DNA from: Acidobacteriota bacterium
GTDB taxonomy: Bacteria > Acidobacteriota > Terriglobia > Bryobacterales > Bryobacteraceae
DNA: 64,000 bases
Reading direction: 5' to 3'
NCBI GenBank assembly: GCA_017307505.1
Contig: JAFKEE010000022.1
Location: 186,001 to 250,000 of the forward strand
The translations under genes and the position numbers were made by a program. Below the pieces are notes generated by a model. The model made no database searches and was not told the origin of the DNA. It worked only from the letters and a program-made list of their open reading frames with translations. Numbering within the stretch: position 1 is the first letter of the stretch; each line of letters begins with the position of its first letter. This document shows, piece after piece, positions 1 through 64,000 of this stretch.

Positions 1-113
1 GCCCGCCCCAGATCCGCCCAGGTCCGCCAGGCCCCCATGTTCACTGGAAATCCGCACGGTCGTCACACCGGCAAGCTGCGAACCGCATAAACTGGTCACG
101 GCAATACAATCCA

Positions 114-1259
114 ATGAGCTCAAAGCTTTCTTTCCGCTCCGCGCTCTTCATTCTGGCCCTGCTGGCCACCGAACCTCTGATCCCCGCGCAGTCGCAACCC
201 TTCCACTTCGACCCCTCAGACCCCCGCGAGTCCGTGCCCGATGATGGCCCGAAGCCACCCTTCGTCTCCTCCGCCCGCCGTCTCCTCACCGCGCCCGAAC
301 TCAAGGACGCGCCCGACGACTGGATCTCCAATTCCCTCGACTGGGTCAATTTCATCCTCACTCACTACCAGCCCGCCCTCGTCGAAGCCCCTGTCCGCCG
401 CGCGGCCATGATCCGCCTCGACGACGTCCTTCACATCGAATCCGCGCCCCGCAAACCCATCGTCCAGCAATACTACAAGGCTCGCCTCGAAGCCGCCCTC
501 CGCGAAATCGAAACCACCCGCGTCCCTACCGGACTCCGCATCTGGAAGCTGTACAACCACGGCTTCTTCGTCCGCACCGCCAGCGTCTCCATCGCTTTCG
601 ACATCGTGCCCGGCACCCGCGAACCCGGCTTCGCCATGCCCCAGGAATGGATTGAACGGCTCGCCGCCCAGGCCGACGTCCTTTTTATCAGCCACCAGCA
701 CGGCGATCATGCCAACCCGGCCGTCGCCCGCGCCTTTCTCGCCCTCCGCAAGCCCGTGGTTGTCCCCGACGACGTCTGGACCGCCGAACCCACCCTCGCC
801 AAGGCGGTGACCCGCCTCTCTCGCAATACCGGGCCAGCCCAGACACTCCCCCTCGCCAATGGCCGCAACCTCACCGTCGTGCCCTATCCCGGACACCAGG
901 GTCCGCGCATCCTGGTCAACGTGACCCTCGTCACCACACCCGAAGGCTTCACCATCGTTCAAACCGGCGATCAGTCCGGCTCCGAGGCCCCCGGCAGCGA
1001 CTTCGACTGGCTCGCTCAAATCGGCCGCGACCACAAAGTGGACATCCTCATGCCCAACTGTTGGGCCAACGGCCTGGGCCGCATGGTGCGAGGCGTCAAT
1101 CCCGCCCTCGTCATCACCGGTCACGAAAACGAGATGGGTCACAAAGTCGACCACCGGGAAGACTACACGCAGACCTACACCCGCCTCTTCCCCATCCGTT
1201 ACCCAGCCATCGTCATGACTTGGGGCGAAAGCTTCCACTACCAGAGGCCTGTACGTTAA
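114..1259 (+). CDS. Secreted metallo-beta-lactamase-fold hydrolase
   Basis: The 381-residue product begins with a signal peptide (basic SSKLSFR, then a hydrophobic run ending near PAQSQ), so it should act outside the cytoplasm. The metallo-beta-lactamase fold is shown by the metal-binding motif HQHGDH at residues 194-199, preceded by the hydrophobic strand VLFIS, and by later conserved elements QTGDQSG and VITGHENEM that would supply further Asp/His ligands. About 110 residues precede the catalytic domain and match no family I recognise. The substrate is unknown; UlaG/RomA-like members of this fold hydrolyse phosphoester or lactone substrates, but that is family knowledge and not visible here. 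The start ATG at 114 is the only one placed just before the signal peptide. It stands alone, with no operon partner on its strand. Confidence 0.85.
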   Translation: MSSKLSFRSALFILALLATEPLIPAQSQPFHFDPSDPRESVPDDGPKPPFVSSARRLLTAPELKDAPDDWISNSLDWVNFILTHYQPALVEAPVRRAAMIRLDDVLHIESAPRKPIVQQYYKARLEAALREIETTRVPTGLRIWKLYNHGFFVRTASVSIAFDIVPGTREPGFAMPQEWIERLAAQADVLFISHQHGDHANPAVARAFLALRKPVVVPDDVWTAEPTLAKAVTRLSRNTGPAQTLPLANGRNLTVVPYPGHQGPRILVNVTLVTTPEGFTIVQTGDQSGSEAPGSDFDWLAQIGRDHKVDILMPNCWANGLGRMVRGVNPALVITGHENEMGHKVDHREDYTQTYTRLFPIRYPAIVMTWGESFHYQRPVR

Positions 1260-1326
1260 CCCGGCACTAGCGAACCAAGTCGTGTCGATCGTGGATCGTC
1301 GCGAGGCGAACCCCGTAGAGTAGTCC

Positions 1327-1525
1327 TCAACGCCAGCGGGGACCTTCGCCCTCTACCCCGAACGCACGTTATTCGAAGTCACAACGGCAGCGGGGACGTT
1401 CGTCCCCTGTCCCAAAACGCAGGCTGTTCGAAGTCACGACGGCAGCGGGGACGTTCGTCCCCTGTCCCAAACGCAGGCTCTTCGGAATCACAACGGCAAC
1501 CGCACGTGGACAGGGCGCGAACGTC
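1327..1525. repeat. Tandem GC-rich repeat with GGGGACG/CGTCCCC palindromes
   Basis: The 302-base gap between two convergent genes holds no gene but has about 3.5 degenerate copies of a unit near 55 bases. Two copies carry an identical hairpin, GGGGACG-TT-CGTCCCC, at 1392-1407 and 1447-1462, each followed by TGTCCC and an ACGCAGGCT stretch. The copy at about 1337 is degenerate (GGGGACCTTCGCC), and a partial, inverted-looking copy lies near 1510-1525. It may act as a bidirectional terminator or as a REP-like element. Confidence 0.7.
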
Positions 1526-1561
1526 CCCCCACCTACCGAAACGCCCCAGCCAACCCGCCCC

Positions 1562-2305
1562 TCACGCCACCGTCAGCAGAATCGGAGCCCCATTCGTCAC
1601 CACCAGTGAATGCTCCCAGTGCGCAGCCAGACTCCGGTCCCTGGTCCGGATCGTCCACTGATCAGCATCCTTCCGCAGGGAACCATCGCCGGCCGAAATG
1701 ATCGGCTCAATCGTGATCACCATCCCGTGCGTCAGCTTGGACCGGAACTTCCGGTCGTAATAATTCGGCACGCACGGTTCCTCATGGATCGTCCGCCCCA
1801 CACCGTGCCCGCAGAAGTCCCTGTTCACACTGAATCCGCATTTCCGGACTGCCCGTTCCACAGCACGGCCAATCTCATACACGCGGTTTCCGGCCCTGGC
1901 CGCGGACAGTCCCTGCCGGAACGCACTCTCCGCGCACCGTGCCAATCCTTCGGCTGTAGCCGAAACCCGCCCGACAGGCACCGTCACTGCGGCATCGGCC
2001 ACGAAGCCATCCTTCTGCGCCGTCACGTCCAGCTTCAGAAGATCCCCCTCGGCCAGGGTCCGGCTTCCGGGAATGCCGTGAATCGCCTCGTCATTCACAC
2101 TGATACACGCCGTCCCGGGGAATCCGTACACCTTTGCCGGCGACGACTCCGCCCCGTTGCGCGCCAGCACCCGCGCGCAGATCGCATCCAGTTCCGCTGT
2201 GGTGATGCCGGGCCGAACCGCTGCCGACATCTCATCCAGTGCCATCCGCACAATCCTTCCGATGGCACGCAGATACACAAGTTCCGCCTGCGTTCGAATC
2301 GACAT
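1562..2305 (-). CDS. map: Type I methionine aminopeptidase
   Basis: This 247-residue cytoplasmic enzyme removes the initiator methionine from nascent proteins. The five metal ligands of the pita-bread fold are all visible: D93 (KLDVTA), D104 (VADAAV), H167 (GHGVGR), E200 (TIEPII) and E231 (HWEHSL), together with the substrate-side H76 (AIHGIPG). The length matches bacterial type Ia enzymes that lack an N-terminal extension. The ATG at 2305 gives a start (SIRTQAEL) typical of the family. It is not in the usual ribosomal-protein/adk context, so it may be a second copy in this genome. It ends opposite the repeat patch at 1327-1525 and lies 34 bases downstream of a secreted-protein gene on the same strand. 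Confidence 0.95.
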   Translation of the reverse strand: MSIRTQAELVYLRAIGRIVRMALDEMSAAVRPGITTAELDAICARVLARNGAESSPAKVYGFPGTACISVNDEAIHGIPGSRTLAEGDLLKLDVTAQKDGFVADAAVTVPVGRVSATAEGLARCAESAFRQGLSAARAGNRVYEIGRAVERAVRKCGFSVNRDFCGHGVGRTIHEEPCVPNYYDRKFRSKLTHGMVITIEPIISAGDGSLRKDADQWTIRTRDRSLAAHWEHSLVVTNGAPILLTVA

Positions 2306-2339
2306 CCCAGCGCCCTCCCCAGTCAGGTTCCCGGCCGTC

Positions 2340-2840
2340 TTAGTACCGCTCTACCAGATCCAATGTCACTCGCGTCATCCGGCCCTGGGCCGTCAGAAAA
2401 CTCAGCGTATCCTCTTTCACGGAGCAGGAGCTTCCTTCGACCGTCTCGCCATCCTTGAACCGGACAGTGCACTTCGCCTGAACCGCCGCCGGCTCGACTC
2501 CGCGCTTCGCCGCCGGCAAGGCCCCGTCGGGAAACACACTCGACTGCGGCACCGGTTTCTCCCGCACGAAGTCCCTATTCACGACCAGCGCCGGGCTCTC
2601 CTTCACTGGATCCACCGGAGACGGGGCCACCTGCTTCGGAGCATCGTAACCCGTGCCCCACCAGCCTCCATACGGTCGCCAGTAGTGGGACCCGGGCCGG
2701 TTCACCCGCGGAGGAGTCACCCGGCCCGGCGCAGCGCCGTGCGCCCCCGTTCCGCCCGCCGCTCCCGTGAACGCCGGCTTCCGGACCTGGCCCATCGCAC
2801 TCATTGCCAGAAGGCAAATCCACACTGTCGCGTTCCGCAT
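2340..2840 (-). CDS. Small secreted Gly/Pro-rich protein of unknown function
   Basis: The 166-residue product starts with a clear signal peptide (RNATVWICLLAMSAMG). A low-complexity Gly/Pro/Trp segment follows (around residues 25-60, including WRPYGGWWGTGY), then a C-terminal domain of about 55 residues with two cysteines (AKCTVRF and SSCSVKE) and strand-like text (VRFKDGETVEG, RMTRVTLDLV). No known family is recognised. The ATG at 2840 is preferred over an in-frame start 93 bases further upstream because it places the signal peptide at the N-terminus and leaves room for the divergent gene that starts only 25 bases away. Its promoter must lie inside or just beyond that 25-base gap; TATATT reading leftwards at 2865-2860 is a candidate -10 box. 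Confidence 0.7.
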   Translation of the reverse strand: MRNATVWICLLAMSAMGQVRKPAFTGAAGGTGAHGAAPGRVTPPRVNRPGSHYWRPYGGWWGTGYDAPKQVAPSPVDPVKESPALVVNRDFVREKPVPQSSVFPDGALPAAKRGVEPAAVQAKCTVRFKDGETVEGSSCSVKEDTLSFLTAQGRMTRVTLDLVERY

Positions 2841-2852
2841 ACCGCTAGCCTC

Positions 2853-2868
2853 TATAATCAATATAGTG
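2853..2868 (+). promoter_or_regulatory. -10 box directly ahead of a GTG start (leaderless transcript candidate)
   Basis: A perfect TATAAT lies at 2853-2858 and the GTG start of the oxidoreductase at 2866-2868, seven bases further on. A transcript starting at the normal distance from this -10 box would begin at or within a base or two of the GTG, leaving no room for a ribosome-binding site. No good -35 box is seen at 16-18 bases upstream. Confidence 0.5.
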
Positions 2869-4836
2869 AAAGACGTCCGGCACTCGACCTGCGCTCTCGA
2901 CTGCCCCGATGCCTGCTCGATTCTGGTCACCATCGATCAGGGACGCGCGACGCACCTTCGCGGCAATCCAAACCATCCTGTCACCCAGGGTTTCCTGTGT
3001 GGCAAGGTAGCCCGCTACCTCGACCGCCAATACCATCCCGATCGCCTCCTATACCCGATGCGCCGCTCCGGCCCAAAAGGCCAGGGCCAGTTCACGCGCA
3101 TCTCCTGGGACGAGGCGCTGGACGAGATTGTTACTAACTTAAAAGCCCTAGCGGCCCAGTACGGCCCTGAGTCCATCCTGCCTTACAGCTACGCAGGAAC
3201 GATGGGTTGCCTGCAGGGTGGCTCCATGGACCGCCGCTTCTTCCACCGCCTCGGCGCTTCCCGGCTGGACCGCACCATCTGCGCCTCCGCCGGCGCCGCC
3301 GGTTTCATGGAAGCCTACGGCATCCGCATGGGCACCCCGCCTCAGCAGTTCGCCGAATCGAAATTCATCATCGCCTGGGGCGCCAACATCCTCGCGACCA
3401 ACGTCCATCTCTGGCCGTTCATTGTCGAGGCCCGCCGCCGCGGCGCCAAACTCGTGGTCATCGACCCCGTCGTCACGAAAGTGGCCTCGCTGGCCGACTG
3501 GCACCTCATGCCTTACCCCGGCAGCGACCTCGCCCTCGCCCTTGGCCTGATGCACGTCATCTTCCGCGATGGCCTCGATCGCTATCAGGGCGACACAGCC
3601 TCCCTCCGCCAGCGTGCCGCCGAATACCCGCCGGAGCGGGTCGCCGAACTCACCGGCATCCCCGCCGATCAAATCGAAACACTGGCCCGCGAGTACGCCA
3701 CCACCCGGCCCGCCGCCATCCGTCTCAACTACGGCGTCCAGCGCAGCGAACGCGGAGGCAAGGCCGTGCGCGCCATCTCCCTCCTGCCAGCCCTCTGCGG
3801 CTATTGGGAGGAACGCGGCGGCGGTCTCCAACTCACTACCTCAGGAGCCTTCGACATCAATCGGGAGGCCCTCGAACGCCCCGACCTCGGTCCCCCCGCC
3901 CGCACTCTGAACATGTCCGTCCTCGGCCGGGCCCTCACCGAAGTCAACGATCCGCCCGTCAAGGCCCTCATCGTCTACAACTCGAACCCCGGAGCCATTG
4001 CCCCCAACCAGGGCCTCGTCCGTCAGGGCCTCGGGCGCGAGGACCTCTTCACCGTCGTCCTCGATCACTTCCAGACCGACACCGCCGATTGGGCCGACAT
4101 CGTCCTGCCCGCCACAACGTTCCTGGAACATACCGATCTCTACACGGCTTATGGCCATTACGATCTTCAACTCGCTCGCCCGGCCGTGGAACCGCCCGGC
4201 GAAGCCCGCCCCAACGTCGAGATCTTCCGGGCCCTCGCCCGGCGCATGGGCTTCACCGACCCCTGCTTTGCCGATTCAAGTGACGACATGATCCGGCAAT
4301 TGCTGAACTCCGGCAGCACCCGACTCCAGGGCATCACGCTGGAGCGCCTGGAGCAGGAGCACGCGCTCCCGCTCAACATTCCGGAACTTCCCATGGCCGG
4401 ACGTCCGGTAGACATGGACGCGGCTACCCTCGACTACACCCCGCCGCGGGAAAGCCGCCTCGGCCGCGAGCATCCCTATCCCCTGGAACTGGTCAGTTCG
4501 AAAAACCACGACAGCCTGAACTCGACCTTCGGCGTCCACGCGGCCACCGACGGCCAGACCGCCGTCCTCCAACTCCACCCCGAGGACGCCGCCGCCCGCG
4601 GCATCATCGACGGGGAGGAAGTCGAAGTTTTCAACCACCGCGGCAAGGTGCGGCTCAAAGCGAAAGTTGGCCCCACGGTCCGGCCGGGCGTCGTCCGGGC
4701 ACCCTCCGTCCGCTGGGCCCGCCAGGCCCCCGATGGGTTTAATGTGAATGTCCTCATCTCCGATCGCCTGACCGACATCGGCGGTGGGCCCTGTTTCTAC
4801 AATTGTCTTGTGGAGGTAAGGCGTTGCGGCGCATAG
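2866..4836 (+). CDS. Molybdopterin-dependent oxidoreductase (DMSO reductase family)
   Basis: This 656-residue member of the Mo/W-bisPGD family has an N-terminal [4Fe-4S] site with C9, C13, C17 (CALDCPDAC) and C45 (GFLCGK). The molybdopterin domains follow, with typical text such as SYAGTMG, IAWGANIL, VVIDPV and YNSNPGAIAPNQ, and a C-terminal guanine-dinucleotide-binding domain (LVSSKNHDSLNSTFG). There is no Tat signal, so it is probably cytoplasmic, unlike DmsA or periplasmic nitrate reductase. The GTG at 2866 is chosen because the Fe-S motif should lie near the N-terminus; longer in-frame versions would run through the divergent neighbour. No electron-transfer subunit or cofactor-insertion chaperone gene is adjacent, so substrate and partner are unknown. 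Its last 13 bases overlap the next gene, which suggests co-transcription. Confidence 0.9.
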   Translation: MKDVRHSTCALDCPDACSILVTIDQGRATHLRGNPNHPVTQGFLCGKVARYLDRQYHPDRLLYPMRRSGPKGQGQFTRISWDEALDEIVTNLKALAAQYGPESILPYSYAGTMGCLQGGSMDRRFFHRLGASRLDRTICASAGAAGFMEAYGIRMGTPPQQFAESKFIIAWGANILATNVHLWPFIVEARRRGAKLVVIDPVVTKVASLADWHLMPYPGSDLALALGLMHVIFRDGLDRYQGDTASLRQRAAEYPPERVAELTGIPADQIETLAREYATTRPAAIRLNYGVQRSERGGKAVRAISLLPALCGYWEERGGGLQLTTSGAFDINREALERPDLGPPARTLNMSVLGRALTEVNDPPVKALIVYNSNPGAIAPNQGLVRQGLGREDLFTVVLDHFQTDTADWADIVLPATTFLEHTDLYTAYGHYDLQLARPAVEPPGEARPNVEIFRALARRMGFTDPCFADSSDDMIRQLLNSGSTRLQGITLERLEQEHALPLNIPELPMAGRPVDMDAATLDYTPPRESRLGREHPYPLELVSSKNHDSLNSTFGVHAATDGQTAVLQLHPEDAAARGIIDGEEVEVFNHRGKVRLKAKVGPTVRPGVVRAPSVRWARQAPDGFNVNVLISDRLTDIGGGPCFYNCLVEVRRCGA

Positions 4837-5348
4837 CTGTTCTTGTGCTGCTGGCAGGAGTTCTCGCAGCCGGGTGTAAACGAAAGCATCACCCAAATCC
4901 CTCCGCCACTATTGAAGAGGAGTCCGAACTGGCCAGCTCCATCAGCGTGGCCGAACCTCGTGACGCCTCCCAACTCCTCAGCGGTTTCTATGGCCTGGAA
5001 CAGAACGCCTGGCGCTGGAGCATGAAGAAGTTTGCCGTCAGCCTGGCGCCGCCCCTCGACGGCGCCCAGCGCGGAGCGACCCTCGAACTCGCCTGCTCGC
5101 TACCCGACGTGATCGCCGCCAAAATGCTAGGTGTCGCCGTCACCCCAACAGTAGGCAACGTCCGGCTCAACCCCGTCCGAATCGACAAGGCCGGGGACCA
5201 GGTTCTGAAGTTTGATGTTCCAGGTGAGGCGCTCCGGAAAGACGCCGTCATCGTCCAGTTCGATCTCGACAAGGCAATCGGCCCCGAAACGTCCGACTCG
5301 CGCGAACTCGGCCTCGTTGTCTCGCACATTGGGTTTGTCTCAAAATGA
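4824..5348 (+). CDS. Lipoprotein sharing a domain with the next gene's C-terminus
   Basis: The TTG at 4824 is chosen because GGAGG at 4812-4816 sits seven bases upstream and the resulting 174-residue product starts with a lipoprotein signal whose lipobox is LAAGC (lipidated C18). The rest is a single beta-rich domain running from GFYGLE and WRWSMKKFAV to the last residues, RELGLVVSHIG. Nearly the same landmarks, in the same order, occur in the last 120 residues of the membrane protein encoded immediately downstream (GWYPSD, WRWMGKWAEV, RELGVVFGRIG), so the two proteins share a homologous module. It overlaps the oxidoreductase by 13 bases and the next gene by four (ATGA). Function unknown; the shared module resembles accessory domains found at the ends of polysaccharide-related membrane proteins. 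Confidence 0.75.
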   Translation: MRRIAVLVLLAGVLAAGCKRKHHPNPSATIEEESELASSISVAEPRDASQLLSGFYGLEQNAWRWSMKKFAVSLAPPLDGAQRGATLELACSLPDVIAAKMLGVAVTPTVGNVRLNPVRIDKAGDQVLKFDVPGEALRKDAVIVQFDLDKAIGPETSDSRELGLVVSHIGFVSK

Positions 5349-7189
5349 GCCGCCTGAAGACCGGACTCTTTTGGGCCCTGCCCACGTTGTTCTTCGTCTG
5401 GGTGTATTGGTATGGGTTGCGTGCCTGGTTCCAGCAGGACGACTTTGCCTGGCTCGCTCAGCGCAACGCCATCCAGAACTGGCGCGACTTCTTCGAGGCT
5501 CTGTTCGTGCCGCGGGCCCAGGGCACCATCCGGCCCTGGAGCGAGCGTCTCTTCTTTATTGTCTTCTTTGACAGGTTTGGCCTCGATCACCGCCCCTACC
5601 ACCTGCTCGTGGCTCTCACACAGGTGGCAAACCTCTTTCTCCTGCAGTCCATTACGCTGCGCCTCAGCGGCTCCCGCATCGCCGCCCTGGTCGCTCCTCT
5701 CATCTGGGTGGCGAATGTCGGCCTGGCGACACCAATATCCTGGCTGTCGTCTTACAACGAAGTCCTTTGCGCCTTTTTCCTCCTGCTGGCATTCTGGCTG
5801 CTCATCCGCGGACACTTTGTCTGGCAGGTTGTCGTTTTCATCCTGGGTTTCGGGGCGCTGGAACTGAACGTCGTCTATCCCGCCCTGGCCGCCGCCTGGT
5901 GCCTGCTGTACCAGCGTGACCGCCTCAAGAGGACCATCTGGCTCTTTTCAGTCAGTGCCCTGTACGCTTTGATCCACTTTAAGGTCGCCGCCAACCCGAA
6001 GGAAGGCGTCTACGCCCAGCATTGGGACCTTGCCGTCGTCAGTACCTACTTCCGCTACTGGGGCACCGCCCTGGCCGCCGGTCTCAATCCGTCCAGATTT
6101 CAACGGCTGCCGGAATCGTTTTGGATGGTAAACGCGTGGATACTTGCGGCAATTTTGACGGTGTTTGGCATCTGGGTCTGGCGCCGGGGCGACAAGCTGC
6201 CGGCGCTCGGATTTCTCTGGTTTTCGGTCGCCATCGCACCCGTCCTATCCCTGCGCGATCACTTCACAGACTACTATTTGGCTATTCCTTCCATAGGGTT
6301 AGCCCTGATCTTTGGCTCGTTCGCGCTCTGGGCCTGGCGTTCCAACCGCTGGCTCTGGCGCACCGCCGGCCTTGGGGTAATGGGGGCGCACCTCATTTTC
6401 GCCCTCCCTATAAATCGTCAAATCACGATATGGCGATATGAACGGGGTCATCGGGTACGAGCTCTCGTGGAAGGACTCGAACGCGCCCACCAGATCCATC
6501 CCGACAAAGTGCTCTTTGTGCAGGGCGTGGACTCGGATCTCTTCTGGTCAGGGTATTATGACCAACCGTATCACCTCTTTGGCGTCAGCGATGTGTACAT
6601 CTTACCGGGTGGCATCCAACTCATCGAGGCGCACCCCGAACTGGGTGACTTGACCCAGTTTGTCGCCTCTCCAGGCTTCACCGCTCGGGTTGTGTCCAAG
6701 GGACACGGCGCTGTGTACTCATATGAGGGCACCATTCTGCGGAATATCACCCGCCGCTATGCCCGGCAGATGCCTCCCGAGTGGTTGAACCTCCGCCCCA
6801 AGGAGGTCAATGTCGGCCTGCCGGACTTTGAAGGGGACCTTGGAGAAGGCTGGTATCCGAGCGATTTTCCCTGGCGATGGATGGGCAAATGGGCCGAGGT
6901 ACGCGTGGCGGGGCCCGAAAGGGCTAGTGAGAAATTATACATCGCCGGCTACTGCCCGAAGGAGTACCTGAAGACGCCGCTGGTGTTGAAGGTGATGGTC
7001 GACGGCGCGCCTGTGGGCGAAGCTACAGTCACCTCGGCAAACGATTCATTCGAATACACTTTCGAACTCCCAGCGGCACTGGCAGGACGCCCTGAAATGG
7101 TCGTCAGAATCGAATCCGCCCGCACCGTCAAGCAGCCCGGAGACGGCCGCGAACTGGGCGTTGTCTTCGGCCGGATCGGCACAAGATAG
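5345..7189 (+). CDS. Polytopic membrane protein, GT-C-like, with C-terminal beta domain
   Basis: The 614-residue product has about ten hydrophobic segments over residues 1-360 (for example LFWALPTLFFVWVYW at the start, IAALVAPLIWVANVG, VVVFILGFGALEL and LIFGSFALWAW). The first loop contains the acidic text QQDDFAWL and a later loop HRPYHLL, as in GT-C glycosyltransferases that use lipid-linked sugars. Residues from about 365 to 490 form a soluble region, and the last 120 residues carry the beta module shared with the preceding lipoprotein. The start ATG overlaps the upstream stop as ATGA, which indicates translational coupling. A role in transferring sugar to an exported glycan or protein is inferred from topology only; no catalytic residue is confirmed. 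Confidence 0.7.
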   Translation: MSRLKTGLFWALPTLFFVWVYWYGLRAWFQQDDFAWLAQRNAIQNWRDFFEALFVPRAQGTIRPWSERLFFIVFFDRFGLDHRPYHLLVALTQVANLFLLQSITLRLSGSRIAALVAPLIWVANVGLATPISWLSSYNEVLCAFFLLLAFWLLIRGHFVWQVVVFILGFGALELNVVYPALAAAWCLLYQRDRLKRTIWLFSVSALYALIHFKVAANPKEGVYAQHWDLAVVSTYFRYWGTALAAGLNPSRFQRLPESFWMVNAWILAAILTVFGIWVWRRGDKLPALGFLWFSVAIAPVLSLRDHFTDYYLAIPSIGLALIFGSFALWAWRSNRWLWRTAGLGVMGAHLIFALPINRQITIWRYERGHRVRALVEGLERAHQIHPDKVLFVQGVDSDLFWSGYYDQPYHLFGVSDVYILPGGIQLIEAHPELGDLTQFVASPGFTARVVSKGHGAVYSYEGTILRNITRRYARQMPPEWLNLRPKEVNVGLPDFEGDLGEGWYPSDFPWRWMGKWAEVRVAGPERASEKLYIAGYCPKEYLKTPLVLKVMVDGAPVGEATVTSANDSFEYTFELPAALAGRPEMVVRIESARTVKQPGDGRELGVVFGRIGTR

Positions 7190-7304
7190 GCTTGAACCTT
7201 CACGCTTCTGCATTAATTTTCGTCCTTTGTTGAGAGGAAGGCGGAATTGCTGAAACATCTTGAAGGATATTGCGTCTGTACGAATACGCTCATAATGATT
7301 TCTG

Positions 7305-7333
7305 TTGCAACGGCCGATGAGGTGCAGTATGCT
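7305..7333 (+). promoter_or_regulatory. Sigma-70 promoter (TTGCAA-17-TATGCT)
   Basis: TTGCAA at 7305-7310 and TATGCT at 7328-7333 are separated by exactly 17 bases, pointing rightwards into a stretch with no open frame. Transcription would begin near 7340, more than 370 bases ahead of the next coding start. Confidence 0.55.
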
Positions 7334-7337
7334 AGAC

Positions 7338-7490
7338 CGCTCTAAAAGAGGGTTGAAAGCGAGCGCCGGCCAGGGACGTCGAATCTGGACTCAACTCCAG
7401 AGGTAGGACGGAAGAGACCGCCGGGCAAGTTGCGGCGGCAGGCAACAGTGAGCAGCGACCGAAGGGCTCGCACCTCGAGTTCCCCGGATT
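7338..7490 (+). ncRNA. Candidate structured non-coding RNA
   Basis: This part of the 527-base gap between the membrane protein and the DksA-like gene has no plausible reading frame but contains nested complementary segments. An outer stem pairs GAGG (7348-7351) with CCTC (7473-7476) and GCGAGC (7359-7364) with GCTCGC (7466-7471). Inside it are two perfect hairpins, TCTGGA/TCCAGA (7384-7389 with 7396-7401) and CCGCCG/CGGCGG (7418-7423 with 7433-7438). A sigma-70 promoter lies just upstream. The roughly 150-base length and long-rod shape would suit a 6S-like RNA, but I cannot identify the family. A long leader of the downstream gene is the main alternative. Confidence 0.45.
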
Positions 7491-7508
7491 GATAATTGGC
7501 ATCTGAAT

Positions 7509-7531
7509 TGCTGGGATATGGTATCCTAGCA
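7509..7531 (+). terminator. 10-bp hairpin downstream of the RNA candidate
   Basis: TGCTGGGATA and TATCCTAGCA pair over ten positions (one G-T wobble) around a TGG loop and are followed within a few bases by GATTGGATTTTG. The stem is only moderately GC-rich and the T tract is weak, so it could be an inefficient terminator for the RNA candidate or part of a long leader for the gene at 7717. The rest of this gap, 7532-7716, shows nothing further that I can support. Confidence 0.4.
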
Positions 7532-7716
7532 GATTGGATTTTGCGATGAACGGCGACGTACCTAGTAGGAAGACATTGCTAGGGATTGCTTATGTAAAGA
7601 TTGTTGAGCAGTTGACGCTCACATCTTGAAACTTTTTGGAAAGTTCGCCGTCTAATCCGTTGTTAGCAGAACCGAAGACGACATTGAGTTGGAAAGTGAA
7701 GACTGGGAGATAAGAC

Positions 7717-8094
7717 ATGACCAAGACGGAGCTCAACAAATACAAGCAGATCTTGGAGACCAAGCTCGCAGAGCTCTCGCAGGCCGTGCGTGACCGGGAA
7801 GGGATTGCAATCGAAAAGAGCCCGGACGCATTGGACGAAGTGCAGCACGCCGCGGAGCGTGAGCTAGCCATCCGAAACCTCGACCGTGAGTCGCACCTGT
7901 TGCGCAATGTGCGCGCCGCCCTTCGCCGTATCGAAGAGGGTAACTATGGCGTTTGCCTCCATTGCGAAGAGGACATCAACCCCAAGCGTTTGAACGCAGT
8001 ACCGTGGACGCCCTTCTGCATCGAGTGCCAGGAACTGGCCGACCGTGCGAAGGATGACAACACGGAAATGTTCGAAGAGTTGATGGTCGCTTAA
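7717..8094 (+). CDS. DksA/TraR family zinc-finger transcription factor
   Basis: The 125-residue protein has a helical N-terminal half (coiled-coil-like, residues 1-75) and a C4 zinc finger with the pattern C-x2-C-x17-C-x2-C (VCLHCEED ... PFCIECQE). This is the DksA/TraR architecture, in which the protein enters the RNA polymerase secondary channel and adjusts initiation, classically with ppGpp. The coiled-coil tip has DALDE around residues 36-40 where canonical DksA has a DxxDxA motif, so the exact activity is uncertain. The start ATG has a GGGAGAT ribosome-binding site. The gene is monocistronic: a long untranslated region or separate RNA precedes it and a strong terminator closes it at 8122-8151. 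Confidence 0.88.
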   Translation: MTKTELNKYKQILETKLAELSQAVRDREGIAIEKSPDALDEVQHAAERELAIRNLDRESHLLRNVRAALRRIEEGNYGVCLHCEEDINPKRLNAVPWTPFCIECQELADRAKDDNTEMFEELMVA

Positions 8095-8121
8095 AGACTC
8101 CACGCTCCGGTTCTGACAGGA

Positions 8122-8151
8122 GGGCGCGAGCCTGGGGCTCGCGCCCTTTTT
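8122..8151 (+). terminator. Rho-independent terminator
   Basis: An 11-bp perfect stem, GGGCGCGAGCC (8122-8132) with GGCTCGCGCCC (8136-8146), closes a TGG loop and is followed directly by TTTTT. It ends the DksA/TraR transcript. The convergent pgeF gene ends only about 20 bases further on, so the same stem could also act on that transcript, though without a T tract on that strand. Confidence 0.92.
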
Positions 8152-8170
8152 GTCTCTATTCGGAGCCGGA

Positions 8171-8836
8171 TCAGTGGTTTGGCAGCCGGCCGATGGCCGC
8201 GAACATGCGCTGACCGATGACGCGGTCGCGCCTCCAGGAGTAGAACTCATCCCCCCCGCAGCACGTACAAGGGGGCGGTGTGTCTATTCGTTCCGGCGAT
8301 AGGCCGGCCTGCTTCAAATGCCGGCGATTGGTCTCCCAGAGATCGATGTGGGTGCGGCGGTCTAAATCGTCCCTTTCTGAGAAAATGTCTCGAAACAGGA
8401 CAGCGACCTCCGGTCCGACCTCGAAACAGCAGGGACCGATGGACGGGCCGAGCGCGGCGCGCAAATCGGACGGCCGGGTACCGTATTCGCTCGTCATGCG
8501 GGCGATGGCGGCTCCGGCGATATTGCCGAGTGATCCGCGCCAACCGGCGTGGACTGCGGCCACGACGTGGTTCACCGGATCGGCCAGCAGAAGCGGCACG
8601 CAGTCGGCGCTCTTGGCGGCGACGAAGAGACCGGGCTCATTTGTGATGAGTCCATCTCCTTCCATATCCGGCAAACATTCCCCGGCCAGTTTTACCACGT
8701 TGGAATGTACCTGTTTCAGGACCAGGTAGACGTGCGGGGGCGCGACGGCAGCTGTGCCGAAGGCATGGCTGAGCCACAGCTCCGACGAGAGCAGGGTCGA
8801 AATGAAATAGCCTTGGGGACCTCGGACGATACTCAC
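8171..8836 (-). CDS. pgeF: Peptidoglycan editing factor PgeF (YfiH / laccase-domain)
   Basis: The 221-residue protein carries the zinc-site signatures of the YfiH family: H44 (KQVHS), C79 (KSADCVPLL) and H96 (VHAGWRG), followed by [12 protein letters not shown] and a cysteine-rich [15 protein letters not shown] near the C-terminus. Members were long called laccases or polyphenol oxidases; in E. coli the protein removes wrongly inserted L-Ser from peptidoglycan precursors, and homologs act on purine nucleosides. The start is a GTG at 8836 whose bases overlap the nuoB stop as GTGA, so translation is coupled to nuoB, an unusual partner. The protein is slightly shorter than the 240-260 residues common in the family because the N-terminal strands are compact. 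Confidence 0.88.
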
Positions 8837-9393
8837 GCAGCTGGATTCTGGGTCTGAGCGATCATGACCTGCTTCTTAAAGTCCTCAAGCATGGTCTCTT
8901 CCAGGCGGATCTCGGTGGGCCTTTGGATGAGGCTCATCTGGTCGATCTTGTCCTGGAGCTTGAGAAGGGCATAGAAGAGGTTCTCGGGCCGCGGCGGGCA
9001 GCCTGAAACGTAAACGTCGACGGGCACAATCTTGTCAACGCCCTGCAAGGTAGCGTAGGTGTTGAAAGGCCCGCCGACGCTGGAGCAAGCGCCCATGGAG
9101 ATAACCCATTTCGGGTCAGGCATTTGATCGTAGATCCGTTTGAGCACCGGCGCCATTTTCAGCGTCACAGTGCCCGCTACGATCATGAGGTCGGACTGCC
9201 GGGGGCTGGGCCGAAAGACTTCGGCGCCGTAGCGCGCGATGTCGAATCGCGAAGCGGAACTGGCGATCATCTCAATTGCACAGCAGGCGAGCCCGAACGT
9301 CAGGGGCCAGATCGACGACTTGCGCGCCCAATTGAACACGTAGTCGACCGAGGTGACCATGAAGTTGCGCTCGTTCACGTTCTCCAGGTACAT
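8833..9393 (-). CDS. nuoB: NADH-quinone oxidoreductase subunit B
   Basis: This 186-residue subunit holds the terminal N2 [4Fe-4S] cluster of complex I, next to the quinone site. The four ligand cysteines are present at C37 and C38 (GLACCAIEM), C103 (GACSSVGG) and C132 (SGCPPRP), with the usual [15 protein letters not shown] segment between them. The ATG at 9393 has GGAG five bases upstream. No other nuo gene flanks it: upstream is a divergent sigma factor and downstream is pgeF, so it is split from the main nuo cluster. Either this is the only copy, separated from nuoA/C/D, or it is a second copy; the sequence alone cannot decide. All ligands are intact, so it is not degenerate. Confidence 0.93.
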
Positions 9394-9523
9394 GCGATCT
9401 CCGTGTCCTCATTGTATCAGGACATGAAGGTCGGTAATTCGGTGAATTTTGTTCCAGCGAACGATGCTCCGGTTGCTAACAATCCTTCATGCAAAAATCG
9501 ACTAGTTTGTACATGGAGGGGCG

Positions 9524-10159
9524 ATGGGTGAATCCAGTTTGCCGCCTGATCCCGTAGAGACAGGTGTGAGTCCAGCATTTGCAGTGGGAACTGGGACAGG
9601 CCACGAGCGGGAGTTGCTGTGGCGCGAGTGGCTGCGGCAGTCGGCGGAAGGCGACCGGGATGCCTTTGCGCGGCTGTACGATGCCACTTCAGGGTTGATC
9701 TATTCGTTGGTGCTGCGGATTCTGGGGAATCCGGCGGATGCGGAGGAAGTCACCCTGGACGTGTATGTCCAGGCCTGGCGGCATGCGGCGCGGTTTGACG
9801 CGGCGCGGGGCGGTGTGGCGGCCTGGTTGGCGACGATCGGGCGCAGCCGGGCTCTCGACCGCTACCGTTCGCACGGGGCGCGGCAGAAACGGGAGGCTGG
9901 ACCAGTTCAGGAAGAAGGCGTCTCGGAGGCGCCTTCGCCCGAGCGCCTGGTTTCGATGAGCGAAGAGCGCAAGGTGGTCTCGGCGGCAATGAGGGCACTG
10001 CCGGCGGAGCAGCGGCAGGTGATTGAACTCGCTTATTTTCAGGGACTTTCGCAGAGTGAAATGGCGGAGCGGCTGGAACTGCCGCTGGGTACGGTAAAGA
10101 CGCGCGTGCGTCTGGGCATGATGTGCCTCAGAGAGCATGTTTTGGAGCAGAGAGGATAA
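9524..10159 (+). CDS. ECF-type RNA polymerase sigma factor
   Basis: The 211-residue protein contains sigma region 2 (FARLYDATSGLIYSLVLRIL, then ADAEEVTLDVY and AWLATIGRSRALDRYRS, about residues 45-115) and region 4 (ALPAEQRQVIELAYFQG followed by the helix-turn-helix SQSEMAERLELPLGTVKTRV, about residues 155-205). This two-domain layout is that of group 4 sigma factors, close to the SigK/RpoE-ChrR type. GGAGGGG precedes the ATG at 9524. The anti-sigma gene starts two bases after its stop, the usual pairing. The target regulon and inducing signal cannot be read from the sequence, but ChrR-like partners usually respond to oxidative or singlet-oxygen stress. Confidence 0.93.
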   Translation: MGESSLPPDPVETGVSPAFAVGTGTGHERELLWREWLRQSAEGDRDAFARLYDATSGLIYSLVLRILGNPADAEEVTLDVYVQAWRHAARFDAARGGVAAWLATIGRSRALDRYRSHGARQKREAGPVQEEGVSEAPSPERLVSMSEERKVVSAAMRALPAEQRQVIELAYFQGLSQSEMAERLELPLGTVKTRVRLGMMCLREHVLEQRG

Positions 10160-10161
10160 CC

Positions 10162-10731
10162 ATGCCGCACCTGGAATTGACAGAAGAACTCAGAGCGGCG
10201 GCGGCCCTCTACAGTCTGGGGGCGATGCCGGAAGACGAAGCGAAGGCCTTCCAGCAACACCTGGCGGAGGGGTGTGAAGTCTGCAAGACCGAGGTGGCTG
10301 CGTTCTCGGCGACAGCGAGCGGCCTGCCGCTGGCCGTGGGCGAAGTGGCGCCACCGCCGGCCCTGCGGGCGCGAGTCCTGGAGAAGATCGCCGAGCCTGA
10401 ACCGGGCATGCATGTGGTGAGGGAGGGTGAGGGGCGTTGGCGCCCCACTCCGTTTCCCGGGGTCTCCAGCAAAACCCTGTACTTTGATCGCGAGACGTCG
10501 ATGGCGACGAACCTCCTGCGGCTGGAGCCTGGTGCATCTTACCCTGCGCATCATCACACGGCGGTAGAGCAGTGCCTGGTGCTGGAAGGGGAGGTCCGGC
10601 AGGGTGGAGTGGTCATGAAGGCAGGCGATTACAGCCGGAATGAAGCGGGCAGCGATCACGGGCGGATCTTCACGGTGAGCGGGTGTTTATTGCTGCTGGT
10701 TTCTTCGATGAAGGATGAGCTGCTGACGTAA
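10162..10731 (+). CDS. ChrR-like cupin anti-sigma factor
   Basis: The 189-residue protein has an N-terminal zinc-binding anti-sigma domain with the signature H-x3-C-x2-C (HLAEGCEVC, about residues 29-37) and a C-terminal cupin domain (about 105-185) with metal-ligand text PAHHHTAVEQCLVLEGEV. This is the ChrR architecture: the first domain clamps the sigma factor, the cupin senses the signal and releases it. An ATG at 10162 with AGGA upstream is chosen over an in-frame GTG at 10123 that lies inside the sigma gene. It follows the sigma gene by two bases. No transmembrane helix is present, so both proteins act in the cytoplasm. Confidence 0.88.
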   Translation: MPHLELTEELRAAAALYSLGAMPEDEAKAFQQHLAEGCEVCKTEVAAFSATASGLPLAVGEVAPPPALRARVLEKIAEPEPGMHVVREGEGRWRPTPFPGVSSKTLYFDRETSMATNLLRLEPGASYPAHHHTAVEQCLVLEGEVRQGGVVMKAGDYSRNEAGSDHGRIFTVSGCLLLLVSSMKDELLT

Positions 10732-10764
10732 GGACTAGCGGGCCGAGGTGCCGGCGGAGAAGAG

Positions 10765-10784
10765 AGCCGACCTGGGGGTCGGCT
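10765..10784 (+). terminator. GC-rich hairpin after the sigma/anti-sigma pair
   Basis: AGCCGACC and GGTCGGCT form a perfect 8-bp stem with a TGGG loop, followed by another GC-rich inverted stretch (GGGCG/CGCCC) up to about 10803. There is no T tract, so it would act at most as a weak or Rho-assisted terminator between the anti-sigma gene and the acetyltransferase. Confidence 0.4.
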
Positions 10785-10855
10785 GCGGGCGAGGGCGCCC
10801 GCCCTCCTGATTGCAGTGAAGTTCGGCGTTTTCGCCGGATGATAGACTGCCGGTT

Positions 10856-11653
10856 GTGCAGGATCCGATCCCCATTCCGACGCTCGAAGCCGCGGCCTCG
10901 CAGAACCTACTGGACTATGTGCAGGCGTTCCAGTTGTGGGCGCCGAAGTGCGCCGCAGCGGCGATGCCGTGCGCGGGCGGGTTGGCGGCCTATACGGGCC
11001 CCGATTCACCATTGACCACGGTGAAGGGCGCGGGGCCGGAGATCGCCGAAAGCGAGTTCGATGCGGCGGAGCTGTTCTTCCGGCGGAACCACGTGCGGCA
11101 GGTCGTATTCGAATGTGCTCCGTGGCTGACGGAGGCCACGATGGAGCGATTGACGCGCCGTGGCTACGTCGCGGCCGGGACTGAGGTTGTGGTGGCCGCG
11201 GCGCTGCCATGCGCTGTTGAGGAGCCGGCTCATTCTGCTGTCGAGCTGACACAAGACGACTGGGTCCGGGTGATGCCCGCAGCCTTCGAATTGCCGGCTG
11301 AAGCGATGTGGCCGCGGCTGGCGCGCATTGCCTGGAGGCTGCCGGGAGCAGTGAATCTGGGCGTTTTGGATGCGGAGGGCCGGGTTATGGGCTGCGCGCA
11401 ACTGGCGCCGGCCGGGGAGATCGCAGTGCTGGGGAATGACGGCACGCTCTCTGAGGCACGAGGCAAAGGCGTGCAGACGGCGCTGATTCGCGAGCGGCTG
11501 CGGAGGGCTATCGCCGGAGGCTTCCGCTGGGCAGTGGCCGAAGTCGCGGAGGGTAGCACCTCGGAGAGGAGCTACCTGCGGTGCGGGTTTGAGCGCATGT
11601 GTACAAGGACGAGCTGGGTTCGAGTCCTGGAGTCGGCGCCCCCGAGCCGGTGA
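10856..11653 (+). CDS. GNAT-family N-acetyltransferase
   Basis: The 265-residue product ends in a GNAT domain of about 130 residues: LGVLDAEGRVMGCAQLAP (strands 2-3), IAVLGNDGTL (strand 4), ARGKGVQTALI (motif A, the acetyl-CoA pyrophosphate loop, about residues 202-212) and SYLRCGFERM (strand 6). The N-terminal half resembles the helical domain of two-domain GNAT proteins of unknown substrate. The start is a GTG at 10856, with no better ATG. A hairpin separates it from the anti-sigma gene, so it is probably transcribed separately. Substrate unknown. Confidence 0.8.
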   Translation: MQDPIPIPTLEAAASQNLLDYVQAFQLWAPKCAAAAMPCAGGLAAYTGPDSPLTTVKGAGPEIAESEFDAAELFFRRNHVRQVVFECAPWLTEATMERLTRRGYVAAGTEVVVAAALPCAVEEPAHSAVELTQDDWVRVMPAAFELPAEAMWPRLARIAWRLPGAVNLGVLDAEGRVMGCAQLAPAGEIAVLGNDGTLSEARGKGVQTALIRERLRRAIAGGFRWAVAEVAEGSTSERSYLRCGFERMCTRTSWVRVLESAPPSR

Positions 11654-11845
11654 CCACGTCGGCCTGGAAGTGTGCGCTACCGAGGGGCATGGCGGTGAGA
11701 ATCGCACAGGTGCCGGTTCGCTCGCGCCGCCGGCGCGGGGGCTTGGGGCACTATTGAAGACGGGCTGGTGCCAGGCGGGCGGATGCTTCGGCGATGCCAG
11801 AACACTGCGCCGTCACCGCACCATCATCACGCCTTCAGCGCGCCA

Positions 11846-12592
11846 TCACCGCGGCATCAGCGCGAACACGCCCCAGCCCAGGTATTCGCGCGTGTAGGCC
11901 GCATAACGCCCGGGTCCCGAAGTCAGTTCGGCTCGGACCTCTTCCGCGAAGCTGTCGCCGGGATTCGCTTCGAGCCAACGGCGCAGGGTGAGCCACTTGG
12001 CCGCTTCGTACCGGTCCCAGCCGTCCTGGTCCGACAAAACCATTTCCACGACGTCGTAGCCAAGGCCACCGAACGACGCGAGAAGTTTGGGGAGCACGAG
12101 AAAGTCGGAGATCGAACCGGCATGGCATCCCTTGGCAATCTCTTCCGTCGCCGGTAACCGCAGCCAGTAAGGCTCGCCAATGAGGATGATCCCTCCAGTG
12201 AGTAGACTCTTCGCCAGAAGCTCAATGGTGCCGGCGACTCCCCCACCGATCCAGGTGGCTCCGAGGCAGGCGGCCACCCCGACTTTTTCACTGGCGATGT
12301 AGCCGGCAGCGTCGCCGTGGATGAACTCGACGCGATCGGCCACACCGAGTTCCTGGGCGCGGAGTTTCGCCTGCCCGGTGAACAACTGGCTCAGGTCAAT
12401 TCCGGTGCCTGTGATCCCGTAGTCGCGTGCCCAGGTGCAGAGCATTTCACCCGAACCGCTCCCGAGATCGAGCACGCAGGTCCCCGGTTCCAGGCGCAAC
12501 GCCGCTCCGAGTGTGGCGAGCTTTTCCGGTGTGAATGGATTGTGGATGCGGTGAGCGCTTTCGCTGACGTTGAAGATCCGAGGAATGTCCAC
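11846..12592 (-). CDS. Class I SAM-dependent methyltransferase
   Basis: The 248-residue enzyme has the Rossmann-type SAM-binding motif I VLDLGSGSGE (residues 40-49), motif II GTGIDLS, and the post-II segment VEFIHGDAAGY, followed by CLGATWIGGG and the motif III-like GGIILIGEPYW. The overall layout (a DIPRIFNVSESAHRIHNPF start, SAM core, then a C-terminal helical cap) matches small-molecule methyltransferases of the UbiE/Coq5 type. The acceptor is unknown. It is convergent with the acetyltransferase gene; the 192 bases between them hold no feature I can support. Confidence 0.85.
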   Translation of the reverse strand: MDIPRIFNVSESAHRIHNPFTPEKLATLGAALRLEPGTCVLDLGSGSGEMLCTWARDYGITGTGIDLSQLFTGQAKLRAQELGVADRVEFIHGDAAGYIASEKVGVAACLGATWIGGGVAGTIELLAKSLLTGGIILIGEPYWLRLPATEEIAKGCHAGSISDFLVLPKLLASFGGLGYDVVEMVLSDQDGWDRYEAAKWLTLRRWLEANPGDSFAEEVRAELTSGPGRYAAYTREYLGWGVFALMPR

Positions 12593-12863
12593 TGCGGTAA
12601 CGCCTTACGTGTGTATGGGTTCGGTCCGCCACCCATCCTATCAAGCCAGCGCCGGCACGAGCCGACGCCGTCTGCCGTCGTCGAAGCCATCCGAGGCCGC
12701 TGGTGCGGCGTTCGACGGGCCGCTGAGAGGGGAGGCCTCACAATGGCCGGCATTCGTTCGTCCGGCGCTTCGCGCTCCGGGCTCGCAAGCCCTTCCCGTG
12801 CGGCTGTCGAGACTTCCGCCAGCGGCAGGTTAAGCCTCGTTTGGTTGCAAAGCCCGGCCTGGG
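12593..12863. other. Gene-free gap, no recognisable feature
   Basis: These 271 bases lie between divergently transcribed genes and should contain both promoters. GC is high and I see no convincing -35/-10 pair, operator palindrome or hairpin. Confidence 0.5.
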
Positions 12864-13856
12864 GTGACCACAATAGGTACCGGCCCCGACTTGGCCGGTA
12901 TCATGGCTGGTCTTTTCGAGAACATTGAGATTCGCGTCCCGGAACGGCGTTTTCAGAACTGGGCCGACTTCACATCGAACGCTCCGGAGTATTCCATCGG
13001 GTTGGAAGTGATGGATGACACGCCGGGCCACCTGGGACACTATGCGCATTTCGATCATCATTGCGGGGTGATCCGCGAGGTGACGATGAGCGCCGCGATG
13101 CAGGTGTACATCGCGGTCCGGCAGGGCCGGATCATGGAACGCTGGCTGCGCCACCGGAGACCCATCCCCGTGTATGTCTGGAATGCCGACCAGGACGTGT
13201 GCCTTTCGGCTTTCGTGCTGGAGTACCACTACATGCTGGAGCGGGTGGAGGGGACTCCGCTGCTGCGCTGGATCGTCCAGTACAACAACAAAATCGACGT
13301 CTGCGGCGGGTTGTATCCGGTGCGGTTGGATGAACTGGTGAAGAACCATTTCACCTGGGTCTTTGAGCCGTATATGGAGCAGCGCAGCCGGGGCAAGGAG
13401 CAGGGCGACTCCGAGCTGGTGACAAAGACCATCCGGGCCGTGTGCGACCGGCTGCTGGCCCTGATTGAGGGCCGGGCGGGCACGTCGCCCATCACTGCGC
13501 GACCGGACATCCTGTATCGCTCGGAGCACGACTTCGTGATTGCCGCCGAGAAGGGCGACCCGCATTCACGGCTGGTGCTGGCGTCGGAAGGGCACCGGAA
13601 CCTGATCAGCCTGATCTGCCAGCGGCCCAGCGGACGCTACACGTACAGCGTGATTCGCGGGTCCCCATACGATGAAGACACCTTCCCGGTGATCGAACTG
13701 ATCAATGCGTTCCAGGCGGCGGAAGACCGCCAGGATGTGAAGATCTGGGGCGGATCGAATCTGGCTGCGGGCTCCGATAGCGAACTGGGGTCCAGTCTGC
13801 ACTGGACACAGCTGCGGGATATCGCGGAACGTGTTGTCTCGGCGCGACGGACCTAA
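12864..13856 (+). CDS. Unknown protein with a DHH-like metal motif
   Basis: The product is 330 residues from a GTG at 12864, or 317 from the ATG at 12903; neither has a strong ribosome-binding site. Near residue 60 it has HYAHFDHHCG, then VRQGR and, 40 residues later, VWNADQDVCLSAFVLE. An Asp-His-His triad followed by an Asp-rich strand recalls DHH-family phosphoesterases, but the canonical order of DHH motifs is not reproduced, so this is only a suggestion. It has no signal peptide or membrane segment. A helical middle (about residues 150-200) precedes a mixed alpha/beta C-terminal part (IAAEKGDPHSRLVLASEG, YTYSVIRGSPYDED). It has no co-directional operon partner upstream. Confidence 0.6.
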   Translation: MTTIGTGPDLAGIMAGLFENIEIRVPERRFQNWADFTSNAPEYSIGLEVMDDTPGHLGHYAHFDHHCGVIREVTMSAAMQVYIAVRQGRIMERWLRHRRPIPVYVWNADQDVCLSAFVLEYHYMLERVEGTPLLRWIVQYNNKIDVCGGLYPVRLDELVKNHFTWVFEPYMEQRSRGKEQGDSELVTKTIRAVCDRLLALIEGRAGTSPITARPDILYRSEHDFVIAAEKGDPHSRLVLASEGHRNLISLICQRPSGRYTYSVIRGSPYDEDTFPVIELINAFQAAEDRQDVKIWGGSNLAAGSDSELGSSLHWTQLRDIAERVVSARRT

Positions 13857-13858
13857 CT

Positions 13859-13894
13859 ATCAGCGCTCAGCTGTCAGCTATCAGCTGTCAGCTT
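13859..13894. repeat. Short tandem array of TCAGCTGTCAGC-type repeat
   Basis: Directly after the preceding stop codon lies a run built from CAGC(T/G)(G/C/A)T units: CAGCGCTCAGCTGTCAGC, then TATCAGCTGTCAGC. It contains the CAGCTG palindrome twice. Nearly the same run occurs at 19556-19590, so the two copies bracket a 5.7-kb gene block. Confidence 0.75.
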
Positions 13895-14042
13895 CCTCGA
13901 TTGAGTCTTGAGTTTCCGCTGTTGATGCGGCTGCTTTGGGGCGCTGGGCTTCCTTTGGTGTTGATATCTTTCCTTTTCTTGTGTTAGTTGTTGAGTCCAT
14001 GACCCGAGCTGGTGTGGAGTTGCAGCAGGCCGGAGTGGCGCG

Positions 14043-15323
14043 TTGACCGTGCCTTCCGGCCTGCGTTGGCGCGTAGTGGCGCTGCTGTTTGCTTCTACGG
14101 TGATCAATTATCTGGACCGGCAGACGCTGTCGGTGCTGGCTCCGCACCTGAAGACGGAATTCCAGTGGACGAACAGTGACTTCGCCCTGCTGATCATTGC
14201 GTTCCGGGTGGCCTACACAGTGGGGCAGGCAGGCTGCGGGCGGATCCTGGACCGGCTGGGGACGCGGCGCGGGCTGACGGTGGCAGTGGCGTGGTATTCG
14301 GCAATCGCCATGGCGACGGCGCTGGTGACGGGGTTGAAGAGCTTTGCCGTGATGCGGTTCCTGCTGGGACTTGGGGAGTCGGCCAACTGGCCGGGGGCGA
14401 CCAAAGCCGTGTCGGAGTGGTTCCCGCGCAAAGAAAAGGCTCTGGCGGTAGCCATCTTCGACAGTGGGTCCTCGATTGGCGCGGCAGTGGCTCCGGCGCT
14501 GGTGATCGGGCTGTATACGGCCTTTGGCGGCTGGCGGCCGGCGTTTCTGATTACGGGGGTCCTGGGGTTCGGGTGGCTGGTGATCTGGCGGCGGTTTTAC
14601 CGGACTCCGGAAGAGCATCCGCGCATCGGGGCGCAAGAGCTCGAGATGCTGCGGACAGACAAAATGGCGAGCCAGGATGGGGAAGCCGAGGCGCAGGAGG
14701 TGTCCTGGCTGGGTCTGTTGCGGTACCGGCAGACGTGGGGCGCGATTGCGAGCCGGGCGTTGACGGATCCGGTCTGGTATCTGATTACGGATTGGTTCGC
14801 GTTGTACCTGGTGTGGCGGGGATACCGTGTGGAAGAGAGCCTGATGGCGTTCTGGGTTCCCTTCCTGGCGGCGGACCTGGGGAACTATGCGGGCGGCGCG
14901 GCTTCGAGCTGGCTGGTGCATCGGGGTTGGCCGGTGGGCCGGGCGCGCAAAGCGGTGGTCGTGCCGGGCGCCCTGGGTGTGCTGCTGCTGATTCCTGCCG
15001 CGTTTGCGCCGAGCCTGATGGGGATTGCCTTTTTGTTCGGCGGTGCGACCTTTTCGTATGCCGCCTTTTCGACCATGGCGAATACTTTTCCGGCGGATTG
15101 TTTTGCGGACCGGGCCGTTGCGTCCGTGAGCGGACTGGGCGGGGCGGCGGCGGGCGCCGGCACGATTCTGTCCACGTATGCGGTGGGCTCGATCGCGGAC
15201 AAGGTAGGGTTCCGGCCCGCATTGATTGGAGCGAGTCTGATTCCCCTGTTGGCGATGGTCCTGGTGCTGGCGCTGGTGAGGAATACGCGGGAGAGCGGGC
15301 AGGGTGTGATCCGGAGGATCTAA
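14043..15323 (+). CDS. MFS transporter, ACS/hexuronate-type
   Basis: This 426-residue, 12-helix major facilitator starts with the family-typical TM1 text FASTVINYLDRQTLSVLAP and has the loop 2-3 motif GRILDRLGTRRG. The later segment FLLGLGESANWPGATKAVSEWFP is the signature seen in the anion:cation symporter branch (ExuT, GudP and relatives), which import hexuronates or related sugar acids. The start is a TTG at 14043, with GGAG seven bases upstream; a GTG two codons later is the alternative. Sugar-acid import fits the polysaccharide theme of the region, but no catabolic gene is adjacent. It is read in the same direction as the five genes that follow, with a 32-base gap to the next. Confidence 0.87.
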   Translation: MTVPSGLRWRVVALLFASTVINYLDRQTLSVLAPHLKTEFQWTNSDFALLIIAFRVAYTVGQAGCGRILDRLGTRRGLTVAVAWYSAIAMATALVTGLKSFAVMRFLLGLGESANWPGATKAVSEWFPRKEKALAVAIFDSGSSIGAAVAPALVIGLYTAFGGWRPAFLITGVLGFGWLVIWRRFYRTPEEHPRIGAQELEMLRTDKMASQDGEAEAQEVSWLGLLRYRQTWGAIASRALTDPVWYLITDWFALYLVWRGYRVEESLMAFWVPFLAADLGNYAGGAASSWLVHRGWPVGRARKAVVVPGALGVLLLIPAAFAPSLMGIAFLFGGATFSYAAFSTMANTFPADCFADRAVASVSGLGGAAAGAGTILSTYAVGSIADKVGFRPALIGASLIPLLAMVLVLALVRNTRESGQGVIRRI

Positions 15324-15355
15324 GCGGCCCGGTTTCGGTGCATAATGGTCGGGCC

Positions 15356-15856
15356 ATGCAGAAACTCACTCGCAGTGCCGCCGGCGGAATGCTGGCCATT
15401 TTTCTGGTTTTCGGAGGAAATGGTCTGCTCAGGGGACAGGCGTCGAAGGAGAAGAGTGTGACCACGAAGATCAGCGGACCGTTTCGCGCCAAGATCAGCC
15501 CGCTCCAGATGGAAGACAAGACCGAGGGGACGATGCTGGGCCGGATGGTGATTTTCAAAACATATGAAGGCGATCTGGCGGCGACGGCGCGCGGCGAGAT
15601 GCTGACGGCCGGGACGGCGGTGCAGGGTTCGGCCGGGTATGTGGCTGTGGAACGGGTGACCGGGACGCTGAAGGGAAAGAAAGGCTCCTTTGCGCTGCAG
15701 CATAGCGGCGTGATGGATCGCGGGGCAGCTCAGCTGGTCATTACAGTGGTGCCGGATTCGGGGACAGGCGAGTTGACGGGGCTGAAGGGCAAGATGGGGA
15801 TTCGCATTGAGGCGGATGGGAAACATTTCTACGACTTCGAGTACACGCTGCCGTAG
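15356..15856 (+). CDS. DUF3224 domain protein, secreted
   Basis: The ATG at 15356 starts a 166-residue protein with an N-terminal hydrophobic signal (GGMLAIFLVFGGNGLLRGQA). The rest is a DUF3224 domain, recognised from the run GDLAATARGEML, GSAGYVAVERVTG, GSFALQHSGVM and VVPDSGTGELTGLKG, ending in YDFEYTLP. The fold is a small beta barrel related to allene oxide cyclase-like proteins; no reaction has been assigned to the family as far as I know. Most family members are cytosolic and lack a leader, so the signal peptide here is notable. It sits 32 bases after the MFS gene and 12 before the OGFr-like gene. Confidence 0.82.
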   Translation: MQKLTRSAAGGMLAIFLVFGGNGLLRGQASKEKSVTTKISGPFRAKISPLQMEDKTEGTMLGRMVIFKTYEGDLAATARGEMLTAGTAVQGSAGYVAVERVTGTLKGKKGSFALQHSGVMDRGAAQLVITVVPDSGTGELTGLKGKMGIRIEADGKHFYDFEYTLP

Positions 15857-15868
15857 GAGAGGCGCGGC

Positions 15869-16399
15869 ATGAGTCCCGCTATTGAATCGCCGTTGGTGAG
15901 CTTCTACCGAGGCACAGGCCGTGATGATGCGGGCCGCCGGCTGAAGGAGATCCGGCAGTGGCCGGATGAGCGGCTGGAGTATACGCACGACTACATTCAG
16001 TGGATGTTCCCACTGCGGGAGAGGAGCCAGTTCAACTATGGGGCTCCGGTGCTGGATGAGGCGGCGATTGCCGTGTTCCGCGATGACGCGGCGCTGCGGG
16101 CGGAGCTGTTCGAGTCGCTGAAGCGGATGCTGTTGTTCTACGGGCTGGAGTGGCATGAGGATGCGGTGCGGCGGACGGGGCGGTTTGCGGAGCGGGCGCT
16201 GGATTGGGTGACGGCGGGGAATCACAATCACCTGAGGATCACGCGGATCCTGAAGTGCCTGCGGCTGCTGGGGCTGGCAAAAGAGGCCCGGGCGTTCTTC
16301 GACTGCCTGGCGGCGGTGTACGAGGAAGAACGGGGGAAACCGAGACCGGGGATCAGCGCCGTGACGTTCCAATTCTGGTCAGAAGCGCTGCAGGCATAA
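15869..16399 (+). CDS. Opioid growth factor receptor (OGFr)-like domain protein
   Basis: The 176-residue protein is almost entirely an OGFr conserved domain: LVSFYRGTGRD, then the hallmark LEYTHDYIQWMFPL followed by RSQFNYGAPVLDEA, and a helical remainder with NHNHLRITRILKCLRLLG. The family was named for a vertebrate receptor, but bacterial stand-alone versions are common and functionally unknown. No signal peptide or membrane segment is present. The ATG at 15869 lies 12 bases after the DUF3224 stop, which suggests co-transcription. Confidence 0.85.
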   Translation: MSPAIESPLVSFYRGTGRDDAGRRLKEIRQWPDERLEYTHDYIQWMFPLRERSQFNYGAPVLDEAAIAVFRDDAALRAELFESLKRMLLFYGLEWHEDAVRRTGRFAERALDWVTAGNHNHLRITRILKCLRLLGLAKEARAFFDCLAAVYEEERGKPRPGISAVTFQFWSEALQA

Positions 16400-16493
16400 C
16401 GACCGGATCTCTTAACACTCCTAACCTGGCCGGCCCGTCATGTAAAACCACAGTGTTTTTGGCGTTTTTGAGGGGTGAGGGCAGGTGGCAGGA

Positions 16494-16514
16494 GCGGAGG
16501 TCTGTAACCTCCGC
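16494..16514. repeat. Perfect 7-bp inverted repeat GCGGAGG/CCTCCGC
   Basis: GCGGAGG (16494-16500) and CCTCCGC (16508-16514) flank TCTGTAA in the 191-base leader of the EF-hand gene. It could be a terminator for the OGFr-like gene or a regulatory stem. No T tract follows. Confidence 0.45.
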
Positions 16515-16590
16515 CGAACAGGTTCCCGTCCAAGGAGAGGTCAGAGAGCAGTATCTCCGGTTCTCCAATCCGGAGGAATCCAAAGGCGGG

Positions 16591-17328
16591 ATGATGTCAG
16601 CAAGAGTCATTTGTATTGTGTTGGCTGTCGCGGCGGCTTACGGGCAGGAGCGGGACGGCGGGCAGCGGCCCGGTTTTGCCCAGGGTGGTTTCATGCGGTT
16701 CAGCCCCATTCTGGCGGCGGTGGATGCCGACCACGACGGCACCATCTCGGCGGCCGAGTTGAAGGCGGCTCCGGCGGCGTTGAAGACGCTGGACAAGAAC
16801 GGCGACGGACAGTTGACGCAGGAGGAGCTGCGGCCGGCGTTTGCGCGCGGTGGTCCGGGCGGCATGGAAGGGCGGGGCGGTGGTCCTGGCGAGACGCAAG
16901 CTCCGAGTGCGGATGAGCTGGTGAAGACGCTGATGGCCTTCGATAAGGACGGCGATGGGAAGCTGTCGAAGGCGGAACTGCCGGAGCGGATGCAGGGCCT
17001 GTTCGATCGTGCGGATGCGGACAAGGATGGCTTTCTGACGGCGGAAGAGTTGAAGAAGCCGGCCTCGGCTCCGCGGGCGGAGCAGGGTGGACGCCGCGGT
17101 GAGCGGGAAGGTGGCGAAGGCGGGCGGCGGATGCAGCGCATGGATCCCGTGACGAGCGCGCTGGACACGGATCAGGATGGAGCGATCTCCGCGCAGGAGA
17201 TGCAGGGCGCCGCGGTTGCGCTGGCGAAGCTCGATCGCAACGGCGATGGGCAGTTGACCGAGGACGAGGTTCGTCCGAATTTTGGCGGGCGCGGCGGACC
17301 GCGGCCTGCACAGGAACAGAAACAGTAG
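16591..17328 (+). CDS. Secreted protein with six EF-hand loops
   Basis: The 245-residue product has a signal peptide (SARVICIVLAVAAAYGQ) and six canonical calcium-binding loops in three pairs: DADHDGTISAAE, DKNGDGQLTQEE, DKDGDGKLSKAE, DADKDGFLTAEE, DTDQDGAISAQE and DRNGDGQLTEDE. Gly/Arg-rich linkers separate the pairs. Each loop keeps Asp at positions 1, 3 and 5 (Asn once), Gly at 6 and Glu/Asp at 12, so all six should bind calcium. The ATG pair at 16591/16594 is the first start that puts the signal peptide at the N-terminus. It lies 36 bases ahead of the ApbE gene and probably heads the three-gene unit; secreted EF-hand proteins often accompany redox membrane systems in this phylum, but a direct role is only inferred. 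Confidence 0.88.
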   Translation: MMSARVICIVLAVAAAYGQERDGGQRPGFAQGGFMRFSPILAAVDADHDGTISAAELKAAPAALKTLDKNGDGQLTQEELRPAFARGGPGGMEGRGGGPGETQAPSADELVKTLMAFDKDGDGKLSKAELPERMQGLFDRADADKDGFLTAEELKKPASAPRAEQGGRRGEREGGEGGRRMQRMDPVTSALDTDQDGAISAQEMQGAAVALAKLDRNGDGQLTEDEVRPNFGGRGGPRPAQEQKQ

Positions 17329-17364
17329 CCGGCCGGCTGAAAACCCGAGTAGTAGAGCACCGAT

Positions 17365-18903
17365 ATGAAATTACTGTCTGTCTGGATCGCCGGAGTTGTC
17401 CTTACCCTTCCGGCCCTGAGTGCGGCGAGTATGCCCTCGAGCCGCGAGCGGATGCAGACTTTCCATCATGAGAACGTGCTGGGAACGTCGATGGAGCTGA
17501 AGGTATCGGCGGCGACACGTGCGCAGGCCGAGGCGGCGGAGTCGGCCGCTTTGAAAGAGATCGACCGGCTGGCGCGGATCCTGAGTTCCTATGACGCGCA
17601 GAGCGAATTCAGCCGGTGGTCGCGGACCTCGGGCGAGGCGGTCAGGGTTTCGCCGGAGTTGATGGAAGTGCTGGGCCTGTTCGACACATGGAGGACGCGG
17701 ACCGGCGGGGCGCTGGATGCGTCGGCGGAGGCAGTGAGCCGGATCTGGAAGCAGGCGGCGGCGCAGGGACGGGTTCCTACCTCTGTCGAAAGGGGTGCGG
17801 CTGTGGCTGCAGTGCGGCAGGCGCACTGGACGCTGGATGGCGCGGCGGGCACTGCGACTCATACGAGCGCTGCGCCGCTGGTCCTGAATTCCTTCACGAA
17901 GAGCTACATCGTGAATCGCGCGGCGGAGGCGGCTCTGGCCAGTGAGGGTGTGCGGGCGGTGGTCGTGAACATCGGGGGCGACCTGGTGGTGCGCGGGTCG
18001 TGGACGGAGAGTGTGGATATTGCGGATCCTCTCGCCGATGTCGAGAATGGTTCGGCGTTGACGAGGTTGCGCGTGGCGGATCGGGCGGTGGCGACCAGCG
18101 GGAACTACCGGCGCGGGTTCGATATCGGCGGGCAGCATTACTCGCATATCGTGGATCCCCGGACCGGTGAGACGGCGGAGGACGTGGTGAGCGCCACGGT
18201 GGTGGCTCCGGTTGCCGTGGATGCGGGCGCGCTGGCTACGGCGTTTTGCGTGCTATCACCGGCGGAGAGCCTCGCCCTGGCTTCGACGATGGAGGATGTG
18301 GAGTTTCTGATTGTGGAGCGGAACGGGCGGCGGACGGCGAGTCCGGGCTGGAGCGGATTGGAGGCTCCTCGTCTGCAGGCGGCGGGCTTCGCGGCGAAGG
18401 CGGCTCCAGCGGCGGCGCAGGGCGGAGGTTCGGTGCCCGCGGCGGCCGGGATGGAGTTGTTGGTGCAGTTGGAGCTGGCTCGCATTGAGGATGCGCGGGC
18501 GCGGCGGCCGTTTGTGGCGGTGTGGATCGAGGACAAGGATCATGTGCCGGTGCGGACGATTGCGCTGTGGTTCGACAAGGATCGATGGCTGCCGGACCTG
18601 AAGGCTTGGTATCGCGGAGACCGGCTGAGGGCGATGGCGGAAGGGACGGAGGTTGCCGGGTCCGTGTCGAGTGCGACGCGGCCTCCGGGCAAGTATACGC
18701 TGCGCTGGGACGGGAAGGACGACAAAGGCAAGACGGTGAAGCCGGGCAAGTATACGGTGTGTATCGAGGCCGCGCGGGAGCACGGCACGTATCAGATCCT
18801 GCGGCAGGAGATGGATTTCAGCGGGGCTCCAAAGCAGGTGCAGTTGCCCGGGAATACGGAGATCGCGGGGGCGTCGTTGGATTACCGGAAGGCGAGTCAC
18901 TGA
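17365..18903 (+). CDS. apbE: FAD:protein FMN transferase (ApbE) fused to DUF2271
   Basis: This 512-residue exported fusion starts with a signal peptide (LSVWIAGVVLTLPALSAAS). Residues 30-330 form an ApbE domain: GTSMELKV at the start, FDTWRTRTGGALDASAE, LNSFTKSYIVNRAAE, VVVNIGGDLVVRG, and HIVDPRTGE with SATVVAPVAVDAGALATA, the Mg/FAD-binding end. ApbE enzymes attach FMN covalently to a Thr or Ser of exported electron-transfer proteins. Residues from about 370 are a DUF2271 domain (LELARIEDARARRPFVAVWIED, ALWFDKDRWLPDLKAWYRG, GKYTLRWDGKDDKGK). An Ala/Pro/Gly linker joins the two. The fusion and the PepSY gene next door point to a flavin-dependent transmembrane electron route. I find no clear flavinylation target motif in the neighbours, so the acceptor may lie elsewhere. 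Confidence 0.9.
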   Translation: MKLLSVWIAGVVLTLPALSAASMPSSRERMQTFHHENVLGTSMELKVSAATRAQAEAAESAALKEIDRLARILSSYDAQSEFSRWSRTSGEAVRVSPELMEVLGLFDTWRTRTGGALDASAEAVSRIWKQAAAQGRVPTSVERGAAVAAVRQAHWTLDGAAGTATHTSAAPLVLNSFTKSYIVNRAAEAALASEGVRAVVVNIGGDLVVRGSWTESVDIADPLADVENGSALTRLRVADRAVATSGNYRRGFDIGGQHYSHIVDPRTGETAEDVVSATVVAPVAVDAGALATAFCVLSPAESLALASTMEDVEFLIVERNGRRTASPGWSGLEAPRLQAAGFAAKAAPAAAQGGGSVPAAAGMELLVQLELARIEDARARRPFVAVWIEDKDHVPVRTIALWFDKDRWLPDLKAWYRGDRLRAMAEGTEVAGSVSSATRPPGKYTLRWDGKDDKGKTVKPGKYTVCIEAAREHGTYQILRQEMDFSGAPKQVQLPGNTEIAGASLDYRKASH

Positions 18904-18945
18904 CATATGCGCGGCGCGTTTGCTACGCCTATGGAGGAGACGCCT

Positions 18946-19557
18946 GTGACGAGGCATCGCCTGGCTCCGTGGAAGCGGCGGCTGGCGATGGTGTCGCGCT
19001 GGCTCCACATCTACCTGTCGATGGCGAGCTTCGGGATTCTGTTCTTCTTTGCGGTGACCGGGTTGACCTTGAACCATACGGAGTGGCTGAAGGGCCAGCA
19101 GCGGACGGTGCAGACCAAGGGCAGCGTCGATCTGAAGTGGGTGAAGGGTACCGATGACAAGAGTGTGGCGAAGCTGGAGATTGTTGAGCTGCTCAGGAAG
19201 GCTCATGGCGTGCGGACCGCGATGAGTGAGTTCCGCATCGATGAGTTCCAGTGCACGGTCTCGTTCAAGGGGCCCGGCTATGCGGCGGATGCGATCGTCG
19301 ACCGGGCTACGGGGCGGTATGAGTTCACAGAGACGAAGATGGGCGCGTTGGCGATTCTGAACGATCTGCACAAGGGCCGGGATAGCGGGCCGGTGTGGTC
19401 GGCGATTATTGATGTGTCGGCCGTGCTGATGACTTTGGTGTCGCTGACGGGTCTGGTGCTGATTTTCTATCTGCAGAAGCGGCGGATGTCCGGGTTGGTT
19501 TCGCTGGCCGCGGGGGTGGCGCTTTGCTGTCTGGTTTATCGGCTGTGGGTGCCTTGA
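18946..19557 (+). CDS. PepSY-associated membrane protein
   Basis: The GTG at 18946 is chosen because GGAGGAG ends six bases upstream; an ATG at 18907 would add 13 residues with no ribosome-binding site. The 203-residue product has a first helix (SMASFGILFFFAVTGLTLNH, preceded by SRWLHIYL), a periplasmic PepSY-like domain (about residues 50-140, with VDRATGRYEFTE and ILNDLHKGRDSG), and two C-terminal helices (VLMTLVSLTGLVLIFYL and LAAGVALCCLVYRL). The conserved histidines in WLHIYL, LNHTEW and DLHKG match the pattern of PepSY_TM proteins thought to carry electrons (heme or flavin) across the membrane. It follows the ApbE-DUF2271 gene by 42 bases and is its probable partner. Confidence 0.85.
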   Translation: MTRHRLAPWKRRLAMVSRWLHIYLSMASFGILFFFAVTGLTLNHTEWLKGQQRTVQTKGSVDLKWVKGTDDKSVAKLEIVELLRKAHGVRTAMSEFRIDEFQCTVSFKGPGYAADAIVDRATGRYEFTETKMGALAILNDLHKGRDSGPVWSAIIDVSAVLMTLVSLTGLVLIFYLQKRRMSGLVSLAAGVALCCLVYRLWVP

Positions 19558-19590
19558 GAGCTGTCAGCTCTCAGCTGTCAGCTGTCAGCT
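19556..19590. repeat. Second copy of the TCAGCTGTCAGC-type array
   Basis: Overlapping the PepSY stop codon and extending into the intergenic space is GAGAGCTGTCAGC, TCTCAGCTGTCAGC, TGTCAGCTCG. It matches the array at 13859-13894 in unit and placement: each lies directly after a plus-strand stop codon. Confidence 0.75.
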
Positions 19591-19613
19591 CGCGGTTGTC
19601 CCCGGTGGATTGA

Positions 19614-22241
19614 TTAGTCGGACTGCAGGGCGGACCTCGGGTCGCTTTGGGCCGCGGTCCAGGCTGGTTTGAGGGCCGCTGCGGCGGAGACCAGGAAGAG
19701 GAAGGCGAAGACCGAGGCCAGGACCAGGGGGTCCGCGGCGGTCACCGTGTAGAGTAAGTCTTCGGCGGCTCGTCCTGCTCCATAGGCTGCTACCAGGCCT
19801 GCCAGTTCTCCTACCACTACGAAGATCAGCGCACTGCCGGTGATTTCGAGGAGCAACCTGCGGCGGCCCGCGCCTAAGGCTACTTTCAGGGCGATCTCGC
19901 GGGTGCGTACGGCAAGGCTTTCGGTGATGACGCTGTAGACTCCGGCCGCGGCGAGGATTACCGCGCAGGCCGCGAACCAGAGGAGCAGGATCATGTTGAA
20001 GCGATGGCGAGCCGTGTCCTTCTCGATCAACTCGCCTAACGTGGCTGTGCCGGCGATGGCCTGGCGGGGGTCGATCTCCGCAGTGGCCTGCCGCACCAGG
20101 GCTACGAGCTCGTGGGTGGGCCTGGTGCCTCGCACCACCACGTAGTTTGTTGGGATGCCCGTCTGCAGGTAGTTCACGTAGAGGTCGACGCCGGTTTCGG
20201 TGACTCGGCGGTAGCGGGCTTCGGCAGCGACTCCAATGACCTTCCACCAGACGTCGTCAGGGCGTCGACCGAAGCGAAGGCGCAGGCCCAGCGGGTCATG
20301 GCCGGATTTGCGGAGCTGGCGGGCCAGGTTGTTGCTGATGATGACGACAGGCTCGGCTTTCTCGAAGTCGGTGAGGCGGAAGTCGCGGCCCTCGAGCAGG
20401 GGCGTGCCGACAGTGGCGAGGTAGCCGGGTGTGACCACTTCGTAGTTGGCGGAGGGCAGTTCTTCATTGCGATGGCGGCCGGCTTCGAAATCGAATTCGT
20501 AGCGGAGGTCCCAGCCGACATTGCCTTCGAAAGGACGCAGGAGAACGGCTCCCGCGTGGGTGACTCCGGGGGCGGTGCGGAGCTTTTCGAGGAGGCGAGT
20601 GTAGAAATCGTCGCGGGATTGTGGCGTGAAGCCATCGCCGCGCAACGCGAGGTTCATGGTGACGGTGTCGCGATTGGCGAAGCCCACGTCGGTGTGGAGC
20701 ATGGCGCGGTAGCTGACGACCAGCAGGACGCAGAGGGAGAGCAGCAGGACCGTGGCGGCGGTCTGGGCCATGACGAAGACGCGCTGCAGGCGCTTGCCGG
20801 TGCGGGAGCCGGCGGTGCGCTGGCCGCCTTCGCGGAGCAGGGCGTCGAGATCGAGACGAGTGATGAGCCAGGCGGGCGCGAAGGAGCAGACCAGGGCGGC
20901 CAGGGCCGCGGTGGCGAGGGCGAAGGCGAGTCCACGCGGGTCGAGGGTGGCTTCGGTGAGGCGCGGAATGTCGGCGGGGGCCCAGAGGACAAGCAGGCGG
21001 ATCAGGGCCGCGGCGAGTAGGGTTCCTGACACAGCGGCGAGGATGGCGGCGGTGAGTCCTTCGACGGCAAACTGGGCGAGGATGTGGCGTGGAGCGGCTC
21101 CGAGAGAAGTGCGGGTAGCGATTTCGCGGCGGCGGGCGAGGGCTCGGGACAGAAAGAGATTGCTGGCGCAGATGCAGGCGGCGAGCAGGAGAAGGAGCGA
21201 GGCGCCCAGGGAGATCCAGAGGTGGATGCGCGCGGAGCCCGTCCAGTATTGGGGTAGAGGGGTGACGACCGCTTTCTGGGATTTCGAGTAGAACTGCGGG
21301 TAATCGCGGGCCTGGCGCTGGAAGAGAGAGGCGACCTGGGCTTGGATGGCGGAGGCGGAGTAGCCTGGCCGGGAGCGTGCGATGGCCTGGAGGTAAGTGG
21401 CTCCGCGGCGTTCCTTCATGGGGTTGACGCCGAGGGGCAACCAGATGTCGACACCGCGCGGGAAGTCGATGGCAGGAGCTGTAACTCCGATGACAGTGAC
21501 TCCGGCTCCGTTGAGGCGGATCTGGCGGCCCAGGATGGCGGGGTCGGCCGAGAAATAGGTGCGCCAGACGTGATCGGAAAGAATGACGACGGGGGCGGCA
21601 TTGACCTGCTCGTCGGCATCTGTGAAGTCGCGGCCGAGTGCGGGTTTGATTCCGAGGACACGGAAGAAGTCGTGGGAGACGGGCGTGCTTTCGAGCTGGA
21701 CGGGGTCGCCGTGGCCGGTGTCGAGGACTCGGCCGTAGCCGTAGAGCGTCGTCGGCATGAGGGCGACGGAGTCGAAGGCTTTGAGGGCCTGGAGGTCGCC
21801 GAGTTCGGGGTAGGCCAGTTCGACGAGGGCGACTCCGGCGACCTGGTCCTGCTTCCAGATCACCTGGATGGCATCCTGATCGGGGAAGGGCAGGGGCTTC
21901 AGGAGAACGGCCTGGACGAGAGAAAACATGGTGACGCTCATGCCGATGCCGAGCGTCAGAATGGCGATGGCGAACAGATAGGCTGAGCCGTTGCGGCGGA
22001 AGGTGCGCAGGGCAAAGGAGGCGTGGCGGAGGGCGGTCTCCAGCGGCTGCAACGGAGTGGACTCGTACACGTCTTCGTGGATGCGGGCAGGATTGCCGAG
22101 GCGGCGGCGGGCGTAGAGTTCGGCCTGATCCGGCGTGTCGCCGGCGTCGAGACGCTCCTGTTTGAGCTGAGCGAGGTGGTCGGCGAGTTCGGCGTCGAGG
22201 CCGCGGTTGTTGCGGAAGAGGTGGAAGAGGCGCGAGAGCAT
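19614..22241 (-). CDS. Acidobacterial duplicated orphan permease (FtsX/MacB type)
   Basis: The 875-residue protein has an N-terminal cytoplasmic segment typical of the family (ELADHLAQLKQERLDAG, then LYARRRLGNPARIHEDVYES), and after it two repeats, each made of a large MacB-like periplasmic domain and FtsX-type helices. The first TM follows GSAYLFAIAILTLGIGMSVTMFSLVQAVLLKPLPF, shown here in overlapping short parts as LFAIAILTLGIG and VLLKPLPFP; three-helix FtsX units occur near residues 345-460 and 760-865. This architecture is the ADOP family, abundant in Acidobacteriota and lacking a dedicated ATPase gene. Export of an unknown substrate or mechanotransmission is inferred from MacB and FtsX. 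The PadR gene lies four bases upstream on the same strand. A second ADOP/PadR pair is at 55925-58963. Confidence 0.88.
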   Translation of the reverse strand: MLSRLFHLFRNNRGLDAELADHLAQLKQERLDAGDTPDQAELYARRRLGNPARIHEDVYESTPLQPLETALRHASFALRTFRRNGSAYLFAIAILTLGIGMSVTMFSLVQAVLLKPLPFPDQDAIQVIWKQDQVAGVALVELAYPELGDLQALKAFDSVALMPTTLYGYGRVLDTGHGDPVQLESTPVSHDFFRVLGIKPALGRDFTDADEQVNAAPVVILSDHVWRTYFSADPAILGRQIRLNGAGVTVIGVTAPAIDFPRGVDIWLPLGVNPMKERRGATYLQAIARSRPGYSASAIQAQVASLFQRQARDYPQFYSKSQKAVVTPLPQYWTGSARIHLWISLGASLLLLLAACICASNLFLSRALARRREIATRTSLGAAPRHILAQFAVEGLTAAILAAVSGTLLAAALIRLLVLWAPADIPRLTEATLDPRGLAFALATAALAALVCSFAPAWLITRLDLDALLREGGQRTAGSRTGKRLQRVFVMAQTAATVLLLSLCVLLVVSYRAMLHTDVGFANRDTVTMNLALRGDGFTPQSRDDFYTRLLEKLRTAPGVTHAGAVLLRPFEGNVGWDLRYEFDFEAGRHRNEELPSANYEVVTPGYLATVGTPLLEGRDFRLTDFEKAEPVVIISNNLARQLRKSGHDPLGLRLRFGRRPDDVWWKVIGVAAEARYRRVTETGVDLYVNYLQTGIPTNYVVVRGTRPTHELVALVRQATAEIDPRQAIAGTATLGELIEKDTARHRFNMILLLWFAACAVILAAAGVYSVITESLAVRTREIALKVALGAGRRRLLLEITGSALIFVVVGELAGLVAAYGAGRAAEDLLYTVTAADPLVLASVFAFLFLVSAAAALKPAWTAAQSDPRSALQSD

Positions 22242-22245
22242 GGGC

Positions 22246-22584
22246 CTATGCGGGCCTCATGACGCGGGTGATGGCGTGGACCAGGGTCTGCCAGCGGGAG
22301 TGTTCCAGGGCTACCTGTTTCCGGCCGGCGGGCGTGAGGCTGTAGTAGCGGGCGCGGCGGTTGGTGGGGGAGACCTCGTATTCCGCCTTGATGAGTTGTT
22401 TCGACTCAAGGCGGCGGAGGGCGGGGTAGAGGGAGCCGTGGTCGACCTGCAGGAGCTCGTCGGAGCGCTGTTCGATGAGTTTCGCGATCTCATAGCCGTT
22501 GGCTTTGCCGGGCAGCAGGATCTGGAGAATCATCATGTTGAGAGTGCCCTGCAGGATGTCGACGGGCTTGGGCGGTGCGGCCAT
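22246..22584 (-). CDS. PadR-family regulator, acidobacterial type
   Basis: The 112-residue winged-helix protein begins with the group signature LQGTLNMMILQILL, followed by GYEIAKLIEQRS, the wing VDHGSLYPALRRLESKQLIKAEY and RRARYYSLTPAGRKQ, and a short C-terminal dimerisation helix. PadR proteins usually repress an adjacent transporter or stress gene and are released by small aromatic or hydrophobic ligands. Here the ADOP gene starts four bases after its stop, so the two are one transcription unit. Its promoter shares the 120-base gap with the divergent DrrA-type operon. Confidence 0.9.
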   Translation of the reverse strand: MAAPPKPVDILQGTLNMMILQILLPGKANGYEIAKLIEQRSDELLQVDHGSLYPALRRLESKQLIKAEYEVSPTNRRARYYSLTPAGRKQVALEHSRWQTLVHAITRVMRPA

Positions 22585-22642
22585 GGAGTCAGTTTATCAT
22601 TCCACCGGTAGAGAAACTACTATTAAGCCCGAGCGCTTCCAT

Positions 22643-22672
22643 TTGACATTAATGAACTGAACCGTTTAGTAT
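22643..22672 (+). promoter_or_regulatory. Sigma-70 promoter with overlapping TetR-type operator
   Basis: A perfect -35 box TTGACA (22643-22648) and TAGTAT (22667-22672) are 18 bases apart. Between and over the -10 box lies the near-perfect palindrome ACTGAAC-C-GTTTAGT (22656-22670; six of seven arm positions pair, the seventh is G-T). This form and position fit an operator for the TetR regulator encoded as the third gene of the operon, so binding would block its own transcript. Confidence 0.65.
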
Positions 22673-22704
22673 TCCAAAGAGGTGCAAGGAGGCCTACGGC
22701 AGGT

Positions 22705-23499
22705 ATGATCCAAGTGGAGAATCTCTGCAAGAAGTACGGCGACTTCACGGCGGTCGATAACATTTCCTTCCAGGTGGGGCAAGGCGAGATTTTTGCCTTT
22801 CTGGGACCCAATGGGGCGGGGAAGACGACCACCATCAAGATGCTGACCACGCTGCTGACGCCGACGAGCGGTCAGTTGCGGATTGACGGTCTGCATCCAT
22901 CCGACAACGCCAACGAAGTTCGAAAGCGCTTTGGGATTGTCTTTCAGGACCCGAGCCTGGACGGCGATATGACGGCGTACGAAAACATGGAATTGCACGG
23001 TGTGATGTATCACGTGCCGCGCAAGACTCGCATTGCCCGGACCGAGGAGTTGCTGCGCACGTTCGAACTGTGGGAGCGGCGGAACGATCAGGCGAAGATG
23101 TTCTCCGGCGGCATGAAGCGCCGGCTGGAGATTGCGCGTGCGTTCCTGCACACGCCCAAGATCCTGTTCCTGGACGAGCCGACGCTGGGGCTGGATCCGC
23201 AGACACGCAACCAGCTCTGGAACCAGGTCAAGATGCTGAACAAGTCAGAGGGTGTGACCGTGTTTCTCACCACGCATTACATGGACGAAGCGGACCGTGT
23301 GGCGCAGAGGATCGCGATCATAGACCACGGGAAGATCGTGGCGGAAGGCACTCCGGAGAGCCTGAAGCAGCAGACGAACACCACCACGCTGGAAGACGCC
23401 TACCTGGCCTACACTGGGTCGTCCATCCGGGACGAGACCGCCAATGTCTCCTCAGATCAGTTGAAGCAGGTAGCCCAGATGTGGAGCAAGAAGCGATGA
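22705..23499 (+). CDS. ABC transporter ATP-binding protein, DrrA-like
   Basis: The 264-residue ATPase has Walker A GPNGAGKT (residues 34-41), Q-loop Q81, signature FSGGMKRR (133-140), Walker B ILFLDEPT (153-160) and the switch histidine in LTTHYMDEA. The C-terminal extension with LEDAYLAYTG is typical of the drug-resistance (DrrA) subfamily that pairs with ABC-2 permeases. It energises export by the permease encoded next, whose ATG overlaps its stop (ATGA). Expression is probably controlled by the TetR-type operator over its promoter. Substrate unknown; a drug, lipid or glycan precursor is typical. Confidence 0.93.
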   Translation: MIQVENLCKKYGDFTAVDNISFQVGQGEIFAFLGPNGAGKTTTIKMLTTLLTPTSGQLRIDGLHPSDNANEVRKRFGIVFQDPSLDGDMTAYENMELHGVMYHVPRKTRIARTEELLRTFELWERRNDQAKMFSGGMKRRLEIARAFLHTPKILFLDEPTLGLDPQTRNQLWNQVKMLNKSEGVTVFLTTHYMDEADRVAQRIAIIDHGKIVAEGTPESLKQQTNTTTLEDAYLAYTGSSIRDETANVSSDQLKQVAQMWSKKR

Positions 23500-24242
23500 G
23501 CACCATATACATCCTGTGGTTGAGAGAGTTGCGGCGCTATGTGCGATCGCGAGCCCAGATTGTGGCTTCGCTGGGGCAGCCGCTGCTGTATCTGATTGCC
23601 CTGGGTTTCGGCATGGGGCCCATCTTCCAGAAGGCCGGACAGGGGAGCTACCTGCAGTTTGTGGCGCCTGGCGTGATCGCCATGTCCGTGTTGTTCAGTT
23701 CCGTGTTCTCGGGGATTGGACTGTTGTGGGACCGGCAGTTCGGCTTCCTGAAGGAGACTCTGGTGGCTCCGGTACCGCGGATCCAGATCATGCTGGGCAA
23801 GACCCTGGGGGCCGCTACGGTGGCGGTGGTCCAGGGCCTGCTTGTCGTGGTGGTCTGTTTCCTGGCGGGCTTCCGGGTGGCTAATCCGTTGATGCTGCCA
23901 TTTGCCTTGCTGTTTATGGTGCTGATTGCGTGTGTGTTCAGCGCCCTGGGAACGGCCATCGGGTCAGTGCTGGAGAACATGCAGGGCTTCCAGTTGATCA
24001 TGAACTTCCTGGTGATGCCGATCTTCTTTCTCTCGGGTGCACTCTATCCGCTGAGCAACCTGCCTTCGGTGATGACGGCGGTTACGCGGCTCGATCCGTT
24101 AACCTATGGAGTGGATGGACTGCGGACCTCACTGATTGGGGTTTCGCATTTCAATCTGGGCCTCGATGCGCTGGTGCTTGTCAGCGTCGCGACGGTTCTG
24201 ATGTTTGTCGGCAGCCGTTTGTTCTCGAAGATTCAGGTCTGA
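23496..24242 (+). CDS. ABC-2 type permease, DrrB-like
   Basis: The 248-residue permease has six hydrophobic segments: QIVASLGQPLLYLIALGFG, FVAPGVIAMSVLFSSVFSG, TVAVVQGLLVVVVCFLAG, LMLPFALLFMVLIACVFSAL, FLVMPIFFLSGALYPLSN and the last, DALVLVSVATVLMFVG. The segment MNFLVMPIFFLSGALYPLSNLP contains the conserved ABC-2 membrane signature near residues 168-185. It starts with ATG overlapping the ATPase stop and ends two bases before the TetR gene, so all three are one operon. Confidence 0.9.
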   Translation: MSTIYILWLRELRRYVRSRAQIVASLGQPLLYLIALGFGMGPIFQKAGQGSYLQFVAPGVIAMSVLFSSVFSGIGLLWDRQFGFLKETLVAPVPRIQIMLGKTLGAATVAVVQGLLVVVVCFLAGFRVANPLMLPFALLFMVLIACVFSALGTAIGSVLENMQGFQLIMNFLVMPIFFLSGALYPLSNLPSVMTAVTRLDPLTYGVDGLRTSLIGVSHFNLGLDALVLVSVATVLMFVGSRLFSKIQV

Positions 24243-24244
24243 CT

Positions 24245-24859
24245 ATGGCTCGTACGCGAAGCGACAGTGCGCATCGAAAGGTCCTGGATGCCGCGCTGTC
24301 GCTCTTCGCCGAGCGGGGCATTGACGGCACCAGCATGGATTCCGTGGCTGAGCAGTCCGGTGTCAGCAAGGCGACAATCTACAAACACTGGGCCGACAAG
24401 GATGCCCTGATTCTCGAGGTGATGGCCGACGTCAACGGACTGAACGCGCGGCCTACCTTTGATACGGGACATACGAGGGAAGATGTGTGCGCGGTGCTGG
24501 CGTACCGGAACCCGGAAGGGGCCGAGGTACACCAGAAGTTCATGCCGCATTGCATCGCTTATTCGGCGCGCAATCCGGAGTTTGGCCTTGCCTGGCGGCA
24601 CATGGTGATGGAGCCGCCGCGCCGGGAGTTGCGGCACCTGCTGTCGCTCGGGATTGAGCGGGGGGAACTCGAATCGGACCTCGATATTGAGGGTTCCCTG
24701 GCGTTGCTGTTGGGTCCGGTTTTGTATTGGTACATCTTCTTCAAGGGCACCAAAGAGAAGCCGACCGTGGTGGCGGAGCGCGTGGTGGAGGCGTTCTGGC
24801 GGGCATACGGGGTGAAGGCGACGGCTGCCCCTGGCAAGGCCCGGCGAGCCAAGTCCTGA
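24245..24859 (+). CDS. TetR/AcrR-family transcriptional regulator
   Basis: The ATG at 24245, two bases after the permease stop, gives a 204-residue protein with an N-terminal TetR helix-turn-helix: VLDAALSLFAERGIDGTSM followed by EQSGVSKATIYKHWADKD (about residues 12-57). The C-terminal domain is helical with no recognised ligand signature and ends in a basic tail (KARRAKS). As the last gene of the exporter operon it most likely represses that operon through the palindrome at 22656-22670, released by an exporter substrate. It could also act on the divergent PadR/ADOP unit. Confidence 0.92.
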   Translation: MARTRSDSAHRKVLDAALSLFAERGIDGTSMDSVAEQSGVSKATIYKHWADKDALILEVMADVNGLNARPTFDTGHTREDVCAVLAYRNPEGAEVHQKFMPHCIAYSARNPEFGLAWRHMVMEPPRRELRHLLSLGIERGELESDLDIEGSLALLLGPVLYWYIFFKGTKEKPTVVAERVVEAFWRAYGVKATAAPGKARRAKS

Positions 24860-24953
24860 GAGCGGGACGCCGGTTCCACGGATCCCTTGCGAAAATATCC
24901 CAAGCCCGTGATCCCGATCGCTTTGGCGTTGCGCGTCTCTTCAGTGAGGAAGC

Positions 24954-25586
24954 ATGAAACTCACTGTTCTCGCTCTCGGAGCACTACTCACGGCTGCCGC
25001 ACACGGCGCCACTCTCTACGACACGTTGGGACCATCCAACAGCTATCAGCTCTCCGGGTCCACGATTGGCGGATCCTACGATCAGGTGATCGCCAACCTC
25101 TTCGAACCCCTGGAGGACGGCAAGATCAGCCAGATCACCCTTGCCATGGGCCACACCTCCGGCCAGAACCTGTACCGGCTGGACATCGTGAGTAACGGGG
25201 AAGGCGGCCCGACGGGCGCCAGCCTCTTCACGCTCGATTTCGGCCTGACGGGTTATCTGACAACGTTGAATCTGGCGGACGGCCCCTCTTTGCAGGCCGG
25301 CAATCTCTATTGGATGGTGATCAGCGGCGCGGGCGAAGCCACGCAGGGGGCGTGGTGGGGCAACAACAGCGGAATCCGCGGTACGACAGGATGGCAGAAT
25401 TCGCAGCCGACCTTCACCTCCGCCAGTTCGGTCAACTGGCATCTGAACGGCGACAGCTACCTGAACGCGTTCCGCATCAGTTCCGGGACTTCGACTGATC
25501 CGGTGGCGGCTCCCGAGCCATCCACGGCCCTGCTGGCAGCTCCCGCGCTGTTGCTGCTGGGCTGGCTGCGCCGGCGCCGGGCGTAG
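24954..25586 (+). CDS. PEP-CTERM sorting-signal protein
   Basis: The 210-residue protein has a signal peptide (LTVLALGALLTAAAHGA) and a C-terminal sorting signal comprising the PEP motif APEPSTALLA, a hydrophobic helix (APALLLLGWL) and the basic tail RRRRA. Such proteins are recognised by exosortase and are usually exported to the surface or matrix. The body is beta-rich and low in cysteine (YRLDIVSNGEGGPTGA, LYWMVISGAGEAT, TTGWQNSQP), resembling other acidobacterial PEP-CTERM proteins without a named domain. No exosortase gene is in the window. It is monocistronic, downstream of the TetR gene by 94 bases. Confidence 0.85.
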   Translation: MKLTVLALGALLTAAAHGATLYDTLGPSNSYQLSGSTIGGSYDQVIANLFEPLEDGKISQITLAMGHTSGQNLYRLDIVSNGEGGPTGASLFTLDFGLTGYLTTLNLADGPSLQAGNLYWMVISGAGEATQGAWWGNNSGIRGTTGWQNSQPTFTSASSVNWHLNGDSYLNAFRISSGTSTDPVAAPEPSTALLAAPALLLLGWLRRRRA

Positions 25587-25684
25587 AAACAACACTATTG
25601 CACCGGGTGCAGGCCAGGGGGCCGTCTGCGGACGAGGGAGTCTTCCTTACCGGCGCAGTCGGCCTCCGAAATTGGCGCCAGGAG

Positions 25685-26128
25685 TTAGTCCGTACTGCCC
25701 GCGACGCGCATGGCGTCTTCAATCTCGTACACGCGGTCTTCCAGGTCGCGGGTCGGTTTTCCAGCCGCCTGGGCCGCCTCGAGTTTCTTCTGAGCCGCCG
25801 TCAGCCGTTTCTGAAGTCCCTGCAGCTTCGGATCCGGCTTGGCCGGCGGCTGTTCTTTTTTGGGGGCCACCGCAGCGGCGGCGGGTGCGGCGGCTGGAGC
25901 CGGTTTCGAAGCGGCGGTCTTCTTGGGCTTGCCCGCCTTGTAGCGGAAAGACGTCACGGCCGGCGGGGGCTTGAGGCCGGGTCCGAAATCGGCGCGGTAC
26001 TCCTCGGAGAGCTTCACGGCCTCCTGCAACAGTTCGCGGAAGCGGGCCTCCATGGCAAGTTTGGCCTTGGCGCGCAGATCGCCCCCCTTCTGTTTCCACT
26101 GCTGATACTCGGCAATGACATCGCTCAT
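25685..26128 (-). CDS. Basic protein with Ala/Lys/Pro linker, possibly nucleoid-associated
   Basis: The ATG at 26128 gives a 147-residue protein in three parts: a helical N-terminus (SDVIAEYQQWKQKGGDLRAKAK), a disordered linker rich in Lys, Ala and Pro (about residues 60-95, with KAGKPKKTAASKPAPAAAP), and a C-terminal coiled coil (LQGLQKRLTAAQKKLEAAQAAG). There is no signal peptide. A helical domain tethered to a lysine/proline/alanine tail is reminiscent of bacterial histone-like proteins, but no specific family is recognised. It is convergent with the PEP-CTERM gene and lies downstream of the LacI gene on the same strand by about 70 bases. Confidence 0.6.
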   Translation of the reverse strand: MSDVIAEYQQWKQKGGDLRAKAKLAMEARFRELLQEAVKLSEEYRADFGPGLKPPPAVTSFRYKAGKPKKTAASKPAPAAAPAAAAVAPKKEQPPAKPDPKLQGLQKRLTAAQKKLEAAQAAGKPTRDLEDRVYEIEDAMRVAGSTD

Positions 26129-26196
26129 GAGAACCATCCTACCCTGTTTATTCGCCTATGCGGAAATGCATCGTTCACCCGCGAGGCTCCTTCAGC

Positions 26197-27231
26197 TTAC
26201 GCCGTGAACCGGGCCCGGTTCAGCCCGGCGGCGGCCGTGGACTCGCGGATACTCAACTCGGCCGGCAGTTGAATGGTGACAGGACCGCCGGTGAGCTTGC
26301 CTTCGATGCGGTCGATCAGCATCGAGGCACCCTTGAAGCCGAGATCGAATGTGGGCTGCGCCACACAGGTGAGCAACGGATGAAAGGCGCGCCCGAACGG
26401 GAGTTCGTCGAAAGTCGCCAGGGCAATGTCGCGCGGGCAGTGGACGCCCGCCTCGTCCAGGGCTTGCAGGACCCCGACCGTCATCATCGCATTGCAGACG
26501 AAGATGGCGGAGGGGAGATGCTGGCGGAACGCGATCTGCTTCCCCAGCCGGTAGCCGGAGGTTTCGCGAAAGTCCCCCTCGAAGACGAGCGCGGGGTTGT
26601 ACTCGATACCCGCCTCGCTCAGAGCTTCCTGGTAGCCCTCCAGCCGCTGCCGCCCAATCCCGAGCGAGAGCGATCCGGTGATGATGGCGATCTCCTGGTG
26701 CCCCATGCGGACCAGATGGCGGACGCATTCGCGCGCTCCGCGGACATTGTCGACGACCACCGAGTCGACGCCGATGCCGGGCGGGACGCGGTCGAGGAAG
26801 ACGATGGGCGTGCCGGAATCGGCGGCATTGCGGATGTGTTCTATCGTGCCGTCTCCGGGCGCGATGGCGATGAGGAAGCCGTCGACGCGCCGGGAACGGA
26901 GGGCGGCCAGGGCGTTCTGCTCGCGCTCGACACGCTCGTCGGTATTGACCGTAATCAGCAGGTAAGAGCGCTCGCGGGCCGCTTCCTCGGCCCCGCGGAT
27001 GATCTCCGGGAAGAACGGATTGGTGATGTCGGGGATGATCATCCCCAGCATGTGAGTCTGGCGGACCTTCAGGCTGCGGGCGATGTGGTTGGGATGGTAG
27101 TCCAGCGCGCGAACGGCTTCCAGCACCCGCTGCTTCAGGTGCGGGCTCACGGGGATGCGGCCCGAGATCACGTTCGAGACGGTCGCAATAGAGACTCCAG
27201 CCTTGCTGGCTACTTCTTTGATCGTTGCCAT
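26197..27231 (-). CDS. LacI-family transcriptional regulator
   Basis: The 344-residue protein has the classical LacI helix-turn-helix and hinge at its N-terminus (TIKEVASKAGVSIATVSNV, then RVLEAVRALDYHPNHIARSL), and a periplasmic-binding-protein-like sensor domain (LGMIIPDITNPFFPEIIRG, VDGFLIAIAP, VFLDRVPP, VVVDNVRGA, IAIITGSLSLGIGRQRLEGY). LacI members repress or activate sugar-use genes and release DNA on binding a sugar. It is divergent from the DUF4380/receptor/GH116 genes across a 587-base gap that contains several AACGTT-centred and AAACG-type palindromes, so those genes are its likely targets. Confidence 0.93.
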   Translation of the reverse strand: MATIKEVASKAGVSIATVSNVISGRIPVSPHLKQRVLEAVRALDYHPNHIARSLKVRQTHMLGMIIPDITNPFFPEIIRGAEEAARERSYLLITVNTDERVEREQNALAALRSRRVDGFLIAIAPGDGTIEHIRNAADSGTPIVFLDRVPPGIGVDSVVVDNVRGARECVRHLVRMGHQEIAIITGSLSLGIGRQRLEGYQEALSEAGIEYNPALVFEGDFRETSGYRLGKQIAFRQHLPSAIFVCNAMMTVGVLQALDEAGVHCPRDIALATFDELPFGRAFHPLLTCVAQPTFDLGFKGASMLIDRIEGKLTGGPVTIQLPAELSIRESTAAAGLNRARFTA

Positions 27232-27354
27232 CGGATCGAACCGGCCCAGGGGGCGTCATGAGACGGGCAGAGGCTGCCCAACCAGACAAGAGGCGGCAGC
27301 TGTAGCTCCAGTATGCACATCACGAGGGCCTGTGTTGCGCCGACACAGGCGTTA

Positions 27355-27681
27355 TAACGTTTCAATCGAGGTCGAGAGCCAGTGTATGCGCCTTGCGATG
27401 CGATGTCAACTCGCAAGATGGCCCGTTTCCAGGCGTTTTCGCGCAAAACCGTTCATCGCATCCGGGCGGTACTGTAGCGATGGACGCGTTCGTCGCCTCT
27501 TTGCCGGTGGCGATAGAGAAGCTAAAGTTGGCTCTTTGGAGCGGTTTTTAGAATAACGTTTCAGTTCTTTTGCGTACATTCTAGTATTTGTTAAACGCTG
27601 AGTTTAAAGAGGATATATCACAGTTAGGCAAGAGTGACTGCGGCTCCGCGGAGCTGTACGATGTCAAAATTAAACGTATAA
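27355..27681. promoter_or_regulatory. LacI-type operator candidates in the divergent control region
   Basis: The 587-base gap 27232-27818 has no gene but at least four operator-like sites: TAACGTTTCA at 27355-27364 and again at 27554-27563, TTAAAC-GCTGA-GTTTAA at 27591-27607 (perfect 6-bp arms), and TTAAACGTATAA at 27670-27681 (palindromic with one mismatched pair). LacI-family operators are typically A/T-flanked palindromes with a central CG, as three of these are. No confident -35/-10 pair was assigned. Confidence 0.5.
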
Positions 27682-27818
27682 ATTTTGGAGAGTCCTGTGA
27701 TAGAGTGTTGCCCATCGGCGGTCAGCCACGTCCTCGCTGAGGTCGCGAATTCACTCCCTCGCAGGGCTGGGCCCGCAGTTCACAACAGTCTGGTCACGGA
27801 AAGGACCTCCCAGGGCCC

Positions 27819-28805
27819 ATGGCGCAAGTAAGATTGGCGATTGCCGCATTAGCCGGCCTCAGCTTCGTCAGCAGTGCGGCAGTCACCGTACAAAAACAGA
27901 ACTATCAGGGGTGGCCCAACAGCTACCGCATCAGCAATGGCGAGGTGGAACTCGTGGTGACCGGCGACGTCGGACCGCGTGTGATTCGCTTCGGGTTTGT
28001 GGGCGGGCAGAACCTCTTCAAGGAGTACAAGGAACAACTCGGCAAGAGCGGCGAGGCGCAGTTCCAGGCGCGGGGCGGCCACCGCGTGTGGAAGGCGCCC
28101 GAAGATCCGGTGGCCACCTGGGCTCCGGACAACGTGCCCGTGGAAGTCAAGCAGACAGCCCAGGGTGTGATCGCGCGCGAGCCCAAAGAGCCGTTGACCG
28201 GACTCCAGAAGGAGATCGAAATCCGGTTGGCGGCCAGCGGCAGCGGCGTCACGGTGATCCACCGGATCACCAACGGATCGCTCTTCCCCCTCGAATTCTC
28301 GGCCTGGGCGCTCACCCAGATGGCCCAAGGCGGCACGGCTGTCACCGGCTTCCCGCCCCGCGGCAAGCACCCGGTGAATCTCGAGGCCACGAACCCGCTG
28401 GTGATGTGGGCGTATACGGACCTTTCAGACCCGCGTTGGACGTTCACCAAGAAGTACCTGATGTTGCGCCAGGACCCCGCGAATAAAGAACCTCAGAAGC
28501 TCGGCACCTTCAATGCGGATACGTGGGCAGCCTATGTGCTCAATGGGGAAGCCTTCGTGAAGCGGGTGAAGGCGGACCCGGGCAAGACCTATCCCGACTT
28601 CGGCTGCTCGTTTGAGACCTTCACGAACGACGAGTTTTTGGAGGTGGAGACGGTGGGTCCGCTGACGAAACTGCAGCCTGGGCAGGCGGTCGAGCACGTC
28701 GAGAACTGGAGTCTGCACAAAAACGTGCGCCTGGACGCCAAGACCGACGCGGCACTGGACAAGCTGATTCTTCCGTTGGTTCAGGCGACCAACGGCGCAC
28801 GGTAA
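27819..28805 (+). CDS. DUF4380-like, galactose-mutarotase-fold protein
   Basis: The 328-residue product has a signal peptide (VRLAIAALAGLSFVSSAA) and a beta-sandwich of the aldose-1-epimerase type: NGEVELVVTGDVGPRVIRFGF near residues 42-62 (given here in parts VELVVTGDVG and RVIRFGF), VTVIHRITN, and LEFSAWALTQMA. This fold binds carbohydrate, and DUF4380-type proteins occur in polysaccharide loci. A conserved tail, LEVETVGPLTKLQPGQAVEHVENWSLH, contains the ETxGP pattern typical of this group. It is the first gene to the right of the LacI regulator and precedes the hairpin array and the receptor gene. Catalytic residues could not be assigned. Confidence 0.75.
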   Translation: MAQVRLAIAALAGLSFVSSAAVTVQKQNYQGWPNSYRISNGEVELVVTGDVGPRVIRFGFVGGQNLFKEYKEQLGKSGEAQFQARGGHRVWKAPEDPVATWAPDNVPVEVKQTAQGVIAREPKEPLTGLQKEIEIRLAASGSGVTVIHRITNGSLFPLEFSAWALTQMAQGGTAVTGFPPRGKHPVNLEATNPLVMWAYTDLSDPRWTFTKKYLMLRQDPANKEPQKLGTFNADTWAAYVLNGEAFVKRVKADPGKTYPDFGCSFETFTNDEFLEVETVGPLTKLQPGQAVEHVENWSLHKNVRLDAKTDAALDKLILPLVQATNGAR

Positions 28806-28852
28806 GGAAAGGAATCCTTCGGAGTCGCGCCGGGAGGGCGCGGCTGATCTGA

Positions 28853-29035
28853 AGCGGTGCACCACCACCGCTGGCAGAACGCGATCAGGACAGAGGCGCA
28901 CCACCGCTGCGGTCCTGGGAAATCATGAGTTGCGGCGCACCACCGCCGCACATTGACGAACTAAGGATGGAGCGGCGCACCACCGCCGCTGCATTGACGA
29001 AATAGAAATGGAGCGGCGCACCACCGCCGCTCCAT
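28853..29035 (+). repeat. Tandem array of five hairpins with invariant CACCAC loop
   Basis: Five inverted repeats recur every 39-41 bases. Arms and loops: AGCGGTG/CACCGCT (28853-28872); CAGGACAGAGGCG/CGCTGCGGTCCTG with two mismatches (28886-28917); TGCGGCG/CGCCGCA (28931-28950); AGCGGCG/CGCCGCT (28971-28990); and ATGGAGCGGCG/CGCCGCTCCAT (29008-29035, 11 perfect pairs). In every copy the six-base loop is exactly CACCAC while the arms differ in a paired manner. Between the last three copies the spacer also repeats (CATTGACGAA...ATGGAGC). The array lies between the DUF4380 stop (28805) and the receptor start (29068) and contains no reading frame. Confidence 0.85.
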
Positions 29036-29067
29036 CGAAGGCAACCGAGCAGTGACAGGAGAATGCC

Positions 29068-32000
29068 ATGAACAACTTTCTCTATCTCTTACGCTCGATC
29101 ACCCTCACTGTCATGTTAGTCATTGGGGTGTCGAGTGTCACGTACGGGCAGCTGACTTCGCAGATCAACGGGACCATTACGGATGGTACCGGCGCCATGA
29201 TGCCGGAGGTCGGAGTCACCGTGATCAACGAAAACACAGGCATCCGGTGGGAGGTCAAGACGAACCAGTCCGGAGCCTATCTCGTGCCGCTGCTGCAACC
29301 TGGCCAGTACAGAATCAATGTGCAGGCACAGGGGTTCAAGCCGGTCAGCCGTACCGGGGTACGGCTGGACGTAGCCCAGACCGCCACTATTAACTTCGCT
29401 CTCGAGGTCGGCGCCCTGGTGGAGTCCATCGAGGTCAAAGACACGACCCCGATCCTCGATACCGGCAGCAACTCCATTGGCGGTCTGGTCTCCCCGGAAA
29501 AGATCGAAAACATGCCGATGAAGGGGCGGAACTCCAACTCCCTTCTCATGCTGGTGCCGGGCATCCGCTCGACGCGGGCCACCACCAGCAACCCCGTGTT
29601 GGAGAGCCACTATCAGTTCTTCTCGGTGAATGGATCGCGGCCCAATCAGAGCCAGTTCACCCTCGATGGCGGGAACAATACGAACCTGACCTTCAACGGG
29701 CCGGAGTACAGCGCACAGGTCGACTCGGTGCAGGAGTTCCGGGTGCAGACCAGCAACTTCAGCGCCGAGTATGCGAACTCGGCCGGCGGCATCATTAATG
29801 TCGTCACCAAGAGCGGCACGAACGAGTTCCACGGCAGCGCGTTCGAATACTTCCGCAACGACGCGCTGGCCGCCAACGACTTCTTTTCGAACGCCGCCGG
29901 CAAGAAGCGGCCGGTGCTCCGCTATAACCAGTTCGGCGGTACCGTGGGTGGGCCCGTCATCAAGAACCGCTCGTTCTTCTTCTTCGGCTATGAGGGTCTG
30001 CGGATGAAGCTGCCGAGCGTCATCACCACCAGCGTACCGACCGCGGCGCAGAAGGCGGGCGACTTCTCGAGCACCCTGACCAGCACGGGGCAGGTGGTCG
30101 CGATTTATGACCCGCTCACCACCCGTATCGATCCCAACAACGCCGCCAACTACGTGCGGACGCCGTTTGCCGGGAACCGGATTCCCGCCAACCGGATCGA
30201 CGCGGTCTCGGCCAATGTCCAATCCTATTACCCGGCGGCAAATCAGGCCGGCGACCCCTTCACGGGCCTCAACAACTTCTTCTTCAGCGGGCCGCAGCAG
30301 CGCAGCACCAACGACTTCTCGGGCCGCTTCGACCATCAGCTCAACCAGAGCACCAACGTGATGGTGCGCGTCTCCCGCTTCAACCTGAGCCCCTGGACCA
30401 ACCCCGCCACCTTCGGCGAGAGCAACATCGCCAGCCCGGGCTACGTCACCAAACCGCAGCACCATCCCAACACGACAGGCAAACTCACCAAGGCGTTCAC
30501 CCCCACGCTGTTCGGCGAGTTTCTGGTCTCCTGGGCGCGCTGGTATTACGAGAGCTTTGCGCTCTCCAACGGATTCGATCCGACGAAGCTGGGCTTCCCG
30601 GCCTACCTCGCGGCGAACAGCAAAACCTTGGGCTTCCCGTCCATCGCCCCGGGCGAGATGTCGGGCCTCGGCACCTATTACAACGAGCACGACGTTTCCG
30701 ACCGCTACGAGTTCAAAGCGAATCTCTCAAAGATCAGCGGCCGCCACACCATCAAGTTCGGCGGGTTGTACGGGCTCGGTCTGTACACGTCCCGTCTGAA
30801 CAACAACAGCGACGGCACTTACTCATTCGACAAGTCGTTCACCCAGGGTCCGAATCCGCTGGTCAGTTCTCCGGCGGGCGGCTTCGGCTACGCCAGCTTT
30901 CTGCTGGGGACGCTCAGCGGCGGCACGCACAACCCGAGCGTCGTCGACGGCGCGTTCAAGCAGCCTTACTATGGCCTCTACGTACAGGACGACTTCAAGC
31001 TGACTCCGCACTTCAGCCTGAACCTCGGCCTGCGGTGGGACTACGAAGCCCCCAGGACGGAAGAGAAGAACCAGGTGACGAACTTCGACTACACCAGCGC
31101 GGCCACGCTGTCGAATGGGGTTGTGGTGCACGGCGGCACCCTATTCCCGGGCGTGAACGGAGTGGCCCGCGGGCACTGGAATACGTCGAAGACGAACTTC
31201 GCTCCCCGCTTCGGCTTCTCCTACAGCATCAAGGACGATACCGTCATCCGTGGCGGTTACGGCATCTTCTATGCGAACACGTGGGGCAACGGCCGGAACA
31301 ACAACGCCATTCCGCAGACGGGTTTCTACTGCAGCACGGCTGTCATCAATAGCCTGGACGGCGGGCTGACTCCCTACTCTTACCTGTCCAACCCGTTCCC
31401 CTCGGGCTTCTGCGCCGCGACCGGCAGCTCCGCCGGACTGGCGACGAATCTCGGCCAGACCATCAACATGATCGACCGCAATCTGCAGTTGCCCTACATG
31501 CAGACCTGGAATCTGAACATCCAGCGCAAGCTGCCCGGGGACGCCTTGCTGGAGGTTGCTTACTCGGGTTCCCGCGGCATCCATCTGATGGCCATCACCG
31601 AGTACAACCAGATGGCTCCCGAGTACATGAGCCTCGGCACGAAGTTGAACAGCCAGGTGCCGAATCCCTATTACGGGGTGATCACCACCGGTACCCTGTC
31701 GACACCCACCATGACGCTGGCGCAATCGCTGCGGCCTTACCCGCAGTACACGGGCGTCTCCAGCCGCAATGCGACCTACGGCGCGTCCACTTATCACGCC
31801 CTGTTCGTCAAGGCGGAGCGGAGAATGTCCAAGGGCTTCAGCGTCCTCGCTTCCTACACGTTCTCGAAGCTGATCGACGACATGATTCCCAGCGTCAACG
31901 GCTTCCCCGGCGAATCGTTTGCGGGCGGCGGCCTGCAGAACTACTACAACCGGCGCGGGGAACGCGCGCTGGCTTCCTGGAATACTCCCCAGATGCTGGT

Positions 32001-32532
32001 GACCAGTTTTGTGTATGAGCTGCCCTTCGGGCAGGGCAAGCCGCTGCTCAATCATGGAGGCCTGCTGGGGCGTATTGTGGGCGGCTGGGAAGTGAACGGC
32101 ATCTCCACCCTTCTCAGCGGACCGCCGTTGCAGGTGGTCGGCGGCAACACCACCGGTGCTTTCTCCGGCACCACGCGGCCCAATTGGAATGGCAAGGATG
32201 CCACCAGGGACGGCGCTGTCCAGGGCCGTCTCGCGTCCTACTTCGACACCAGCGTATTCACGCTCAACGACCCGTATACGTTCGGTAACGCTCCGCGCAT
32301 CATGCCGAATCTCTATGGGCCAGGCACCGCCAACTTCGACCTTTCGGTCTTCAAGAACACAACGATTACGGAAGGGAAGCGGCTGCAGTTCCGGGCGGAA
32401 GCGTTCAATGCTTTCAACCGTGTGCAGTTCAGCAATCCCAACACAACCATCACGTCCAACGCGTTTGGGCGCATCAGCGGACAACAGAACTCGCCCAGGG
32501 ACATCCAACTGGCCTTGAAGTTCCTGTTCTGA
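29068..32532 (+). CDS. TonB-dependent receptor, Oar-like
   Basis: The 1,154-residue outer-membrane protein starts with a signal peptide (LRSITLTVMLVIGVSSVTYG), then a carboxypeptidase-regulatory-like beta domain (about residues 30-115, INGTITDGTGAMMPEVGVTV, SGAYLVPLLQPGQYRI), a plug domain (PMKGRNSNSLLMLVPG, GGIINVVTKSGTNEFHGSAF), and a beta barrel ending in FNAFNRVQFSNPN and the C-terminal signature DIQLALKFLF. Oar-like receptors are expanded in Acidobacteriota and are thought to import large glycan or other ligands with TonB/ExbB energy. A ribosome-binding site AGGAG precedes the ATG at 29068. It follows the hairpin array and is 12 bases upstream of the earliest possible start of the GH116 gene, so ligand uptake and hydrolysis are probably linked. 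Confidence 0.92.
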   Translation: MNNFLYLLRSITLTVMLVIGVSSVTYGQLTSQINGTITDGTGAMMPEVGVTVINENTGIRWEVKTNQSGAYLVPLLQPGQYRINVQAQGFKPVSRTGVRLDVAQTATINFALEVGALVESIEVKDTTPILDTGSNSIGGLVSPEKIENMPMKGRNSNSLLMLVPGIRSTRATTSNPVLESHYQFFSVNGSRPNQSQFTLDGGNNTNLTFNGPEYSAQVDSVQEFRVQTSNFSAEYANSAGGIINVVTKSGTNEFHGSAFEYFRNDALAANDFFSNAAGKKRPVLRYNQFGGTVGGPVIKNRSFFFFGYEGLRMKLPSVITTSVPTAAQKAGDFSSTLTSTGQVVAIYDPLTTRIDPNNAANYVRTPFAGNRIPANRIDAVSANVQSYYPAANQAGDPFTGLNNFFFSGPQQRSTNDFSGRFDHQLNQSTNVMVRVSRFNLSPWTNPATFGESNIASPGYVTKPQHHPNTTGKLTKAFTPTLFGEFLVSWARWYYESFALSNGFDPTKLGFPAYLAANSKTLGFPSIAPGEMSGLGTYYNEHDVSDRYEFKANLSKISGRHTIKFGGLYGLGLYTSRLNNNSDGTYSFDKSFTQGPNPLVSSPAGGFGYASFLLGTLSGGTHNPSVVDGAFKQPYYGLYVQDDFKLTPHFSLNLGLRWDYEAPRTEEKNQVTNFDYTSAATLSNGVVVHGGTLFPGVNGVARGHWNTSKTNFAPRFGFSYSIKDDTVIRGGYGIFYANTWGNGRNNNAIPQTGFYCSTAVINSLDGGLTPYSYLSNPFPSGFCAATGSSAGLATNLGQTINMIDRNLQLPYMQTWNLNIQRKLPGDALLEVAYSGSRGIHLMAITEYNQMAPEYMSLGTKLNSQVPNPYYGVITTGTLSTPTMTLAQSLRPYPQYTGVSSRNATYGASTYHALFVKAERRMSKGFSVLASYTFSKLIDDMIPSVNGFPGESFAGGGLQNYYNRRGERALASWNTPQMLVTSFVYELPFGQGKPLLNHGGLLGRIVGGWEVNGISTLLSGPPLQVVGGNTTGAFSGTTRPNWNGKDATRDGAVQGRLASYFDTSVFTLNDPYTFGNAPRIMPNLYGPGTANFDLSVFKNTTITEGKRLQFRAEAFNAFNRVQFSNPNTTITSNAFGRISGQQNSPRDIQLALKFLF

Positions 32533-32601
32533 GGAAGTCAGAGAATGAGTGAGAGGTGCGGGGGGCCGGTGGCGCGGCCGCCCGCCAAGGAGCGAAGTTT
32601 C

Positions 32602-35355
32602 ATGAGTCGAAAACAGAATGGATCCGATTCCGGTCGACGGGGCTTTCTGAAGACGGTGGCCCTGGGGGCCGCGGCGGTACCGGCGGCGGGACAGACGGCG
32701 GCCGGGCAGGCTCCGGCAGCCGCAACAGCCGCCCCGGCGGTTCCGGCACCGGCTGCTGCCGCCAGCGCCTTCGAATACCCGCGCTCGTTTCGCGGCAGGC
32801 AACTGGCCACCATCGCTTTTCCTCTAGGCGGTGTGGGCGCCGGCAGTGTGAGCCTGGGCGGCCGGGGCCAACTGCGCGATTGGGAGATCTTCAACCGGCC
32901 CGAGAAGGGGCGCCTGCTCAACTACACGTTCCCGAGCATCTGGGCCCAGGCCGGGTCGGGCAAGCCGGTGGCGCGTGTCCTGGAGGCCCGGCTCCTCTCG
33001 CCCTACCAGGTGGGCCGCGGCCTGGATCCCGCGCAGGTCTCGGGCCTGACGCGCCTGGAGGACGCCAGGTTCACGGGCGAGTTTCCCATGGCGGGCATCG
33101 AGTTTCGAGACAGGACGCTGCCCGTGAAAGTGAAGCTGGAAGCGTTCACGCCTTTCATTCCGCTGGAGCCCGATGATTCGGGACTGCCCGTGGCCATCCT
33201 GCGGTACAAGGTGACGAACCCGGGCAAGGTGGCGGCGAAGGTCTCCATCGCGTACTCCCTCGACAATCCAGTCGGCTTGAACCCGCGGGTGCGCCCCGAA
33301 CGCGGGCGGGCTGCGGAGCAGGCGCGCACGAACGAGTTCCGTTCAGGCGATGGCCTGCAGGGCCTCATGATGACCGATGCCAAAGCCCAGGCGGGCGCGC
33401 CCATGACGGGCTCCGTGGCCCTCTGCCTCCTGAACGCGGGTGACGGCAAGGTCACTCATCTGCGCGGCTGGCAGAAGGCGAAGTGGTGGGCCAGCCCGCT
33501 GCTGTTCTGGGACGATTTCTCGGACGACGGGCAACTGGGGCCGGAACCGGAGTCGCGGAATACGGTCGGTTCGCTCTGTCTGCAGCGGACCATTGCTCCG
33601 GGTGCAGAGGCCGATTTCACTTTTCTGCTGGCCTGGCATTTTCCCAACCGGACTCCGGCCTGGTGCGGCTGGGTGGCTCCGCAGGGCGATGAGAACGTGG
33701 TGATGGGCAACTACTATGCGCAGCGTTTCGCTGATGCCTGGAAGGTGGCCGAGTACACGGCCTCTCATCTCGAACCCTTGGAGAAACGGACCCGGGCCTT
33801 CACGGCGGCCATTCGCGCGTCCACACTGCCTGCCGCGGTGAAGGATGCGGCCACGGCCAATCTCTCCACCATGGTGACCAACACCTGCTTCCGCACCGCC
33901 GATGGGAAGTTTCGCGGGTTCGAAGGCATCGATGATGAGCGCGGCTGCTGTTTTGGCAACTGTACGCACGTCTGGAACTATGAGGTGGCCACGCAGCACC
34001 TGTTCCCGTCGCTGGCGCGCTCCATGCGGGAGTCCGCTTTCGAATTGGGGGCGGCGATGGAGGGTGTGATCCCCATTCGCCTGATGATTCCTGAGAAGAA
34101 GCAGCATTCGGGCACGACCGCGGCCGACGGCACCATGGGGCAGATCATCAAGGCCTACCTCGACTGGCGGCTGTCTGGCGACAATGCCTGGCTGCAAAGC
34201 ATGTGGCCGAATATCAAGCGGGCCATGGAATTCGCCTGGGTGGAAGGCGGCTGGGACGGCGATCGCGACGGCGTGGCCGAAGGGGTCCAGCACAACACCT
34301 ACGACGTCGAATTCTATGGGCCGAATCCGATGTGCGGAGCGTATTACCTCGGCGGCCTGCGCGCCTGCGAGGAGATGGCTCGCGCTACTGGCGACACGGC
34401 GTTTGCCCAGCAGTGCGCCGGCCTGTTCAAGAGCGGCAGCCGCTGGATCGATGCGAATCTCTTCAACGGCCAGCACTACATCCAGAAGATTCAGGGGATC
34501 CCGACGGCGAAGATCGCCAAACCGCTGCGCTCCACTGGTGGGGCCGAGGATCCGGAACATCCTGACTTCCAGTTGGGGGAAGGCTGCCTCACTGACCAGT
34601 TGATTGGCCAGTATCTGGCGGATCTGGCCGGCCTCGGCCCGCTACTCGACCCGGCCCACATCCGCAAGACCCTGGAAAGCATCTACCGCTACAACCATCG
34701 CTCCACCCTCACCAATCACGATTCGGTGGAGCGGATCTACGCCCTCAACGACGAAGCCGCGGTGCTGATCTGCGATTACGCCGCCGGCAAGCGGCCGCGC
34801 ATCCCATTCCCCTATGCTTCGGAGGCGTGGACCGGGATCGAGTATCTCTTCGGGACTCAGCTCATCGCCGCCGGAATGGTGCGCGAAGGCACTCAGTGTT
34901 TTGAAGATGTGCGCCGGCGGTACGACGGCGAGAAGCGCAACCCGTGGGACGAGATCGAGTGCGGCCACCACTATGCCCGGGCCATGTCGGCTTGGTCTGG
35001 GGTGCTGGCGCTGACGGGCTTCGAGTATCACGGTGGAGCGGGCAGCCTCTCTGTCGCTCCTCGCATCCGGCCGGAGAACTTCACTTCGTTCTGGTCGACT
35101 GGCGGCGGGTGGGGCGTGTTCTCGCACTCCCTGAAGGGCGGGCGGACTCAACTGACGGTCTCTGTGACCGAAGGCAAGCTGTCGTGCCGGACGGTGGAAG
35201 TGTCAGGCGGAGCAGGTGCCGGCGGAGCATCTGCCGCCAGCATCGGAAACCGCAAGCTGGCCCATGAAGTGAAGCGGGAAGGGAAACGGGCTCGATTCGT
35301 CTTTGCCGAACCGCTGGAAATTGCGCATGGCGAGACCCTGACGCTCTCGGTCTAG
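32602..35355 (+). CDS. GH116-family glucosylceramidase-like glycoside hydrolase (GBA2 type)
   Basis: The ATG at 32602 (AGGAG about ten bases upstream) places a Tat signal at the N-terminus, GRRGFLKTVALGAAAV; an in-frame ATG at 32545 would add 19 residues before it. The 917-residue enzyme has the GH116 N-terminal beta domain (AFPLGGVGAGSVSLGGRG is split here as FPLGGVGAGSVS and LRDWEIFNRP) and a C-terminal (alpha/alpha)6 catalytic domain (DUF608) with GNCTHVWNYEVATQHLFP, VQHNTYDVEFYGPNPMCG, LGEGCLTDQLIGQYLADLAG and ECGHHYARAMS. GH116 members cleave beta-glucosides or beta-xylosides. A Tat leader means it folds in the cytoplasm and works in the periplasm. The C-terminal 80 residues form a beta cap (GGGWGVFSHSLKGG). 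Confidence 0.88.
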   Translation: MSRKQNGSDSGRRGFLKTVALGAAAVPAAGQTAAGQAPAAATAAPAVPAPAAAASAFEYPRSFRGRQLATIAFPLGGVGAGSVSLGGRGQLRDWEIFNRPEKGRLLNYTFPSIWAQAGSGKPVARVLEARLLSPYQVGRGLDPAQVSGLTRLEDARFTGEFPMAGIEFRDRTLPVKVKLEAFTPFIPLEPDDSGLPVAILRYKVTNPGKVAAKVSIAYSLDNPVGLNPRVRPERGRAAEQARTNEFRSGDGLQGLMMTDAKAQAGAPMTGSVALCLLNAGDGKVTHLRGWQKAKWWASPLLFWDDFSDDGQLGPEPESRNTVGSLCLQRTIAPGAEADFTFLLAWHFPNRTPAWCGWVAPQGDENVVMGNYYAQRFADAWKVAEYTASHLEPLEKRTRAFTAAIRASTLPAAVKDAATANLSTMVTNTCFRTADGKFRGFEGIDDERGCCFGNCTHVWNYEVATQHLFPSLARSMRESAFELGAAMEGVIPIRLMIPEKKQHSGTTAADGTMGQIIKAYLDWRLSGDNAWLQSMWPNIKRAMEFAWVEGGWDGDRDGVAEGVQHNTYDVEFYGPNPMCGAYYLGGLRACEEMARATGDTAFAQQCAGLFKSGSRWIDANLFNGQHYIQKIQGIPTAKIAKPLRSTGGAEDPEHPDFQLGEGCLTDQLIGQYLADLAGLGPLLDPAHIRKTLESIYRYNHRSTLTNHDSVERIYALNDEAAVLICDYAAGKRPRIPFPYASEAWTGIEYLFGTQLIAAGMVREGTQCFEDVRRRYDGEKRNPWDEIECGHHYARAMSAWSGVLALTGFEYHGGAGSLSVAPRIRPENFTSFWSTGGGWGVFSHSLKGGRTQLTVSVTEGKLSCRTVEVSGGAGAGGASAASIGNRKLAHEVKREGKRARFVFAEPLEIAHGETLTLSV

Positions 35356-35427
35356 GCGGTGGCCGCCTGGCCGGATAGTGCAGGGTCTGCCGGGTACCGG
35401 CATCTGACCCCATGACCGGTGCCCGCC

Positions 35428-35463
35428 GGAGGCGGAGGTTCCTCCCCTGGATCCTCCGCCTCC
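35428..35463. terminator. Bidirectional hairpin between convergent genes
   Basis: GGAGGCGGAGG (35428-35438) and CCTCCGCCTCC (35453-35463) form a perfect 11-bp stem with a 14-base loop, between the GH116 stop (35355) and the DinB stop (35504). AACAGTTTTC follows on the plus strand. It probably ends both transcripts. Confidence 0.7.
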
Positions 35464-35503
35464 AACAGTTTTCTCCACGGAGCGGCCAATATCGGACGCC
35501 GCA

Positions 35504-35977
35504 TCAGCGCGCCGCAATCGCCTCAATCTGCTGGAGGTGATTGTTGTCGTGCCCCGCCATGGTTTCGACCAGAACCCCAAACGACATCGTGCCTCTCTCG
35601 GGGTGCGTCAGCAGCTTCGAGAAGGCAGAGGCCGGGATCGACCGGATAAACGCCACGTTCCACTGCCGGACCGCGGTAAAGGTGGCCAGGGCGGCCTCCG
35701 TCGAATAAGGAGTGTAGGACGAAGCCCAGCGATCCTGGTCGAAGGGCTGGATGACGTGGTGGTCGTCCGAAACCGATTGCCGCAAACGAAAGGCGAAAAC
35801 AATCTCAGCGTCTGCGAGGTGGCAGAGGATCTCCCGGGCGCTCCATTTGCCCTCCGACGGCGCGGCGTTCGCGCGATCGGGTCCCAGTTTGGTGAACAAC
35901 TCCTGTAGCCGCGCGGGCGTCCTGGCAATGATTTCTTGCGGATCGCCCCCGCCTGTGAAGGAAGCATAGGGGTTCAT
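35504..35977 (-). CDS. DinB-like metal-binding protein
   Basis: The ATG at 35977 (NPYASFTGGGDP) gives a 157-residue four-helix bundle of the DinB/YfiT type. The three histidines expected to bind the metal are seen in ILCHLADAE (about residue 52) and in AGHDNNHLQQIE near the C-terminus (about residues 144 and 148). Bacterial members are thiol-dependent S-transferases or of unknown function; the name comes from a Bacillus DNA-damage gene. An in-frame extension to 36139 would overlap the divergent MarR gene and its operators and is rejected. Confidence 0.87.
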   Translation of the reverse strand: MNPYASFTGGGDPQEIIARTPARLQELFTKLGPDRANAAPSEGKWSAREILCHLADAEIVFAFRLRQSVSDDHHVIQPFDQDRWASSYTPYSTEAALATFTAVRQWNVAFIRSIPASAFSKLLTHPERGTMSFGVLVETMAGHDNNHLQQIEAIAAR

Positions 35978-36031
35978 AGGGGTCGAATGTAGCACACACC
36001 TGACAGTGGTGCTGAACTGCCTGAATCTTTT

Positions 36032-36058
36032 CTTGATATCAAGCATCTTTAAGTCAAG
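36032..36058. promoter_or_regulatory. Tandem MarR operator
   Basis: CTTGATATCAAG at 36032-36043 is a perfect 12-bp palindrome. A second, imperfect copy CTTTAAGTCAAG follows at 36047-36058, 15 bases centre to centre. The MarR gene starts at 36067, nine bases further, so MarR bound here would cover its own promoter or start. The palindrome form (CTTGA-N2-TCAAG) is typical of MarR-family sites such as those of the MhqR type. Confidence 0.8.
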
Positions 36059-36066
36059 AGAACGAG

Positions 36067-36534
36067 ATGCAGAACAGCAACCCAACCAATTCGAAAGCGC
36101 AGGCGGTTCACCTCTGGCTGGTCCTCTCGCGGGCGGCACATGTCATCGAAATGCACGCAGTGCGGAGCATCGAGTCGATGGGGATTGGAAAGAGCGATTT
36201 CGCCGTACTGGAGGCGCTGCTGCACAAGGGCCCGCTGCCGGTGAACCTGTTGGGCAGGAAGGTGCTGCTGACCAGCGGCTCCATTACGACCGCGGTAGAT
36301 CGCCTGGAAGAGCGCGGTTATGTCCAGCGCTGCAGTGACGCGAAGGACCGCCGCGCCCGCATCGTCTCGTTGACACAAGCGGGTACGGAGTTGGCGGAGA
36401 AACTCTTCGCCGCGCACGAGGAAGACATGGAATGCGCGGCCGCGGTGATCTCCGAAGAAGAGCAGGAGACGCTGATCCACCTGCTGCGCAAGCTGGGGCT
36501 GGGTGCTGGGGCGTTGCTGCGCTCGCCCTCTTAG
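36067..36534 (+). CDS. MarR-family transcriptional regulator
   Basis: The 155-residue protein has the winged-helix core of MarR: SDFAVLEALLHKGPLPVNLLG, VLLTSGSITTAVDRLEERG and YVQRCSDAKDRRARIVSLTQAG, flanked by dimerisation helices at both ends. Ligands of this family are often phenolic or quinone compounds. A perfect CTTGATATCAAG palindrome is nine bases upstream of the coding start region. The pirin gene lies 60 bases downstream on the same strand and is the probable target. Confidence 0.92.
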   Translation: MQNSNPTNSKAQAVHLWLVLSRAAHVIEMHAVRSIESMGIGKSDFAVLEALLHKGPLPVNLLGRKVLLTSGSITTAVDRLEERGYVQRCSDAKDRRARIVSLTQAGTELAEKLFAAHEEDMECAAAVISEEEQETLIHLLRKLGLGAGALLRSPS

Positions 36535-36594
36535 AGAGAGGCGGACTGCGCATCCCCTGCGAGCAACAGAGTGGCAAAAGAAATGAGGATGAAT

Positions 36595-37467
36595 ATGAGC
36601 GACTTCAAAAAACTGACTGGTGTCCATGGCTCCGGGTCCACCCACTGGGTTGGCGATGGTTTCCCGGTACGCAACCTGTTTCCTTCGAACGGTCTGAACG
36701 GGGAAGTGAGCCCGTTCCTGATGCTGGACTATGCCGGGCCTCGCCGGTTTGAGCCGGCGGATCGGCCGCGCGGCGTGGGCGAGCACCCGCACCGCGGATT
36801 TGAGACCGTGACCATCGCCTACCAGGGCTCGGTGGCGCACCGCGATTCCGCCGGCAACTCCGGCGTGATCGGACCGGGCGACGTCCAGTGGATGACCGCT
36901 GCTTCCGGCGTGGTCCACGAAGAGATGCACGAGGCCGAGTTCACGAAGAAGGGCGGCATCTTTGAGATGGTGCAGCTTTGGGTGAACCTGCCGGCCAAGG
37001 AGAAGATGTCGAAGCCGCGCTACCAGGGCATCGAGAATGCGCAGATCCCGGTGGTCGAGCTCGGCGAAGGTTCCGTCGCCCGCATCATCGCGGGTTCCTG
37101 GGCGGAAGCGAAGGGCGCCGCCCGGACCGTCACCCCGGTGGAACTGTTCGATCTCCGGCTGAAGGCGGGCGCCAAGGTCGAGATCCCGGTTCCCGAGGGC
37201 CACAATGCGGCGGTCGTGCTGTTGCGTGGAGCCGTGACCTTGAACGGCGAGAAGACCGTCAAGGGGGAGGCGCAGATCGCGACCTTCACCACGCGCGGGG
37301 GCCTGATCGGGGTGGAGGCCCTGGAAGACACTACCTTGTTGATCCTGGGCGGCGAGCCCATCAACGAGCCTGTGGCGAGCTACGGCCCGTTCGTGATGAA
37401 CACTCGCGAGCAGATCATGCAGGCGATTGAGGACTTCAACGCCGGCAGGATGGGGCGTCTGAGCTAA
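36595..37467 (+). CDS. Pirin-family protein
   Basis: The ATG at 36595 (AGGA six bases upstream) gives a 290-residue bicupin. The N-terminal cupin holds the metal ligands GEHPHRGFETVT and VAHRDSAG, and the second ligand set VVHEEMHEAE; the C-terminal cupin begins about residue 165 (LFDLRLKAGAKVEIPVPEG). Pirins bind iron and several act as quercetinases or redox-sensing transcription cofactors. Proximity to a MarR regulator is a recurrent arrangement for quinone- or flavonoid-responsive genes. GTG and ATG starts further upstream (36571, 36583) are possible. It ends in a terminator shared with the convergent NtrC-type gene. Confidence 0.9.
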   Translation: MSDFKKLTGVHGSGSTHWVGDGFPVRNLFPSNGLNGEVSPFLMLDYAGPRRFEPADRPRGVGEHPHRGFETVTIAYQGSVAHRDSAGNSGVIGPGDVQWMTAASGVVHEEMHEAEFTKKGGIFEMVQLWVNLPAKEKMSKPRYQGIENAQIPVVELGEGSVARIIAGSWAEAKGAARTVTPVELFDLRLKAGAKVEIPVPEGHNAAVVLLRGAVTLNGEKTVKGEAQIATFTTRGGLIGVEALEDTTLLILGGEPINEPVASYGPFVMNTREQIMQAIEDFNAGRMGRLS

Positions 37468-37479
37468 CGCCGCTGAGGG

Positions 37480-37511
37480 AAGGGGGCCGGCATTTGTGCC
37501 GGTCCCCTTTT
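37480..37511. terminator. Bidirectional Rho-independent terminator
   Basis: AAGGGGGCCGGC (37480-37491) and GCCGGTCCCCTT (37498-37509) pair with a single interruption around an ATTTGT loop, and TTTT follows on the plus strand. It ends the pirin transcript and abuts the stop of the convergent NtrC-type gene. Confidence 0.85.
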
Positions 37512-38863
37512 CAGTGCCCCTTGCGCAGTGCCTCAACCTCGATGCCCGCCTGCGCGCACTTCTTGTAAAGATGGCTGCGTTCCAGTCCCAGTGCTCGCGC
37601 GGTCTCGGTCATGTTGTATTGCTGGCGCTTCAGCTCCTGCAGGATGGTCTCCTTCTCAAAGGCGTCCATCCGGGCGGCCAGCGTTCCGGTTGCCGCTGCC
37701 GCTTCTCCCGAGTGAGGCAGGCAGAGGCGCACCGCCTCCTCATCCACCTCGCCCTCTGCCAGCAGCAGCGCCCGCTCTACGGCATTGCGAAGCTCGCGGA
37801 CGTTCCCCGGCCAGGAGTATCCTTCCAATGCCTGCAGTGCCCCGTGGGTGAAGCCTCGCGCGCGCCAGCCGTTCTGCCGGCTGATCTGCTCCGCCAGGTG
37901 CGCAACCAGCACCGGGATGTCGCCTTTGCGGTCGCGCAGCGGCGGCAGCTGCACGGGAATCACGTAGATCCGGTGGAAGAGATCCTGGCGGAAGCTACCC
38001 GCGCGAACCTGCTCTTCGAGGTTGCGATGGGTGGCCACGACGACACGCACGTCCACGCGCACCGTGCCGCTGGAGCCGATCCGTTCAATCTCGCCCTCCT
38101 CCAGCACCCGCAGGAACTTCGCCTGCATGACGGCCGGCATGTCGCCGATTTCATCCAGGAACAGGGTGCCCCCGTGAGCCTGTTCGAATTTACCCAGCTG
38201 GCGGGAGGTGGCTCCGGTGAACGAGCCCTTCTCGTGGCCGAACAGTTCCGACTCGATCAACTCCTGGGGCACGGCCGCACAGTTTAGGGTGATGAAGGGT
38301 CCGCCGCGGCGGTGGCTCTTCTCATGGACCGCGCGGGCGATGAGTTCCTTGCCGGTTCCGGTCTCCCCAAGAATGCAGACCCGCGATTCGCCGCTGGCCA
38401 CTCGTTCTATCTGGGTCATCACCCGCCGCATCGCATCGCTCTTCCAGACAATCTCGTGCCGGCCCACCCGTTGCCGTAGTTCGCGGTTCTCGGCTTCGAG
38501 GCGCGTCAGCTTGAGTGCGTTGTCGAGGGCCAACAGCAGGCGGTCGGTGGAAAGAGGCTTCTCCAGGAAGTCGAGTGCGCCGAGTTTCGTGGCTCTGACC
38601 GCCATGTCGACCGTCGCCTGGCCGGAGACCATGATCACCGGAGTGGAGATTCCCAGGCCCCGGATCTCCTCCAGCAGGGCAATGCCGTCCTTGTCCGGCA
38701 TCACGACATCCGAGAGGATCAAGTCGAAGACCTGCGTGCGCACACATTCCAGCGCGCGCTGCGCACTGTCGGCGAGTGTCGTTTGGTGGCCGGCCAGGCG
38801 AAAGGCGAGAGAGAGCGAAGCCAGGGTGTTGGCTTCGTCGTCGACAATCAGCAGGTGGCTCAC
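37511..38863 (-). CDS. NtrC-family sigma-54 activator (response regulator)
   Basis: The 450-residue protein has a receiver domain (phosphoacceptor D52 in LILSDVVMPD, K102 in LEKPLS), an AAA+ domain with Walker A GETGTGKE (166-173), GSFTGA (213-218) and LFLDEIGDM Walker B, a sensor region VRVVVATHRNLEEQV, and a C-terminal Fis-type helix-turn-helix (TETARALGLERSHLYKK). It should activate sigma-54 promoters when phosphorylated by the adjacent kinase. The sigma-54 contact loop reads GSFTGA where GAFTGA is canonical. Its GTG start overlaps the kinase stop (GTGA), so the pair is co-translated. No -24/-12 promoter was found in the operon, so target genes probably lie elsewhere. Confidence 0.94.
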   Translation of the reverse strand: MSHLLIVDDEANTLASLSLAFRLAGHQTTLADSAQRALECVRTQVFDLILSDVVMPDKDGIALLEEIRGLGISTPVIMVSGQATVDMAVRATKLGALDFLEKPLSTDRLLLALDNALKLTRLEAENRELRQRVGRHEIVWKSDAMRRVMTQIERVASGESRVCILGETGTGKELIARAVHEKSHRRGGPFITLNCAAVPQELIESELFGHEKGSFTGATSRQLGKFEQAHGGTLFLDEIGDMPAVMQAKFLRVLEEGEIERIGSSGTVRVDVRVVVATHRNLEEQVRAGSFRQDLFHRIYVIPVQLPPLRDRKGDIPVLVAHLAEQISRQNGWRARGFTHGALQALEGYSWPGNVRELRNAVERALLLAEGEVDEEAVRLCLPHSGEAAAATGTLAARMDAFEKETILQELKRQQYNMTETARALGLERSHLYKKCAQAGIEVEALRKGH

Positions 38864-40626
38864 TCGATCCTCCCGGCGGGTAATGTGATCAGGAAGCAGG
38901 CTCCTTTGCCTGGCTCGCTGGTCACGCTGATCTTACCCTGATGGTCGCTGACGACGCTTTGGACGATGGCCAGTCCCAGGCCGGTGCCGTGGCGCTTCGT
39001 CGTGTAGTACGGCGTGAACAGGCGCTCGCACTCCTCCTGCGTCAGGCCCTGGCCGCTATCCGCTACTTCCAGCGAGACGCTGTCACCCGCTCGGGCTGTC
39101 CGGATTCGGAGTGTCCCGCCTGCCGGCATCGCGTCCATCGCGTTCAACACCAGGTTCTTCAAGGCACGGCCCATCTGTTCCTGGTCGAGTTGCACCGGCA
39201 ACGGATCGGGGGAGAGTTGCAGTGCGAGCTCGATGGGCGCTGTGGTTCGCGCGGCAAACTGAGCCTCGAACAAATGAACGGCCCCCCGCACGACTTCGTT
39301 CAATTCGGCTGGTCCTTTCGTGGGCTGCGGCATCTTGGCGAAATCGCTGAAGCGGTCGACGATGCCTCGCAGATTGCCCAGTTCGGCGAGCAGCGTCGAG
39401 GTGCACTGCTCAAAGACCTCTTCGAACTGCTGCGGATGCTGGGCGCGCGCCTTGCGCAGGTTTTCCACCGTAATCTGCAGGGGAAAGAGCGGGTTCTTCA
39501 ACTCATGGGCCAGTCGCCGCGCCAGTTCGCGCCAGGCCGCGACCCGTTCCGCCTGAATGGCCCGGGCCCGCTGTTCCGAGAGCTGGACGGTCATGGCGTT
39601 GAACGACTCGGCCAGGTCGCCGATCTCGTCTCCTGGCGAGATGGTCACCTGGGCATTCAGGTCCCCGCCTGCTACCGCCTTCGCGCCCTCCGCCAGCAAT
39701 TTCACCGGCCGCGTCACGCGCTCTGTGGTCCAGAGCCCTGTGAGCAGCCCCAGCAGAATGCCCGAAGCGCCCACCAGCAGGCCGGTCCACAGGATGGAGC
39801 GCTGGAGGCGGATCTGCTCACGCAGGGAGGTGCCGATGAAGAGCACGCCCACCACCTTGCCGCCGCTCAGGAACGGCATCGCCTGCATGGCTTCGGCGCT
39901 CTCATTGGATGCGTCCCATTGGATGGTGGCATTGGCGGGCTTGCCGCTGTGTTCCACCTCGGACGCCAGTTGGGCCAGGCGGCCGCCCTGCGCCAGAGGC
40001 CCGTTTGCATCGAATACTTCCTGGTCCGACAGCCACAGCACGGCGCGCGTGCCCGGGCTTGCGCCGATGGAGGCCAGGAAGGAAGGGTTCAGGCGTTCCG
40101 CGCCCAGGACGAAGATCTTCTTCTCCCCAGCGTTCACCGTGCGAACCGCGGCCAGGGCCGCAGCGCTGCCTTCCTGGGTCGGTACACGCGTGAGGAATGG
40201 ATCCGGTGAGATCCGGCCATTCTCAGCGCCGGCCCAGTCGTTCTTATACCCGAAACGCGCCGGCCAGTGCGCTGACGAGAGGATGGAGAGGTCGGGCTGA
40301 ACTAGGTCCAGAAAGTCGAGACTCTGGGTCTCGGCCAGTGTGCGCGCGTCATTCAACAGCAGGGACAGGTCGGGCGACGGGCGGTTCGCCTCGATTGCAA
40401 CCCGCAGCGCCGTTTCTGACACGGCTGCCTTTTGGACCCGTGCCGCCACTTCCTGGCCGCGAGTCGAAAGGTCCTTCTGGAACTGGCGCAGGGCGGTCTG
40501 GCGCCGGTCCAGGTCCATGCGCTCGAACGTCAGGCGGGTCCACAGAGAAATAGCTCCGGTTGCGAGCGCAACACTCCCGGTGACGGTCAGCGATGTGATG
40601 AGCAGGAGCTTGGTGCGAAAGGTCAT
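38860..40626 (-). CDS. Sensor histidine kinase, periplasmic sensor type
   Basis: The 588-residue kinase has TM1 at the very start (KLLLITSLTVTGSVALATGA), a periplasmic sensor of about 250 residues (with KIFVLGAERLNPSFLASIGA and FIGTSLREQIRLQ), TM2 (LLVGASGILLGLLTGLW), a HAMP linker, and a kinase core: H box RRLAHELKNPLFPLQ, N box NLVLNAMDAMPAGG, G1 VADSGQGL, F/G2 TTKRHGTGLGLAIVQ. The ATG at 40626 is chosen since it starts at TM1 and overlaps the solute-binding gene stop as ATGA. It phosphorylates the NtrC-type regulator downstream. The periplasmic domain may read the state of the solute-binding protein encoded just upstream. Confidence 0.93.
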   Translation of the reverse strand: MTFRTKLLLITSLTVTGSVALATGAISLWTRLTFERMDLDRRQTALRQFQKDLSTRGQEVAARVQKAAVSETALRVAIEANRPSPDLSLLLNDARTLAETQSLDFLDLVQPDLSILSSAHWPARFGYKNDWAGAENGRISPDPFLTRVPTQEGSAAALAAVRTVNAGEKKIFVLGAERLNPSFLASIGASPGTRAVLWLSDQEVFDANGPLAQGGRLAQLASEVEHSGKPANATIQWDASNESAEAMQAMPFLSGGKVVGVLFIGTSLREQIRLQRSILWTGLLVGASGILLGLLTGLWTTERVTRPVKLLAEGAKAVAGGDLNAQVTISPGDEIGDLAESFNAMTVQLSEQRARAIQAERVAAWRELARRLAHELKNPLFPLQITVENLRKARAQHPQQFEEVFEQCTSTLLAELGNLRGIVDRFSDFAKMPQPTKGPAELNEVVRGAVHLFEAQFAARTTAPIELALQLSPDPLPVQLDQEQMGRALKNLVLNAMDAMPAGGTLRIRTARAGDSVSLEVADSGQGLTQEECERLFTPYYTTKRHGTGLGLAIVQSVVSDHQGKISVTSEPGKGACFLITLPAGRIE

Positions 40627-41882
40627 GGGCGTGCCTCGGGCAGCCACGTGTCGGCCAGCGTCCAGCGTACGGCCGGGTTCCATTGCCGCACACGCGGGCT
40701 TACCAGATAAGAAGCGGGCAGGTGCACGATGGGGATCACCCGGAAGCCTTCCAGCAGCGCCTGCTCCCGTTCCCACCCGCTGCCGTTCCGCTGTGCCGGC
40801 GGGAGGGCCAGGGCGAACTGGTCGAGGGTCCACTCGAGATCGGGCTGGGTGACGCGCAGGCGGATCAGGCGCAGGCCGGGACTGCCCGTCGTATTCCGCA
40901 ACGTCAAACCCGCCTCCGCCGCATTCAACGCGATTCGCTCCGCGACGCTCTGCAGGACGGGATCCTGACGGTCATAGGAGAACGACAGTGATGCGGATCC
41001 GGTAGCCAGTTGCTTTGCCTTCACGAGATCCCGGTCTGCCGGGAAGATGAACGCGTACCCGCTCAGCCACTGCGGCGCCAATGCGCCGCTCGCCTCGCCC
41101 CATTTCTGCAGCAGGACCCCCTGCAGGGCGCCGCGATCCAACGACAACGCCACAGCCTCCCGTTGCGAGGGAGTGGCGGTGGAATCAAATACGATGGCGA
41201 GCGTCTCCAGCAGCGGCGATTGCAGCACGATGCTGCCGCGCTGTCGGGCCCGGCGCACCTCGGTGATGGGGATTTCCGTGATGTCGGCGCGGCCCATTTC
41301 AAAGTCGAGTGCCTGTTCGCGCAGCGGACGGCCCATGCGGATCTCGATCGCATCGAGAAAGGGACGGCCGCCCCAGTAGTTTTCATGTGCCGCCAGCACG
41401 ACGCTCGCGTTGGGCTCAAGCTGGCTTACTTTGAAGGGACCGGTGCCCACCAGCGCTCCGTCCGATCCGCGGATCATCACCGCATTCTTTGGCCGGGCCA
41501 GGTCCCGCAGAATCTGCTCAATCGGCCGGTCGTCGGCCATGCTGATGACACCACCCGGCGGCGCCCACACCACCCCATTCTGAAACTGGACTTTCGGACG
41601 CGCGGTGAATACCCACTTTTTCCGCGCCGTGTCGTGGATCCACGAAGTGGCCAACCACGGCTGGGGTTCCCCGCGATCGTCCAGCCGCACCAGCGTCTCG
41701 TAGACCTGGCCGGTCAACTGTTCCTTGGCGGCGGCCTCCGCCGGTTCCACGGCAATGTCTGTGGGATCAAGATTGCGGACCACGGCGCGGATCTCGATCC
41801 GCAAGGTTCCGCCGTAGTGCGGCCTCTGCCCCGCGACCAGCAGGCTAGCGGCTGCAATCCAGAGTAAGACTATACGCTGCAT
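40623..41882 (-). CDS. Family 5 extracellular solute-binding protein
   Basis: The 419-residue protein has a signal peptide (RIVLLWIAAASLLVAGQ) and the SBP_bac_5 landmarks YGGTLRIEIRAVVRNLDP, LATSWIHDTARKKWVFTA, GTGPFKVSQLEPNASVVLAA and YWGGRPFLDAIEIRM. Family members bind peptides, nickel or oligosaccharides for an ABC importer. Here no permease or ATPase gene accompanies it; it overlaps the gene upstream by 38 bases and the kinase downstream by four. It is about 100 residues shorter than typical oligopeptide-binding proteins, with the loss in the C-terminal lobe. A sensing rather than transport role is an inference from this context. Confidence 0.85.
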   Translation of the reverse strand: MQRIVLLWIAAASLLVAGQRPHYGGTLRIEIRAVVRNLDPTDIAVEPAEAAAKEQLTGQVYETLVRLDDRGEPQPWLATSWIHDTARKKWVFTARPKVQFQNGVVWAPPGGVISMADDRPIEQILRDLARPKNAVMIRGSDGALVGTGPFKVSQLEPNASVVLAAHENYWGGRPFLDAIEIRMGRPLREQALDFEMGRADITEIPITEVRRARQRGSIVLQSPLLETLAIVFDSTATPSQREAVALSLDRGALQGVLLQKWGEASGALAPQWLSGYAFIFPADRDLVKAKQLATGSASLSFSYDRQDPVLQSVAERIALNAAEAGLTLRNTTGSPGLRLIRLRVTQPDLEWTLDQFALALPPAQRNGSGWEREQALLEGFRVIPIVHLPASYLVSPRVRQWNPAVRWTLADTWLPEARP

Positions 41883-42951
41883 ATCTTCCTGAAGGGGCCG
41901 TGCGGCAGACGACCAGCGCTCCGCCCGGCATGGGCCACATTGCGGTCACGCCGCCGGGCAACTCCGCAGGTTCCGAGGTCTCAACCGCCCGGCCGTCGAC
42001 AATGCGGTAGGCCGTCACGAGGTCCAGCCCTGTTCGCGGGCCGGTTTTGGCCGCCAGCACTTGCCCGCCGCACGCCGAAACGAAGTCACTATTCCAATCG
42101 TCAATCACGGCCAGCGGGCGCTGATCCTGGTTGTACAGGTGAGCCCTGCCGTCCAGGCCGGAGAGAAGATGCAAGGGCCGCGCTGCCGTGCTCAGGCGGG
42201 CATAGGCGTAGAAGACCGGCCAGCCGTCGGTCTCCAGGCTGTTGCGCGCTGGTGTGAAGTGCGCAGGCCCGGGACCGCCTTCGAACTCGCCCGGTTGGTT
42301 CTCGCAGTTCAGGTCCAGCGCCGGCTGCCAGGCTCCGCGGCAGCTCGCGCCCGGAGCCAGCACTCGCAGGTTCTCTCCGTCCAGCAGCAGACGCCCGCGC
42401 GGATCACGCACCCCCGGCATGTCGAGATCACGGGTCGACGCCGGTTCCCAGACACCGGAGCGGCGCATGTACACGGTCACTTTCTCCGGATCCAGTACAA
42501 TCAGGCGATCCTGCGCCGGCAGTACGTCGAGAATGGGTCGATCCTGCTCCCAGAGCAAGCGGCGCTCCAGGCTGGGTAGATTGGCGGTGACCACGGCCGG
42601 TGGCCGGTACGATGCCATCTCCACGGCGCGCTCGCCGTCCCGCCGGACTTCGACAATCAGCAGGAATTCCCTCGGGTTTTCAGAAAGCGTCAATCTCACT
42701 TCCGCCACGGGCGCCTGCCGTGGGGTGCGGCGCCGCAAGGCACGGTCGATCGCCCGTTGAGCCACGGCCAGCTCGGTATTGCTCGAACTCGAGAGATTCC
42801 GGCCGGTCAGGTGTACCGCCGTTCCTGCGGGAATGCGGGCCGCCACTCTGCGGCCCAGCGCCTGTGCGGTCTCGTCCAACGTCTGCGCGCACACGATTTG
42901 CGAGACAAACAGCAGCACCGCAATGGCTTTTTGGATCAACGCCCGGATCAT
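41845..42951 (-). CDS. Periplasmic protein of unknown function heading the kinase operon
   Basis: The ATG at 42951 gives a 368-residue protein with a signal peptide (IRALIQKAIAVLLFVSQIVCAQ); an in-frame start 57 bases earlier would place 19 residues ahead of it. An alpha/beta N-terminal part (TLDETAQALGRRVAARIPAG, VRLTLSENPREFLLIVEVRR, about residues 20-130) precedes a beta-propeller-like part of repeated short strands (LLLDGENLRVLAPGAS, HLLSGLDGRAHLYNQD, LVVCRTAP). It has six scattered cysteines, possibly disulfide-bonded. No family is recognised. Its last 38 bases overlap the solute-binding gene, the tightest link in the operon, so it probably acts with it in the periplasm. Confidence 0.7.
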   Translation of the reverse strand: MIRALIQKAIAVLLFVSQIVCAQTLDETAQALGRRVAARIPAGTAVHLTGRNLSSSSNTELAVAQRAIDRALRRRTPRQAPVAEVRLTLSENPREFLLIVEVRRDGERAVEMASYRPPAVVTANLPSLERRLLWEQDRPILDVLPAQDRLIVLDPEKVTVYMRRSGVWEPASTRDLDMPGVRDPRGRLLLDGENLRVLAPGASCRGAWQPALDLNCENQPGEFEGGPGPAHFTPARNSLETDGWPVFYAYARLSTAARPLHLLSGLDGRAHLYNQDQRPLAVIDDWNSDFVSACGGQVLAAKTGPRTGLDLVTAYRIVDGRAVETSEPAELPGGVTAMWPMPGGALVVCRTAPSGRYAAYSLTLDCSR

Positions 42952-43004
42952 AGCAAACTGTGCATGGGGACGGGCCATTTCCCGCCCGCCCCCAGCGACT
43001 CTCC

Positions 43005-44150
43005 TCACTGAGCGGAATGCCCGGCCATGGCGCTCCGCAGGACATCGGTGGCGAAGAAATTCTTCACATCGGCCGGCACCATCATGATCTGTACCTTGTC
43101 GGACAGCCGTTCGGCGATGATCTTCTGAATCAGCATGGGATTCTCTTTAAGCACCACCGCTTCCAATCGCATTTTCTCCGAATTGGCTGAGGCTACGCGC
43201 CGAATGCGCACCTCTTCGGCTTCCGCCAGCAGTTTCTGGCGTTCCGATTCTGCCCGGCTGTCCAGCAGTTTGGCCTGCGCTTGCCCCTCGGCCTCCTTGA
43301 TAGCGATGTCGCGCTGGCTGGACGCCTCCATCTGGGCGACCTTTACCTCTTTCTCCTTGGCTTCCAACTCGACGGTAAGCCGCTCGTTTTCCTGCTCCTT
43401 GAGGAGCATTGCTTCCAGGCCGCGAGCGTATTCGGCGGGCAACTGCACGTCGCGCAGGATCACTTCCTTCACTACGATGCCATCCGCCGCAAGGCGCTTG
43501 GCGATGCGTCCGCCCGCGATCTGCCGGATCTCGTCCCGCTTGCCCGCGAAGAGGTCGCGGATGGGGTAGTTGGTGGTGAGTTCGCGGAACGCGCTGGTAA
43601 CGACCGGCGCGACGACGTCTTCGCCCACCGATTCTGGTAGCGAGGTATGGATTTTGTAGAGCTGGTTTGGGTCCAGGCGGTAGCGCACGGTGACTGCCAG
43701 GCTCACGTTCAATCCTTCCTTACTTTGAGAGCGGAGGCCCTCCGGCTTCTTCTTGGGATCGTCGGAAGCCGCGGCGGTGAACACGCTCTCGCGAATGTTG
43801 TACAGCACAACGCTATCGATCATGGGCGTTACGGCGTGGACGCCGGGATAGAGTGTACCGGGCAGCGGCCCGGAGATCTGGCTGACGCGGATGCCGGCGG
43901 AGCCGCTGGGGATCACGAGGATACTCAGCGCGATCAGTACCGGCGGGACGGCCAGGATAGCCAGGCGCAGGCCGAACCGCCACCGGATAGGGCGAACGGG
44001 TTCCGGCTCCGCCTCCCTTCCCGCTTCCCCCTCCGCGGGTTCCACGCGGCGGACTTTGAGCAGCAGATAGAGGTCATGGACGAGGATGATCGCCGCCGCC
44101 AGCAGCAACGATGCTCCGGTCGCCATCAAGAGGTACTTGAGCAACAACAT
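43005..44150 (-). CDS. SPFH/band 7 (prohibitin-like) membrane protein
   Basis: The 381-residue protein has two N-terminal hydrophobic segments (LLKYLLMATGASLLLAAAII and LAILAVPPVLIALSILVIP), an SPFH domain (GIRVSQISGPLPGTLYPGVH, YNIRESVFTA, LNVSLAVTVRYRLDP), and a long coiled coil (KEQENERLTVELEAKEKEV ... AEAEEVRIRRVASANSEKM). Such proteins build ring scaffolds on the membrane and often guard FtsH or organise lipid domains. The ATG at 44150 has AGGAG about ten bases ahead and lies inside the L,D-transpeptidase gene, overlapping it by 77 bases. No NfeD partner is adjacent. Confidence 0.85.
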   Translation of the reverse strand: MLLLKYLLMATGASLLLAAAIILVHDLYLLLKVRRVEPAEGEAGREAEPEPVRPIRWRFGLRLAILAVPPVLIALSILVIPSGSAGIRVSQISGPLPGTLYPGVHAVTPMIDSVVLYNIRESVFTAAASDDPKKKPEGLRSQSKEGLNVSLAVTVRYRLDPNQLYKIHTSLPESVGEDVVAPVVTSAFRELTTNYPIRDLFAGKRDEIRQIAGGRIAKRLAADGIVVKEVILRDVQLPAEYARGLEAMLLKEQENERLTVELEAKEKEVKVAQMEASSQRDIAIKEAEGQAQAKLLDSRAESERQKLLAEAEEVRIRRVASANSEKMRLEAVVLKENPMLIQKIIAERLSDKVQIMMVPADVKNFFATDVLRSAMAGHSAQ

Positions 44151-44664
44151 TGAGGTGGTCTCCTTTGGGTTGGAACACTTCGGAAGTCTCGACGGACAGT
44201 TCGACCGTGGCGCCGACGCGCACGAGCTCAAACAGCTCCTCCACGTCTTCGTTGCGCATGCGGATGCAGCCTTTGGAAGCGGCCTTGCCAATGGAGTCGG
44301 GCCGGTTGGTGCCGTGGATGCCGTAGCCCTTGGCGCTCAAACCCATCCAGCGGGTGCCCACCGGATTGGCCTTGCCAGGGCCCACGACCTTGGCCGGCCC
44401 GTACCAAGTGGGATTCGGAATGCGATTCACGATCTCAAACGTGCCGGTGGGGCTGGGCGTCGTGGTTTTTCCAACCGCGACGTCATAGATCTTCACCACC
44501 ACGCCGTCTTCCACCAGAGCCAGCTTGCGGTCAGGAATACTGACCACAATCCGCTGAGCCGTATTCGCATTCTCGGCGGCACGCGACTGCGCCGCTGCCA
44601 GCATCACCACCGCCAACAGGCGGCTGAACTGTCCATGTCCGTATTCCTTGTGTTCCATGCACAC
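44074..44664 (-). CDS. L,D-transpeptidase (YkuD family)
   Basis: The 196-residue protein has a signal-like N-terminus (FSRLLAVVMLAAAQSRAA) and a YkuD catalytic domain whose active-site motif HGTNRPDSIGKAASKGCIRM supplies the catalytic Cys and upstream His. It would form 3-3 peptidoglycan crosslinks or attach proteins to the wall. The last 25 or so residues (DGDRSIVAAGGGDHPRP) do not look like part of the fold and exist because the frame continues 77 bases into the SPFH gene. The ATG at 44664 lies in MCMEHKEYG; a start a few residues later is equally possible. Confidence 0.87.
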   Translation of the reverse strand: MCMEHKEYGHGQFSRLLAVVMLAAAQSRAAENANTAQRIVVSIPDRKLALVEDGVVVKIYDVAVGKTTTPSPTGTFEIVNRIPNPTWYGPAKVVGPGKANPVGTRWMGLSAKGYGIHGTNRPDSIGKAASKGCIRMRNEDVEELFELVRVGATVELSVETSEVFQPKGDHLNVVAQVPLDGDRSIVAAGGGDHPRP

Positions 44665-44741
44665 AAAGAATGCAGGCCGGAGTCCAAACGTTATGTCATT
44701 GAAAATAAATCAGTTGGCTATGAGCGGCCGCGTGTCCACTC

Positions 44742-44766
44742 AGACACGCCGTGTCTGCACAGACAC
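44742..44766. repeat. Three alternating complementary segments AGACAC / GTGTCT / AGACAC
   Basis: AGACAC (44742-44747), GTGTCT (44751-44756) and AGACAC (44761-44766) allow two mutually exclusive 6-bp hairpins. The site lies between the Nif3-like stop and the L,D-transpeptidase start. It could be a terminator for the former or an alternating switch for the latter; no T tract is visible on the minus strand. Confidence 0.4.
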
Positions 44767-44774
44767 GCGCTCGC

Positions 44775-45635
44775 TCAGGCAGCCGGGCGCCAGAACGGTT
44801 CTCCGGCGGTGATCCACTCCACCGGGACCTCCGGGATGAACGACTTCAGCCAGTCCGCGCATACCCGCATGCCCGGCTCCTCGGACACTTCATGCCCCAG
44901 GAAAATGACACCCTTGCGCAGACCTGCCGTAATCACATCGCGGGCATACGCCCCGCCTTCCCACTCGGTCGACTCGCCTCCGACAAAGACTTCGGATTCG
45001 GGGTTCAGCTTCACTGCGAATATCGGATTGCTGGCCCCGGGATAGAGGACGACACGGCTCACCTTGGTCTTCGGGTCGCCGACAACTCGCATGGTCCTCG
45101 ACTTCATACTCTTCTGCATCTGCTGCGCCAGCTGCCCCAGCGTCAACTCGGGCAGTACACACATCCGCGGATCCTTCTCGGACAGGTACTTTGTCCAACC
45201 TAGATCTTGGATCAGCCCCGTCGTGACGGGGTCTGGTTTGCGCATATGCCAGTGGTCGTGGAAGCGCCAGACCACGAGCTGGTTCTTTTCGATGAACTCA
45301 CGCTTGCGCTGGTACACCGGATCCTCGGTCAATTGCGTTACGACGTCCGTATGCGAATAGAACGTCGGTTCGTGGGTGATGATCAGGTTCTTTCCGGCCG
45401 CCGAGGCGCGCTGCAGCACCTCAAACGTCGTCATGAAGGTGGTGGCGATTCCTTTCACCACCGTCTCTGGATTCCCAGCTTTGAATGTATCGATGGTCGC
45501 CGTACGCCAGGGCACCCCGACGTTCTTCTGGATGCGCTCCACGATCTGCTGCGCGGTCAGGCCGGCGGGCTGCGCTGCTGCCACAGTGGCGGCGGCGAAC
45601 GCGAATTCCCGGCGGCTGAGGCGTTCCTGAGACAT
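44775..45635 (-). CDS. Nif3-like dinuclear metal protein with Tat signal
   Basis: The ATG at 45635 gives a 286-residue protein beginning with a Tat-type leader (RLSRREFAFAAATVAAA). The Nif3/DUF34 metal ligands are seen in ITHEPTFYSH (about residues 87-96), FHDHWHMRK (about 124-132) and LGHEVSEEPGM near the C-terminus. Typical Nif3 proteins are cytoplasmic and of unsettled function, with proposed GTP cyclohydrolase-like activity, so export is unusual. An in-frame ATG at 45656 would add seven residues before the leader. The gene is divergent from the CE15-type esterase and has no operon partner. Confidence 0.82.
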   Translation of the reverse strand: MSQERLSRREFAFAAATVAAAQPAGLTAQQIVERIQKNVGVPWRTATIDTFKAGNPETVVKGIATTFMTTFEVLQRASAAGKNLIITHEPTFYSHTDVVTQLTEDPVYQRKREFIEKNQLVVWRFHDHWHMRKPDPVTTGLIQDLGWTKYLSEKDPRMCVLPELTLGQLAQQMQKSMKSRTMRVVGDPKTKVSRVVLYPGASNPIFAVKLNPESEVFVGGESTEWEGGAYARDVITAGLRKGVIFLGHEVSEEPGMRVCADWLKSFIPEVPVEWITAGEPFWRPAA

Positions 45636-45723
45636 GGCTTTCTCCTGGGTATTCACTCTGGGCTGACTGAATTATAGAGGAGCCGCGCCCGGCACTGATT
45701 CTGATCGGGGATAAGATGTCTCC

Positions 45724-47046
45724 ATGCGATTCCAGCCCCGGTTCGCCACAACGCTTGCCGCGATAGCCACAACGCTGGTTCAGGCCGGCGCGCAGACTCC
45801 TCCGCCCACCGCCCCGGCTGCGGCCAAGCCTCCTTCCGTGGTGGCGGGAATTCCTGTCAATTACGACGAAGCACTCGCGGGCGGCTACACCCTGCCCGAT
45901 GTCCTGAAACTCACCAATGGCAAGCCGGTGAAGAACTCCAGGGACTGGAACACGAAACGCCGACCCGAGCTCGTGAAGCTCTATGAAGAACAACAGTTCG
46001 GCAGGATGCCGGGCCGCCCCGCCGCCATGAGCTTCGATGTCTTCGATAAGGGCACGCCCGCCATGGAGGGCAAGGCGCTGCGCAAGCAGGTGACCGTCTA
46101 TTTCTCAGCGGATAAGAACGGGCCTAAGGAAGACATTGTCCTCTACGTGCCGGCCAAGGCCACCAAGCCCGTACCCCTGCTGCTGTGCATCAACTTCTCC
46201 CCGAACGCCTCCATCTTCAATGATCCGGGCATCAGGCTCGGAGAGATGTGGAATCGCGAAAAGAAGAAAGTGCCGGCCCAGCGCGGCGGCGGTCTGGGCC
46301 GCATGAACATTGACGGCCTGCTGGAGAAGGGCATTGGTGTGGCCGGCATCTACTACGGCGATATCGATCCCGACTTCCTGGGCGGCCTGCCGTTTGGAGT
46401 CCGCGCCCTCTACCTGAAGCCGGGCCAGACGGAACCGGCGCCTGACGAATGGGGCACGATCAGCGCCTGGGCCTGGGGACTGAGCCGGGCGATGGACTAT
46501 CTGGAAACGGAACAGTCCGTGGACGCCAAACGGGTTGCCCTCTATGGCGTGTCGCGCCTCGGCAAGACCGTACTCTGGGCCGGGGTTCACGATACCCGCT
46601 TCGCGCTGGTCGTGGCCAGTTGCTCCGGGGAAGGGGGCGCCGCTCTGAGCCGCCGCAACTTCGGCGAGACGATCGCCCATATGACCGCACCGTCCCGCTT
46701 CGGGTATCAATTTGCCGCCAACCGCGCGAAGTATGCCGAACATCCGGAGCAATGCCCGGTGGACGCGCACATGCTCGTCGCGCTGATGGCCCCCAGACCG
46801 GTCTTCCTCCAGACCGGAGACACAGACTTGTGGTCCGACCCTAAAGGTGAGTTTCTGGCCGCGGTCGCGGCGGAGCCGGTCTATAAGTTGCTGGGTAAAC
46901 AGGGTCTAGGCACCGATCAGATGCCCAAGGCCGGCGAGCCTATCTTCCACGACATCGGCTATCACATGCACGCCGGCGGGCACGGGACCATTCCCGGGGA
47001 CTGGGTGCCCATCACCAAATACCTCGAGATGTATCTGCATCCCTAA
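45724..47046 (+). CDS. CE15-like 4-O-methyl-glucuronoyl methylesterase
   Basis: The 440-residue secreted alpha/beta hydrolase has a signal peptide (RFATTLAAIATTLVQAGAQ) and the CE15 nucleophile elbow GVSRLGKT with S277. The preceding DAKRVALY and following HDTRFALVVASCSGEGGAAL are conserved in the family, and the catalytic histidine is in YHMHAGGHG near the C-terminus. These enzymes cut ester bonds between glucuronoxylan and lignin. Together with the GH116 gene and the receptors it suggests degradation of plant cell-wall material. It ends in a hairpin shared with the convergent receptor gene. Confidence 0.88.
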   Translation: MRFQPRFATTLAAIATTLVQAGAQTPPPTAPAAAKPPSVVAGIPVNYDEALAGGYTLPDVLKLTNGKPVKNSRDWNTKRRPELVKLYEEQQFGRMPGRPAAMSFDVFDKGTPAMEGKALRKQVTVYFSADKNGPKEDIVLYVPAKATKPVPLLLCINFSPNASIFNDPGIRLGEMWNREKKKVPAQRGGGLGRMNIDGLLEKGIGVAGIYYGDIDPDFLGGLPFGVRALYLKPGQTEPAPDEWGTISAWAWGLSRAMDYLETEQSVDAKRVALYGVSRLGKTVLWAGVHDTRFALVVASCSGEGGAALSRRNFGETIAHMTAPSRFGYQFAANRAKYAEHPEQCPVDAHMLVALMAPRPVFLQTGDTDLWSDPKGEFLAAVAAEPVYKLLGKQGLGTDQMPKAGEPIFHDIGYHMHAGGHGTIPGDWVPITKYLEMYLHP

Positions 47047-47052
47047 AAGAAA

Positions 47053-47077
47053 ACGGGCAGCCCTGGCGGCCGCCCGT
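47053..47077. terminator. Bidirectional terminator hairpin
   Basis: ACGGGC (47053-47058) and GCCCGT (47072-47077) pair, with GCC/GGC inside, between the esterase stop (47046) and the receptor stop (47104). On the minus strand TTTTCTTTT follows directly; on the plus strand ACTTTCC. Confidence 0.75.
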
Positions 47078-47103
47078 ACTTTCCTCTGGACTCAGACTTT
47101 CGC

Positions 47104-50100
47104 CTAGAAGATGAGCTTCAGGGCGAACTGGACATACCGCGGATCAAACGTCGACCCGGAGCGCCCGAAGGACGCGCTGGAAAGATCCACGGTCGGTGCC
47201 GTGAAGTTCGTCTTGTTGAACAGGTTGTAGAACTCGCCGCGGAACTGCAGCCGCGCGCCTTCGTTGATCATCGGCAGTGCGAAGTTCTTGGCAAGCACCA
47301 TGTCGGTCTGGTAGAGCGGGAAACCATAGGCCACATTGCGGCCCAGGTTTCCGAATGGCGACGTGACAGCCGGGATGGCCAGGTTCGTCCGGTTGAAGTA
47401 ATTCGTGTAATCGCTACCCGCGGCGCGCACGCCCGCGGTGCCGTCGATCACATTGGGGCGCAGCGCGACGTTACCCAGGAAGTCCGGCTGTCCGTCAGAC
47501 ACGATTCCTGCCGTGTCGGGATAGCGGATGTTCAGCGGTTGGCCGCTCTGCAGTGTCACGATCGAAGATACCTGCCATCCGCCGGTGATCGCGTCCAAGG
47601 CGTAGGGCATGCTCTTGCCCCAGCGCCGGCCATGACCGTATGGGACGTCGAACACAAAACTCGTCACCGAGTTGAACCGCTGGTCGAAGCTCGACGCGCC
47701 CTTGTCGTTGGCCACGTTGCGAATGTCCTGCGGATTCGGGCTGCCGCCGTTCGTCGACTCCAGCACCTGGCCCACTGTGTCGATCGCCTTTGAGTAAGTG
47801 AACGAGCTCAGCAGCGTGACCCAATCGGAACGATGCTCGAACTTCACCTGTAGCGAATGGTAGTTCGAGAAGGCCGTGGGCACCACGCCCGTGATGTTGT
47901 TGAAACCCTGGTAGGGACGGCGTGCCAGCAGTGTGCCACCCGTTGTCAGTCCGGAGGCAAGCTCCTGCGCGGTGATGGGCCGCGCCTGGTTGAAGTCGCC
48001 CAGGACCGGCAGGTGATCGGCGCGATTGCCGACGTAGGCCAGATCCAGCAGCGTGTCCTTGAACAGCGTCCGCTGGATGGTGAAGTGCCAGTTCTGCACG
48101 TAACCCCAGGGAGTCTTCGGATCGATGTAGAGGATCACGTTCGAAGGCAGGCTCGTGGGGTAGCCCATCTCCCGGGAGCGGAAGCATCCGCTGTAGTTGT
48201 TGCCGCTGCACAGCGCGCCGAGATTCGCGGCGCTGTTCAGGGCCGAGAACCGGGTGACAAACGGAGCGTTCGTGTCCAGGTACTCGGCCGACGCCATGCG
48301 GTTCCAGAAATTCCAGCCGAAGCCGTACCCGCCCCGGAACACAGTCTTCGAATTCAACTGGTAAGCGGCGCCCAGGCGCGGCGCGAAGTTGTTGTGCTTC
48401 GTCTGCTGCAGGCTGCGGTCGGAGTCGGTTGCCACCACCAGCTTGTTCTGCGCAGGATCGAAGTTGGCCAGCTTATTGTCGGCGTCGTACACAGGCGTCA
48501 TCAATTCGTAGCGCAGGCCCATATTCAGCGTCAGCTTGCTGTTCACACGGTAGTCGTCCTGCAGGAAGAACCAGTTGCCACGTTGCCGCGAACGGGCCTG
48601 CACCTGCGTGGCGAGCTGGTAGGAGGAGCGAGCGCCGAAGTAGAAATCGGCCAGCGAGTTGATCGTGTTGGCCACGCTGGCGTAGGAACCGAAGTTCTGG
48701 CCGGGGATGCGCGAGTAGAGGCCCCCGAAGCCGTCGATGCCGTAGAGCGGGTTCGTGTCGTCCACCGTAATCGCCAGGTAGAGATTCTCATACCCGGCCT
48801 TCAGGTTGTGCCTGTTCAGGATCTTCGAAACGTTCAGGCGGCCGTTCACCGTGGTGGGGAACTGCGCCTGCGGGTTCGTCGACTGGCGGCCGAAGCGCGG
48901 GAAACCCGTAATGTCCTGCGGGGTGATGCCGCCTTGAATGCGCGGGCCCTCGGGCAGTCCGGTGATTCCGAACAGTTCCCGCATGGAAGGTCCGCCGATA
49001 GCTGCGGGCAGGCGATCCATGCCCAACCGCGTTACGGCAAAGCGGCCTTCCCACACTTCGTTCGAGCGCCGCGCCCAGGTCACGCCCGCGATGCCCTGCT
49101 GGTTGAAGGTGTCCAGGTACCCGAGGTTATTGCCGCCGGAGAATCCGGTGATCAGGCCCGGCGCGAAGATGTTCTGTTTGCGGTGCGTATAGCGGAAGAA
49201 CGTCGACAGCTGGTCAGTGAACTTGTGGTCCACTTTGACCGCGCCCTTGTCTTCATCGAGTTGATTGAGGTCGAAGCCTCCGAAGTTGTTTGTGATGCCG
49301 ATGGCGCCCGCACCGGAGCGGTTAGGCGCCGGCAGTTCCGCCAGCACCTTGCGAGCGAACTTCGTCATTGGGACCGCCTGTCCGGCCGGGATCACCGTGC
49401 CGGCGCCGATGCTGCGGCCCTGGTCATCCGCGAAGGTGATGGGCACCCGCACGTCCACTGGAAGAATTCCGTTGCGCAGGTCGGCAGTCGGCAGGGAAGT
49501 CAATGCAAACGGAGCCAGCCGCCAGCGCGAACCCTCATAGTCCACGAAAAAGAACGTGCGGTCCTTGACGATCGGTCCGCCGAACGTCGCGCCGAACTGG
49601 TTCCGCTTGTTGAGCGGCTTCTGGTTCAGCACCGGTTTGAAGAAGCCCGTCGCATTCAGCTTCTCGTTCTGCAGGAACTCCCACGCTGAGCCGTGGAACT
49701 TGTTGCCGCCCGATTTCGAAGCCACATTCATCACCGCGCCGCCGCTGCGGCCAAACTCGGCGGAATAGGCATTCACCACCATGCGGAATTCGGCCACCGA
49801 GTCCGGCGAAGGCTGCGCCGACTGGTTGGAAAAGCCCTGGTTTGTGGTGCCGTAGAAGTTGTTGTCCACCCCGTCCAGCAGGAAGTTGTTCCAGACGCTG
49901 CGCAGGCCGTTGACGTTGTACGAACCCTCGCGCCGGAACGCGATCGAGCCCTGGTTGCCCACCTGCGACTGCCGGACACCCGGCGCCAGAAGCGCCAGGC
50001 TCGAATAGGTGCGGCCCTGGAGCGGAAGTTCCACCATCTGCCGGGTGGCGATGACCTGCCCCTTGGAAGAGTTGTCGGTTTCCAGCAGTGGCACGGTGGC

Positions 50101-50454
50101 ATCGACGTTGACCACCTCGTTCACCTGGCCGATCTTCAGCGTGAAATCCACGCGTTGACGGGCATTCACGCTCACCGTTACATTCTCGGCGGAGCCTTTC
50201 GCGAAGCCTTTGGCTTCCGCCGTCAGGTGATAGGTGCCGATGCGGACTGTTGGAAAGGCAAACTCGCCAGACTCGCCTGTCGTCGCGGTGATCGCGATGC
50301 CGGTATCGTTGTTGCGCAGTGTGACCAGCGCGGCCGAAAGCGGCGCGCCCTGCTCGTCCCGGACTGCGCCGACGACCGCGGCGGAATCGAATTGCGCCCA
50401 TACTGCAGGACAGATCAGGAGTGAAAACGCAAGTAGAGTGGATCGAATCGACAT
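47104..50454 (-). CDS. TonB-dependent receptor, Oar-like (second copy)
   Basis: The 1,116-residue product from ATG 50454 has a signal peptide (RSTLLAFSLLICPAVWAQ), a carboxypeptidase-regulatory-like domain (GAVRDEQGAPLSAALVTLRN, ESGEFAFPTVRIGTYHLTAE), a plug domain (TRQMVELPLQGRTYSSLALLAPG given as LPLQGRTYSSL and GGAVMNVASKSGGNKFHGSA) and a barrel ending in FNKTNFTAP and RYVQFALKLIF. It is the same architecture as the receptor at 29068-32532 but only distantly similar in the barrel, so it probably binds a different ligand. It is monocistronic and convergent with the CE15-type esterase. An in-frame TTG nine bases upstream is a weaker start. Confidence 0.92.
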   Translation of the reverse strand: MSIRSTLLAFSLLICPAVWAQFDSAAVVGAVRDEQGAPLSAALVTLRNNDTGIAITATTGESGEFAFPTVRIGTYHLTAEAKGFAKGSAENVTVSVNARQRVDFTLKIGQVNEVVNVDATVPLLETDNSSKGQVIATRQMVELPLQGRTYSSLALLAPGVRQSQVGNQGSIAFRREGSYNVNGLRSVWNNFLLDGVDNNFYGTTNQGFSNQSAQPSPDSVAEFRMVVNAYSAEFGRSGGAVMNVASKSGGNKFHGSAWEFLQNEKLNATGFFKPVLNQKPLNKRNQFGATFGGPIVKDRTFFFVDYEGSRWRLAPFALTSLPTADLRNGILPVDVRVPITFADDQGRSIGAGTVIPAGQAVPMTKFARKVLAELPAPNRSGAGAIGITNNFGGFDLNQLDEDKGAVKVDHKFTDQLSTFFRYTHRKQNIFAPGLITGFSGGNNLGYLDTFNQQGIAGVTWARRSNEVWEGRFAVTRLGMDRLPAAIGGPSMRELFGITGLPEGPRIQGGITPQDITGFPRFGRQSTNPQAQFPTTVNGRLNVSKILNRHNLKAGYENLYLAITVDDTNPLYGIDGFGGLYSRIPGQNFGSYASVANTINSLADFYFGARSSYQLATQVQARSRQRGNWFFLQDDYRVNSKLTLNMGLRYELMTPVYDADNKLANFDPAQNKLVVATDSDRSLQQTKHNNFAPRLGAAYQLNSKTVFRGGYGFGWNFWNRMASAEYLDTNAPFVTRFSALNSAANLGALCSGNNYSGCFRSREMGYPTSLPSNVILYIDPKTPWGYVQNWHFTIQRTLFKDTLLDLAYVGNRADHLPVLGDFNQARPITAQELASGLTTGGTLLARRPYQGFNNITGVVPTAFSNYHSLQVKFEHRSDWVTLLSSFTYSKAIDTVGQVLESTNGGSPNPQDIRNVANDKGASSFDQRFNSVTSFVFDVPYGHGRRWGKSMPYALDAITGGWQVSSIVTLQSGQPLNIRYPDTAGIVSDGQPDFLGNVALRPNVIDGTAGVRAAGSDYTNYFNRTNLAIPAVTSPFGNLGRNVAYGFPLYQTDMVLAKNFALPMINEGARLQFRGEFYNLFNKTNFTAPTVDLSSASFGRSGSTFDPRYVQFALKLIF

Positions 50455-50682
50455 AGACCCCAAATGCTCCCTGTTACAGAAATTGCTCCATTACATCTTG
50501 CCGTGCACACGTTTCAACTCTGAGAATCTACCATGAAGGTTTGACTTCAGAGCCCCATTTAATTCGAATGTTTACGAGGGGTTACGGGATAGTGCAAAGA
50601 CAGCCGCCTGCGGCTCGATTGAGGTGAGGTGCGCGGCGCGGTGACCGCTGCTGCGAGGCATTGCAGCGCAGGAAAAGCGGCG

Positions 50683-51759
50683 CTATTTGCGTTTGATCCC
50701 GAGAAATCGGCCGGTCTCCCGGAAGGTCGCGCGAAGCGCATGGCCCGTACCCTTGGTGCTCCTGGCCACGGCATTCCCCGTCTTTGCGCCTGCGGTTTCG
50801 ATTGCCTCGCCCGTTCTTCCCGCGCTCTTCGCGACCGCGGAATCCGTGTTGTTGCCCGCGCTGGCCAGCGCACTTCCCGTCTTACTTCCGCTGATGGCCA
50901 GGGCATCCGCCGTGGAATCCCCTGCCAGCAGGACAGCCTGCGGAGTCCGCAGCGGAAGATGCAGCGTCATCACACCCGGGTCTTTGCGCTTACTCAGTGA
51001 AACCATCAGCTCTTCCGTGAAGTCGATGCCCAGTTTTTCCAATAGAGGCCAACGGTTTGACCGGACCCATTCTGACCCGTTCAACAGGGCTCCGGCTTCG
51101 CCGATGTTGACAACCCTGCTGGCTCGCCATGTCTTACTGCCTTCGCACACATCGCCTCCGCAGCCCCACGTACAGCCGCCGCGGCTCAGAAATGACGCGT
51201 GCTTCCCGCGGGACACCCAGACCGTCGCCCCGCGCTCTTCGGCTTCCAGATCCTTCGCTCTCGCCGCGCTGCTGAAATCGCAGACTGTATCTTCGTGCGC
51301 GGCGGCATACCAGAATAGAGCCTTCCACTCTTCCTGGGCTCCGGCCGTGCTTTGTTCTCGCACCAGCACGGAGACATGCTCCGCATCCAGCGAATGGCCC
51401 GCCCGGCCGCAGTCGCGTGTCCAGAGGTGGTAGTAGTGCAGTTCAACAAGCCGGCCCGAGATTGTGGACGATGTACGCGGAAATGCCTGCCCGTAGAGCG
51501 TTCCATTCCGCGCCAGCAATTGGGGCTGTGGCAATCCTGGACGGAACTCCGCCGGCAGCGCATCGCATTCACGAGCGCTTAATTGCAGCACGGGCACGAA
51601 CTGCTCCAAAAGCGCCTGCTCCAGGTCATCATCCAAACCGTCGCGATCCGCATCCAGGCTCACGGCCGCCGAGATTGCCTCCGCCCGGTCCGCCGCCCGC
51701 AAGGACGGGGGCGCGAGCACCAGCAGAAAAAGAGGCAGCACTGTCCGGAAAGAACTCAC
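50683..51759 (-). CDS. Secreted Vps62-like protein with C-terminal 11-residue repeats
   Basis: The 358-residue protein has a signal peptide (RTVLPLFLLVLAPPSLRAA), then SLDADRDGLDDDLEQALLEQFVPVLQL (given here as DADRDGLDDDLE, a calcium-loop-like segment), then a Vps62-like beta domain (VELHYYHLWTRDCGRAG, WKALFWYAAAHEDT, HASFLSRGGC). From about residue 285 the chain switches to seven consecutive 11-residue repeats with T-G-x-A-[ILV]-A at fixed places, for example SKTGSALASAG and AKTGNAVARST. Such repeats form a long amphipathic helix, as in LEA proteins or apolipoproteins, and may bind membranes. Six or more cysteines could form disulfides. Function unknown. Confidence 0.72.
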   Translation of the reverse strand: MSSFRTVLPLFLLVLAPPSLRAADRAEAISAAVSLDADRDGLDDDLEQALLEQFVPVLQLSARECDALPAEFRPGLPQPQLLARNGTLYGQAFPRTSSTISGRLVELHYYHLWTRDCGRAGHSLDAEHVSVLVREQSTAGAQEEWKALFWYAAAHEDTVCDFSSAARAKDLEAEERGATVWVSRGKHASFLSRGGCTWGCGGDVCEGSKTWRASRVVNIGEAGALLNGSEWVRSNRWPLLEKLGIDFTEELMVSLSKRKDPGVMTLHLPLRTPQAVLLAGDSTADALAISGSKTGSALASAGNNTDSAVAKSAGRTGEAIETAGAKTGNAVARSTKGTGHALRATFRETGRFLGIKRK

Positions 51760-51832
51760 CCTCCCAGCCTAGCTGAATGCGGGCATCGCAAACCGGCATG
51801 CCCGCCTTTGATCTTTCGCCCTTCCGCCATTC

Positions 51833-52351
51833 TCAATTGCCTGACCGCCGCGGAAACCCGCGAAACACTCCATCCTTCTCCACCGCATTGGCAAACTCGA
51901 AGAAATCCATGTTCGCGATGGAGAGATTGTTCTCGATGCTCTGGATGGCGGTTGGAATCGCGCGGAACGAGCGCCCCTTCTCCGCGTGCAGATCCACCAC
52001 CAGAATCGGGAACTCCGGTTGGCTCACCGTCGTTGCATCCACGACGAACAGCACGGAGTGATTGTAGTTCTGCGGCACCAGCGCCACCAACGCATCCTTG
52101 CTCAAACCGCGGAAGGTGACGTCATCCAGAAAATCCACATGGGCGTAAAACTCGTCGCCCGGCACTTGCACCGGAGCGCGCACCCCCGCGCAGATCTGCT
52201 TCCACGCCCGCTCGTGACCGAACTCCGTCCGGATCACAAGTGGATTCACGCTGCCTGGCAGAGACCGCGGGGTCATGTTGCTGCGCGGCGAATGACAGCC
52301 CCCCGCCAGGACGCAAGTCAGAACAAGGCCGTGGAGGATCCTTGCGCGCAT
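51833..52351 (-). CDS. DUF6924-type lipoprotein
   Basis: The ATG at 52351 gives a 172-residue lipoprotein: leader RARILHGLVLTCVLAGGC with the lipobox LAGGC. The mature part matches DUF6924: LVIRTEFGHERAWKQIC, DVTFRGLSKDALVALVP, VLFVVDATTVS, FPILVVDL, IENNLSIANMDFFEFA and GVFRGF. Most family members are cytoplasmic and of unknown function, so the lipid anchor is a variation. A start four residues earlier is possible. No operon partner on its strand. Confidence 0.78.
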   Translation of the reverse strand: MRARILHGLVLTCVLAGGCHSPRSNMTPRSLPGSVNPLVIRTEFGHERAWKQICAGVRAPVQVPGDEFYAHVDFLDDVTFRGLSKDALVALVPQNYNHSVLFVVDATTVSQPEFPILVVDLHAEKGRSFRAIPTAIQSIENNLSIANMDFFEFANAVEKDGVFRGFPRRSGN

Positions 52352-52727
52352 CGCGTTCCACATTTCTACCCCAGACTACAACTCCGTCCGGCCATGGCAA
52401 GCGTCTGTGCTACCGCAGTCGTCTGCAAAGAGGCGATCACCCCCCCGTAATGCAACCGCCGCCTGTCCGGGAATCAAGGAGAGTCAGGAAATCTTGCCTG
52501 TGAGAAAGTTACCGGATCCGGCGTGGATCAGCAGGCCCCCGCGGCCGCGTGGTGCGCTTCCTCGTTTTTTCCCTCTTCGAACATTCGCTTCTTTGCCCCT
52601 AAATCGCCGCATCCGCGCGATTTATACGCCTCGTGTAGCCTGGTGTCGGTCTGCCGGGCGACGCGCCCGAATGGCACACCGATTGCCTATAGAAAGGGCG
52701 AGCAGATTCCTATTGGAGAAAACACCA

Positions 52728-53147
52728 ATGACCACATCCAACCGCACTCCCATCTCCGCCCGCTTCTCCGAGGCGCAGGTTCGCGTCCTGTGCTATCTGC
52801 TCGGACCCCTTTCTGGCGCGCTGCTCCTCCATCTCAGAACATATGGCGCAGCCTGGCCGGTGCGGTTTCATGCCATCCACTCCATCCTCCTCACTGCTGT
52901 CTGGGGGATCGGGTGGGGCCTGCTTCGCTTCGTCGAGGAGATCACACCCTGGATACTGAGCACCTTCGCTCGCGAGATGAGATTGGCCATGAATCTCGGC
53001 TTCATCGTGGCCTGGATCTGCCTGCTTATCGCTGCCTATCAGGGCCGCCGGTGTGCTGTGGTGCCCTTTGTCCACCGGATGGCCGCTCGCTTCGCCCGTC
53101 GCGGCGTGGAGCGTTTGGAACTGAAGCACTCGGGCTCGCCCGCCTGA
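52728..53147 (+). CDS. Small DUF4870-like membrane protein
   Basis: The ATG at 52728 (GGAG nine bases upstream) gives a 139-residue protein with three hydrophobic segments: VRVLCYLLGPLSGALLLHL, FHAIHSILLTAVWGIGWGLL and MNLGFIVAWICLLIAAYQG. The pattern LCYLLGP ... VRFHAIHSIL is characteristic of DUF4870-type proteins, four-helix membrane proteins of unknown function; here one helix is short. A long in-frame extension to 52407 lacks sensible sequence and is rejected. Confidence 0.75.
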   Translation: MTTSNRTPISARFSEAQVRVLCYLLGPLSGALLLHLRTYGAAWPVRFHAIHSILLTAVWGIGWGLLRFVEEITPWILSTFAREMRLAMNLGFIVAWICLLIAAYQGRRCAVVPFVHRMAARFARRGVERLELKHSGSPA

Positions 53148-53438
53148 GGCTGATCCTCTTAGCGCCGGGCATTCATTCCGTCCCGCGGGTGCATTACAGG
53201 ATAGTCTGAACCGGATCTGCCATCCGAAGGTCAGTATCGGCAGCAGTCCGAAGCCAATCCGGACACGGCCGCCTTACACATTGCCCAGGCTCTCCGATCA
53301 TGATGTAACTGCGGGGCTGGAGCGAGAGCCAAAGGATGAAGGGAGAAGCTCGTTCCCGCCACTCAGAAGACCGGCTGTCCGTCTGGCTCCAAAGGATGCG
53401 GGGGCCGCCATTCCGCCGGCCCCCGCGAATGCAAGACC
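53148..53438. other. Intergenic stretch between convergent genes
   Basis: These 291 bases separate two convergent genes. Open frames here have no start signals or protein-like sequence. No terminator with a T tract is evident. Confidence 0.5.
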
Positions 53439-54353
53439 CTACTGTTGCCCGCTCGCGTTCACATAGCACTTGTTGTCCGCCGCACTCAGGTTGCGTTGGA
53501 TCAGGTAGTTCCGCGAACCAAGCGTCATGTTGTAGTACGCTCCGCTCGGCAGCAGCGCCAGGTTCGAGCCAAACGTCCACGCGCACTTATCAGCGTTCTC
53601 GGCGCCGCTGGAATCGTACCAGGCGTTGAGGTTCGGATCGGTGGCTGCTTCCTCCAGTTCATGCGCGATGACCGAGATCATCCCGTCCACGCCTGCATTC
53701 CCGTTCGGGCTGATGGTCTGTGCCGCGCAGCCGCTCAAGCAGCGGCTCGCGTTGCCGACGAAGGAGTATTTGATGTTCGACGAGCTGATGGTGCTATACG
53801 TATGCCAGCCGCAATACCGTGAGCAGAAGCCCGAGCTCTCCGACACATTGGACGACGTCAGCACGAAGTACACGGCATTCGCGTCCTTCGGCAGCCTGCC
53901 GCTCGAGATTGCGCTGCTCACAACCGTCTTCACCTTCGAATCAGACAGCCGCGTGCCTTGCGAGCCCGTGTCTGTCGATTCCCCACTCAGGGCCACCGCG
54001 CCGCCCACGCCTGCATACGTCGTGTTGATGTTGAAGTAGGAGGAATTTCCAATGTTGTTCAGGAAATCGCGCACCAGTTGCTGCCCCGCCGGCGTGTCCG
54101 TGCCGTTGCCCTGATTCCAGTTGCCGTACCAGATCACATACACATGAATCGTCCCTGTCATCACGGGCCCGCCATGGTTCGTAATCGGGCTGAGAGCTCC
54201 CGTTCCGCCCGCCGTCGGTGCGTAACCCTCATGCGGATTGCGCCCGTGCAGGACTGTGGGTGCTTCCCCGGTCTCGACTGGCGGCTGTCCCCAGGCCACC
54301 GCCATACAAGCTGCCGCCACAATAGGCAGAGCTCGAGTATATGTCCTGATCAT
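53439..54353 (-). CDS. EXORDIUM/phosphate-induced protein 1-like secreted protein
   Basis: The 304-residue protein has a signal peptide (RALPIVAAACMAVAWGQ) and the landmarks of the plant EXORDIUM/PHI-1 family: HGGPVMTGTIHVYVIWYGNW near residues 60-79, LVRDFLNNIGNSSYF, VYFVLTSSNVSES, FCSRYCGWHTY, IAHELEEAATDPNLNAWYD and SGAENADKCAW. In plants these are secreted cell-wall proteins tied to growth. The HELEE segment is like a zinc-binding helix but the family has no proven enzyme activity that I know of. Eight cysteines suggest disulfides. Bacterial members are sporadic, often in plant-associated soil taxa. It has no operon partner. Confidence 0.85.
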   Translation of the reverse strand: MIRTYTRALPIVAAACMAVAWGQPPVETGEAPTVLHGRNPHEGYAPTAGGTGALSPITNHGGPVMTGTIHVYVIWYGNWNQGNGTDTPAGQQLVRDFLNNIGNSSYFNINTTYAGVGGAVALSGESTDTGSQGTRLSDSKVKTVVSSAISSGRLPKDANAVYFVLTSSNVSESSGFCSRYCGWHTYSTISSSNIKYSFVGNASRCLSGCAAQTISPNGNAGVDGMISVIAHELEEAATDPNLNAWYDSSGAENADKCAWTFGSNLALLPSGAYYNMTLGSRNYLIQRNLSAADNKCYVNASGQQ

Positions 54354-54619
54354 CTGTGCTTTTCCCCTTTACAAGCTCATCCCTCGGAATGTGTCGGGAG
54401 TCCCGAGAGTCCTCCCAGACTGTCCGAAAGTATACACTTGTAACGCTCAGGGTACCGAAAGAAATTGCGCCTTATATCTAAAGGTAGGAGGCTCCTGCGC
54501 CACGCTTCGGCCCGCGCCCTCACCCGGACGCCGCTCTCGCGTGGGTTCCGGCACCGCGCCCGGGCCGGAGTCCCTTGCTTCAGACGGATCCACCTGCCTC
54601 AGTATTCAAACGCAACGCT

Positions 54620-54913
54620 CTACTGACGTTGCTGCAGGGCCTTAAATGACTCAAAGCCCCGCCCTTGTTCTACTTGAACCTGGTGGTAGAAGTCGCACTG
54701 CATGCAGTTCGAGAGCTTCTGGGCAAAAGTCCCCTGCACAGTGCCCCCGCAAAGCGTGCCCGTTAGTGCCCAGCAGACCCGTCCGCCATTCCGGCCGCCA
54801 TTCAGACCGTGGGCCTTGCTGTCGACGGCCGCCGGGCAAACGCCCAGATCCGAACACCGGCTGCCACCGGGCTGCCGGCCGCACTTTTTGGCTTCCCAAC
54901 AGTTCTGGTTCAT
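54620..54913 (-). CDS. Two-CW domain protein
   Basis: The 97-residue cysteine-rich protein begins NQNCWEAKKCGRQPGG and continues LGVCPAA, NGGRNGGRVCWALTGTLCGG, VQGTFAQKLSNCMQCDFY. The paired Cys-Trp positions (NCW and VCW) and eight cysteines identify the two-CW domain, a probable metal-binding module (Fe-S or zinc) found alone or at the end of signalling proteins. No signal peptide. The length equals a single domain. No co-directional neighbour within 260 bases. Confidence 0.85.
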   Translation of the reverse strand: MNQNCWEAKKCGRQPGGSRCSDLGVCPAAVDSKAHGLNGGRNGGRVCWALTGTLCGGTVQGTFAQKLSNCMQCDFYHQVQVEQGRGFESFKALQQRQ

Positions 54914-55060
54914 CTGGAACCTCCGATCCGTTTATCGGAGCCCGTACAGGATAGTTGAGTCTTAATATGGCTATCCGGCGTCCAGTGTAAATCCACTCTC
55001 ACTCTGCTTTGCTCCAGCGGCTGGCCTCCGGACTCGCCTTCGAATAAGCTTGGGTTTCGC

Positions 55061-55417
55061 ATGGCACCACCCCCGGCTCACTCCGCTCCCCTCATCGCAG
55101 TAAAACTTCTCCATACGGCCGTCTGGCTCTTCTTCGTGGCCTGCATCTTGGCCATCCCCATCGCCGGTGTGCTGCGCCGCTTCTCCTGGGCTGCCGCAGC
55201 CTTCGGTCTGGTGCTCCTGGAATGCGCGATCCTGGCCGCTAACCGCGGCCGCTGCCCCCTCACTGACGTCGCCGCCCGCTTCACACCCCAGCGTGCTGAT
55301 AACTTCGATATCTACCTGCCTCTCTGGCTGGCACGCCACAACAAGGCCATCTTCGGGGCCCTTTTTCTGGCCGGATCTCTCTTCACGCTTTGGCTCTGGC
55401 TCCAATCCCGCACCTAG
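55061..55417 (+). CDS. Small membrane protein of unknown function
   Basis: The 118-residue product has three hydrophobic segments: LHTAVWLFFVACILAIPIAG, WAAAAFGLVLLECAILAAN and the C-terminal FGALFLAGSLFTLWLWL. Between the second and third lie RGRCPLTDVAARFTP and FDIYLPLWLARHN, a pattern (N-x-x-x-C-P-L-T, then a hydrophobic IYLP.W) that I recall from small uncharacterised membrane proteins related to DUF2784. It is read towards the VOC gene 147 bases downstream. Function unknown. Confidence 0.65.
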   Translation: MAPPPAHSAPLIAVKLLHTAVWLFFVACILAIPIAGVLRRFSWAAAAFGLVLLECAILAANRGRCPLTDVAARFTPQRADNFDIYLPLWLARHNKAIFGALFLAGSLFTLWLWLQSRT

Positions 55418-55564
55418 TCTTCCAACGTGTTGCCAAACCAGGGGACCCTCCCCCTCAGCGGCGGGCGCCATGCTACGATGGTCCCCATTCCAGAGAGGGT
55501 GCAGCGCGGTCCCGCCACGCACAAGGCCGGCGCGGGCGCAACGCACGAAGAGGAGGGACCCCCG

Positions 55565-55912
55565 ATGGGACGCCCGGTTGTTCACTTCGAAATCGGTTGC
55601 CGCGATAAAGCCAAAACCAGCGAGTTCTTCTCCAGGCTCTTTGACTGGCAGATCCACGACGCCGGACCCGCCGGTATGATCGACACTGCCAGCGGGCAGG
55701 GCATTGCCGGGCACATCACGTCCCTCGGCCACGAGCCGCACAACTACACAATGTTCTATGTCGAAGTGGAAGACGTCCAGGCCTCGCTCGACAAGGCAGT
55801 CGAACTCGGCGGCACCAAAGTCGTCGGACCCATTCCCATCCCCACCGGCACCTTCGCCTGGTTCAAGGACCCCGAAGGCAACATGATCGGTCTCGTCAAA
55901 ACGGCCAAGTAG
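55565..55912 (+). CDS. VOC-family (glyoxalase/bleomycin-resistance fold) protein
   Basis: The ATG at 55565, preceded by GGAGG, gives a 115-residue single VOC domain: VVHFEIGCRDKAKTSEFFSRLFDW (given in parts VVHFEIGC and FFSRLFDW), TMFYVEVEDVQASLDKAVELG and FAWFKDPEGNMIGLVK. His in VVHFEI and Glu in PEGN are the metal-ligand positions of the fold. Single-domain members act as dimers in metal-dependent lyase, dioxygenase or drug-binding roles; the substrate is unknown. A longer in-frame start at 55427 runs through implausible sequence. It is convergent with the second orphan permease, 12 bases away. Confidence 0.87.
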   Translation: MGRPVVHFEIGCRDKAKTSEFFSRLFDWQIHDAGPAGMIDTASGQGIAGHITSLGHEPHNYTMFYVEVEDVQASLDKAVELGGTKVVGPIPIPTGTFAWFKDPEGNMIGLVKTAK

Positions 55913-55924
55913 GACGCACGCCCG

Positions 55925-58621
55925 CTACTCATACCGCAGCGCCCGGGTCGGTGCGATCCGCGTCGCCGACCGCGCGGGCACGTACGCCGCGAACGTCGTC
56001 ACCAGCAGCATCACCGGCACCACCATCAGGTATGCCAGCACATCCACGCCTCCGGCATTGAACAGCATCGAGTTCAACAGCCGCTCCACCGCAAATCCCA
56101 ACGCCAGTCCGATCACCGTCCCAAGGCCCACCAGCATCAGGCCCTTGCCCATCATCAGCCGCAGCACATCGAATTGGTTTGCGCCAATCGCCATCCGGAT
56201 TCCGATCTCCCTCGTCCGCCGGGTCACGTTATAGGCCACCAGTCCGTACAGGCCCGCCATCGCCAGCAGGAGTCCCACCGCGCCGAAGGTCCCCACCAGG
56301 TTGATCGCCACCTGCGGCCCATCCACCGACGCGTAGCGGTACAGATCCTCATACGTTCTGGTTTCAATCATCGGCATGTTCGGATCCAGGCCCCGCACGG
56401 CATCCTTCACCGGCTGCACCAGTTGCATCGGATCTCCGCTCGTCTTCACCATCAGCACCATGCGCGGAACCGCGTGCTGCGCCACTGGCAGATAAACAAA
56501 ATCCATCGCCTTCTCAAACGTCTCGCTGTACTTCACCGTCTGCGCGATCCCCACAATCCGCACCGCCGGACCCGTCCGCCCATCCAGCCGGAAGTGCTTG
56601 CCCACAGCGTCTGCATTCGGCCAGTAGTGCCGGGCGAAATGCTCATTCACAATCGCCACTCGCGGCGCCTCTGCGCTATCGGACTCCGCGAAACCACGCC
56701 CGCGGAGAATACCGATCCCCATGGTCTGGAAGTAACTCGCGTCCACTGTGTCCATCGTCGCCTGGAAGCTGTCGCGATCCTTCGGCATCTCGAAGCCGTC
56801 CGGCACAAACGACAGCTTGTCGAAATCGTCCAGCCCCAAGGGTGGGTTCTGCGTCAGGCCCGTACTCAGCACGCCCGCCGTGCTCCGCAGCCGCTCGGTC
56901 AGCAGCCGGTAGAATTGCTGCGTCTGCGCCTCGGAATACTGGATCAGGCGCGGATCAAACTTCACCATCAGCAGGTGGTCTTTCGAGAATCCGATGCCCT
57001 CACCCAGGCTGCTCCGGAACCCTCGCACCATCAGGAACGACGCGGCCAGCAGCATCAGCGACATCGCCACCTGCGCCACCACCAGCGCGTTCCGGCCCCA
57101 CAGCCGCCTTCGTCCGGGCATATCCACATCCGCGGTCTTCAGACCCGCCGACAGGTCCATCCGCGTACTCTGCAGCGCCGGCGCCAGGCCGCAGAACAGC
57201 GCGCACAACACCGACAACACCAGGCTCGCCGTCAGCACCCGCAGGTCCATTCGGAATGGCACCGTCACCGGCAGGTCTGCGGGGATCTCAAACCTCTGCA
57301 ACAGCTCGATCCCCACATAGCCCACGCCGACCCCGCCCAAGCCGCCCAGAAGCGCAATCACCAGGGTCTCCGTCAGCAGCAGCCGGATCAGCCGGAATCG
57401 CCCCGCGCCCATCGCTAGACGCACCGCGATCTCCCTCGTTCGTGTCCGTGCCCGGCTCAGCAGCAGCCCGGCCGCATTCGTGCACGCCACCAGCAGCACC
57501 CCCAGCGCCAGCACCGTGAAGATCACACTGAACTTCCAGTTCACGTCATCCTCGCGCGTCCTCAATTCGAACTGCGTGCGAACCACCGCGCCGCGATCCC
57601 GGTTAAACTTCGGATACTCGCGTTCAAAGCCCCGCGCCAGCAAGTCCAGCTCATGCTGCGCCTGCGCCTGTGTCACGCCGCGTTTCAGCCGCGCCCGCAC
57701 CGTCAGTTCCCGGTCGTCCCGGTCTACGAAAAAACTCTTCCGCGGATCCGTCGAGAATAGCTTCGCCATCGCCAGCGGCACATAGAAGTCCGGCCGGCTG
57801 AAAATCAGCATGCCGGGGAACGACTCCGGAGCCACGCCGATCACCGTAAACTCCGCGCCGTTCAACCGCACCACCCGGCCCACGACATTCGGATCACTGG
57901 CAAACTCCCGCTTCCAGAACCCCGGAGCCAGCACCACCACCGCATCCCGCCCCGGCACCGCGTCTTCGTCATCCCGGAATCCGCGGCCCAGTTGCGGCTC
58001 CACACCCAGCACCCGGAAATAGTTGCCCGATACCAGCATGCCGCCGCGCACCACCGGCGTCGTGTCCGCCTTGGCGCTGAAGCCCACTGCGCTCAACGGC
58101 AGGCTCGCGGCCACCCCGTGGTAGCTCTCCGTGTGCGCCCGCAGCTCCATGTACTCGGGGAAGGAAAAGGCGTCATACCGGTTGTCCCGGGACGAGCTCA
58201 TCAGCGTCATGATCTCGCTCGGGTTCGCTACCGGATACGGCCGGAATACCAGCGCATCCAGCATGCTGAACGGTGTCGCCGTCATCCCGATCCCCAGCGC
58301 GATCGTCATCACCACGAAGGCCGTCAGCCCCGGAGTGCGCCGCAGGCTCCTCATCGCGTACCACAAGTCGTCCAGGAAATCCGTCAGCCACTGCACCCGC
58401 CGCACATCGCGCATCTCTTCCTTGCGCTGCTCCAGGCCGTCCATCGCCCGCAACGCCCGGTATCGCGCCTCCGCCGGAGACAGCCCCTCCGCGAGGCCCT
58501 CTTCGATCTTGTGCTCCAGGTGGAATTGGAGCTCTTCCTCCAACTCCCGCTCCATCCGCCGCCGCAGCAGAATCGACTTCAGCCGTAGGGGCAGTGTGTA
58601 CCACCAGTGCTCCATCCGCAT
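55925..58621 (-). CDS. Acidobacterial duplicated orphan permease (second copy)
   Basis: The 898-residue protein has the same plan as the permease at 19614-22241: an N-terminal cytoplasmic part (MERELEEELQFHLEHKIEEGL, LSPAEARYRALRAM), TM1 (GLTAFVVMTIALGIGMTATPF), two MacB-like periplasmic domains (residues about 115-345 and 520-740), and FtsX-type triple-helix units after each. Conserved landmarks such as REIAVRLAMGAGRFRLIRLLLTE and REIGIRMAIGANQFDVLRLMM show the duplication within the protein. No ATPase gene is near. The PadR gene lies six bases upstream on the same strand. Its plus-strand composition is C-rich whereas the first copy is G-rich. Confidence 0.88.
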   Translation of the reverse strand: MRMEHWWYTLPLRLKSILLRRRMERELEEELQFHLEHKIEEGLAEGLSPAEARYRALRAMDGLEQRKEEMRDVRRVQWLTDFLDDLWYAMRSLRRTPGLTAFVVMTIALGIGMTATPFSMLDALVFRPYPVANPSEIMTLMSSSRDNRYDAFSFPEYMELRAHTESYHGVAASLPLSAVGFSAKADTTPVVRGGMLVSGNYFRVLGVEPQLGRGFRDDEDAVPGRDAVVVLAPGFWKREFASDPNVVGRVVRLNGAEFTVIGVAPESFPGMLIFSRPDFYVPLAMAKLFSTDPRKSFFVDRDDRELTVRARLKRGVTQAQAQHELDLLARGFEREYPKFNRDRGAVVRTQFELRTREDDVNWKFSVIFTVLALGVLLVACTNAAGLLLSRARTRTREIAVRLAMGAGRFRLIRLLLTETLVIALLGGLGGVGVGYVGIELLQRFEIPADLPVTVPFRMDLRVLTASLVLSVLCALFCGLAPALQSTRMDLSAGLKTADVDMPGRRRLWGRNALVVAQVAMSLMLLAASFLMVRGFRSSLGEGIGFSKDHLLMVKFDPRLIQYSEAQTQQFYRLLTERLRSTAGVLSTGLTQNPPLGLDDFDKLSFVPDGFEMPKDRDSFQATMDTVDASYFQTMGIGILRGRGFAESDSAEAPRVAIVNEHFARHYWPNADAVGKHFRLDGRTGPAVRIVGIAQTVKYSETFEKAMDFVYLPVAQHAVPRMVLMVKTSGDPMQLVQPVKDAVRGLDPNMPMIETRTYEDLYRYASVDGPQVAINLVGTFGAVGLLLAMAGLYGLVAYNVTRRTREIGIRMAIGANQFDVLRLMMGKGLMLVGLGTVIGLALGFAVERLLNSMLFNAGGVDVLAYLMVVPVMLLVTTFAAYVPARSATRIAPTRALRYE

Positions 58622-58627
58622 GGTTCC

Positions 58628-58963
58628 CTAAGCCTCCGAGATCTGCACCACTTGGGTGATGGCGGTCGACAGCCGCTGCCAGTTCGCCGTCTCCGTCTCG
58701 AGCTGTTTCCGCCCCAGCCGGGTCACGGAATAGAACTTCGCGCGCCGGTTGTTCTCCGTCTGCTTCCACTCCGCCTGGATCCAGCCCTCCTGCTCCAGTT
58801 TGTGCAGCGCCGGATACAGCGACCCCTCGCTCACCTGCAGCACATCGCCCGAAATCGACCGCAAACGCAGGCTGATCGCCCACCCGTGCAGCGGCTCCAG
58901 CGCCAGGATCTTCAGCAGCAGCAGGTCAAGTGTGCCCTGCACCAGGTCGTTTGGCTTGCTCAT
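58628..58963 (-). CDS. PadR-family regulator (second copy)
   Basis: The 111-residue winged-helix protein mirrors the one at 22246-22584: LVQGTLDLLLLKILALEPLHGW, VSEGSLYPALHKLEQEGWIQAEW and RRAKFYSVTRLGRKQLETE. It forms a two-gene unit with the orphan permease, whose start is six bases after its stop. Overall identity to the first PadR is moderate, so the pairs were probably not produced by a recent duplication. Confidence 0.9.
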   Translation of the reverse strand: MSKPNDLVQGTLDLLLLKILALEPLHGWAISLRLRSISGDVLQVSEGSLYPALHKLEQEGWIQAEWKQTENNRRAKFYSVTRLGRKQLETETANWQRLSTAITQVVQISEA

Positions 58964-59046
58964 CTCGGTTTCCTAGATGAGTGTACGAAGCCTTCCCTCG
59001 GTAAGCAAGAGGAAAGTTGCGGAGGATCCCCCCGGACCCGATCTTG

Positions 59047-59319
59047 TTACTTCTCCTGATACGCGCCGTCGGAATAAGACGCGACAATCAGGCGGTTCGG
59101 AGTCCGGCACGTTGCCGGATAATCGTGGAAGTACAGGCCCTTCGGGACGCCATCCGTGAAGTTCACACTCACCGATCCCTGGCTGCGTCCACTGAATCCG
59201 TCATAGATGTAGTTCGCCACGACCTTGGCCGGCCTGCCCTGTGGATCTCTCGACGTGACCGGGACGCCCCCGACACTGCCATGCAGGAACACGGCAAGCC
59301 TTCTCCATGTGGAACCCAA
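59047..59319 (-). pseudogene. Short fragment resembling the end of a larger protein
   Basis: A 90-residue frame from a TTG at 59319 has protein-like sequence only in its second half (NYIYDGFSGRSQGSVSVNF, PKGLYFHDYPATCRTPNRL). There is no signal peptide and no good start; the frame is closed by a stop at 59341-59343. It looks like the C-terminal remnant of a secreted protein. It could instead be a real short gene; no family is recognised. Confidence 0.35.
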
Positions 59320-59651
59320 CCGCGCTGCGAACCGTGCACGTTAGTAAGCGGGCGCCAGTTACCCATGCATCTTCAACGGCGCGGGCCCCGGCGCCGAACC
59401 AGCCTCCAAGGGATCCCTTCCGCGCCCCCCACAGCGCCAGCCGGCATCACACCGTTCCACCCGCTCCGCAGCACCCGTCCACCGAAGCCCGCCCGCCGCT
59501 TAGCCTGGCACGCGAACGGCGGCTCATTCCGTTGCAGAGAGGCACATTCGCCCGGCGCCGCAGCACAAGTCACCTCTTACGCCGTAGAGCATCCAGCGCG
59601 TACTGAGAGGTCATTCCTCCAAGTGCGTACTGACAATCCCACGCGGAGCCT
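59320..59651. other. Gene-free gap
   Basis: These 332 bases hold no convincing gene, hairpin with a T tract, or repeat. The frames that are open on either strand have no family resemblance and no ribosome-binding site. Confidence 0.45.
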
Positions 59652-60146
59652 CTACTTCTTCTTCTCGGCCGCGGAAGGCCCAAACACCACATCTCGGATC
59701 TCCGTGAAGATCAGCTCCGCCGGGCACGCATTCAGGTGTCCGTAGCCGTAAGGCACCACCTGGCCGTCGCCTCGGTGGACCATCTCAAAGGACGTTCGTG
59801 TCTCCAGCCTGCCGGCATAGGTGACCCAGACTGCTTTGTCCGTGTTGGCGCTCGCCTGAATCAATCTCTCCCTGGATTGCGCACTGACAGCGATATCCGC
59901 GCTGCCTGGCAGCAGCGAAAGTGGAATGGGATTCTTCCAGGTATATCCGTTCGTCTCCAGCGGTCTGGCGCATTTGTCACTGGTTAGGTACGAGCCTTCT
60001 TCCCCTCGAAGCAGTTGTCCCCGGACCGAAATTACTTTGCCTCGATACGACTGCAGATCTGCCAGTACCTCGCACACGCTAAGCGGCTTTGATGATTGCG
60101 ACGGCTCGCTAAGGTGTAGAACAAGGAACCATAGTAAAAGATGCAT
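59652..60146 (-). CDS. Small secreted protein, paralog of the next gene
   Basis: The ATG at 60146 is chosen because GGAG lies about eight bases upstream and the 164-residue product then begins with a leader (HLLLWFLVLHLSEPSQS). The mature part opens with LSVCEVLADLQSYRGKVISVRGQL, which parallels VTMCDLAREPQKYSGKNLRLKAEY in the neighbouring gene at 60446: a Cys, an acidic residue, a helix, then Y-x-G-K and a strand. This start resembles small OB-fold-like secreted proteins. Further cysteines (SDKCARPL, NACPAEL) are at comparable places. The C-terminus is basic (AAEKKK). Function unknown. Confidence 0.7.
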   Translation of the reverse strand: MHLLLWFLVLHLSEPSQSSKPLSVCEVLADLQSYRGKVISVRGQLLRGEEGSYLTSDKCARPLETNGYTWKNPIPLSLLPGSADIAVSAQSRERLIQASANTDKAVWVTYAGRLETRTSFEMVHRGDGQVVPYGYGHLNACPAELIFTEIRDVVFGPSAAEKKK

Positions 60147-60445
60147 GCTGGGAAGCTCCTTAGTTTCCTGCTTCATTCGAAGCTAGTCTCGAAGACCAAT
60201 CGCACACGATTTCGGCTCAATCCACCAGTCAGTGTCCCGGTCTCTGCCGTCGAAGGCAACTCACTCACGCTCGGCGTCATGAGGCTGGTTGTGCGGTAGT
60301 CGGTATGGCAGCGCCCTGTCACGCCTCCGGCGCAGGTTGGCCAGTCCGTAACATCACCGTAAGGACGCCCACTGCCCAGCGACATACTCAATCATCCACC
60401 CCTGCCACCGCCATCCGTTTCAGACGCCACCGGGTTAACTGCCTA

Positions 60446-61015
60446 CTAATTGGGGTTAGTCAATGCGTCCCCACTCGGCTCACGGAAAGTAACCGACTCA
60501 ACCTTCCTGACCATCACCTGGAATGGTGAACTTCCCATGTGGCAGAAGCCGGCTCCTCCGGTGCGACCTCCAGCCAACTGCACCGCCTTCGAACCTTCGG
60601 CAGGCAGAAGCAGCTCGCCAACAACGACAACCTCAACGGTGGGAACCTTGCCGGCGGCCACTCGACGCACATAGAGTTCCTCCACCCATCGGAGCACCTC
60701 GAGGTCGACCTTGGCATTGGCTGCGTCGGCGCCACCGGGGCAGGCGGTGTTCGACCAGGTGCGTCCACCGAGGACGACGGTGGGGCAGGCCTTGTCGAAG
60801 AAGGAGCTGCCATGCAGGCTGGCGCCATACTCAGCCTTGAGTCGGAGATTTTTTCCCGAATATTTCTGCGGCTCACGTGCCAGGTCGCACATGGTTACCG
60901 AGGGGACGGACTCCCCTTCGGTCGCCTTGGCCTGTGATGGCAGCAGCAGCAACAGAGAAAGCAGTCCTGCCGATGCGATAAACGGACATGAACAGTTTCC
61001 AGAATGGCGCCTCAA
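60446..61015 (-). CDS. Small secreted protein, paralog of the preceding gene
   Basis: The 189-residue protein has a signal peptide (FIASAGLLSLLLLLPSQAKA) and the same domain opening as its neighbour (VTMCDLAREPQKYSGKNLRL), followed by GSSFFDKACPTVVLGG, a region with VPTVEVVVVGELLLPAEG and a C-terminal FQVMVRKVESVTF. It is longer than its paralog by a central insertion (about residues 85-115). The two genes are co-directional, 299 bases apart, with a gap (60147-60445) in which I see no second signal. Function unknown. Confidence 0.7.
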   Translation of the reverse strand: MRRHSGNCSCPFIASAGLLSLLLLLPSQAKATEGESVPSVTMCDLAREPQKYSGKNLRLKAEYGASLHGSSFFDKACPTVVLGGRTWSNTACPGGADAANAKVDLEVLRWVEELYVRRVAAGKVPTVEVVVVGELLLPAEGSKAVQLAGGRTGGAGFCHMGSSPFQVMVRKVESVTFREPSGDALTNPN

Positions 61016-61096
61016 TCAATCCCCCCAGGAGAACTGCCATCGAAATCATCGTTCTTGAGAACGGCGCGTCTTTCCAGCTTGTGTCTATCCACTCTA

Positions 61097-61327
61097 CTAT
61101 GGCCATTTCTGCATAAGCGAGCGCAGAATCTCCTCCACTGCTTTGCTATTTGCCTTCACACTCCGCGGGTCATTCTCATACTCCACGCGCACACGAGGAA
61201 CAGCCGGGCCAGCTTCGATCCCCCATGCTTCATCCCGGATTGGACTCATCCGGAGCCGCACAATTATGCACTTGCGCCCTGGGCCAATAGGTCGCAGCTC
61301 TCTCCCTCCTCCCGCCCCCAGGCTCAT
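61097..61327 (-). CDS. Possible small gene or 3' remnant
   Basis: A 76-residue frame whose second half looks like a real protein end (RVRVEYENDPRSVKANSKA, EEILRSLMQKWP) while the first half is Gly/Arg-rich. Its base composition is lower in GC than its neighbours. It is in the same frame as the small membrane-protein frame that ends in a TAA at 61337-61339, ten bases before its ATG, so a once longer gene interrupted by that stop is possible. Confidence 0.35.
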   Translation of the reverse strand: MSLGAGGGRELRPIGPGRKCIIVRLRMSPIRDEAWGIEAGPAVPRVRVEYENDPRSVKANSKAVEEILRSLMQKWP

Positions 61328-61336
61328 CCGTGCGCG

Positions 61337-61495
61337 TTACCAAGGCAACTCGCGCAGGCAGTTGGAAACCGCGAGACTAGCCCAAAGGAGCAACCCGCCT
61401 GGGAGGAGATTCAGTACGAGAAAGGGGAGTGGGACATAAATGACGCTGCCGATGATGAGCCAGACGGAGAGTGTGAAACTGCAAAGGCAAAACAC
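61337..61495 (-). CDS. Possible small membrane protein
   Basis: Read from a GTG at 61495, this 52-residue frame is strongly hydrophobic: FTLSVWLIIGSVIYVPLPFL and LLPGGLLLWASLAVSN, two helices, then CLRELPW and TAA. Upstream it stays open for about 24 more codons (with EC and KKW) but offers no ATG. It may be a genuine small membrane protein or the 3' part of a decayed gene. Confidence 0.35.
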   Translation of the reverse strand: MFCLCSFTLSVWLIIGSVIYVPLPFLVLNLLPGGLLLWASLAVSNCLRELPW

Positions 61496-61734
61496 GATGC
61501 CCGCCCACTTCTTAGTCCCTCCCCGTTCGCACTCGCCGTCATGGCTGAAGGCTGCGCTGACTCAGACCAACCGCGAGGTGTGCTTTCCTTTGAGCGCGAC
61601 TCAAAGTGCGCCAGTTCGCCGACCCCAGGCCAGAGGACGCCAATCAGTCGTGCCGGACTATATCGATTTGCCCGTGCAAATCAGAACGGCCGCCGCCTCT
61701 CTCTACAGCCGCCTCAGGCAAGGCCGTCCCCCTG

Positions 61735-62202
61735 CTAGCGGTAGAGCATCGGTGCCGATTGAACCACCGCGTTGTTGTTGGCGAAGGACTTGGCCAGATA
61801 AGGCGTAATGAATCGATACTGATAGTCAACAATGGCGACCCTCAATCGCGCGTCGTTTGGATTCGCGACCGTGCCCTCCGTATACGTGACACTGATGTTG
61901 GCCCGCTTGAGCCCCATGAAGCCGCTGACGAAGGCAGCGTCCGGGCGGGCCGTCGACTGGTTGAAGAGGATGATGTTCGCGATCGAATCGCCAGAACCGT
62001 CCCACGCATGGATCATCCCCCATCGGAGTGCGCTTCTGGTCCGTTCCACCACCATCTGCTGTGTGAAGAGAAGCTGTGAGAAGTCCAGCACGGCGATCAG
62101 CGTCGAGAGGAACAGCAACAGGACGAGCGCAGACTCAACCATCGCCTGCCCGCGCTGTCGTTTCCGCTTTTCTTGTCTAGGGTTCAGATTCTTGTGAGGC
62201 AT
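61735..62202 (-). CDS. TadE-like pilus assembly protein
   Basis: The ATG at 62202 gives a 155-residue pseudopilin-like protein: a basic start (RQEKRKRQRGQ), then the conserved G-Q-A-[ML]-V-E-S helix (GQAMVESALVLLLFLSTLIAVLDF) given as GQAMVESALVLLLF, and an exported domain (QQMVVERTRSALRWGMIHAW, ANISVTYTEG). TadE/TadF proteins are minor pseudopilins of tight-adherence (Flp) pili. The gene is the third of a co-directional set and overlaps the gene before it by 26 bases. Confidence 0.85.
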   Translation of the reverse strand: MPHKNLNPRQEKRKRQRGQAMVESALVLLLFLSTLIAVLDFSQLLFTQQMVVERTRSALRWGMIHAWDGSGDSIANIILFNQSTARPDAAFVSGFMGLKRANISVTYTEGTVANPNDARLRVAIVDYQYRFITPYLAKSFANNNAVVQSAPMLYR

Positions 62203-62644
62203 AGCGTCCAAGGTACGGGAGTGTGCTCGCCGGCTTTCCGGCGAACGTGTATTTCTGGAACAAAGAATCCACTGTGAAGGTCTTCACACTGACCGTGACA
62301 GCGATCGGAATCTGTGTTGAATTGAGATTGAAGGTGACATTGATGGCGGAAGGTGTCAGACCCTTCACCAACGGAACTCCGCTGGAGACTGTTGGTGAAC
62401 TATACACCGTCATGTTTTGGATCGCCGTTTTCACCTTGGCGATGTCGGTTGCACCCGACAGGCACCGGTAGGTGCGAAACGACGCATAACGGGCTCCATT
62501 GGCCACTGCGGATTGCAGCTCGTTGTAGGTATAGAAGGTGTAGCCGAATTGAAACGCCCCCATCATCAGGGGAATCAGAACGGCTGAAGCGAGCGCGAAC
62601 TCCACCATGGCGTTTCCGCGCTGGTTCTTTCTTCTGAGGATCAT
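62177..62644 (-). CDS. TadE-like pilus assembly protein
   Basis: From the ATG at 62644 (overlapping the upstream stop as ATGA) the product is 155 residues: ILRRKNQRGNAMVEFALASA gives the basic N-terminus and the G-N-A-M-V-E-F helix start, followed by VLIPLMMGAFQFGYTFYTYNELQSAV (parts VLIPLMMGAFQFG and YNELQSAV) and a beta-rich domain (INVTFNLNSTQIPIAVTVSV). It is a sibling of the next gene and should be processed and exported the same way. A start at 62722 is in frame but would precede the pseudopilin signal by 26 residues. Confidence 0.85.
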   Translation of the reverse strand: MILRRKNQRGNAMVEFALASAVLIPLMMGAFQFGYTFYTYNELQSAVANGARYASFRTYRCLSGATDIAKVKTAIQNMTVYSSPTVSSGVPLVKGLTPSAINVTFNLNSTQIPIAVTVSVKTFTVDSLFQKYTFAGKPASTLPYLGRYASQESEP

Positions 62645-63708
62645 TGCAGCAGCCTCACGATGTTTGCGCCGTTCCCCAGATACCCATCCGGAGCGCTTGC
62701 CGGGCCGATGTACATGGCACACTTGGAGTCATTGGGGTTGCGAGGCTGGCTCGGCGGGAGAAATACCTTCGCGAAGCCAAGGACCATGGAGTAGGTCGCG
62801 TCGGACACGATAGGGACAATGACGACACGACGGAGCGGCGAGGAATCGTGCCCGGAGAGGTATCCGTTGTAATCGGTGACATTGGGAGAAGTGTCCTGGG
62901 CAACCCGGTCCGCGAGGCTCTTGTTCACGTCCGTCCCCTTGACGCCGCCGGTGCGATCAACGGGTAATCCCAGCGTCACCGTGTAGTCCATGTGATCGTC
63001 TTCGATCGCTGAAGCGATGGAAGAGGCGCTCGTATCCTGGATATACCCGCGATCTGATGTCGTGCCGGCTTGCACGGCATCCAGCGCCGCCTTGTTGCGA
63101 TCGGCGCCGCACAAGTTGTTCAGTTTGACAGGACCGTTGCTGCCGACGCTGGACGGCCACAGCAGCGTGAGTTCGTCGCCGTAGGAATAGCCAAAGTCCG
63201 GAGGACTCGTGGAGTGGGCGATTGGCGCAAAAGGAAAGACGCCCTGAGCGAATGTCGTGGGCAACTCACCGCCGGCCATGGACATCGCAGCCACATTCAT
63301 CGACTTCGCGTTGCCCGCGGCTCCCAAAAAGTACATCGTCAGGCTGTTGCTCGGCGCCGTGACCCTGGCATACTTCACGTTGACCGGGGAGGGTGGCGCC
63401 GCCGTCCAGGTGGCCTTGTCGGTGCTGAACTCGAGCGTCACGTTCGAGTAAGAATTGGTGCTGAACTGCCACTTGTTCACAATCTTCATCGATGCGACCG
63501 CATTTAGCGCGTTCGTGATGCCGGAGTTGGAGCCATTCAGTTGGACGGCCGCGGCCAGCGCCGCGGCGTCGGTGAACGCCTGAGCTTCATTCTTGGTGAT
63601 GAATGCTCTTCCCAGGTCGAACACAAGACCGAGCATCCCGATCAGGACGATCAGGCAGACGCCCGTTGTCAGCAACGAGAAACCCCTTTGTTTGTACCGC
63701 CTTGTCAT
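62641..63708 (-). CDS. TadG-like protein with N-terminal Tad helix
   Basis: The 355-residue product begins TRRYKQRGFSLLTTGVCLIVLIGMLGLVFD (parts KQRGFSLLTTGVC and IGMLGLVFDLGRAF), followed by TKNEAQAFTDAAALAAAVQL, the putative Flp-pilus-assembly TadE/G-like start. The remainder is an exported domain with Asp/Ser-rich loops (DDHMDYTVTLGLPVDR, YLSGHDSSPLRRVV) and ends NGANIVRLLQ. TadG-like proteins may anchor the pilus. Its ATG overlaps the upstream stop by one base (TGATG). Confidence 0.82.
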   Translation of the reverse strand: MTRRYKQRGFSLLTTGVCLIVLIGMLGLVFDLGRAFITKNEAQAFTDAAALAAAVQLNGSNSGITNALNAVASMKIVNKWQFSTNSYSNVTLEFSTDKATWTAAPPSPVNVKYARVTAPSNSLTMYFLGAAGNAKSMNVAAMSMAGGELPTTFAQGVFPFAPIAHSTSPPDFGYSYGDELTLLWPSSVGSNGPVKLNNLCGADRNKAALDAVQAGTTSDRGYIQDTSASSIASAIEDDHMDYTVTLGLPVDRTGGVKGTDVNKSLADRVAQDTSPNVTDYNGYLSGHDSSPLRRVVIVPIVSDATYSMVLGFAKVFLPPSQPRNPNDSKCAMYIGPASAPDGYLGNGANIVRLLQ

Positions 63709-64000
63709 CAGTATCCCCAGTACTCCTTATGCGCGTATGGCAGCGCGCAATAGCCAGTTCGCCCGATGGCGAACGCCCAACCCGCCAGGACGGATGCCCA
63801 CAAGGCGCCGGCGCTCCTATCGATCACGGTCTGGAAGATCATTGTCCTCCCAAGGGCGCTCGTCGCCCACGGATCCACCCAACTCCAGGAGCCTTCCATC
63901 AGCGAACCACCGTCGCCGGTTCCACGGCTGAAGAGGCTGTCGGCAGTTTTAGAAACGCCGACGATACTCAACTTTCCCAATCCATCGTCAGAATGCAGGG
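63708..64000 (-). CDS. 3' part of a gene running off the right edge
   Basis: The minus-strand frame ending at 63708 stays open to the window edge; no stop is met in the last visible codons (DDGLGKLSIVGVSKTADS). About 97 residues are visible, with a hydrophobic segment near the end (LWASVLAGWAFAIG) and a tail ALPYAHKEYWGY. One base is shared with the start of the TadG-like gene, so it is probably part of the same pilus-related unit. A TTG at 63980 could also start a short protein. Confidence 0.45.
   Translation of the reverse strand, partial: LHSDDGLGKLSIVGVSKTADSLFSRGTGDGGSLMEGSWSWVDPWATSALGRTMIFQTVIDRSAGALWASVLAGWAFAIGRTGYCALPYAHKEYWGY

Follow-up and report, generated by a model that had tools for sequence, protein, structure and literature searches.

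The window, a 64,000-nucleotide stretch of acidobacterial DNA, contains a 262-base gap (28806–29067) between a DUF4380-like gene and a gene for a TonB-dependent receptor. Most of this gap is occupied by an array of hairpins that share one loop, raising the question of what these hairpins are and why they should be stacked between two genes of an apparent operon.

Architecture of the hairpin array

The array is composed of five 18-base cores within 28854–29030, each with the loop CACCAC. The cores start at 28854, 28893, 28932, 28972 and 29013, with start-to-start spacings of 39, 39, 40 and 41 bases, and thus bear out the sequence-only reading of five inverted repeats at a 39–41 base period around a common loop. 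The same reading listed the arms of four copies. Perfect stems of 7, 7, 7 and 11 bp are indeed present in four of the five copies, as listed, but copy 2, which was absent from that list, is imperfect: its core, GAGGCG-CACCAC-CGCTGC, contains one A-G mismatch and one G-U pair, and folds with a 7-pair outer stem. All five units, as well as the four units of an orthologous array in G060, a genome of the same genus, have identical orientation. The window has four hairpins with the same 6-base loop (stem of at least 6) no more than 200 bases apart, whereas not even two came so close in any of 60 shuffled windows (mononucleotide shuffles in 300-base blocks).

The position ahead of a TonB-dependent receptor was confirmed by Pfam matches (OMP_b-brl_4, 8.7e-239; TonB_dep_Rec_b-barrel, 2.2e-07), and hairpin 5 ends 32 bases before the receptor ATG. 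The array had been described as lying in the leader of the receptor gene; it does precede the receptor, but its location is better stated as the intercistronic gap 3′ of the DUF4380-like gene. The stretch GCGCCGGGAGGGCGCGGCTG, at the GGGAG-loop stem-loop in front of the array, is common to G060. The linkers (n = 7, both species) have a GC content of 45%, as compared to 63% for the window.

Since the spacing is not throughout a multiple of three, a coding repeat was ruled out. As regards a CRISPR-like array, five nearby genes were scanned and none is a cas gene, while five of the seven linkers of both species are visibly related, the exceptions being the first two of the window.

Table 1. Positions in the window of the hairpins, the surrounding genes and the putative operators
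Feature	Position	Strand	Remarks
LacI-family regulator	26197..27231	-	Divergent from the operon; missing at the orthologous locus of G105
Putative LacI-type operator	27352..27365		AACGTT at 27356-27361, conserved in G060; operator role inferred
Putative LacI-type operator	27552..27564		AACGTT at 27555-27560, conserved in G060; operator role inferred
DUF4380-like gene	27819..28805	+	26 bits, below the Pfam cut-off of 29.4; G060 and G105 orthologues 97% identical
GC-rich stem-loop with a GGGAG loop, preceding the array	28823..28845	+	Predicted fold; 17 bases 3′ of the DUF4380-like gene
Hairpin 1: outer TCTG/CAGA, AGCGGTG-CACCAC-CACCGCT	28848..28878	+	Core 28854-28871, equal to G060 copy 1, paired T/A change included
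Hairpin 2: outer TCAGGAC/GTCCTGG, 3x3 internal loop, GGCG-CACCAC-CGCT	28885..28918	+	Core 28893-28910; no counterpart core in G060
Hairpin 3: TGCGGCG-CACCAC-CGCCGCA, bulged outer stem	28928..28954	+	Core 28932-28949
Hairpin 4: outer GATG/CATT, G-G mismatch, AGCGGCG-CACCAC-CGCCGCT	28966..28995	+	Core 28972-28989
Hairpin 5: perfect 11-bp stem, ATGGAGCGGCG-CACCAC-CGCCGCTCCAT	29008..29035	+	0/28 bases differ from G060
TonB-dependent receptor (carboxypeptidase-regulatory domain and outer-membrane barrel)	29068..32532	+	G060 orthologue 98% identical
Glycoside hydrolase family 116 (GH116) gene	32545..35355	+	ORF starts 12 bases past the receptor stop

Folding and covariation

The whole gap folds at −118.5 kcal/mol, as compared to −94.4 kcal/mol (sd 5.4) for dinucleotide shuffles (z −4.48), none of which was as stable (0/200). 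When the flanks were shuffled with the cores held fixed, none of 1000 sets folded as stably for all nine units of the two species, nor did any of 1000 for the window's own five units, and 4 of 1000 did for window units 1–4; these were mononucleotide shuffles, and the units within one array are not independent, because they are related. In equilibrium folding of the whole gap, window copies 4 and 5 and G060 copies 2 and 3 favour other partners. The local pairs of window copies 4 and 5 have a probability of 0.09, and the two copies pair with each other; in G060, the local-pair probability is 0.00 for copies 2 and 3 and 0.49 for copy 1.

Across the nine core units (six distinct), pairing is intact in 38 of 42 cells, and both partners vary at two of the pair positions. 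Of 500 shuffles, 20 reached the values of the real cores for the covariation score and the paired percentage, 191 for the count of doubly changed pairs and 430 for that of pair types. With the core partners slid by +3, the covariation score was 0.217, as compared to 0.238 unslid. The covariation inside the cores is thin and suggestive only. Mirrored arm changes can also be produced by hairpin-templated repair. The loop CACCAC and its closing G-C pair are retained in all nine units.

Comparison with related genomes

The orthologous array in G060 likewise stands before the receptor, with a copy number of four as compared to five in the window. The core of copy 1 is the same in both species (0/18 bases differ), including the same paired T/A variant, whereas its flanks, compared ungapped, differ at 5 of 20 bases on the left and 10 of 12 on the right. 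The last hairpin is also unchanged (0/28), with differences at 9 of 17 linker bases on its left and 1 of 32 leader bases on its right. The two genomes differ at 25.7% of the fourfold sites in the receptor gene (156 of 607) and at 52 of 164 such sites in the DUF4380 gene. At the rate of 25.7%, zero changes in the 46 bases of the first core and the last hairpin would have a probability of about 1e-6 under independent neutral change, a figure that is based on the two hairpins with clear positional orthologues, picked after alignment, and that assumes the fourfold-site rate and no gene conversion. Given the single change among the leader bases and the six synonymous changes in the first 50 codons of the receptor, as compared to 246 in 1155 overall, the conservation near the last hairpin may partly be local.

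Two of the G060 linkers are identical to each other. Together with the relatedness of most linkers, this pair fits an array that expands and contracts in steps of 40 bases. Between the two species, the array is thus seen as tandem repeats of a unit about 40 bases long that varies in number, its comparable hairpins unchanged and its linkers drifting.

The hairpins look kept as structures, a view supported by the unchanged end orthologues amid diverged linkers, the pairing of the flanks and the folding of the gap beyond shuffles. The sequence-only reading had taken paired changes in the stems as the mark of a structure kept for its fold; a kept fold is supported by these three lines of evidence, but the covariation within the cores is weak.

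Operon context and transcription signals

The DUF4380-like gene is presumably the first gene of an operon that continues with the receptor and GH116 genes and that probably serves sugar uptake. Operators of the LacI family are palindromes with a central CG, of the AACGTT type. Both AACGTT-centred sites fall in the stretch that separates the LacI gene from the DUF4380 gene, and AACGTT occurs nowhere else in 27001–29100; none is found in the array or the gap, which rules out the array as a set of LacI-family operators. Within 27100–29200, a search confined to sigma-70-type sites found none on the + strand and two on the minus strand. Given that the AACGTT sites precede the DUF4380 gene and that no + strand sigma-70-type site was found, the receptor is probably transcribed by read-through from upstream. 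The same 27100–29200 region contains six terminator-like sites. The sole + strand one is outside the array, so an intrinsic (U-tract) terminator was rejected; on the minus strand, the hairpins of copy 5 score as terminator-like, accounting for two of the six. Just upstream of the DUF4380 gene, the segment 27690–27818 shows hardly any change in G060 and is well conserved in G105, another genome of the genus, despite the missing LacI gene there; it is a possible regulatory leader.

The orthologous locus of G105 retains the DUF4380 gene (97%) and the GH116 gene. The DUF4380 gene at this locus (L127 of C1, junctions near 7852586 and 7853741) has no LacI gene on one side and neither array nor receptor on the other. 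A short stretch matching the 3′ end of LacI persists, which points to loss. In G232, a genome of another genus, the genes for LacI (66%) and the receptor (67%) adjoin each other divergently, AACGTT sites occupying the space between the two, and therefore the receptor of the window is probably reached by read-through. No array was found at the G232 pair. At lower identity, the association loosens: among the other nine LacI loci examined (52–62%), receptors of no more than 26–33% are nearby in five and none in four. From these few arrangements, one may surmise that the array was added in a setting where another gene precedes the receptor.

Distribution of the array

In the window genome, the 18-mer with up to two mismatches had 16 matches, five in the array and 11 scattered (reversed control, 6), and a two-unit pattern had five, four in the array and one in an unrelated place (control, 4). 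A three-copy pattern matched 6 of 250 genomes of the order (reversed control, 5 genomes) and a two-copy pattern 12 of 399 genomes of the class (reversed control, 19 genomes). Only in the window genome and G060 do the matches correspond to actual hairpin arrays. The non-hairpin matches are at chance level, because the reversed controls matched 5 and 19 genomes, respectively. CACCAC loops with at least five paired bases were present at none of 15 non-array match loci (4 from the three-copy order scan, 10 from the two-copy class scan and 1 from the window genome). Likewise, no tandem same-loop hairpins were reported at 71 receptor-homologue loci, 4 of which hold fewer than 100 bases before the match, by a finder of exact stems of at least 6 in groups of at least 3, or in pairs with loops of at least 5. 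With arrays in two species only, among 250 genomes of the order and 399 of the class, a widespread family was ruled out, and the arrays envisaged across Acidobacteriota came down to those of the window genome and one congener.

Run over 902,902 bases of the window genome, a generic finder (spacing 28–60, at least three copies) detected the CACCAC array and one other; in 479,803 bases of G060 it detected the orthologous array only, and on shuffled sequence none. A wider finder (spacing 20–110) detected one 83-base repeat in a further 796,582 own bases and one 90-base repeat, in G105, in 1,017,764 bases of other loci. The shuffles for these finders were block mononucleotide. Since the finders covered 1,699,484 of the 9,385,101 bases of the own genome, other arrays may exist there.

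Rfam had no match in the whole window, the best score in 28700–29200 being 22.7 bits against a cut-off of 50, and the CACCAC pattern had no match in plasmids. Among viral contigs there were two matches to the two-copy pattern, one of them in an open frame rich in Ala, Pro and Gly. The other, in viral contig L304 (1440–1515), has a single 9-bp stem, GGGGCGGCG-CACCAC-CGCCGCCCC, located past a stop codon and ahead of what may be the next start; this CACCAC hairpin may be a convergence. No description of a CACCAC array was found in the literature, a weak result given that the search was mostly of texts outside subscription journals.

A second array and other repeats

About 6.3 kb to the left of the window, on contig C66 of the same genome, locus L223 contains at 19518–19660 four hairpins with a GGAGGA loop, a 39–40 base period and one mirrored stem change. 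The orthologues in G060 and G105 have one such hairpin each, with further mirrored stem changes. The surrounding 411 bases (L223:19358–19768) fold with a z of −5.40, include a strong terminal hairpin and have no match in Rfam. Binding by CsrA follows a GGA-loop rule. Because CsrA homologues are present in seven of nine genomes of the genus, the own genome included, a CsrA-binding or sponge RNA with recent tandem expansion is a fair guess for this candidate region. The G105 version of this RNA matches in 5 of 237 genomes of the family, 3 of them over a long stretch, all in this genus.

The presence in one genome of a second array with a different loop hints at a shared mode of origin. A broader idea, to which we give little credence, is that in this lineage, whose acidobacterial genomes are large, multivalent elements of RNA control arise when single hairpins are duplicated in tandem at a period of about 40 bases. 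The CACCAC array of the receptor operon and the GGAGGA array of the candidate CsrA-binding RNA would be two cases, the loops being kept by a trans-acting protein or RNA and the copy number tuning the response.

The 83-base tandem repeat (L295:3100–3660) has two palindromes per unit, GCGGACTGAAGTCCGC and GGCTGAAGCC, and the 90-base tandem repeat of G105 (L177:17372–17660) has one GACGGG-TTAG palindrome per unit. Short hairpin pairs 19 bases apart with CCCT/CCCA loops (L208:809–829 and 12222–12242; L215:258–277 and 458–477) resemble dispersed REP-type elements.

Proposed function and alternatives

The reading we favour, which we rate at somewhat under an even chance, is that the array is transcribed as part of the DUF4380–receptor–GH116 operon and acts between its cistrons to set mRNA processing and stability. 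A polycistronic mRNA would start from a LacI-controlled promoter ahead of the DUF4380 gene and fold co-transcriptionally into successive GC-rich hairpins with AU-richer linkers between them. Ribonuclease cleavage would take place in the linkers; the hairpins would then halt decay of the upstream RNA from its 3′ end, and the last of them, with its 11-bp stem, would protect the receptor mRNA at its 5′ end. In this way the array, itself enlarged by tandem duplication of 40-base units, would determine how abundant the receptor and hydrolase mRNAs are relative to that of DUF4380, and its copy number would tune this ratio. Transcription through the gap, processing and the dosage effect are steps that we infer. 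Against this reading stand the damaged core of copy 2, which has no G060 counterpart, and equilibrium folding, which does not favour independent hairpins throughout (window copies 4 and 5; G060 copies 1–3). The weak covariation of the cores, the possibly local conservation at the last hairpin and the terminator-like score of copy 5 on the minus strand also speak against it. Nor does a role in stability alone explain the invariant loop, although recent duplication could.

The invariant loop would be accounted for if CACCAC were recognised by a protein that binds RNA or by an antisense RNA carrying GUGGUG, making the array a multivalent platform that controls translation or decay of the receptor message. 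In agreement with this, the loop and its closing pair are kept in 9 of 9 units while the linkers change, and the GGAGGA array, with its own invariant loop and similar period, together with a CsrA homologue makes such binding plausible in the lineage. However, no candidate partner was found, whole-genome pattern searches place the array at one locus only, and GTGGTG occurs on the + strand of the operon only at 27954 in the DUF4380 gene, 31123 in the receptor gene and 33483 and 33697 in the GH116 gene; recent duplication alone may have kept the loop invariant. We therefore regard loop binding as unlikely, if worth keeping in mind. Dyad-symmetric repeats upstream of a probably regulated receptor gene, with mirrored changes that would suit a symmetric protein, could also form an array of DNA operators, a dimeric transcription factor occupying each 18-bp inverted repeat. 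Yet the asymmetric centre CACCAC is invariant, the outer pairing has bulges at varying offsets that a symmetric dimer would not need, and, because 40 bp correspond to about 3.8 helical turns, the sites do not share a face of the helix. Likelier sites for the neighbouring LacI are found outside the array, and there is no + strand sigma-70-type site nearby, leaving an operator array improbable.

The remaining alternatives concern termination and neutral origin. Clusters of hairpins have been proposed as terminators that do not require U-tracts (PMC8355165), and the array, with its strong GC hairpins and no + strand U-tract, could accordingly be a partial terminator or attenuator that lowers receptor transcription. 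This we consider quite improbable: the terminator-like sites at the array are on the minus strand, and transcription of the receptor and hydrolase genes seems to rely on read-through, given that the search yielded no other promoter-like site on the + strand. A functionless palindromic minisatellite, multiplied by slippage and with arms matched by hairpin-templated repair, would fit the differing copy numbers, the two identical G060 linkers and the restriction to two genomes, and such repair could produce the mirrored changes. It is hard to reconcile, however, with a copy-1 variant core that is the same in both species though its flanks differ, or with 0 of 46 changes in the end hairpins, and homogenisation would not favour cores over linkers; we hold a neutral origin to be improbable as well. 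The preferred intercistronic role in mRNA processing and stability would in any case be of limited general importance, owing to its narrow distribution in two species and at one locus.

Comparison with known systems

CsrB/RsmZ-type multi-hairpin sponge RNAs contain repeated hairpins with a common GGA loop motif. The loop of the array is CACCAC, and it lies between operon genes, whereas the sponge RNAs have genes of their own. Like the array, REP and BIME elements are short GC-rich palindromes in extragenic DNA, and REP elements have been hypothesised to stabilise mRNA (PMC3733652). However, REP elements are high-copy and the array is at one locus, and the units of BIMEs alternate in orientation (PMC2817692), while those of the array all have one orientation. 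Being neither dispersed in high copy nor alternating, the array was ruled out as a member of this class. The hairpin-cluster terminators (PMC8355165) resemble the array in that adjacent hairpins follow a stop codon with no + strand U-tract, but they were studied in inter-operon regions, whereas the gene after the array is co-directional and seems to depend on read-through.

A further likeness is to the SRPS of the cip-cel operon of Clostridium cellulolyticum, described (PMC4423207) as intercistronic stem-loops, mostly without a U-tract, in an operon for carbohydrate use. The array shares these traits, being composed of stem-loops between co-directional genes with no + strand U-tract. Of the 33 stem-loops found there at intergenic processing sites, 28 have no U-run, and stem-loop stability correlates with transcript ratios (r = 0.44; PMC4423207). 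Transcript ratios set by stem-loops between operon genes are thus already known. As compared to cip-cel, the array consists of several near-identical tandem hairpins with one shared loop. Given that these stacked hairpins differ in number between sister species, their copy number could be a natural dosage knob.
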